Below, in pieces: positions 1-24,744 of a stretch of DNA of 24,744 nucleotides. The notes under the pieces are model-generated. The model made no database searches. It was not told the origin of the DNA and worked only from the letters and a program-made list of their open reading frames with translations. Source of the DNA: a virus. Positions within the stretch are counted from its first letter, which is position 1, and every line of letters starts with the position of its first letter. The position numbers were made by a program, and so were the translations under genes. The stretch is taken from positions 1 through 24,744 of IMG/VR virus record IMGVR_UViG_3300044726_000081; one strand, given 5' to 3'.

Positions 1-1206
1 GCACAAGCAAATATTGCGGTAAAGTACGATCCCCAACAAGCAGCACTACAGCGGCAGCTTGAACTGTCGCAGAAGAACACAGCTTCGAGTGAACAAGCTA
101 TTCAGGGTTTCGGCAACACTGGGCGAACGAACATCGGGACCAACTTCGCTACCCTGTACGGTCTTCTCGGAGCGAATAAAACAGATACACAGAACGCTCT
201 GAATCAGCAAGTAGATTTGACGAATCAAGGCTACGATCAAGCGATTAAGAACATTCAAGGATACCAGCAGGGATCCAGGGATTACATCGCTCAGATGGCT
301 GCGGCTCTAGGCCAGTCTGGACAAGGACTAGTTTCCTCTGGTAAGTTGGAAGACGTAGCGAACCAGCAGCTAGGCTACGCCCAAGGAGCCAGAACAAACT
401 ACGGAAGCACCCTATCTGACTGGGTTGCTAAGATGGGTTCTCTGGCTGATATGGGGATCGCCAGCGCTCATCAAAACGAAGCATTGAAGCTGTCGGGCTT
501 TGAGTCCGATCTGCTCAACATGCTTGGTCAGAACAAGCTCGCGGGAACCACACAAGAAACAGATGTAATCAATAAGATCGCTGATCTGATGAACGTCAGA
601 CAGAGCGATCTGGTAGATATGTACAACCAGCTTGTTGCAGCACAATGGCAACGAGATTTCGAGCAGGCTAAGCTCAATGAACAGGCTTCTGAACACGCAG
701 CATCTCTTGCAAACGCTAGGGATATTGCAGCTATGCAAGAATCGGGAGCTAACTCTCGTGCCGCTGCTGCGAAGGACGATTCGCTGGATTGGGCTAAGTT
801 CAATGAGGGTGTACGACAGTTCAACCTAGGCCGTGAAGATACGGCGAGTTCTTCTGCAGCCACAAACGCCTTCAATGAACGAGAGTTCCAGGCTAAGTAT
901 CCAGGAACAGGTGATCCTAGTGCGCTCACTGGTATGATCGACTCTGGTCTTATCAGTGCAAATGATCCTGGTGCGGCAAATGCTTGGTTGACCGGCGGAC
1001 CTCAAGGACTACAGACCTACAACAGCAATCAAGCTGGATTGAAGCAGGTCCAGGATATGCTTCAAGGTCTAGGTAGAAGTGTAGGTGGCGGCGACGGCTT
1101 CTGGGGTACCAGAAATACCAACGGCGATCCTTGGGGATGGGATCAAGCGCAGGGTGTAGGTAACTGGGTAAGCAATAACTGGAACAAGTGGCCTTGGGAT
1201 TACTAA
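1..1206 (+). CDS. Virion-associated protein, Gln/Ala-rich (5' end outside window)
   Basis: The frame is open from base 1, so the gene begins upstream of the window; the in-frame TTG at 217 is only an internal codon. The visible 401 residues are rich in Gln, Ala, Asn and Ser, with long stretches likely to form helices or coiled coil (for example around 'MNVRQSDLVDMYNQL' and 'QWQRDFEQAKLNEQ'). The C-terminus is Gly- and Trp-rich and ends in 'NKWPWDY'. I do not recognise a named family. Composition, absence of catalytic motifs and position just before a very large virion-type gene suggest an internal virion or ejection-type protein; this is inference. It is followed after 3 nt by the next gene on the same strand, so the two are probably co-transcribed. 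Confidence 0.7.
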   Translation, partial: AQANIAVKYDPQQAALQRQLELSQKNTASSEQAIQGFGNTGRTNIGTNFATLYGLLGANKTDTQNALNQQVDLTNQGYDQAIKNIQGYQQGSRDYIAQMAAALGQSGQGLVSSGKLEDVANQQLGYAQGARTNYGSTLSDWVAKMGSLADMGIASAHQNEALKLSGFESDLLNMLGQNKLAGTTQETDVINKIADLMNVRQSDLVDMYNQLVAAQWQRDFEQAKLNEQASEHAASLANARDIAAMQESGANSRAAAAKDDSLDWAKFNEGVRQFNLGREDTASSSAATNAFNEREFQAKYPGTGDPSALTGMIDSGLISANDPGAANAWLTGGPQGLQTYNSNQAGLKQVQDMLQGLGRSVGGGDGFWGTRNTNGDPWGWDQAQGVGNWVSNNWNKWPWDY

Positions 1207-1209
1207 TCT

Positions 1210-4200
1210 ATGGCTTCTAAGCAGCTAACCCAAGACGAAATTATGAAGATGAGCCAGTATCTTCGGCAACAACGAGCCGAAGGTGGGTCGCCTCATAGGA
1301 TTCAGCAGGACCCTCTCGGAGCAAAAGGAGAGGGTCTAAAGCAGGCTGGATTAGGTGCTTTGAAGACTACTTTCAACGTTTTGGACCAGTTGAAGTCGTC
1401 GATTACTACAGGACTCTACGAATCCTTTAACGAGAAGAACCGAGCTAGTCTTTCTACTGATCCCTTTGTAGGCTTCTGGGAAGGGTTGACAGGCAAGAGA
1501 CACACGTCTGTTTCGGATATTCTCAAGGACGACTTCGGGGTTAAGAACAAGGTAGCACTCGGCGTCGGTGGGTTTGTAGGAGACATTGCTCTAGATCCTC
1601 TTACTTACGTCGGACTAGCACCACTCAAAGGCATATCTACCGGCGAAGCTACTTTGCGAGCTACACAGCAAATCGGCAAAGCAGTCGAAGAAGGTACTCT
1701 GGCTGCGGAACACATGCCGCAGGCTGTAGCTGATTTAGCCAAACAGCTCGGTAAAGAGAACCCGTATAAGTTCAAGGTTGAAGTCGGTCTGCCAGGCCGT
1801 AAGATAGGTGTAGCAGAAGTTAGACAGCCGGAAGTAGTCAACAAGCTTCGTGAGTTCGTCAAGGGTCCTGAAGGAGAAGCACGAGGATTTGTTAAGGCGC
1901 TCTCTCGTAATGCCGAAGAGCCATTTGGACTAGCTAGCGAGTCACGAACTATCCAAAGCGACTTTGCGGGGAAAATGAACCGCAATCAGCGGGCTCTACT
2001 GAAACTACACAATGAAGTAGACTACGGCTCACGTCGCATCGCAGCACTAGCTTATGAAAATCCTGAGTACTTCAATGAAGTCAAGGATGTTCCGCTAATA
2101 ACCCAGGATACTGTAGGCGGTCTTGCTGGCAGAATCATGCGTATGGGTCGAGGCGAGACTAGCGCCCTTATGGAAGCCCGAGATGGCGGCATTAATACGA
2201 TCGGTGAGTACGTAGATTATGTGCGTAGTCATCGTCGTATGATGACGGAGAAAGAAATGGAAGCTGGGATGCACCGTCATCTCCTTCCTACACAACAAGA
2301 AGCCTCCCAGCCCAGTCTGTTTAGTCTGAGTGAGTACCGTAAGCCGACAGGTAGAATTTCTCGGAGTAAGAATGTTATCGAGTGGCAGGATCTTTCCAGA
2401 GGCGAGAAAGATGCCATTCTAGATAGTACAAATCAGCTACTCCCCAAGCGTGTACTAAAGCCTAAAGAGCTAGAGATTATTCGAGGCCAGAACAAGCAAC
2501 TCGGCAAAGCCGGCGAGTCGTATGTGTCCCCCAATATGACGCCATTTGAGGGTCCGAATGGACTTCTCAGTACCCGTGCTGACCCTGTAGTTGACATTGG
2601 TGAGTCCCATATCACTTCGATGGCTAACTCATTCCGGGATCAAACCCAAGCTAAGATCGTCCGCAGAGCCTTGGAAACCATCGGAATAAAGGCTGATTCC
2701 GTCGAAGGCAGGGCGATGTTAGACAACCTAGCCGCCAAGGAGTCTATGGGCATTCGTTGGACTAACGTTCAACGTGGAAAGGGCGGAAACGCACTACTTA
2801 ACGAAGTAGCCCAACACTCAGATTTTAAGAATATGGTGATTCCTGAGCCGATCCAGAGGCTCCTGAATACTCAACACGAGATTCTTAATAACGACGACCT
2901 CGGTGCTAAGTTCATGCAGCACTTTGATCGTGTAATGAGCCATTGGAAGGCGCTCAACACTACGCTAAATCCAGGCTACATGACTAGAAACGCCGTAAGT
3001 GATGTGATTGCTAACTTCGCCGACGGCGTTTTCGATCCTCGCAGGTACCTACAGGCTCACCAGGTGCTCTCGGAAATTAAGAAGAACGACGTTATTGACC
3101 TAGCCGAAACGCTTCGTGATCCAACTTCTGCACTTCATGTACCTAACCTAAGCGCTCCATCTGACGTAGCCATCCGCATCGGCGGACGTGCTCATAACCC
3201 ACGAGAGATTTGGAATGCTGGCACAGAGAACGGCGTCTTCTCTGGTGAAATTGTTACTGAGAGAATGAAGGGTGCTGTAGGAGACCCCGGTGCTGTAGGA
3301 GTCTCTAAGGACCCCGGAACTGCCCTCAAATTTGCCAACATCAAGGACACGCTAGACAAGAACGTAAAGCAGACCGCTTCTAATGCACTTAACCTTGCTG
3401 AAGCTAGGATGGCTGATGTAAACATAGCAAGAGAGACAAACCAGCGATACGCTCACTTCATTGACCGTTATGACAAGGAAGTGACGAGCGGTCTAAAGAG
3501 CTACGCTAAGGAACACAAAATAGGTTCTAGGAATTTAGAGGCTATTCGTGCACACATGGGCACAGAAGCCGCTACGCAACTAGAACAGAAAGCTGCTAAG
3601 ACGGCAGCAGAGAGAGTTCGTAAGTTCAACATCGACTACGGTTCGTTGTCATCGTTTGAGAAGAAATACATGAAGCGGTTGATTCCGTTCTACAGCTTCT
3701 TCCGTAAGAACGCACCCCTACAGATGTCGATGTTGTTCACCAAGCCTGGCTTCATGAATGCTTACCCAAAGACCTTCGAGGCCATTCAAAACGTAATCGG
3801 AACAAATGACGGCAACGGTGACTGGATGGTTCCTGATTGGATTCGGGAATCCATGCCAGTGCGTTTGGCTGTAGCTGGTTCCCAGGGAAACATTGTTAGC
3901 CAAATCGCTCGGTTCGCCTCTGGTGCTTCTGACGACACTTCTGTGTTCTTGCCTATGATGCAAGGACTTATGCCTGCATCTGATGTCGGTACGGTTCTTG
4001 GCCCACTACAAAGAGCTTACGACACGCACAGTGTTAACCAGGGTGTTCAGGCGATTGCACAGAACTCAGCCAACATGGCGAACCCCGCTTTGAAGATGTG
4101 GTTTGAGAAAGCTACAGGTACGAATGCAAGTACCGGTGGTCCTATTGAACCGAGTTTCAGTAAGTGGCTTGTAGGATCTACTCTGGGCGCTCCTGGACGT

Positions 4201-4488
4201 TTGGCATACAACGTTTTACCGCCCGGTGATCGTGCTATAGCTCCTTCAGTTACATCTACAGCTTTGGGTCCGCAGCTTAGGAACGTTGATCAGACCTATC
4301 AGAAGTCGGAGTTCCAGCACAGGCGGAACTTGATGAACCAACAGGTTAAGAGTCTGCGCATGGAGATTGCTAAGCAGAGAGGCATTGATCCGGAGAGTGA
4401 GCGATTCGGTAGGATAACAAGCCCTGAAATCCGTCAAATGTTGAACTACATGAAGAAGGCTGGGAGGTCGGTTGGCACCTACGGTTAA
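1210..4488 (+). CDS. Large internal virion-type protein (LPD38-like region)
   Basis: A 1092-aa protein, the largest in the window, starting at ATG 3 nt after the previous stop. Near residues 115-140 there is a Gly-rich, hydrophobic stretch containing 'GGFVGDIALDPLTYVG'. Around residues 803-867 a segment with 'FNIDYGSLSSFEKKYMKRL', 'IPFYSFFRKNAPLQ' and 'KPGFMNAY' resembles the large polyvalent protein-associated domain LPD38 found in very long phage proteins; this is from memory, not a search. The rest is Ala/Lys/Glu-rich helix with no enzyme motif that I can identify. Such proteins are usually carried in the particle and ejected with DNA. It is the last plus-strand gene; a strong terminator follows 25 nt after the stop. 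Confidence 0.75.
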   Translation: MASKQLTQDEIMKMSQYLRQQRAEGGSPHRIQQDPLGAKGEGLKQAGLGALKTTFNVLDQLKSSITTGLYESFNEKNRASLSTDPFVGFWEGLTGKRHTSVSDILKDDFGVKNKVALGVGGFVGDIALDPLTYVGLAPLKGISTGEATLRATQQIGKAVEEGTLAAEHMPQAVADLAKQLGKENPYKFKVEVGLPGRKIGVAEVRQPEVVNKLREFVKGPEGEARGFVKALSRNAEEPFGLASESRTIQSDFAGKMNRNQRALLKLHNEVDYGSRRIAALAYENPEYFNEVKDVPLITQDTVGGLAGRIMRMGRGETSALMEARDGGINTIGEYVDYVRSHRRMMTEKEMEAGMHRHLLPTQQEASQPSLFSLSEYRKPTGRISRSKNVIEWQDLSRGEKDAILDSTNQLLPKRVLKPKELEIIRGQNKQLGKAGESYVSPNMTPFEGPNGLLSTRADPVVDIGESHITSMANSFRDQTQAKIVRRALETIGIKADSVEGRAMLDNLAAKESMGIRWTNVQRGKGGNALLNEVAQHSDFKNMVIPEPIQRLLNTQHEILNNDDLGAKFMQHFDRVMSHWKALNTTLNPGYMTRNAVSDVIANFADGVFDPRRYLQAHQVLSEIKKNDVIDLAETLRDPTSALHVPNLSAPSDVAIRIGGRAHNPREIWNAGTENGVFSGEIVTERMKGAVGDPGAVGVSKDPGTALKFANIKDTLDKNVKQTASNALNLAEARMADVNIARETNQRYAHFIDRYDKEVTSGLKSYAKEHKIGSRNLEAIRAHMGTEAATQLEQKAAKTAAERVRKFNIDYGSLSSFEKKYMKRLIPFYSFFRKNAPLQMSMLFTKPGFMNAYPKTFEAIQNVIGTNDGNGDWMVPDWIRESMPVRLAVAGSQGNIVSQIARFASGASDDTSVFLPMMQGLMPASDVGTVLGPLQRAYDTHSVNQGVQAIAQNSANMANPALKMWFEKATGTNASTGGPIEPSFSKWLVGSTLGAPGRLAYNVLPPGDRAIAPSVTSTALGPQLRNVDQTYQKSEFQHRRNLMNQQVKSLRMEIAKQRGIDPESERFGRITSPEIRQMLNYMKKAGRSVGTYG

Positions 4489-4513
4489 CACAATTCCAGA
4501 GCATTAGGCATGC

Positions 4514-4545
4514 AAAAGCCCCTAGGCCAAAACCTAGGGGCTTTT
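4514..4545. terminator. Bidirectional intrinsic terminator between convergent genes
   Basis: A perfect 13-bp stem (AAAAGCCCCTAGG with CCTAGGGGCTTTT) closes a 6-nt loop. Read rightwards it ends in TTTTT; read leftwards the A-run at the other foot gives a U-tract. It lies between the stop of the plus-strand virion gene (4488) and the stop of the minus-strand gene ending at 4550, so it can end both convergent transcripts. Confidence 0.93.
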
Positions 4546-4549
4546 TACG

Positions 4550-4855
4550 TTACTCGTGATGTTCGACGAACTTTTCCAGAGACACTTTGGTAGCTTCTGG
4601 GATCTGGTAGTAAGTTACGCTGCTGTCATCTGACTCCAAGATTATGAGGAATGTTCCGTCTGAACGCTTAACTACAGTTCCGGCAGGTACGCCTTGAAGA
4701 CACGAATGGCCTTCTGTGAGAACGTATTCTACACCGCAGTAGCCGCAGACGGACGTTTCCGAAGAACGGGTGGATTTAGTTTGTGGAGCTTCGACTCCTT
4801 CTGTATGCTGCTCAAAGAGTCGCGCCCTGTCTAATACAGCATCTCCGTCCCACAT
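4550..4855 (-). CDS. Small zinc-ribbon protein, start uncertain
   Basis: From the first ATG (4855) this encodes 101 aa with one probable zinc site: Cys37-x2-Cys40 followed by His50 and Cys52. The last part is a predicted beta-rich domain ('GTVVKRSDGTFLIILES'). The same frame stays open upstream to 5050 and encodes a plausible Pro/Glu/Ser-rich segment ('PEPRNPGELPTPSLPEEPEQ'), but it holds no ATG, GTG or TTG. Either translation starts at 4855 or the true start is non-canonical (a CTG is at 4945). The preceding small gene ends at 5005 in the frame one base away. Function unknown. It is the last gene of the leftward transcript, two bases after which the shared terminator begins. Confidence 0.7.
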   Translation of the reverse strand: MWDGDAVLDRARLFEQHTEGVEAPQTKSTRSSETSVCGYCGVEYVLTEGHSCLQGVPAGTVVKRSDGTFLIILESDDSSVTYYQIPEATKVSLEKFVEHHE

Positions 4856-5004
4856 CGGACTTCTTCCGAAGGTGAAGATGTCGTCGTTAGTTTCTCCGAT
4901 GTTGACGAACCCGGATTCTTCGAGTTGTTCCGGTTCTTCCGGCAGCGATGGTGTAGGAAGCTCACCAGGATTTCTAGGTTCAGGAAGAACAGGGAACGTC
5001 GGAG

Positions 5005-5157
5005 TTACGTTTTCTTCGCTCGACTGTTCGCTATCCGTATCGCCTTCCCTTCATCGCCTTCGCGTTTCAGAATGGCATTACTGATCGCCGCCCATTTGGC
5101 GGGTTCGATGTCTGGATTCTTTGTGTGCCTTTTGGCGTCCTTCGCTTTCCAAGGCAT
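5005..5157 (-). CDS. Conserved small basic phage protein (MPWKAKDAK family)
   Basis: A 50-aa ORF, too short for usual ORF lists, starting 'MPWKAKDAKRHTKN' and continuing 'WAAISNAILKREGDEGKAIR'. From memory, this layout (MPW, KRHTK, WA.. AN..LK..GDEG.AIR.AN) is a widespread small basic protein of phages and bacteria with no known function. The ATG follows the previous stop directly (TAA ATG), which indicates translational coupling to the Pro/Gly-rich gene upstream. Lys and Arg make up roughly a quarter of the residues, which would fit nucleic-acid binding, but there is no direct evidence for this. Confidence 0.82.
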   Translation of the reverse strand: MPWKAKDAKRHTKNPDIEPAKWAAISNAILKREGDEGKAIRIANSRAKKT

Positions 5158-5520
5158 TTATCGAACAGGAGGTCCACCAGGAGGCATTGCACCTGACATC
5201 GGAGGCATCATTCCCATTCTACCCTGCATTGCTGGGTTTTGTCCCGGAGGCGGACCCATAGGAACAGCACCAGGAGGAAGACCCATAGGAGGACCACCGG
5301 GAGGCATTCCACCAGGACCCCCAGGACCACCTGGGGGAGCAGAACCTTCCATTTGAGCAAGCATCATCATGATTGCTTGCAACATCGCTGGATCCATCTT
5401 TCCTCCTGAACTCTTCTTGCTACTGCCACGACGGTCATTCTTGTTGTCTGGTGTCTTGCCTTCTACGTCTACCTTGTTGTCCTTCTTCTGTTCCATCTTG
5501 AATCCGTGCTCTGTAGCCAT
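5158..5520 (-). CDS. Pro/Gly/Met-rich low-complexity protein
   Basis: 120 aa. Residues 1-40 are hydrophilic and Lys-rich ('EQKKDNKVDVEGKTPDNKND'). A short helix follows ('MDPAMLQAIMMMLAQMEG'), then about 60 residues of Pro/Gly-rich sequence built from units such as 'PPGGPP', 'GPGGPGGMPP' and 'MGLPPGAVPMGPPP'. The pattern is collagen-like only in part, because Gly is not strictly every third residue; it is more likely disordered. Function unknown; such tails occur in phage assembly and virion proteins. The ATG overlaps the upstream exonuclease stop and the stop abuts the ATG of the next gene. Confidence 0.75.
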   Translation of the reverse strand: MATEHGFKMEQKKDNKVDVEGKTPDNKNDRRGSSKKSSGGKMDPAMLQAIMMMLAQMEGSAPPGGPGGPGGMPPGGPPMGLPPGAVPMGPPPGQNPAMQGRMGMMPPMSGAMPPGGPPVR

Positions 5521-6101
5521 CAGCCAGTGTACCTCATTATGTTGCGGATCATCATTGCCTGAGCAATCGCGTCATTGATTGCGATATGCGGGAGAAGACC
5601 GATACTCTCGGGCGTGACGAGCCAGCCATCAGGCATAAAAGCTTCCTCTCTGGAACCCCCAAGCATAGCTGGATTGCGAAGTACACCAGCAGCATAGTTC
5701 TTGAGACAGAGAGGAGAGTAGCCAAACGGATTCCTCCCTAAGTAGTCATGGAAGTAGTCGTTTACGAAGCCCCAATCGAATCCTACAGGCCACGCTACGA
5801 ATAGTGGTTTGCCCTCAACCATTTCATCTAGCCAGTCGGCAAACATTTGCATGGCATCTACAACCGGAAGTGGGCTATAACGATGCGCTTCCCATTGTTC
5901 CGGCCATTGCTTCCACCACTCCATTGTGTTGTCATCCCACTTGTGGGCAGCAGCAGGCGGGAACTCTAGGTTAACAGTAAATACTTCAGCACGGTTGTAG
6001 TCTTCATCGAGAGCTACAGCACCGATGGAACACATTTCAGACACCGAAGGTGACGGCCCTGTAGTTTCGATATCTACCGAGACTAACGAGTACTCACTCA
6101 C
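5520..6101 (-). CDS. DEDDh 3'-5' exonuclease (DnaQ/RNase T-like)
   Basis: 193 aa. All three motifs of the DEDDh exonuclease superfamily are visible: motif I 'VSVDIETTG' with Asp10 and Glu12, motif II around 'VGFDWGFVNDY' with Asp109, and motif III 'HIAINDAIAQA' with His172 and Asp177. These residues bind two metal ions and cleave nucleotides from 3' ends. The family includes DnaQ proofreading subunits and RNases T and D, so whether this one acts on DNA or RNA cannot be decided. The family-A polymerase in this phage has its own exonuclease domain, so a proofreading role is not required. It starts at GTG, overlapping the end of the upstream surface-protein gene by 8 nt. Confidence 0.88.
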   Translation of the reverse strand: MSEYSLVSVDIETTGPSPSVSEMCSIGAVALDEDYNRAEVFTVNLEFPPAAAHKWDDNTMEWWKQWPEQWEAHRYSPLPVVDAMQMFADWLDEMVEGKPLFVAWPVGFDWGFVNDYFHDYLGRNPFGYSPLCLKNYAAGVLRNPAMLGGSREEAFMPDGWLVTPESIGLLPHIAINDAIAQAMMIRNIMRYTG

Positions 6102-7032
6102 TTCTCATCCTTTCTGGGTGCGACAACGCAAGGAACATCAGAGCGAGTATGAATAACGCTACGGCGAATAGAATAGCCAAGTCCGTAAAGAAGCCTGTCT
6201 CTGCGAGTGGAGTACGTTTCGGAGTTGTCGGTGGATATTCGACGTAAGCTGTAAGTGTAGGAGTAGCCTGTGTTACGATGAACGGAGTGGTTGTTGGTGG
6301 ACTGGTGGTTGGTATGGTGGTTGCTGTTGTGGTTGACGGTGTTGTTGTTGTTGGAACTGTTAGTGGTGTAGTTACCGGTACCGTTGTCGTAGGTACTGTG
6401 CAGATTAGGTACTCACCGTTCTTAGCTGAGATGACTGTAGTACGATTATCGGCTGTCTGCTTACCTTGTTGAATGCGCAGAGCCTCAGTGAAATACGAAC
6501 CAGACGGACCAACATCTTGTAGCGGAACGCCTACAATCGCGTCAAGCTGGTAATTGCAGCCAAGACCGAATCGAGCTAGGTCTGGCATCGGGAACGTGAT
6601 TTCTCCCGGCCCAGGCACTAAAAACTCCACTGAGTAACCGCCGTTTGGTCCTGTAAGCTGATCTACGTTCGGATCAAATCTTGGACCTTGTGCTACCTTG
6701 ACGACGAACGAAACAGCAGATCCTACACATTCTGGTGCGACGTCTGTCCATGCCATTCTAACCAGATCGGCTTCGTTCAAATCTGGAAGAAGTGAGAGGT
6801 CGGACACAGGTCCGATGTCTACGTTCGTTACCGAATTATGGGTGCCGAACGTTGGATTAAGGACCCCAGTGTAATCACAACCGGGTGTAAGAAACGCTTG
6901 CGGCGTTCCTGGATAGTTAGCGTAGTCTGTGACTAGCGGCGGTCTTTGATTGTCGGGAACCTGGGCTCCTACACTTCCAGAGCCTATGATCCCACCGCCT
7001 AGGATCAGGCCGGCGATAAGAGCCTTCTTCAT
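6094..7032 (-). CDS. Secreted surface protein with LAETG sortase signal
   Basis: 312 aa with the full layout of a cell-wall-anchored protein. Residues 1-23 form a signal peptide (Lys-Lys, hydrophobic core, cleavage probably after 'GSVGA'). Residues about 25-205 are a predicted globular, beta-rich ectodomain. Residues about 211-274 are a Thr/Pro stalk ('TTTVPVTTPLTVPTTTTPS' and similar), a typical O-glycosylation substrate. LAETG lies at 275-279, followed by a hydrophobic segment (about 284-303) and the tail 'SHPERMRSE' containing Arg. LAxTG is the class E sortase signal of Actinobacteria, so the host sortase would attach the protein to peptidoglycan. It starts at the stop of the endolysin gene. 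Role unknown; receptor masking or superinfection exclusion are possibilities. Confidence 0.85.
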   Translation of the reverse strand: MKKALIAGLILGGGIIGSGSVGAQVPDNQRPPLVTDYANYPGTPQAFLTPGCDYTGVLNPTFGTHNSVTNVDIGPVSDLSLLPDLNEADLVRMAWTDVAPECVGSAVSFVVKVAQGPRFDPNVDQLTGPNGGYSVEFLVPGPGEITFPMPDLARFGLGCNYQLDAIVGVPLQDVGPSGSYFTEALRIQQGKQTADNRTTVISAKNGEYLICTVPTTTVPVTTPLTVPTTTTPSTTTATTIPTTSPPTTTPFIVTQATPTLTAYVEYPPTTPKRTPLAETGFFTDLAILFAVALFILALMFLALSHPERMRSE

Positions 7033-7922
7033 TACTTGTCCGGAATGCTCTCTAGTACCGGCATCACTTCGTAAGTAGAAGTGATTGACCCACCGTCCGT
7101 CTCGAACGTGTATTTCTTAGCCTCCATTTGCTGCCTGGTCATCAACACTCCGTGAGCCTGTAGGACGCTTACTGTGTACGGTGTAGCAATGGGCCACGCC
7201 TTTGGTTCAGTAGGTGAAATAGCCCAGATAGTACCAGGGCCGTGTTTTCCACCGCCGCCTACTTGTACCACGTATCGCATCATATCGTCTTCTTCCTCAT
7301 CTACTACAGGACCAGGTCCTACACTTCCTCCGAGTTCTGCGATTGCAGACTCGACCATTAAATCCGTTCGTTCGACACTGCAATCCCAGTGGTCGTTGCC
7401 GACAGCGTCAATATGTGCACAAATTCCATCGAATGCCGCCCACTCGGCGTCTGACATTCTGCCATGCCAGTATTCGGACGCACTTCCAGAACTGTCCGTG
7501 TGATACCTAACGTTGGAAAGGTTAACGTCCAGCCCAATACTCCGCAAAGCTTGCACTTGTGGAGCGATAACGTTGCGACCGATCCAATCGCATTGTTGTC
7601 TGGAATAGGTCTCGACATTAACTACAGGGTTCCCAACTAGTTCGGTCTGGATACAGTACCACTTACGGTTCAGGTACGAGTTGGTGTAGGGTGGTTGATA
7701 CAGAGCTTTGCCGGATCTGTTCAGATCAAGACTCTGCCACTTGTCTCCTGTGTAGACATTGGCCCACGCATGAGGCGGGTATTGGTGACTCTGGGCATAA
7801 GACATGCTTAGTCCAGAACTCACAGTCATGTGCAGGCAGATACTTGCAGGATATCCACCGACGTAATCTCCGCCGTTCGTATTGTTGTTCCCGATCCATT
7901 GATACCCCGGAATTGCCAGCAT
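7032..7922 (-). CDS. Endolysin, N-acetylmuramoyl-L-alanine amidase type
   Basis: 296 aa without a signal peptide. The N-terminal ~185 residues look like an Amidase_2/PGRP domain: 'ICLHMTVSSG' (His31), 'HAWANVY' and, at the end, 'GNDHWDCS', which corresponds to the usual 'GNDHWDPG' metal-binding motif of actinophage amidases (His178; the third ligand is Asp180 or Cys181). This family cuts the bond between MurNAc and L-Ala in peptidoglycan. An acidic linker ('VVDEEEDDMM') leads to a C-terminal domain of about 80 residues, presumably for wall binding. Small membrane-protein genes lie just upstream and the surface-protein gene just downstream. Absence of a signal peptide implies release through a holin. 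The Zn-site assignment is by pattern only. Confidence 0.82.
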   Translation of the reverse strand: MLAIPGYQWIGNNNTNGGDYVGGYPASICLHMTVSSGLSMSYAQSHQYPPHAWANVYTGDKWQSLDLNRSGKALYQPPYTNSYLNRKWYCIQTELVGNPVVNVETYSRQQCDWIGRNVIAPQVQALRSIGLDVNLSNVRYHTDSSGSASEYWHGRMSDAEWAAFDGICAHIDAVGNDHWDCSVERTDLMVESAIAELGGSVGPGPVVDEEEDDMMRYVVQVGGGGKHGPGTIWAISPTEPKAWPIATPYTVSVLQAHGVLMTRQQMEAKKYTFETDGGSITSTYEVMPVLESIPDK

Positions 7923-8128
7923 CAGTGATGGTCCACATCTTCGTTGTAGTAAGGTCTGGGTTCCACATCTTCCTCGAAGGGTTCGACTTCGTGAGCTTCC
8001 ATTGTGGATCTATCCCACTCTACTTCTATCCACCACTCACCGACTTCGATGTTCCAGGTACGAACTACAGTACCAACCATGCCTGATTCTAGGTCACGAA
8101 CTCGTTGTCCCTCTCGTGCTCTAATCAT
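7922..8128 (-). CDS. Small SH3-like beta protein
   Basis: 68 aa. The pattern 'GQRVRDLESGMVGTVVRTW' followed by 'EVGEWWIEVEWDRSTMEAHEV' is that of a small SH3/KOW-like beta barrel (alternating strands with Gly turns), followed by an acidic tail rich in Glu, Asp and His. Such domains bind nucleic acid or protein, but no specific function can be given. It overlaps the upstream gene's end by 8 nt and its stop touches the endolysin start, so it is translated with them. Confidence 0.75.
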   Translation of the reverse strand: MIRAREGQRVRDLESGMVGTVVRTWNIEVGEWWIEVEWDRSTMEAHEVEPFEEDVEPRPYYNEDVDHH

Positions 8129-8297
8129 TTCTCCACCAACGTTGCCAGGCGAAAGTCATACCGGGAGGGGCTACTGGACCGAATTTGGCAATGAATGACA
8201 TGAACTTGTTATTCACCCCTAGTTCATCGCCTTGGGCTGCACGATTGCCGATTGCTAGGACAGCGAACATTGCGACGAGCCCGAAGAAGTTAGTCAT
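8121..8297 (-). CDS. Small membrane or secreted protein next to the endolysin
   Basis: A 58-aa ORF starting 'MTNFFGLVAMFAVLAIGNRAA' and ending 'FAWQRWWRND'. The N-terminal hydrophobic stretch (residues 4-17) is a membrane anchor or signal peptide. A second, weaker hydrophobic patch lies around 'FMSFIAKFGPV'. The ATG overlaps the stop of the upstream gene and the stop overlaps the start of the next, which supports expression. Position three genes' breadth from the endolysin makes a holin or lysis accessory role conceivable, but only one convincing transmembrane segment is present. Confidence 0.72.
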   Translation of the reverse strand: MTNFFGLVAMFAVLAIGNRAAQGDELGVNNKFMSFIAKFGPVAPPGMTFAWQRWWRND

Positions 8298-8634
8298 CTT
8301 CGTCCATCAGGAGTCGAAAATTATGGAGCCTCTGCCTGGGTCGGTCTTCTCCGTGAAGATCATCCAGAAAGTGGCTTGGATTGTGGGGTCGGTAAATACC
8401 CACTCCGTAAACCACAACAGGATGAACGCCGAGACTGTTGTTATCTGCGTCCCAGACTTCTTTGAGGTCTTGACGCCAGTCAATCTCAAAGTTTCCCTCT
8501 GCATCCGGATATAGTGACAGTGGGATTGGACGCCATTGGTGATTTCTCGGATTGAGGGTTGCACCGATGAAGTAGGCGATCTCACATTCATCGCACTTTC
8601 TCCACGTTGGCTCATACGTCTCGACCGTGGCCAT
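8290..8634 (-). CDS. Hypothetical protein with one CxxC pair
   Basis: 114 aa. Near the N-terminus 'KCDECE' provides one CxxC pair (Cys14, Cys17), as in a half zinc ribbon. The remainder is hydrophilic with 'GVHPVVVYGVGIYRP' as the only hydrophobic strand, and it ends in acidic residues. No family recognised. The start ATG overlaps the end of the upstream gene by 23 nt; the overlapping frame starting at 8615 on the same strand lacks a comparable arrangement and was not chosen. Confidence 0.65.
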   Translation of the reverse strand: MATVETYEPTWRKCDECEIAYFIGATLNPRNHQWRPIPLSLYPDAEGNFEIDWRQDLKEVWDADNNSLGVHPVVVYGVGIYRPHNPSHFLDDLHGEDRPRQRLHNFRLLMDEDD

Positions 8635-8926
8635 TTGTCTCCTGGATAGGGATTTGGAGTGCTTCTGTATTATCCTCCCCAGGCGGGGGGATTGCCGGAA
8701 TCCTCATGAACTCCGGTACCTGGAGAGGCATTGCATTTTCAGTGGGTAGTACCTTATCTTGTTCTGTGTAGGGAATGCCTAGTGTTCTGAACGTCTCTAG
8801 GACACTCAGATAAAGGTAACGGTGCATGAAGAACCGCTCATCATCCGAGAGTCTCCACGAGTGCATTCCAAGCCGAGCCATCATCTCGGCTACTTGGGCG
8901 TTTACGAAACGGCTCCGGAGTTCCAC
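8612..8926 (-). CDS. Hypothetical helical protein
   Basis: 104 aa from a GTG preceded by a purine-rich GAGGTAGGA sequence. Residues 1-60 look helical ('AQVAEMMARLGMHSWRLSDD', 'FFMHRYLYLSVLETFRTL'); the rest is Pro-rich and probably disordered ('RIPAIPPPGEDNT'). No family recognised. It lies between the RuvC-like nuclease gene (8-nt gap) and the CxxC protein gene (23-nt overlap). Confidence 0.62.
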   Translation of the reverse strand: MELRSRFVNAQVAEMMARLGMHSWRLSDDERFFMHRYLYLSVLETFRTLGIPYTEQDKVLPTENAMPLQVPEFMRIPAIPPPGEDNTEALQIPIQETNGHGRDV

Positions 8927-8934
8927 ATCCTACC

Positions 8935-9372
8935 TCACCATATGATTTTCGTTTCTGGATCTACGCCTTGATGAATTGCATAAACTGCGTGAACATAGGC
9001 GTCGGTCCAATGAGTAGGAGTGCCCTTGTACTTAGCCATTTTATACCCAGCAGGTTTGATCATCGGTTGTTGCACCGTGAAATGCCAGCCCAGGTCATAG
9101 GCTTTTCCGTAGCAGACCCCAATTTGCTTAGTAACAGGTGTAGGAGTCCATTCGGCTGACTTACGAAGGATGAAGTCTTCACAGACCACGATTACGTTCT
9201 CAGGGGAGAATCCTGTTAGATCGTAGGCTTTGGAGTCCCAACCTTTGACCCATGCCATGAAGTCCGGCCAGGGAACGTTGCCGAAGTCGTGTAGGATCAT
9301 TTGCCTGTCTCGCCAGCTAACCCAGGCATAGCCTGTAGTCTTACCTGGGTCGATCCCGAGGTAGAGTGTCAT
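8935..9372 (-). CDS. RuvC-like Holliday junction resolvase
   Basis: 145 aa starting 'MTLYLGIDPGKTTGYAWVSW', the RNase H-fold opening strand with catalytic Asp8 in 'GIDPG'. A second acidic residue is in 'IVVCEDFIL' (Glu65) and a third in 'HWTDAYVHAVYA' (Asp124), the usual spacing of the RuvC acidic triad, although one member of the normal DEDD set is not obvious. The length matches the family (about 140-180 aa). RuvC-like enzymes resolve four-way DNA junctions; in phages they also trim branched DNA before packaging. The start overlaps the end of the WhiB-like gene by 4 nt (ATGA type). Confidence 0.87.
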   Translation of the reverse strand: MTLYLGIDPGKTTGYAWVSWRDRQMILHDFGNVPWPDFMAWVKGWDSKAYDLTGFSPENVIVVCEDFILRKSAEWTPTPVTKQIGVCYGKAYDLGWHFTVQQPMIKPAGYKMAKYKGTPTHWTDAYVHAVYAIHQGVDPETKIIW

Positions 9373-9704
9373 CCAGATTCCTTGTTCTCAAGTAGTCGTT
9401 GTAGTTCTTGTTGCACTATCACAGGGAATTCTTCCCTTACTCGTTTTCGTTGGTCAGCGGTCAAGCCGCCGAATACTCCTACAGGGACATCTATGTTCTG
9501 CGATAAACATCGCCATCGGACAGGACAGACTTCCCGACACACCGTTGTGGCGATGAAGATGTCCGCAGGTTTGTTACTGAACCAGATGTCAGTCGGTCTG
9601 CTTACACACGCACCCATTCTCTCCCAGGTAGGACGATTAAAGATGTTGGCGAACGCACTTAGATCGACTGATCTGTTTTCAGGCTGGATGCCAGGATCCG
9701 TCAT
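9369..9704 (-). CDS. whiB: WhiB-family iron-sulfur transcription factor
   Basis: 111 aa. Four Cys (33, 56, 60, 66) would bind a [4Fe-4S] cluster, with the family signature 'CPV' and the following turn motif 'GVFGG' (canonical G[VI]WGG). 'LTADQRKRVREEF' follows as the usual C-terminal helix. WhiB-like proteins bind sigma-A region 4 and adjust promoter choice; phage versions can repress host whiB genes and block superinfection. The spacing is Cx22-Cx3-Cx5-C, whereas the family norm is Cx2C between the second and third Cys. The start overlaps the end of the upstream gene by 26 nt. This gene is the best single indication of an actinobacterial host. Confidence 0.92.
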   Translation of the reverse strand: MTDPGIQPENRSVDLSAFANIFNRPTWERMGACVSRPTDIWFSNKPADIFIATTVCREVCPVRWRCLSQNIDVPVGVFGGLTADQRKRVREEFPVIVQQELQRLLENKESG

Positions 9705-10026
9705 CAGATGCCACGATCAAGTTGCAGGTCGCTGTAGCACCGATGAAACTCCACGGAGTAGCCGCAGTTGGGTTTGCACCCTTCTTGACCGCAGGCTTTG
9801 CAACCCAGGTCGGAATACGAGGAAGCAACGGAATGGTATCATCACCTTGGACTGTTGCTGCTATTGCTGTGTTTAAGTAGGCGATGTTCGTTGCATCCGT
9901 GTTCATTATCCAGAAACCCTGACACCTTTCCAACCCCGGGTTTCCTAGCATGTCGATCGGATCGAAGTTACCTGCCGTTGTAGCTGCTGCTACGAGCTTA
10001 CTAAGTCCTCTTGCTGTTGCTGCCAC
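9679..10026 (-). CDS. Hypothetical Ala/Thr-rich beta protein
   Basis: 115 aa from a GTG that overlaps the polymerase stop. It has Ala/Thr-rich ends and a middle region with likely beta strands ('GFWIMNTDATNIAYLN', 'FIGATATCNLIVASDDG'). No DNA-related motif is visible and no family recognised. The sequence character is closer to small virion or decoration proteins than to replication proteins, so its position between DNA polymerase and WhiB is unexpected. That comparison is an impression from composition only. Confidence 0.65.
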   Translation of the reverse strand: MAATARGLSKLVAAATTAGNFDPIDMLGNPGLERCQGFWIMNTDATNIAYLNTAIAATVQGDDTIPLLPRIPTWVAKPAVKKGANPTAATPWSFIGATATCNLIVASDDGSWHPA

Positions 10027-11792
10027 TAGCCCTCCTTGTTCAACTGTTTTGCCTCTACTGAGAACGGTATCCCGAAACGCTTGGTGGGCGGGGCTTCCAT
10101 AATGTCGATGATCTGTGCTGTAGTTTCCTCTAGCACATGCGGTGCGATGTAGAACCAGAGGCTATCATGTACTGAATTGCAGATCCGAGCTTGTATCTCA
10201 CCACGCTTTATCGCTTCACTCAGCATGATGGTGCTCTGCATGAGTATTTGCCCGCAACCGCCTTGAACTACACGGTTGAAAGCAATATGGTGCTTAGCTT
10301 GTACACCAGGAACTTCTGGTTGGATTCGTGCCCGGCGACGGTTCCACATTTCCACGTGTCCGTACCGCTTGTGGTAGTTGGCGTACGCTAAGTTAGCTCG
10401 ACGAAATCCTGGGTACTGTCCGTGAAAAGCCTCCTTCCAAGACTCCGCTTGATCGAGTGTGCAACTGAATCCGAACATTCGATATAGCTGTGCCTTAAAA
10501 GTGTCAGCTCCAACTCCGTAAATCCACGCGAAGTTCCCAGTCTTACCAACTTGTCGAGCAGTATATCTATCATCGAGTTGATCGTAGGCTCCGATGACGG
10601 TTGCTGTTGCTGCATGTGGATCTAGTCCTTCTGCGAAGAGTTCGTACATGATAGGATCATGGCCTAGCCTCATAGCATAGAATGATCCGAGTCGTAGTTC
10701 TACAGCATTGTAATCAAACTCTACAAGCACTGATCCCGGAGGGTCCACGAAGAGACGTTTGACTCTCGCTCCGTCTCTAGGAATCTGTTGCAGGTTCGGC
10801 TCAGCGCAAGACAGTCTGCCCGTAACCGTGCCGTGTTGTTTAAGACCTGGATGGATTCGATCGGTAGCAGTTCGACGTCGCTTGAATCCTTCGTACCATG
10901 TTGAGTCCGCTTTTGCCAGATTGCGCCAGCGTAGAATGTTGCGGAACAGATCCCCATGCTGAGGGAACTGATCAATAAGACGATTGAGCGCTTCCTTGTC
11001 TTGTCCACGTTGTCCTTTCTGAGTGTAGGATAGACACGGCAGTTTCATCTCTGTATAGAGTAGTTCGTCTAGTTGCTTGCGCTTGCTCGGCTCGAAGCCT
11101 ACGATCTTCTCAATTTGTCGCATTTCTTCTTGACCTACAGCCTGCATAACGTCGAGAAGGTCCCAGTCTACTAACAAACCTTCTTGAACGATGTGCTGTA
11201 GTGCCCGAATGTACCGAGCCGATGTCTTGTAAAGCTTGGCCAACCCTTGTTCTTCGAGCTTGCCTCTGTCTCTAAGGAAGAGTTTATACGTCAGCCGAAT
11301 GTCCTGCTGAGCGTACTCACTCATGAACTGGAACGGAATCTCATTCCAGCCGTATATCTTCTCGATCTTGCCGATGTCGACGATGCTTTCGCCCCATCGA
11401 ATTCCCTTGGTTTCCTTCAAATACCGGAGACTCAGGAAGTCCAGGCTGTAGTTGTACTCATTCTCGTTGAGAATGTGGTGCATAACAAGAACATCCCAGA
11501 TGAACCCGTCATGAACGTATCCGTTCTGCTCTAGAATCTCTAGATCGAACATCAACGAGAAGCCGATCATCTCCTTGCCCCGCAATAGCGGAATGACGTC
11601 GACGAATTCTTGTGGCGTGAAGTAGAACGTGTCTAAATCTAGGCCAGTCGGGATACCTACAGCTACACCCATGAGTTCTTTGCCGTCGAACGTATCTGTC
11701 TTGTACGTTTCAACGTCGAGAACAAAGATGCCGGTGCGCCGCAGTTGCTCTTTGAACTTGCTCGCTGGGTCTAACTCATAGGTCAATGTCAT
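10026..11792 (-). CDS. polA: Family A DNA polymerase with 3'-5' exonuclease domain
   Basis: 588 aa, the usual size of phage PolA without the 5' nuclease domain. The exonuclease domain has Exo I 'FVLDVETYK' (Asp26, Glu28), Exo II 'SLMFDLEIL' (Asp83) and Exo III 'YAQQDIRL' (Tyr160, Asp164). The polymerase domain has motif A 'EFDYNAVELRL' (Asp360, Glu365), motif B 'RQVGKTGNFAWIYG' (Arg413, Lys417, Phe421, Tyr425) and motif C 'SVHDSLW' (His542, Asp543). Motif C normally reads HDE; here Ser544 replaces Glu. Phe421 matches Phe762 of E. coli Pol I. The ATG overlaps the end of the primase-helicase gene by 17 nt, so the replication proteins are made together. Replicates phage DNA in the host cytoplasm. 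Confidence 0.96.
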   Translation of the reverse strand: MTLTYELDPASKFKEQLRRTGIFVLDVETYKTDTFDGKELMGVAVGIPTGLDLDTFYFTPQEFVDVIPLLRGKEMIGFSLMFDLEILEQNGYVHDGFIWDVLVMHHILNENEYNYSLDFLSLRYLKETKGIRWGESIVDIGKIEKIYGWNEIPFQFMSEYAQQDIRLTYKLFLRDRGKLEEQGLAKLYKTSARYIRALQHIVQEGLLVDWDLLDVMQAVGQEEMRQIEKIVGFEPSKRKQLDELLYTEMKLPCLSYTQKGQRGQDKEALNRLIDQFPQHGDLFRNILRWRNLAKADSTWYEGFKRRRTATDRIHPGLKQHGTVTGRLSCAEPNLQQIPRDGARVKRLFVDPPGSVLVEFDYNAVELRLGSFYAMRLGHDPIMYELFAEGLDPHAATATVIGAYDQLDDRYTARQVGKTGNFAWIYGVGADTFKAQLYRMFGFSCTLDQAESWKEAFHGQYPGFRRANLAYANYHKRYGHVEMWNRRRARIQPEVPGVQAKHHIAFNRVVQGGCGQILMQSTIMLSEAIKRGEIQARICNSVHDSLWFYIAPHVLEETTAQIIDIMEAPPTKRFGIPFSVEAKQLNKEG

Positions 11793-13491
11793 CGCTGCCC
11801 TTTAGATCTTCCTCGTTTAGTTCGCCGGTCATTTGTAGTGCAGGCTTCGCAGCCTCTGGTTCTCTAGCAGAAGTCTTTTCAAACCAATGGTCTGTGTTCC
11901 TGTTCAGGAACAGCGTGCTGGTTCCACTGAGGAACCTAGTCTTCACACCATCGAATTCTACACCGCTTTTGGAACGCTGCATGATAAACACGGTATTGGC
12001 ACGATCACCGAAGACACGGCTGCCGTAAGCGTCGTCTATGGTGAACCTGTAGTTCTTGACTCCGGCAGGTACCTTCCTCGGGTGTGCAATTACGATGCAC
12101 CATATTCCGAGTTGTTGTCGGAGTCTGTCAATCCAGTCGGCAATCTTTCTTGCACCAGTCTCATCCTGTAGGCTTGTCTTAGTCGAAGCCCCAAGAGTGT
12201 CCAAGATAAAGCCGGAGAAGCCACCGTCTCGAAGTCGTTTCTCGTATGCCTTCTGGTTTCGTTCATCGTCAAGAGCTACAGCCTGTCCGGTTGCACGAGT
12301 CTGGAAGTATTCTTCTAGGTGCTCAAGCTCATCAGTCGTCATGTTGTTCGACATTGGTAAGAGGAACTCTGTAAGCTCAGCGCTGTTCATTTCATGGCTG
12401 GCTACGTAGATTTTCTCTGCTCGCTCTCGCTGTTCAATCTCGAACCCTAACCACGACTTCTTGCTTAATGCGATCGTGATTCCGAGGTTGAACGCCAGGG
12501 TTGTCTTGCCGATCCCTGTAGGTCCAACGAGATACATCAAACCTTTGTTGCCGAGAACTCCTGGGATGATCCATTCGATTCGTGGACTCTTTGTGATCAG
12601 AGTCTTGAAACCTACAGCCTCATTCCAATTGATGTCGTCGTCAGCAACTGGCGGTGGTTCGTCGGTAACGATTCTGATGGGCGGGGTCGTCTTCTCTTGA
12701 GCCCGGTGTAGGATAGTATCTAGTTGTTCGTTCCTGTCGGAACGGTTGTCGAATTTGCCCCATTTCTTGGCAGCTTCATCGACGATGTGTCGTGCTTCTT
12801 CTAGTGCGAACTCTTCTTCGAGTAACCTACACGCTAGCTCGAACAGCTTGTCGGAACGGGTTCCTTCGGATGGCTTGGAGTTGTAGAGCTTCTTCGTGTA
12901 CTCCGTTAACTCTTCCCACCGTTGGATCGAAACCTCTTCCATGCCGAGTTTCGGCGTGAGAAGGTTCATCTGAGGAAGCCTGAACTCTGTCAGATCGAAG
13001 ACTGTACCGTGGTTCTCTAGGAGAGAGACTGGTTTCGGTGGAGTGTGTTTGTGGTTGAAAGTACCGGGGATCCGGAGTAATTGTGTAGGATCATGTCCGG
13101 ACTTATCTGCACCAGGAACTGCGTTTCCAAAGAAACGGTTCGTCTCTAAAAGTGCCTCACGCCCAAGCCACGCCTCAGATCGTCGGTACTGGTGGACCCT
13201 ACCGACGGAGCCCGAGGCGACCAGGAGGCCGGCAGGCGGGCAGCTAGGGCCGTCTCGTGGCACGTCCGTTGGCAGGTCGTCCACATCGGCCCAGCTAACC
13301 CAGCTACCTAGACAAAATTCCATCCGGCGTCTTTGGACGTGAAAGAGCGCAGGAGTGAAATAGACATCACCCTGCGCTCCTAGTTGTTGAACTTTGTTTT
13401 CCGAGACCCGAGAGATTCCATCGGGTACTTTGATGAACCATTCCTTTGCTGGCTTTCCACCGAAGACGTAGTCGAAGAACTCATTGAGCAT
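11776..13491 (-). CDS. AEP-type primase fused to RepA-like helicase
   Basis: 571 aa, two-domain. Residues ~40-150 resemble an archaeo-eukaryotic primase/RepB-like fold: 'SWADVDD' (Asp69, Asp71), 'SGSVGRVHQY' (His100) and 'DPTQLLRIPGTFNHKH' (the typical R.PGT.N.K end). The C-terminal half is a RecA-fold ATPase of the RepA/AAA_25 type: Walker A 'GPTGIGKTT' (323-331), 'VASHEMNS' and Walker B 'FSGFILDTLG'. It would unwind the fork and make primers, replacing the T7-type TOPRIM primase. The short acidic end 'EEDLKGSDDIDL' could contact polymerase. A strongly structured 134-nt gap precedes the gene; the ATG has a GAGGGAGGG purine run directly upstream. Confidence 0.88.
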   Translation of the reverse strand: MLNEFFDYVFGGKPAKEWFIKVPDGISRVSENKVQQLGAQGDVYFTPALFHVQRRRMEFCLGSWVSWADVDDLPTDVPRDGPSCPPAGLLVASGSVGRVHQYRRSEAWLGREALLETNRFFGNAVPGADKSGHDPTQLLRIPGTFNHKHTPPKPVSLLENHGTVFDLTEFRLPQMNLLTPKLGMEEVSIQRWEELTEYTKKLYNSKPSEGTRSDKLFELACRLLEEEFALEEARHIVDEAAKKWGKFDNRSDRNEQLDTILHRAQEKTTPPIRIVTDEPPPVADDDINWNEAVGFKTLITKSPRIEWIIPGVLGNKGLMYLVGPTGIGKTTLAFNLGITIALSKKSWLGFEIEQRERAEKIYVASHEMNSAELTEFLLPMSNNMTTDELEHLEEYFQTRATGQAVALDDERNQKAYEKRLRDGGFSGFILDTLGASTKTSLQDETGARKIADWIDRLRQQLGIWCIVIAHPRKVPAGVKNYRFTIDDAYGSRVFGDRANTVFIMQRSKSGVEFDGVKTRFLSGTSTLFLNRNTDHWFEKTSAREPEAAKPALQMTGELNEEDLKGSDDIDL

Positions 13492-13515
13492 CCCTCCCTC
13501 GATTCTTTCTTTTCC

Positions 13516-13598
13516 CAGCCACGGGAACTCTGTCTCTCTACCCGAAAAGCCGTACCCTCAGGATTAGAGAGTACGGCTAGTCAGGATTCCCGTGGCTG
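13516..13598 (-). other. Long nested inverted repeat before the primase-helicase gene
   Basis: A perfect 12-bp outer stem (CAGCCACGGGAA at 13516-13527 with its complement at 13587-13598) encloses the terminator-like hairpin at 13548-13578. Within it CTCTCTA (13534-13540) can also pair with TAGAGAG (13565-13571), which would disrupt the inner hairpin, so two exclusive folds are possible. It lies in the 134-nt gap between the ssDNA-binding-like gene and the primase-helicase gene. Confidence 0.8.
13544..13578 (-). terminator. Intrinsic terminator-like hairpin (leaky)
   Basis: In the minus-strand transcript AGCCGTACTCTC pairs with GAGGGTACGGCT (11 of 12 bp, 7-nt loop) and is followed by TTTTC. 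The U-run is short, so partial termination or attenuation between the ssDNA-binding-like gene and the primase-helicase gene is more likely than full termination. Confidence 0.6.
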
Positions 13599-13605
13599 TG
13601 GAATT

Positions 13606-13623
13606 ACCCCGGAAGGGCGGGGT
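13606..13623 (-). other. Short hairpin after the ssDNA-binding-like gene
   Basis: ACCCC and GGGGT flank an 8-nt loop immediately after the stop codon at 13626. No U-tract follows. It may protect the 3' end of the upstream message. Confidence 0.5.
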
Positions 13624-13625
13624 TC

Positions 13626-14252
13626 TCAGTAGGGCTCTTCGTCCATTTCGTAATCCGAAACGGAACGCCAACCCATGATCTTGGTTCGGGGCTTTGACTC
13701 GCCGTCACGCTTGTCAACTTCCTCGACCGTTTGGAGTCGAACCGACACCGGCATGTCATCGAAGTAACTCATCGCCACGTTGCGTCGCCCACGAACGTCT
13801 CGAACTTCTGGTCGGAACTCCTTGAAGTTCACATTCCGACCTTCCCAGTCTTCTCCAGTCGTCGCCGAAAGGAAACTACACAGTTCCCTGAGTCCGTTCG
13901 GAGTCCAGTTCGGCTTGAAACCGAGCCAGATGTACTTTCCGAAGAACGTCCCGTTGTAACTTGCCAGCGGACCGGAAGGCTGGTCGATCTGCACACTGAT
14001 GTTCCAACCACGGCTGACTTTGCCGGTATTCGGACCATCGGTGTTTGTCTTCTCTTGGTGTAGGACACCCTTCACCTGTGCGTTGTACCAACCATCGGGA
14101 GGGTACACCATCGACAAGTCGGCGTCTTCACCGAACATCTTGTCGAAGTCGAATTCAGGTGTGTCGTCTTCTGTCGAAGCGAAGACGAAACCGGAATCCA
14201 ACGGCGCCTCTTCGTCATCGTCCGTGAACGGAGTGGTAGTCTGGTCCGTCAT
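13626..14252 (-). CDS. Probable ssDNA-binding protein (OB-fold-like)
   Basis: 208 aa, acidic at both ends. After a disordered acidic N-terminus ('FTDDDEEAPLDSG') the core 'GWYNAQVKGVLHQEKTN' and 'GWNISVQIDQPSG' has the alternating strands and aromatic residues expected of an OB fold; the C-terminus is acidic and ends 'EMDEEPY', as in SSB proteins. It sits directly after a Sak4-like ATPase and before the primase-helicase, the common place for a phage ssDNA-binding partner. The family is not recognised by sequence, so the function is inferred from context and composition. Codon use is more regular (C/G-ending) than in neighbours, which suggests high expression. Confidence 0.6.
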   Translation of the reverse strand: MTDQTTTPFTDDDEEAPLDSGFVFASTEDDTPEFDFDKMFGEDADLSMVYPPDGWYNAQVKGVLHQEKTNTDGPNTGKVSRGWNISVQIDQPSGPLASYNGTFFGKYIWLGFKPNWTPNGLRELCSFLSATTGEDWEGRNVNFKEFRPEVRDVRGRRNVAMSYFDDMPVSVRLQTVEEVDKRDGESKPRTKIMGWRSVSDYEMDEEPY

Positions 14253-14992
14253 GCGTGTTCCTTTGTTTGTTGTAGTTGGCTAATGAAACCGTCTAGCGTT
14301 TGCCAGTCTGGGTCTCGTATGATCGGGTTCTTCCCGATCGGGAATCGTGACTTCGTTAGCAAGTCGGTACCGGATTGAACCCGAAGGGTTCGTGTAGCTC
14401 CGGTTAGTTCCAGGAAGAAACAGCAATCCATCATCGCCATCACTTCTCTGGTTAGGGCGGGGCTAAGACCTGGTCGAATTAGTTTCTTCTGTAGTCCCTG
14501 AACTGTGATTGTATCCTCCGTCATGTGGCACGTGAGGATGAGGTTCTTACCTGTGCTCAGAAGAGCTTCGATGAATTTGACGATTCGGAAGTTGTTGGCA
14601 GAATAGATAGCTTCGTGGAACGGGTTCTTCTCTTCTACAAGAACGTCTACACCACGGATCTGTCGCTCACGTTCGATGCTTTGTAGAGAAGAGATGGTAT
14701 CGACGACGATGGTGTCGATTTCCGCTAGGAACTTCTTATCTCGACATAGATCACGTAGGAAACGAACTGCTTTTTCCCAGTCTTGCGTCGAGTACCACTT
14801 GACCGCCGAGCGGAGTTCACTCGGGAGATTCCGTAAGACAACTTGTCCGCCGTCATCGAACTCGATAATGAGGGGTCGTGGAGCCTTAGCAGCGAGAGTA
14901 GTTTTTCCCGAACCTGGCCATCCGTAGAGGAAGAGTTTCCATCGTTCGAGATAGGCTTCATCTCCAGTCCTTATTGCGTCAGCTACAGGCAT
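14249..14992 (-). CDS. Sak4-like RecA-fold ATPase (single-strand annealing/recombination)
   Basis: 247 aa. Walker A 'GWPGSGKTT' (residues 24-32) and Walker B 'IDTIVVDTISSL' are clear, and 'LILTCHMTE' matches the sensor strand of AAA_24/Sak4 proteins. This group is a short RecA-like core that binds ssDNA and works with a phage SSB in strand annealing. Order with a nuclease upstream and an SSB-like protein downstream is the standard recombination cassette. The start touches the nuclease stop and the end overlaps the SSB-like start by 4 nt, so production is coupled. Assignment to Sak4 rather than another RecA-like group is from motif style and context. Confidence 0.85.
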   Translation of the reverse strand: MPVADAIRTGDEAYLERWKLFLYGWPGSGKTTLAAKAPRPLIIEFDDGGQVVLRNLPSELRSAVKWYSTQDWEKAVRFLRDLCRDKKFLAEIDTIVVDTISSLQSIERERQIRGVDVLVEEKNPFHEAIYSANNFRIVKFIEALLSTGKNLILTCHMTEDTITVQGLQKKLIRPGLSPALTREVMAMMDCCFFLELTGATRTLRVQSGTDLLTKSRFPIGKNPIIRDPDWQTLDGFISQLQQTKEHA

Positions 14993-15960
14993 TATGGTAG
15001 CTCCGGGTAGACTTCCGAGTCGAGGTCGAACTGATCAATGTCAAAGTCTTGTACCTCCATTGTCGTAGTCTGGAACTTAGTGCTAGCAAGTTCATCTATG
15101 GAACTGCCCTGTAGGTAGGTCATGCAGATTTCACTGAAACCGCAGCCACTACAGAACTTGTCGAGTCGACGACCGAACTTGAAGTTCTCGTACCGCCACA
15201 TCTGGTCGATGAGACCGAACAGTTCTTCTTGGTAAGCGTCGAGAGTTGTCTTAGTAACTTTGAGTTGATGCCTCTGGAAACGCTCTTCACGCTGTAGTGC
15301 CTCGTGAACGTTGTTCTTCGGCAACCACATGTCGACCGTGTTGATCATCATCCATTCGACTTCCACGCCTTGAAGTGAAAAGAGGAGCGGATAGAAATTC
15401 GTCTGGATGTCAAAGACGATCGAATCTGTAGTCCACGGGCGCCTTGTGTGCGTCTTGTGATCGACGATTCCCAAAGCAGCCCTCCGCTCTGCGAGTAGAT
15501 CAACAATGCCGTGGAGATAGATCGGTCGGCGTCCTGTAGCTTTTGAACTGCGAAGCGTGGTATCGGCGAACGTTTCAATTTCGGCTCCTACAGGGATTAG
15601 TTTCTCACCACGCTCGGCCCATTTCATGTAAGTGATCATGATAGTGTAGGCGTTGAAGAACAGCAACTGACTCTCGTAGTCAGTCCATCCGTTCTCGGCT
15701 TGTGTAGTTTCCATCAGTTCGACCAGTTCTTGACTCGTTAGAATCTGAACCGGCCGACCGATGAACTTCTTATAGTAGTTCTCGGCCAGCTTGTGCCACA
15801 TCTCACCGAGAGACATCTTCTGTGTCTGAACACGGAACTCAGACAGATTCTCTCGGCGTACGAGACTCCACTTATAGTTACACCTCTGGAAGAGAGCTAC
15901 CTGTGTAGGACTGATAGTGATAGCGTTCTCGGGAATGTCTTCTCTGGTTAGTAGTTTCAT
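14992..15960 (-). CDS. Cas4/RecB-like PD-(D/E)XK exonuclease with Fe-S cluster
   Basis: 322 aa. The N-terminus 'ISPTQVALFQRCNYKW' supplies Cys27 and the opening helix of the family. Nuclease residues are His56 ('MWHKLAENYY'), Asp154 ('GIVDLLAE'), Asp167-x-Lys169 ('GIVDHKTH') and the Q..Y motif 'QTNFYPLL'. Three further Cys at 270, 273 and 279 ('CSGCGFSEIC') complete a Cas4/AddB-type four-Cys iron-sulfur site. Such proteins resect DNA ends for the annealing protein encoded next to them. There are no cas genes or CRISPR repeats in the window, so a role in replication and recombination is preferred. The stop abuts the Sak4-like start. Confidence 0.9.
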   Translation of the reverse strand: MKLLTREDIPENAITISPTQVALFQRCNYKWSLVRRENLSEFRVQTQKMSLGEMWHKLAENYYKKFIGRPVQILTSQELVELMETTQAENGWTDYESQLLFFNAYTIMITYMKWAERGEKLIPVGAEIETFADTTLRSSKATGRRPIYLHGIVDLLAERRAALGIVDHKTHTRRPWTTDSIVFDIQTNFYPLLFSLQGVEVEWMMINTVDMWLPKNNVHEALQREERFQRHQLKVTKTTLDAYQEELFGLIDQMWRYENFKFGRRLDKFCSGCGFSEICMTYLQGSSIDELASTKFQTTTMEVQDFDIDQFDLDSEVYPELP

Positions 15961-15970
15961 AGCTCCCTTG

Positions 15971-16069
15971 TTAGGCTCGGCGGAGTAGGTAGATGATCAG
16001 TAGAATGAGTGCAACGATCGCAAGGATGACTAGTACGGTGATGAGGGTTGGATCTACAGCTAGAATCAT
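15971..16069 (-). CDS. 32-aa single-pass membrane protein
   Basis: A very short ORF starting 'MILAVDPTLITVLVILAIV' and ending 'LIIYLLRRA': one transmembrane helix and a positively charged C-terminus, so the N-terminus probably faces out. The start overlaps the previous stop (ATGA), and the next gene has its ATG 10 nt after the stop, which supports translation. Similar minute membrane proteins are common in actinophages and unassigned. Confidence 0.75.
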   Translation of the reverse strand: MILAVDPTLITVLVILAIVALILLIIYLLRRA

Positions 16070-16788
16070 AATGTCCCCGGTGCCCATTTTGTTCCGGTCC
16101 AGGTGAACCACCATTTACCAAGGAAGAAGTTATCCCACGACGCCCATGCTCCGGAGCCGTCGGGAAAGTAACCCAGTCCTTGTAGTTTATCAGCGTTTGC
16201 TTGATCGCCGTTCGTAACGGTTGGCTCTGGTGGAAAGTTCTGACTGATCTTCACACTAGCCTTGTTTAACGGACCCTGAACCCAGGAGAGATAGTTAGCC
16301 GTTTGATCGGCAGGACCTATCCACGTAGCCATATCAGGGTTGTCCGGTAGGCCGATATCTACCCAGTTTCCTAATGGCCAGGGATTTGTTTGTCCGGCGG
16401 CGCCTAGTCCATAGTTCAAATCTTGCATTGTCTGCGGATTATCACAACCCGGAGGCGTAAAGTATCCTGGGGCTCCCGCAACTACACCTGTTGCTGGGTT
16501 AGGAGGAACCGGAGGAACCCAACCCGGAACTAGCGGGCCGTCGTCTAGTGGGTAGAGTTTGTAGTAACGCATTGTGTCGCAGAGAATCAATAGATCCCGT
16601 GCAACTTTTCTGGATTGTTCTTCGGTCCTACAGTCCCTTCCCATGAACCAGTTTCCCTGGGTTCTCATGGCAAGAGCTAGCTGATCTACGTCTACGTCGC
16701 TGAATGGAGGGTTTGGGGAGATGTAAGGCTGTATTTGTCCGCCTCCTGGCATCGACGTGACAATCGACGCCATGAAAGGTTCGGTCAC
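16066..16788 (-). CDS. Protein with a duplicated N-terminal domain, Trp-rich C-terminus
   Basis: 240 aa from a GTG overlapping the previous stop. Residues 31-77 ('DVDVDQLALA', 'GNWFMGRDCRTEEQSRKVAR') match residues 23-69 of the protein encoded at 17051-17488 at roughly half of the positions, so the two are paralogous in this domain. The middle is Pro/Gly-rich and the end contains 'FFLGKWWFTWTGTKW', a probable beta hairpin. No family recognised. It shares an overlapping operon with its paralogue and a coiled-coil protein, so these three may act as a complex; this is inference. Confidence 0.72.
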   Translation of the reverse strand: MTEPFMASIVTSMPGGGQIQPYISPNPPFSDVDVDQLALAMRTQGNWFMGRDCRTEEQSRKVARDLLILCDTMRYYKLYPLDDGPLVPGWVPPVPPNPATGVVAGAPGYFTPPGCDNPQTMQDLNYGLGAAGQTNPWPLGNWVDIGLPDNPDMATWIGPADQTANYLSWVQGPLNKASVKISQNFPPEPTVTNGDQANADKLQGLGYFPDGSGAWASWDNFFLGKWWFTWTGTKWAPGTL

Positions 16789-17054
16789 AGCTTACGAAAC
16801 TGCGTGTAGGGAGCCTTTAGAATAACAGGCTCCGGGTCTTCTCCCCTCTCTATCCCTGGACTTTCCGCACCTCTACTTTCTCCGCCTTCTGGCGGGGGAG
16901 GTTCTGGAAGTTCAGCCTTAGAACGGGCGAGAGAAGTTTCGGCGTTCTCATCGCCCATCTGTAGTTGTTCCATTCGAGCGTGATGCTCACGCTCGCCGAG
17001 TTCCTTCTGCTTGATCTGTTCCCTGTCTTCTGAATCTGCTGGACGTTCGCTCAC
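16785..17054 (-). CDS. Hydrophilic coiled-coil/disordered protein
   Basis: 89 aa from a GTG overlapping the upstream stop. Residues 8-50 are Glu/Gln/Lys-rich and likely helical ('REQIKQKELGEREHHARMEQ'), followed by a Pro/Gly/Glu-rich disordered stretch ('PEPPPPEGGESRG') and a short basic end. No homologous family recognised. It lies between the two paralogous genes and overlaps both by 4 nt. Confidence 0.68.
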   Translation of the reverse strand: MSERPADSEDREQIKQKELGEREHHARMEQLQMGDENAETSLARSKAELPEPPPPEGGESRGAESPGIERGEDPEPVILKAPYTQFRKL

Positions 17055-17488
17055 TTCTTACCGCCGATGTTAGCCTGCCGCTGTTCAGCGGAGGACTTGC
17101 CTTCATCGGAAGTTTCGTCGTTCTTACGTCGAGCGTTCGCCATCTGCTCTGTAGGTGTAGGTGAAGGCTCAGGAAGATTCGACGGGAGTCGAGCGTTACC
17201 AGAACGCTGTTGAAGCGATTCGTCCAAATAGACAGAAGCTTGTGTCTTTGCGTACTCGGCGAAATCCGCCGCTGGCTTCGGCTGTTCGTATCCCATATCC
17301 AAGAAAGCCTGGAGCAATTCGAGAGCTACAGCCCGAGCGCTTTCAACGGAACGAACATCGTTGCCGAGGAAGAAGGGACCTACACGCTGCAAAGCGAGAG
17401 CGAGAAGATCGACGTCCTTATCTTCCCAAGGAACCTCTTCGACTTCTGGTTCCTCGGTAGGAGTTTCCTTGGTAACTGTATCAGGCAT
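17051..17488 (-). CDS. Protein carrying the second copy of the duplicated domain
   Basis: 145 aa. Residues 23-69 ('DKDVDLLALALQRVGPFFLG', 'NDVRSVESARAVALELL') are the paralogous domain shared with the protein at 16066-16788. An acidic N-terminus precedes it, and the C-terminal half is hydrophilic, Pro/Glu/Gln-rich and probably disordered, ending 'QANIGGKK'. Shared positions include D-V-D, L-A-L-A, F-x-G, D-x-R and V-A-x-x-L-L. Function unknown. The gene follows a 150-nt structured intergenic region that holds two hairpins and a tRNA-like element. Confidence 0.72.
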   Translation of the reverse strand: MPDTVTKETPTEEPEVEEVPWEDKDVDLLALALQRVGPFFLGNDVRSVESARAVALELLQAFLDMGYEQPKPAADFAEYAKTQASVYLDESLQQRSGNARLPSNLPEPSPTPTEQMANARRKNDETSDEGKSSAEQRQANIGGKK

Positions 17489-17520
17489 GGCGGTTGCCTT
17501 TCTCTTTATTGTTCGATTAT

Positions 17521-17567
17521 GCCGGGGAACTGGACCACCTTTGGGAGTATGAGCACAGTTCCCCGGC
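17521..17567 (-). other. Stable 12-bp hairpin upstream of the 145-aa gene
   Basis: GCCGGGGAACTG-type stem of 12 perfect base pairs (17521-17532 with 17556-17567) around a 23-nt loop. In the transcript it is followed by ATAATCG rather than a U-tract, so it is unlikely to be a standard terminator; it may block exonucleases or protect the 5' end of the downstream message, which starts at 17488. Confidence 0.8.
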
Positions 17568-17568
17568 T

Positions 17569-17614
17569 GCCTAATCTACACGGTGGGTGGAATCACCGTT
17601 GACTGTAGATTGGC
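17569..17614 (-). other. Two-part hairpin containing the TGTAG/CTACA word
   Basis: AATCTACA (17573-17580) pairs with TGTAGATT (17604-17611), extended by GCC/GGC with one bulged base, and encloses a second helix CGGTG/CACCG with an 8-nt loop. It stands directly between the tRNA-like element and the 12-bp hairpin, giving three consecutive folded units in about 140 nt. Confidence 0.75.
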
Positions 17615-17617
17615 AAG

Positions 17618-17657
17618 TGGTCGATGCTGGAATCGAACCAGCTATTCCTTTTCGACC
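17618..17657 (-). ncRNA. tRNA-like T-arm/acceptor minihelix
   Basis: On the minus strand GGTCGA and TCGACC form a perfect 6-bp acceptor-like stem, and GCTGG-TTCGATT-CCAGC forms a perfect T-arm with a canonical T-loop (TTCRANY). The T-arm's 3' strand is separated from the acceptor strand by one base, as in a tRNA with a mismatched seventh pair. D and anticodon arms are absent: only about 9 nt join the 5' acceptor strand to the T-arm. The element begins within the last codons of the 68-aa gene (stop at 17642) and ends in ACCA. T-arm plus acceptor stem is the known minimal RNase P substrate, so processing is plausible but untested. Confidence 0.72.
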
Positions 17658-17848
17658 TGACGTTTCGCTTCTTGTTGTTTTCTACTCCACGGGAGTAGGT
17701 CTTCTAGTGGAAGAACTCCCACCATTATCATGCCTAAGATGATTGACTTAATCGGTACTGACTCTTCGTAGAGAGCCTCGATGATTATCAAGACCCCTAG
17801 GATGAAGATTGTTATTCTGCGTACGGCGTCAAAGAAAGCTGTAAACAT
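17642..17848 (-). CDS. Two-segment membrane protein, holin-like
   Basis: 68 aa. Two hydrophobic segments (about residues 11-25, 'RITIFILGVLIIIEAL', and 35-50, 'SIILGMIMVGVLPLEDLL') are joined by a short acidic turn; the C-terminus is strongly charged ('KQQEAKRQVEKE'). This layout fits small actinophage holins or related membrane proteins, but it is not next to the endolysin, so holin remains a guess. ATG with GAGGA upstream. The gene is bracketed by two tRNA-like RNA elements, one ending shortly before its start and the other overlapping its stop. Confidence 0.75.
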   Translation of the reverse strand: MFTAFFDAVRRITIFILGVLIIIEALYEESVPIKSIILGMIMVGVLPLEDLLPWSRKQQEAKRQVEKE

Positions 17849-17878
17849 ACCCGTCCTCGTTCGGGAAGGGTGGTGTAG

Positions 17879-17964
17879 TGGCCCGAGCTAGAATCGAACT
17901 AGCTGCACAAGAAGAACTCCGGGAGAGACAGAGACCATTGTTTTCTTGGCGCTCCTGCCGAGCC
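17879..17964 (-). ncRNA. tRNA-like element, non-canonical body
   Basis: On the minus strand GGCTCGG pairs with TCGGGCC over seven positions (two G-U), followed by discriminator A, and GCTAG-TTCGATT-CTAGC is a perfect canonical T-arm directly joined to the acceptor strand. The total of 86 nt is that of a class II tRNA, but no proper D-arm or anticodon arm can be drawn; the body instead has one helix CAAGAA/TTCTTG. It follows the stop of the 303-aa gene (18004) by about 40 nt and precedes the 68-aa membrane gene. It may be a decayed tRNA or a functional tRNA mimic. Confidence 0.65.
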
Positions 17965-18003
17965 ATGATGGCAGTTTAAAGACATGCCCAGGTCTTAGTT
18001 CAC

Positions 18004-18915
18004 TCAGGAATCGTCGTCGTCGAACAACTCCGTCACGTTGTCGTCGGAATCCGCCTCGAAGTCTGCCGGATCGTCGTCCGACAAATCGAGAGTCAGTTCG
18101 TTGATGTCTTCCGTGGACTCGTCGTCGTCATCGGAAGTTTCGTCCGTCATCTTGTTGGCGACGATCTTGTGACCGGAAACCGTGAACTCGAAACGGTCCG
18201 GGGGATTGGCCCGATCGAAGTTCGGGTTCTGCTCTTCGATCGCCTTCCAGAGTTCACCGACGTTCTTGACGAACTTCTTCAGGTGGGTCTGAACCGCCGA
18301 GAGCTTTCGCTCGGTGATCGCCGTTTCGGTTCCCTCGGGATCGGTCACCGTGAACTGGAAAGTACCGCCGAGACGCTTTCCGGTCTTCGCACGATCCCCG
18401 ACAGCACCACGGAGGTTGTCGATCTTCTCCTTGCCGAGAATCGAAACACCCACGGCCTTGAACCAATCCGGATCGGTTCCTTCCAGAAGGTTCCGGATGC
18501 CGTTCATGTTGTCGACGTGAATCTTGCGTTCCTTTCGGAACTCGACAAGCTCGGCTTCCTTCGGCTTGTCGGACTCATCGACCTTCGTGATGTTCGCATC
18601 GACGAACGTGTCGAGACGCTTGTCGTACTCCTTGAGAACCCGACGGACCGTTTCGTACAGTCCGGCGAACTGCTCGTCCGACAAACCTTCCGCCGAAAGT
18701 GCGTTTCGGATGGAAGTGGCCACCGGGTTGTTGGCCTTCTTGTCGGTCATGTCGGGGTTGGCAGCCTCGAACCGAGTGTTGAGAAGCTTCGTGCGACCGA
18801 AACTCTCCAACGCCATTTTCTCGTCGAGGGTGTCGACCAGTTCCTTGGAAGCCAGCCACTTCTCGACCAGAGTGACGGTGAACGGGTTTTCCGTTCCGAT
18901 GTTGACATCAGACAT
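18004..18915 (-). CDS. Acidic-tailed 303-aa protein, probably abundant
   Basis: 303 aa, ATG overlapping the end of the zinc-ribbon gene by 8 nt. The body is Lys/Glu-rich and mixed helical; around residues 185-200 'GGTFQFTVTDPEGTETAI' and later 'DRFEFTVSGHKIVANK' look like beta strands. The last 45 residues are almost purely acidic ('STEDINELTLDLSDDDPADF', then 'LFDDDDS'), a feature shared with ssDNA-binding proteins and with DNA mimics. No family recognised. Codon choice is strikingly regular, dominated by C- and G-ending codons, and I find no TGTAG/CTACA words in this gene although they are common nearby; both point to selection for high expression. It is third in the transcript from the promoter at 19435. 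Confidence 0.8.
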   Translation of the reverse strand: MSDVNIGTENPFTVTLVEKWLASKELVDTLDEKMALESFGRTKLLNTRFEAANPDMTDKKANNPVATSIRNALSAEGLSDEQFAGLYETVRRVLKEYDKRLDTFVDANITKVDESDKPKEAELVEFRKERKIHVDNMNGIRNLLEGTDPDWFKAVGVSILGKEKIDNLRGAVGDRAKTGKRLGGTFQFTVTDPEGTETAITERKLSAVQTHLKKFVKNVGELWKAIEEQNPNFDRANPPDRFEFTVSGHKIVANKMTDETSDDDDESTEDINELTLDLSDDDPADFEADSDDNVTELFDDDDS

Positions 18916-19105
18916 TTGGATGCAACCTTTTCCAGTAGTGGGTTTGTTGGTAACGCCAGGTGTTGCGCTTGTCCCGACTACAATTCGGGCACTTATCTGT
19001 TTCGCCGGGAGTTGAGAATCCAGCTAGACAGTTACTACAGTAGCGAGCACAAGCTCGTATCTGTCGTCTGTTGATACCGTAGCACACTCCGCAAATCCAG
19101 CGCAA
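18908..19105 (-). CDS. Triple CxxC zinc-ribbon protein, start uncertain
   Basis: From TTG (19105) this gives 65 aa with three CxxC pairs: Cys5/8, Cys23/26 and Cys39/42, enough for at least one zinc ribbon, followed by a basic, aromatic end ('WRYQQTHYWKRLHPNV'). The same frame continues upstream to the stop of the preceding gene and encodes 'LICTSDYHNAWGTLYPDY', which looks like genuine protein; the first possible start there is a CTG that overlaps the upstream TGA (CTGA). So the true product may have about 88 aa. Likely nucleic-acid or protein binding; function unknown. Confidence 0.7.
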   Translation of the reverse strand: MRWICGVCYGINRRQIRACARYCSNCLAGFSTPGETDKCPNCSRDKRNTWRYQQTHYWKRLHPNV

Positions 19106-19173
19106 GGGATAGTCTGGATAAAGTGTTCCCCAAGCATTATGGTAGTCGGAAGTGCAGATCAGAGGTAGTTTGT

Positions 19174-19338
19174 TCAGGAAGAAACTCGGTCACCTGTCTC
19201 GACGGTGAGGAAGACGTCTTCGTAACGCTCCTTGATCAACTCCGAGAGGATGACTTCGTTGGTGTCGATGTCGCCGATGATGTCATCGGAATCCTCTGCG
19301 TTGAGTGGAACTCGGATGACAAGCGTTCGGTTTTCCAT
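19174..19338 (-). CDS. Small acidic protein, first gene after the promoter
   Basis: 54 aa, 'MENRTLVIRVPLNAEDSDDI' to 'GDRVSS'. The ATG is preceded by an AAAGGGAAAGAG purine run. It reads as a short strand-helix-helix protein with many Asp and Glu; no family recognised. It is the first ORF of the transcript from the promoter at 19435-19463, with a 5' leader of about 90 nt that can fold. Regular C-ending codons resemble those of the 303-aa gene two positions downstream. Confidence 0.72.
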   Translation of the reverse strand: MENRTLVIRVPLNAEDSDDIIGDIDTNEVILSELIKERYEDVFLTVETGDRVSS

Positions 19339-19394
19339 TGTGTTCTCTTTCCCTTTCGCTTAATGGGCGAGGTCGTTTTGTGAGGTTAGCTTTC

Positions 19395-19425
19395 GGGGTC
19401 CCGCCGTCCAGGCAGGCTCCGCCCC
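19395..19425 (-). other. GC-rich 5' leader hairpin
   Basis: Just after the predicted transcription start the leader folds as CCTGCC/GGCGGG (one G-U) with a 5-nt loop, closed outside by GGGG/CCCC. It may stabilise the 5' end of the message for the highly expressed genes downstream. No known riboswitch pattern is seen. Confidence 0.55.
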
Positions 19426-19434
19426 ACGCCCCTC

Positions 19435-19463
19435 ACAGTACCATAGGGCCGAAACCCCGTCAA
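19435..19463 (-). promoter_or_regulatory. Sigma-A-type promoter
   Basis: On the minus strand TTGACG (-35), 17 bases, then TACTGT (-10), i.e. near-consensus for the primary actinobacterial sigma factor. It lies in the 161-nt gap between the 90-aa secreted-protein gene and the 54-aa gene and points leftwards to the 303-aa protein and replication genes. The transcription start should be near 19427. Confidence 0.82.
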
Positions 19464-19499
19464 GAGCTAGTGCCCAAAGGATTTTCGTACTTTCGGAAC

Positions 19500-19772
19500 T
19501 TAGCCGCATCCTTTACGTCGAAGCCAGGCCCGGTAGTATTCGATTCTCTCTTGTATCGCTGCCCTGTTGGCGTTCGATGCTTCGGGGAATCGTTCGACTT
19601 CCAGTAGGAAAGCCGTATGAATACTATCACAGAGCCCGCCAGGTAGAAGCACCCGAACTTCCTTCGGAAGCTGGGCAACTATCTCGGCTTCTGTAGGCTG
19701 CTTAGTTTCTGGAACGGCCAAGATGGCAACTACAGCCAGTGACGCTGTAACGGCTAGTGTTCTTCGCTTCAC
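19500..19772 (-). CDS. Small secreted protein
   Basis: 90 aa from a GTG. Residues 1-20 ('MKRRTLAVTASLAVVAILAV') are a signal peptide or N-terminal anchor; the rest is a soluble, mostly helical domain with two Cys (in 'GGLCDSIH' and 'RRKGCG') that could form a disulfide outside the cell. No family recognised. It is the last gene before the promoter at 19435. A second ORF in the region (19460-19678, same strand, other frame) has no such features. Confidence 0.72.
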   Translation of the reverse strand: MKRRTLAVTASLAVVAILAVPETKQPTEAEIVAQLPKEVRVLLPGGLCDSIHTAFLLEVERFPEASNANRAAIQERIEYYRAWLRRKGCG

Positions 19773-19776
19773 AGAA

Positions 19777-20034
19777 CTAGTTGTCGTAGTAGAATTGCTG
19801 TACCTCCGTGTGTAGGTTTAGAATTGCTAACCGTACTTGCTTTTCGTATTTCCTACACGCCTCTGCGTCCTCAGGATCTGGCTCGATGTTATACTTTGCT
19901 CTTGCGAGCACCGCTTCTCGGATTCTTTCTCCGTAAGCGTGCCAGATGTAATCTTCACCCTGAGAAACGCAGAGACTGTAAGCAGCAGCAAGCTCAGTCA
20001 GCAGCTTCTGTCTTGGACTCTTCTTCGAGCGCAA
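19777..20034 (-). CDS. Hypothetical helical protein, start uncertain
   Basis: 85 aa if started at TTG (20034), which overlaps the previous gene by 41 nt; no ATG or GTG lies closer to the previous stop, so the start is unsure. The protein is helical and charged ('YGERIREAVLARAKYN', 'RKYEKQVRLAILNLHTE') and ends 'FYYDN'. No family recognised. Confidence 0.6.
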   Translation of the reverse strand: MRSKKSPRQKLLTELAAAYSLCVSQGEDYIWHAYGERIREAVLARAKYNIEPDPEDAEACRKYEKQVRLAILNLHTEVQQFYYDN

Positions 20035-20386
20035 GAAGATCAGCCCTTCGGTCTAGCTCGTCTGCGTGATTGAGCAGTTCCTCCGCTATCTTTCTCAGTT
20101 GGGCCGTTACCTTTCGCAAACTAGTCGGCATACTTTCCAACTGCTTAGCCTTGGAAACAACTTCGTGCAGACGAGAGAACAACAGCAGGTAGTGAAGGAA
20201 CAGATCCTTCGTCTCCCACTTGTCTTCTAGTCTTTCGAACCATCCGGACCTGTAGTAGAACACAGTCCCGTTCTTGAGCAACGTTCCGTCTTTGACAGCA
20301 CGGGAAACCTGAACCGACAAATTGCTGTCGCCGATTTCCTTCGCTGTTCTAGGACGACGGAAGAACGCTTTGTTCACTGTTGGCAC
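19994..20386 (-). CDS. Winged-helix-like N-terminus plus long helix
   Basis: 130 aa from GTG, with GGAGG five bases upstream. Residues 10-55 ('RTAKEIGDSNLSVQVSRAVK' and 'GTLLKNGTVFYYRSGW') have the look of a small winged helix (helix-helix-wing), and the C-terminal half is a long amphipathic helix ('LRKIAEELLNHADELDRRAD'), perhaps for dimerisation. It may be a DNA-binding regulator; this is inferred from pattern only. Confidence 0.68.
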   Translation of the reverse strand: MPTVNKAFFRRPRTAKEIGDSNLSVQVSRAVKDGTLLKNGTVFYYRSGWFERLEDKWETKDLFLHYLLLFSRLHEVVSKAKQLESMPTSLRKVTAQLRKIAEELLNHADELDRRADLLALEEESKTEAAD

Positions 20387-20691
20387 TATTGCCTCCGAGT
20401 TATCCTGGGCGGGATTGAATCGTCGAGAAGGATGAAGTCCTTCCAGATCTGCTCGATACGATCTTCGTCTTCCTCTTCATCCCACGCATCAGTCAATGTG
20501 ACTTTGCAGGAACGAACGACGAACGTATCGTCTTCTACTAACTGGAAGTCTTCGCTCTTCACAACGACCAGTGTAGGATCAGGACAGTCGATGTAATACA
20601 TCGCCGTCATACTCATTGTGTCGAGACTGAACTGCTCGACATCAGTTTCGACGTGACGTTCTTCACCCCACGGCAATCGTATCTTAGTCAC
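20386..20691 (-). CDS. Hypothetical acidic protein
   Basis: 101 aa from a GTG overlapping the upstream stop. The first 60 residues look beta-rich ('PTLVVVKSEDFQLVEDDTFV'), followed by a very acidic turn ('DAWDEEEDEDRIEQIW'). No family recognised. Confidence 0.65.
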   Translation of the reverse strand: MTKIRLPWGEERHVETDVEQFSLDTMSMTAMYYIDCPDPTLVVVKSEDFQLVEDDTFVVRSCKVTLTDAWDEEEDEDRIEQIWKDFILLDDSIPPRITRRQ

Positions 20692-20929
20692 AGTTCTGCT
20701 TTCTGTATTCCATCAGGAAGCGTCCTGAAAGGTTCTTCAGAATGGTATCTAGCCTCTCATTCGAGACCTCTCGGTAATGCACCAAGGCGGTTCCGTAGAG
20801 AAAGTTCTTTATATAGCTTGACGAGACGAAGTTGTTTCGTAGTTGTCCCGTCTCTTCATCACGACGCAACGCTTGGTAGTTGTAGTATAGGACGTCAAAT
20901 CGAGCCTTCTTCTGCTGATTGTCCGTCAT
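20684..20929 (-). CDS. Hypothetical protein
   Basis: 81 aa, basic and aromatic ('FDVLYYNYQALRRDEETG', 'SSYIKNFLYGTALVHYREV'), mostly helical. The start shares one base with the upstream stop (TAATG). No family recognised. Confidence 0.65.
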   Translation of the reverse strand: MTDNQQKKARFDVLYYNYQALRRDEETGQLRNNFVSSSYIKNFLYGTALVHYREVSNERLDTILKNLSGRFLMEYRKQNCD

Positions 20930-21276
20930 TAAGAATCACCGTCGATGTAGATGGTACCTTCTCGTTCGATCAACTCTCGCACGAACTGTAGGCCACGCTT
21001 CTTGGTGTTGTGGCCTACACCCTTGAGAAGATAACCGGGAGGGTAAACACGCCTCTCGTAAATCTTCTCCGTCATCATGCGATTGTATGACCTAGCCCAG
21101 AAAGCACCGCAGGAACTGCATTCACGATAGACCGGCCAGCCGTAAGGAACAGCCAACCAAGGATCAATCAACTTGGGTCGCATCCATGCATGACGATCGA
21201 CTCTACAGTCCAAGTATTCGTCTGGATACTCTTCCAGAATCTCGTTGTAGGACTTGATGTCATTCTCCTTCGGCAC
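20929..21276 (-). CDS. Zinc-ribbon protein of a common actinophage type
   Basis: 115 aa from GTG 21276, which has AAGGAG about nine bases upstream; the longer ATG-less frame to 21339 would run deep into the Cys-rich gene and was not chosen. 'DCRVDRHAWM' (Cys24, His29) and 'ECSSCGAFW' (Cys53, Cys56) form a zinc site, followed by 'YERRVYPPGYLLKG'. From memory the pattern C..H.W ... C..CG ... R.Y.YP.GY recurs in many actinophage proteins of unknown function. It is in the small-gene island and overlaps the gene upstream by 17 nt. Confidence 0.75.
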   Translation of the reverse strand: MPKENDIKSYNEILEEYPDEYLDCRVDRHAWMRPKLIDPWLAVPYGWPVYRECSSCGAFWARSYNRMMTEKIYERRVYPPGYLLKGVGHNTKKRGLQFVRELIEREGTIYIDGDS

Positions 21277-21415
21277 CTGGGCACTCTCCTTCTGGTAACT
21301 CGAACGCACAGTAGACACAGTCTCGCTTGAGACAAGCACCGTTGCAAGTGCAGTCTAGGAAGCTGTAAGCTCTCCCGTCTCTCTTTATGACGGGGTACTC
21401 ACTCGGGTCCTTCAT
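21260..21415 (-). CDS. 51-aa Cys-rich protein
   Basis: Starts 'MKDPSEYPVIKRDGRAY' and contains six Cys (22, 24, 28, 33, 36, 45) in 'DCTCNGACLKRDCVYC' and 'GEC'. The dense spacing fits a metal-binding knuckle. The ATG lies inside the end of the upstream membrane gene (17-nt overlap), and its end overlaps the next gene. Function unknown. Confidence 0.68.
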   Translation of the reverse strand: MKDPSEYPVIKRDGRAYSFLDCTCNGACLKRDCVYCAFELPEGECPGAEGE

Positions 21416-21572
21416 CGTCCTGTCTCTCTTCTATCATGTCTAGTAGTTTCCTAGCAAAGTCTTCGGCGTCGATCTGCTCTTTCTCATGGTCTCGCAGATG
21501 CAACAAGAACAATGACCCTAGAGTCACTATCATGGTGAACATAGCTGCCAATAGAAGCAAGATCGGAACCAC
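21399..21572 (-). CDS. 57-aa single-pass membrane protein
   Basis: GTG start with GGAGG four bases upstream. 'PILLLLAAMFTMIVTLGSLF' and the following 'LLHL' form one transmembrane helix at the N-terminus; the remainder is a charged cytoplasmic helix ('DHEKEQIDAEDFARKLLDM'). It starts one base after the upstream stop. A plus-strand ORF covering this stretch (21436-21765) is a shadow. Confidence 0.72.
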   Translation of the reverse strand: MVPILLLLAAMFTMIVTLGSLFLLHLRDHEKEQIDAEDFARKLLDMIEERQDDEGPE

Positions 21573-21573
21573 T

Positions 21574-21747
21574 TTACCTCCGGAAGAGTCGATCCAAGAG
21601 TCGATTCAACCAACCGGGGTTTTCTGGAAGAACCCTGCGATGCTCCGGCCTGTTGCAGTCATGCAACCCGTATTCGCTTATCTCAACTTCGTTGAGTTTG
21701 AACAACCTCCCGCAACCCATGCAGGAGAAGTAACCATCTTGTGCCAT
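21574..21747 (-). CDS. 57-aa zinc-finger-like protein
   Basis: 'MAQDGYFSCMGCGRLF' gives Cys9 and Cys12; His29, Cys31 and His36 ('GLHDCNRPEH') could complete a zinc site. The end is basic ('WLNRLLDRLFRR'). The start follows a 72-nt gap holding the repeated hairpin and a weak purine-rich site. Unknown family. Confidence 0.7.
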   Translation of the reverse strand: MAQDGYFSCMGCGRLFKLNEVEISEYGLHDCNRPEHRRVLPENPGWLNRLLDRLFRR

Positions 21748-21773
21748 CAGTGTCTCTTTCTGTAGTAGTTTGG

Positions 21774-21804
21774 GGAACTACACCAGGACATCTAGTGTAG
21801 AACC
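21774..21804 (-). repeat. Intergenic hairpin repeat, copy A
   Basis: GGAACTACAC and GTGTAGAACC flank an 11-nt loop in the gap between the 64-aa and 57-aa genes. Both arms are identical to copy B at 23105-23130, where the loop is 6 nt. In RNA this is a 6+2 bp stem with an A-A/A-A internal mismatch. Flanks also match copy B (GTAGCC before, CTACTA after, on the minus strand). Confidence 0.75.
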
Positions 21805-21819
21805 CGAAGCCACTACAGG

Positions 21820-22014
21820 CTACTCGTGAAGCTCAATTGAAAGTGACTCCGGGTCTTCGAGAAGTTCGCCGATGTCGAGAACTCCCTGATCCCAGTCGTA
21901 ACTCAGAGTCTCACAGACTTGTGCCGGAGTCGGTTCCGGTGCGTCCAGTTCTATCTCCTTGTAGTCGTTGGTATCGACCCGGATGATTACTGTTACCTTG
22001 ATGGGAATGATCAT
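21820..22014 (-). CDS. Small acidic protein
   Basis: 64 aa. A beta-strand start ('MIIPIKVTVIIRVDTND') is followed by 'APEPTPAQVCETLSYDWDQG' and an acidic end. The layout resembles small beta-alpha proteins found in groups in actinophage early regions; no function is known. ATG preceded by AGGAGAAGAG. Confidence 0.72.
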   Translation of the reverse strand: MIIPIKVTVIIRVDTNDYKEIELDAPEPTPAQVCETLSYDWDQGVLDIGELLEDPESLSIELHE

Positions 22015-22015
22015 T

Positions 22016-22186
22016 TTACTCTTCTCCTGTATCTACCGGGGGTCCGTCGTAACTACAGTCTCTCGGTTGAGAGAGTTCGTCGTAGCAAACGCTACTGTTG
22101 TTCTCGGAGCGAATCCACAACCCAACCAGAAGTGCTACGACCATCGCTATGATCAGCATCCTGATTACTTTCCAGTCGTCGGACAT
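22016..22186 (-). CDS. 56-aa signal-anchored protein
   Basis: 'MSDDWKVIRMLIIAMVVALL' continuing 'VGLWIRSENNS' is a clear N-terminal transmembrane anchor; the outside part has two Cys (in 'SSVCYDE' and 'RDCSYDG') that could form a disulfide. GAGGAG lies about nine bases upstream of the ATG, and the stop is one base before the next ATG. A longer ORF in another frame of the same strand (22092-22322) overlaps it; the membrane anchor and the RBS favour this frame. Confidence 0.72.
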   Translation of the reverse strand: MSDDWKVIRMLIIAMVVALLVGLWIRSENNSSVCYDELSQPRDCSYDGPPVDTGEE

Positions 22187-22248
22187 CGTTATCTATCTCC
22201 TCACAAGCCTGTAGTATTAGTCTTAGATGGTAGTCTGTAGTTCCGTAA

Positions 22249-22545
22249 TCACGTTTGGATAAGCTTGACATCGGCGTCCTGTATGTAGAGGGTTTCGTTG
22301 TGACGGAAGAAACGGTGCGCAACTACAACGCACCGCCCTTCTTCCTCTTGAACGCCGTTCACTCTACCTGTAAGATGGTCTACACTCAGCGGAACGTACT
22401 TTCGCACGCTGTAGCTAAAACGCAACGCACTGATGTTGCTGTTGTAGTTGAACGTTCGCACCGCAGGCATTTCTACTATCTCACCCGAAGGCAAGTAAAT
22501 TGCCGTTACTCCTTGGTCAGTTATCTCTTCCTTCTGTCGTGGCAT
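22249..22545 (-). CDS. 98-aa hypothetical protein
   Basis: Starts 'MPRQKEEITDQGVTAIYLPS'. This ATG has GAGGAG five bases upstream; the upstream ATG at 22638 would lie inside the 36-aa membrane gene and lacks such a site. The protein is beta-rich ('GEIVEMPAVRTFNYNSN', 'ALRFSYSVRKYVPLSVDHL'). No family recognised. Confidence 0.7.
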   Translation of the reverse strand: MPRQKEEITDQGVTAIYLPSGEIVEMPAVRTFNYNSNISALRFSYSVRKYVPLSVDHLTGRVNGVQEEEGRCVVVAHRFFRHNETLYIQDADVKLIQT

Positions 22546-22553
22546 ACTTCTCC

Positions 22554-22664
22554 TCACGCCAACTCGGCCCATACTTCCTCGGAGAACATATCTATAGGCA
22601 TCATTGCGATGAGTAGTATCAGTCCCTCGAAGAAACACTTGATGAGATAGTCATTCTCAGGCAC
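22554..22664 (-). CDS. 36-aa membrane protein
   Basis: GTG start overlapping the upstream TGA, with a strong AAGGAG site five bases upstream. The product (Met-'PENDYLIKCFFEGLILLIAM' and so on) has one hydrophobic helix and an acidic C-terminus ('SEEVWAELA'). Very short, but the ribosome site and the tight packing support it. Confidence 0.66.
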   Translation of the reverse strand: MPENDYLIKCFFEGLILLIAMMPIDMFSEEVWAELA

Positions 22665-22836
22665 TTGCTCTCCTTAGTTGTTCTGAAAGTCTGACGTGAT
22701 TGATGTTGACGAACTTCTGGTACATCATCGCAGCACCAACGAACTTCTTGTGATCGGCGGTGCTGTTGTTTCGTCGTCGGTAGTAGTTGACGAGAAGCGA
22801 GAACGCTTCTGTTTGCTTCTCTGCTTGCGTTTGCAT
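22657..22836 (-). CDS. 59-aa basic helical protein
   Basis: 'MQTQAEKQTEAFSLLVNYYR' to 'HVRLSEQLRRASA'. Basic, helical, with 'RRRNNSTADHKKF' in the middle. The ATG shares one base with the upstream TAA (TAATG). No family recognised. Confidence 0.68.
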   Translation of the reverse strand: MQTQAEKQTEAFSLLVNYYRRRNNSTADHKKFVGAAMMYQKFVNINHVRLSEQLRRASA

Positions 22837-23078
22837 TAGGACAGCTCCCTCATCACAGTCACGATGCGGTTCTCACAGTCGGCTAGTTCGGTGAGAATGT
22901 TCTTCTGGATGATCCGAAGAAGCGAGAGTTCGTAGTTCTTGGCCGAACGGCGAGTTGCGAACAGAACGCAGCACTTGCACTTCATTCGACCTAGTTCGAT
23001 GAAGCTGCCGGAATCGAACTCCGTGAACTGCGGAGGACCGTCGTAGATCCCATCGCTCACTTTGTAGTACGTGGTCAT
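22836..23078 (-). CDS. 80-aa protein with a CxCC motif
   Basis: ATG with AAGGAG eight bases upstream. N-terminal strand region ('MTTYYKVSDGIYDGPPQF'), then 'RMKCKCCVLFATRRSAKNYE' with three closely spaced Cys, then a helix containing a further Cys ('ELADCENRIV'). Possible metal site; function unknown. Follows a 69-nt gap with hairpin repeat B after the SNF2 gene. Confidence 0.72.
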   Translation of the reverse strand: MTTYYKVSDGIYDGPPQFTEFDSGSFIELGRMKCKCCVLFATRRSAKNYELSLLRIIQKNILTELADCENRIVTVMRELS

Positions 23079-23104
23079 TCGTTTCTCCTTAGTAGTAAGC
23101 TGGA

Positions 23105-23130
23105 GGAACTACACCCTGAGGTGTAGAACC
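23105..23130 (-). repeat. Intergenic hairpin repeat, copy B
   Basis: GGAACTACAC and GTGTAGAACC around a 6-nt loop, identical in both arms to copy A at 21774-21804. It lies after the stop of the SNF2 helicase and before the AAGGAG ribosome site of the next gene. No U-tract follows, so it is not a standard terminator. Confidence 0.75.
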
Positions 23131-23147
23131 TTCAACCGGCTACTGGT

Positions 23148-24744
23148 TCACTTCTTGTTGAGCCAGTCCTGGAGCTTGTTTCTCCATTCACTGGCCCGGA
23201 GTGCTGTGTGTTCGGTGATTCCTTCCGCCTCCATGATCTTGTCTTCGCAAATGCCGTCGATGATGTTGTCGACAGTTCCGTCGCAGATGTACTTGTGAAC
23301 CGTTACCGGCTCCAAGCAATCGAGCCTCCAAGCTCGATCTTCTGCCTGTAGGTTCCGCTGTGGGTTGTACCAACGATCCAACATGATGACGTTGGAACTT
23401 CCTCCATCCCACCGCTTGTCTTTGTGTAGATTCAGACCTTCGGCGCCGGCTCCCATGTTCAGGATCAGGACGTTGATCTTGTTGTCCTGGAAATCCTTCT
23501 CGATGTCTGCCGTATCTCTGGTCGTAAGCCTCTTGTCTCCGGTGATGGCTTCGCAGGACAATCCCATCTCCTTGAATCGCTCCATGAGATAAGCGATCGG
23601 AGAGTTGAACTGAGCACTGAAGATCAGAACGTTCTCCTTCTCGGACATGACCAACTCGAAGACATGCTCTGCGCAGTAATCGAGCTTGACGAGAGGACCG
23701 TTCAGGTGCTTGAGCACCTTCTTCTTCTGGATGTTCCCGTCGTTGTCCTTGATGATGAACCCGTTCTGGTCCTTGATCGGAACCGAAACGTTGAAGTCCT
23801 CAGCGACCAGCGAGATGCGAGCGTAGTGGAGTTCTGCCAGGATTCCGGCAATGGAAACCATGTCGTCGCCGAGTTCGTCCAGCTTGATCATGAAGTCTTC
23901 CATGACCTGCTTCTGGAAGTTCCAGAGATCGCTTCCTGGACTCATCTCCACGAAATGCTCCTGGTAGAGCTTGTCGTGCATGAACAAGCCGATTTCCTTC
24001 TTCGTCTTGCGGAAGAAGTTCGCTGAGATGACTCGCATGATGAGTTCGATCGAGATTCCGATCGAGTAAGCCATCATGAAGGTCCGCTTGAAATGCTGAC
24101 GGCTCGGGAACTGAACGGGATTGAACAAGTGGGTGTAAGCCCAGACTTCTTCGCTTCCGTTGTTGATCAGAGAACCCGACATGAAGATCGGGAACGGACG
24201 ACCTTCGGCCTTAACCTCGAAAGCGTCATCGTTCCATTGGTACTTGGAATGTCCGGCCGGCAATGCAACTACACGCATGCTTTCGGTTCCGTGGAGAAGC
24301 TTCTTGAGTCCCAACCACATCTTGGTAGGACCAGAAGCGTTTGCACCACCACGAAGTCGGTGCATTTCGTCGACTGCGATGACCATCCAATCACGCTGCT
24401 CGAACTCCTTCATGAGAGAAGTGTTCAGAGCTTCGTAGTTGGTGATGTAAGTTTCCGGAAGTCCGGCAGCCTGTAGGGTTTCGCCCATGAAGTTCAACAT
24501 GGCGACTCTGGTGTCGGAAGCTCCGAGAAGAGGAACGATGTTCAATCCCCATTCCTTGCACTGACGAGCGGAAGACTTCACGAGTGCGCTCTTAGTCAGC
24601 CAAAGACACGGAGCCTTCGGAAACAAGATGCGCAAGCCTCGGATCGTCATTGCGGTCTCAGCAGTCTTACCGAGCGAGGTATCGTTTGCGTTGAAGATAC
24701 CCCACTGACCGGTAACTTCTGGACGCAGGAAACGATCCCACGAG
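23148..24744 (-). CDS. SNF2-family helicase (5' end outside window)
   Basis: The frame is open to the right edge; 531 residues are visible. Motif I reads 'NDTSLGKTAET', a variant of the SNF2 'DEMGLGKT'; motif II is 'IAVDEMHRL' (DEMH); motif III is 'FMSGSLINNG'; the second lobe has 'VLIFSAQFNS', motif V 'NMGAGAEGLNL' and motif VI 'DRWYNPQRNLQAEDRAWR'. These define a complete SNF2 ATPase, a dsDNA translocase. Phage members are usually linked to replication or recombination. The N-terminal part before motif I lies outside the window. An ATG at 24650 is internal and would exclude motif I. Codon choice is regular, as in the 303-aa gene. Confidence 0.93.
   Translation of the reverse strand, partial: SWDRFLRPEVTGQWGIFNANDTSLGKTAETAMTIRGLRILFPKAPCLWLTKSALVKSSARQCKEWGLNIVPLLGASDTRVAMLNFMGETLQAAGLPETYITNYEALNTSLMKEFEQRDWMVIAVDEMHRLRGGANASGPTKMWLGLKKLLHGTESMRVVALPAGHSKYQWNDDAFEVKAEGRPFPIFMSGSLINNGSEEVWAYTHLFNPVQFPSRQHFKRTFMMAYSIGISIELIMRVISANFFRKTKKEIGLFMHDKLYQEHFVEMSPGSDLWNFQKQVMEDFMIKLDELGDDMVSIAGILAELHYARISLVAEDFNVSVPIKDQNGFIIKDNDGNIQKKKVLKHLNGPLVKLDYCAEHVFELVMSEKENVLIFSAQFNSPIAYLMERFKEMGLSCEAITGDKRLTTRDTADIEKDFQDNKINVLILNMGAGAEGLNLHKDKRWDGGSSNVIMLDRWYNPQRNLQAEDRAWRLDCLEPVTVHKYICDGTVDNIIDGICEDKIMEAEGITEHTALRASEWRNKLQDWLNKK

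Follow-up and report, generated by a model that had tools for sequence, protein, structure and literature searches.

Phage tRNA genes are commonly assessed from the anticodons they carry. In animals, mascRNA and menRNA (RF01684) are tRNA-like RNAs released by RNase P, and bacterial RNase P of the E. coli type prefers an RCCA sequence after the acceptor. At the level of minimal substrates, RNase P accepts model hairpins that combine a T-arm with an acceptor helix, and phage RNAs known to be its substrates include M3 RNA, C4 RNA and the T4 gene 32 mRNA (PMC11143913). For TruB, a T stem-loop on its own serves as a substrate as well as full tRNA does (PMC4227767), and bacterial mRNAs contain mapped GU-psi-CG sites that have been ascribed to this enzyme (PMC13236023).

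Among annotated phages, the closest to the virus described here is the podovirus ctEqG8 (MW202795.1), with amino-acid identities of 30% for the DNA polymerase, 26% for Sak4 and 35% for the portal protein. The gene order WhiB, polymerase, primase, Sak4 and exonuclease is common to both, with an SNF2-like ATPase further upstream, and the exonuclease-helicase interval of ctEqG8 contains four intact tRNAs with small ORFs between them. One of these, a tRNA-Lys, begins a few bases past the stop codon of a small ORF, with the next ATG inside the A-CTATG that follows the tRNA end. Cellulosimicrobium phage DS1 (MW590223.1) carries a tRNA-Glu and a tRNA-Leu between its recombination genes and a RapA-like helicase gene, and directly after the tRNA-Glu lies an isolated, unannotated T-arm (24392-24408, minus strand). 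As a separate observation, ARAGORN recognizes a tRNA-Gly (ccc) in phage phi-C31 (NC_001978.3, 31424-31511, plus strand) that is absent from the annotation of that record.

The virus examined here is a virus of soil bacteria, represented by a 24.7-kb virus record (IMGVR_UViG_3300044726_000081; the whole stretch of 24,744 nucleotides that was analysed is called the window below). Its early operon lies on the minus strand and includes genes for an SNF2-type helicase, an exonuclease, a Sak4-type ATPase, a primase-helicase, a DNA polymerase and WhiB. A 37.9-kb sibling contig (IMGVR_UViG_3300018083_000069), which additionally has portal, major head and large terminase genes, is 99.6% identical to the window in a 10.5-kb comparison, and the 700 bases around the elements described below match it letter for letter. 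One diverged relative, IMGVR_UViG_3300037070_006363 (5.4 kb, hereafter L004), shares ~67–80% identity with the window in alignable DNA. No further phage relatives were found by protein-query, alignment and DNA-pattern scans of viral contigs, or in bacterial genome contigs, and annotated phages gave no match to the 4-kb region by nucleotide search or to the 303-aa, 68-aa and exonuclease proteins by tblastn. The main weakness of the comparisons is that the element is represented by only two independent sequences, the window and L004.

Within the operon, and all on the minus strand, lie a 303-aa gene (18004..18915), a gene (17642..17848, stop TAG at 17642-17644) for a 68-aa protein that has two hydrophobic stretches and matched nothing in Pfam or PHROG, and a 145-aa gene (17051..17488). 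The initial annotation had reported two perfect 5-bp T-arms with TTCGATT loops on this strand, and both are present: element 1, downstream of the 303-aa gene, has the T-arm GCTAG-TTCGATT-CTAGC (17887..17903), and element 2 has GCTGG-TTCGATT-CCAGC (17626..17642), which overlaps the last base (1 nt) of the 68-aa stop codon, bearing out the overlap described there. Both have an all Watson-Crick stem and a canonical T-loop, with the 5-bp T-stem and UUCRANY loop that characterize RF00005. The window has no perfect T-arms other than these two, which lie 261 bases apart, and the parts of the sibling that were read contain none further; a first-order Markov model of matching composition yields an expectation of 0.007 per window. 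As an empirical background, 455 kb of annotated phage sequence (ten genomes or large segments) contained 11 perfect T-arms, eight within recognized tRNA genes, one in a repressor gene beside an integrase gene and two isolated, with both isolated ones belonging to related phages, DS1 and Microbacterium phage Shocker. The T-arms of elements 1 and 2 are tRNA-like, beyond chance. Gordonia phage Hibiscus (PP208934.1, 25156-25172, plus strand) has an isolated T-arm in its immunity repressor gene beside a tyrosine integrase, probably an attP site placed inside the repressor, the arrangement found in integration-dependent immunity.

The Shocker element (MW507126.1, 36094-36162, minus strand) is an unannotated tRNA-like element in the gap adjoining an AAA-ATPase gene; it has a T-arm and a 6-bp acceptor with no recognized tRNA, and is flanked by a long hairpin upstream and a 6-bp hairpin downstream. 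Its best Rfam match on its own strand is mascRNA/menRNA, at 20.3 bits and below the gathering score of 42.5. The window elements resemble that family in having a T-arm and acceptor with the other arms reduced, but, unlike the Shocker element with its sub-threshold match, give no match to it. Taken whole, neither the Shocker element nor that of DS1 outperforms shuffled sequences in folding, so that their relatedness to tRNA shows only in the T-arm, plus the acceptor in Shocker. In Arthrobacter phages Jasmine (35770-36020) and Adat (34270-34490), an ATPase-adjacent gap contains a long near-perfect hairpin, GAGTAGGGTAGTTGAT...ATCAGCTACCCTACTC, and no T-arm.

The matching 5′ acceptor strands proposed in the initial annotation also pair as described. 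In element 1, the 5′ strand GGCTCGG (17958..17964, minus strand) forms seven pairs, including two G-U, with the 3′ strand TCGGGCC (17880-17886), which is followed by a discriminator-like A and CTA (17879..17886 for this feature). In element 2, the 5′ strand GGTCGA (17652..17657, minus strand), located within the 3′-terminal part of the 68-aa ORF, forms six Watson-Crick pairs with TCGACC (17619-17624), which is followed by a discriminator-like A and then CT (17618..17625). CCA after the discriminator is absent from both, and neither acceptor is followed by RCCA. In a shuffle test over 80 upstream bases the acceptor helices scored p = 0.04 (element 1) and p = 0.026 (element 2), and over 150 upstream bases p = 0.12 and about 0.06–0.07, respectively. 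Since the four genuine ctEqG8 tRNAs score only 0.004–0.03 in the 80-base version, this test is weak, yet the helices of both elements are tRNA-like in strength. Folding energy relative to shuffles separates the two: element 2 is far more stable than its shuffles (z = −3.2), which is not so for element 1 (z = −1.1).

No tRNA was recognized at either element by ARAGORN, by RF00005 at E ≤ 10 or by Rfam at gathering thresholds, and the tRNA model recognized no remnants of a D arm or anticodon arm, including in focused scans of the elements. Among 50,697 phage records, the best short matches to element 2 include annotated tRNA 3′ ends, with E-values of 0.1–5. Several other tRNA-related and intron-related candidates were set aside: for an intron-split tRNA enclosing the membrane-protein gene, ARAGORN (introns up to 3 kb, relaxed threshold) returned inconsistent, poorly paired models; for a group I intron or another Rfam family, nothing exceeded threshold, the best weak match being Plastid-ycf2 on the opposite strand; and for a permuted tRNA, the partner strand was not seen on by-eye inspection downstream of element 2.

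Set beside the tRNA genes of ctEqG8 and DS1, the window elements share a corresponding interval between recombination genes and the SNF2-type helicase, the strand, and the T-arm with acceptor end, and the placement of the ctEqG8 tRNA-Lys after its short ORF is of the same kind as that of element 2 after the 68-aa gene. The 3′ end without CCA is shared too, A-CTA being found in element 1 and in three of the four ctEqG8 tRNAs, and nearly so in element 2 (A-CTT). In contrast, the ctEqG8 and DS1 tRNAs are complete and recognized by ARAGORN, whereas the D and anticodon arms of the window elements are missing or unrecognizable. The elements lie between genes of one operon, as originally noted, and because relatives carry whole tRNAs between operon genes in the corresponding interval, operon punctuation of a tRNA type is real in this group.

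Evolutionarily, the T-arm of element 2 has a counterpart in L004 (1993-2009, GCCAG-TTCGATT-CTGGC) that differs from it by four substitutions, which form two compensatory pairs, while the loop is identical. When four substitutions were placed at random in the 17 bases, the stem and the loop both survived in 0.05% of trials; a shuffle control of the pair counter on the three T-arm rows is not strong, as 56 of 500 shuffles reached the observed score. The 5′ acceptor stretch of element 2 is deleted in L004, where a substitute strand was looked for and not found, and element 1 has no counterpart there. Conservation of the stems in relatives, on which the initial annotation had let its proposal depend, is therefore borne out, with covariation, for the element 2 T-arm, and fails for the acceptor helix of element 2 and for all of element 1. 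Protein coding offers no explanation for the conservation of the T-arm, because the L004 ORF crosses it and the stop codon in the window ends at its first base. In L004 (1764-2102) the 68-aa membrane-protein frame is open through the T-arm into the last hairpin, and the C-terminus of this homologue, which shares 78% amino-acid identity with the 68-aa protein of the window, differs or its stop has been lost. A DNA operator at the inverted repeats is disfavored, since the arms change compensatorily and the loop is constant, the opposite of the trace expected from a protein that binds two half-sites. What is conserved in element 2, judged by this substitution pattern, is an RNA hairpin.

The conserved hairpin is the first of three in an intercistronic block (17519-17642) which, read along the minus strand, continues with a bulged hairpin, a 12-bp hairpin, a ribosome-binding region and the start of the 145-aa gene. 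The block is 81% identical to L004 (95/117 aligned), compared with 33–58% at the fourfold codon sites of five neighboring genes and 37% at the third positions of the 68-aa gene, and its consensus fold has 34 pairs, five of which, across all three hairpins, are changed on both sides. Identity above that of synonymous sites together with compensatory changes is what marks a conserved structured RNA, here in two independent sequences only. The bulged hairpin (17570..17613, minus strand; L004 2018-2065) consists of CTAC, a bulge AGTCAA, a 5-bp stem, a loop xTTCCACC and GTAG, with the bulge invariant and TTCCACC in the loop near-invariant between window and L004, one compensatory pair, and z = −3.4 in the window and −4.1 in L004; it is strongly conserved, had no Rfam match, and is possibly a protein-binding site or an element that pairs with the loop of the next hairpin. 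That next hairpin, GCCGGGGAACTG...CAGTTCCCCGGC (17521..17567, minus strand; L004 2063-2113), has 12 bp and sits about 24–32 nt before the 145-aa start codon (32 nt in the window); it is longer in L004, with the outer 11 bp identical in both, and scores z = −5.2 in the window and −6.1 in L004. It lacks a T run and is therefore not a standard intrinsic terminator, looking more like a 5′ stabilizer or an RNase III-type site, and inspection of the region revealed no sigma-70-type promoter. On these comparisons, we read the three-hairpin block as a probable functional RNA within the message.

Our preferred account of the locus, to which we give close to an even chance, is that both elements are eroded tRNA genes, and that element 2 has kept its T-arm as part of a conserved intercistronic RNA with a role in cis, where this T-arm would offer TruB a place to dock. 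Elements 1 and 2 would descend from tRNA genes located between small early-operon genes, their anticodon arms lost and their T-arms and acceptor ends left behind. Element 1 would be a lineage-specific remnant, while the T-arm of element 2 would have been kept under selection as the first of the three hairpins between the 68-aa and 145-aa genes. The three-hairpin RNA would most likely act in cis, within the shared message, as a folded leader or stabilizing element for the 145-aa message, and its T-arm could be a docking point for host enzymes that recognize an isolated T stem-loop, TruB first among them. The T-arms, the covariation, the constraint on the block and the tRNA genes of relatives are direct observations; descent from tRNA, a function in cis and recognition by TruB are what we infer from them, and no complete-tRNA ancestor was found among relatives at the place of either element; nevertheless, the elements are probably leftover tRNA genes without decoding arms, and element 2 probably still functions in the viral message. 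Against this account, the compensatory changes could predate the loss of the tRNA state of element 2.

That last point leads to the best surviving alternative, which we regard as unlikely though not fanciful, namely that both elements are functionless tRNA relics and that the T-arm likeness in L004 dates from the tRNA stage of element 2. Decay would fit the presence of tRNA genes in the matching interval of relatives, the isolated DS1 T-arm right after a tRNA-Glu, and the fact that element 1 is already lost or unrecognizable in L004. However, relics alone would need the D and anticodon arms to have been lost independently in two lineages, both times sparing a perfect T-arm, and this at a divergence that has taken fourfold sites down to the low identities given above.

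Less probable again, and in our judgment rather improbable, is that the elements are working RNase P sites at which cuts 5′ of 17964 and 17657 separate the membrane-protein message, which is what the initial annotation had envisaged for the pair of elements bracketing that gene. A T-arm with an acceptor helix is a model substrate and phage RNA substrates exist (PMC11143913), element 2 folds well, and in relatives, where true tRNAs stand between operon genes, RNase P should cut the transcript. The topology of acceptor, T-stem and T-loop in element 2 is that of AT1-type RNase P substrates and of M3, C4 and T4 gene 32 RNAs, but the window elements lack RCCA, their acceptor is not conserved and their cleavage is only putative; the stack of acceptor on T-stem, present in the window, is absent in L004, which keeps the membrane-protein gene with neither element 1 nor the element 2 acceptor strand. 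Moreover, CCA is missing at the right place, element 1 has a folding z-score of −1.1, and a cut at 17657 would land inside the 68-aa ORF. Since L004 lacks the acceptor, neither element has CCA and element 1 shows no conservation, bracketing and cutting is unsupported as a conserved function; the membrane-protein message may be released by RNase P in the window, but L004 gives this no support. The broader interpretation as tRNA mimics accordingly survives in part: the elements are tRNA-like and not due to chance, and element 2 is a conserved hairpin, while the bracket-and-cut function is not supported. An eroded-tRNA origin, absent from the options first considered, explains more of the facts.

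The remaining explanations fare considerably worse. It is very improbable that the transcribed elements are decoys that titrate the CCA-adding enzyme, EF-Tu or TruB: a T stem-loop by itself is a full substrate of that last enzyme (PMC4227767), yet competition with cellular tRNA cannot be taken for granted from one or two copies within a message, and the acceptor end is not conserved. Slighter still is the chance that the T-arms are attP-like copies of the 3′ end of a host tRNA; isolated T-arms do occur near temperate-phage integrase genes, Hibiscus being an example, but the window and the 37.9-kb sibling (contigs that are possibly incomplete) contain no tyrosine or serine recombinase, the pattern has just two exact matches in 84,980 genomes, both of them tRNA-Phe genes from unrelated bacteria and neither a plausible host tRNA, and two differing copies lie in the window with a third, differing one in L004. 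Coincidental hairpins, although each acceptor helix taken alone is modestly significant, are a negligible prospect given two closely spaced T-arms where 0.007 are expected and the retention of one of them, with covariation, in L004.

Returning to eroded tRNA genes with a retained T-arm, the specific prediction is set by what has been conserved. Elements 1 and 2 and the L004 T-arm all have a 5-bp stem and a 7-nt T-loop with equivalents of U55 (17897 in element 1, 17636 in element 2) and C56, as in the T stem-loops recognized by TruB, and because the conserved part is the T stem-loop alone, and TruB accepts such stem-loops, modification or binding of the T-arm by TruB is the best-founded specific prediction. 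Element 2 resembles the mRNA hairpins of TruB (GUUC T-arm mimics) in its 5-bp stem and UUCGAUU loop, a minimal T stem-loop substrate, and differs from them in being embedded in a conserved three-hairpin RNA. A structural role of the T-loop within the three-hairpin RNA fits the data equally well, and modification by TruB would not by itself show function.

More broadly, the window, L004, Shocker and perhaps DS1 might represent different stages of a class in actinobacterial phages in which an intercistronic tRNA sheds its decoding arms and keeps its T-arm as a cis signal for processing, stability or modification, a generalization that we hold as doubtful. If the T-arm has been under selection since the decoding half was lost, some phage tRNAs may have a second role in cis, in marking polycistronic messages. 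Such a role, if true, would tie phage tRNA genes to message processing in a testable way and would provide a concrete natural candidate for the action of TruB or RNase P on phage mRNA.
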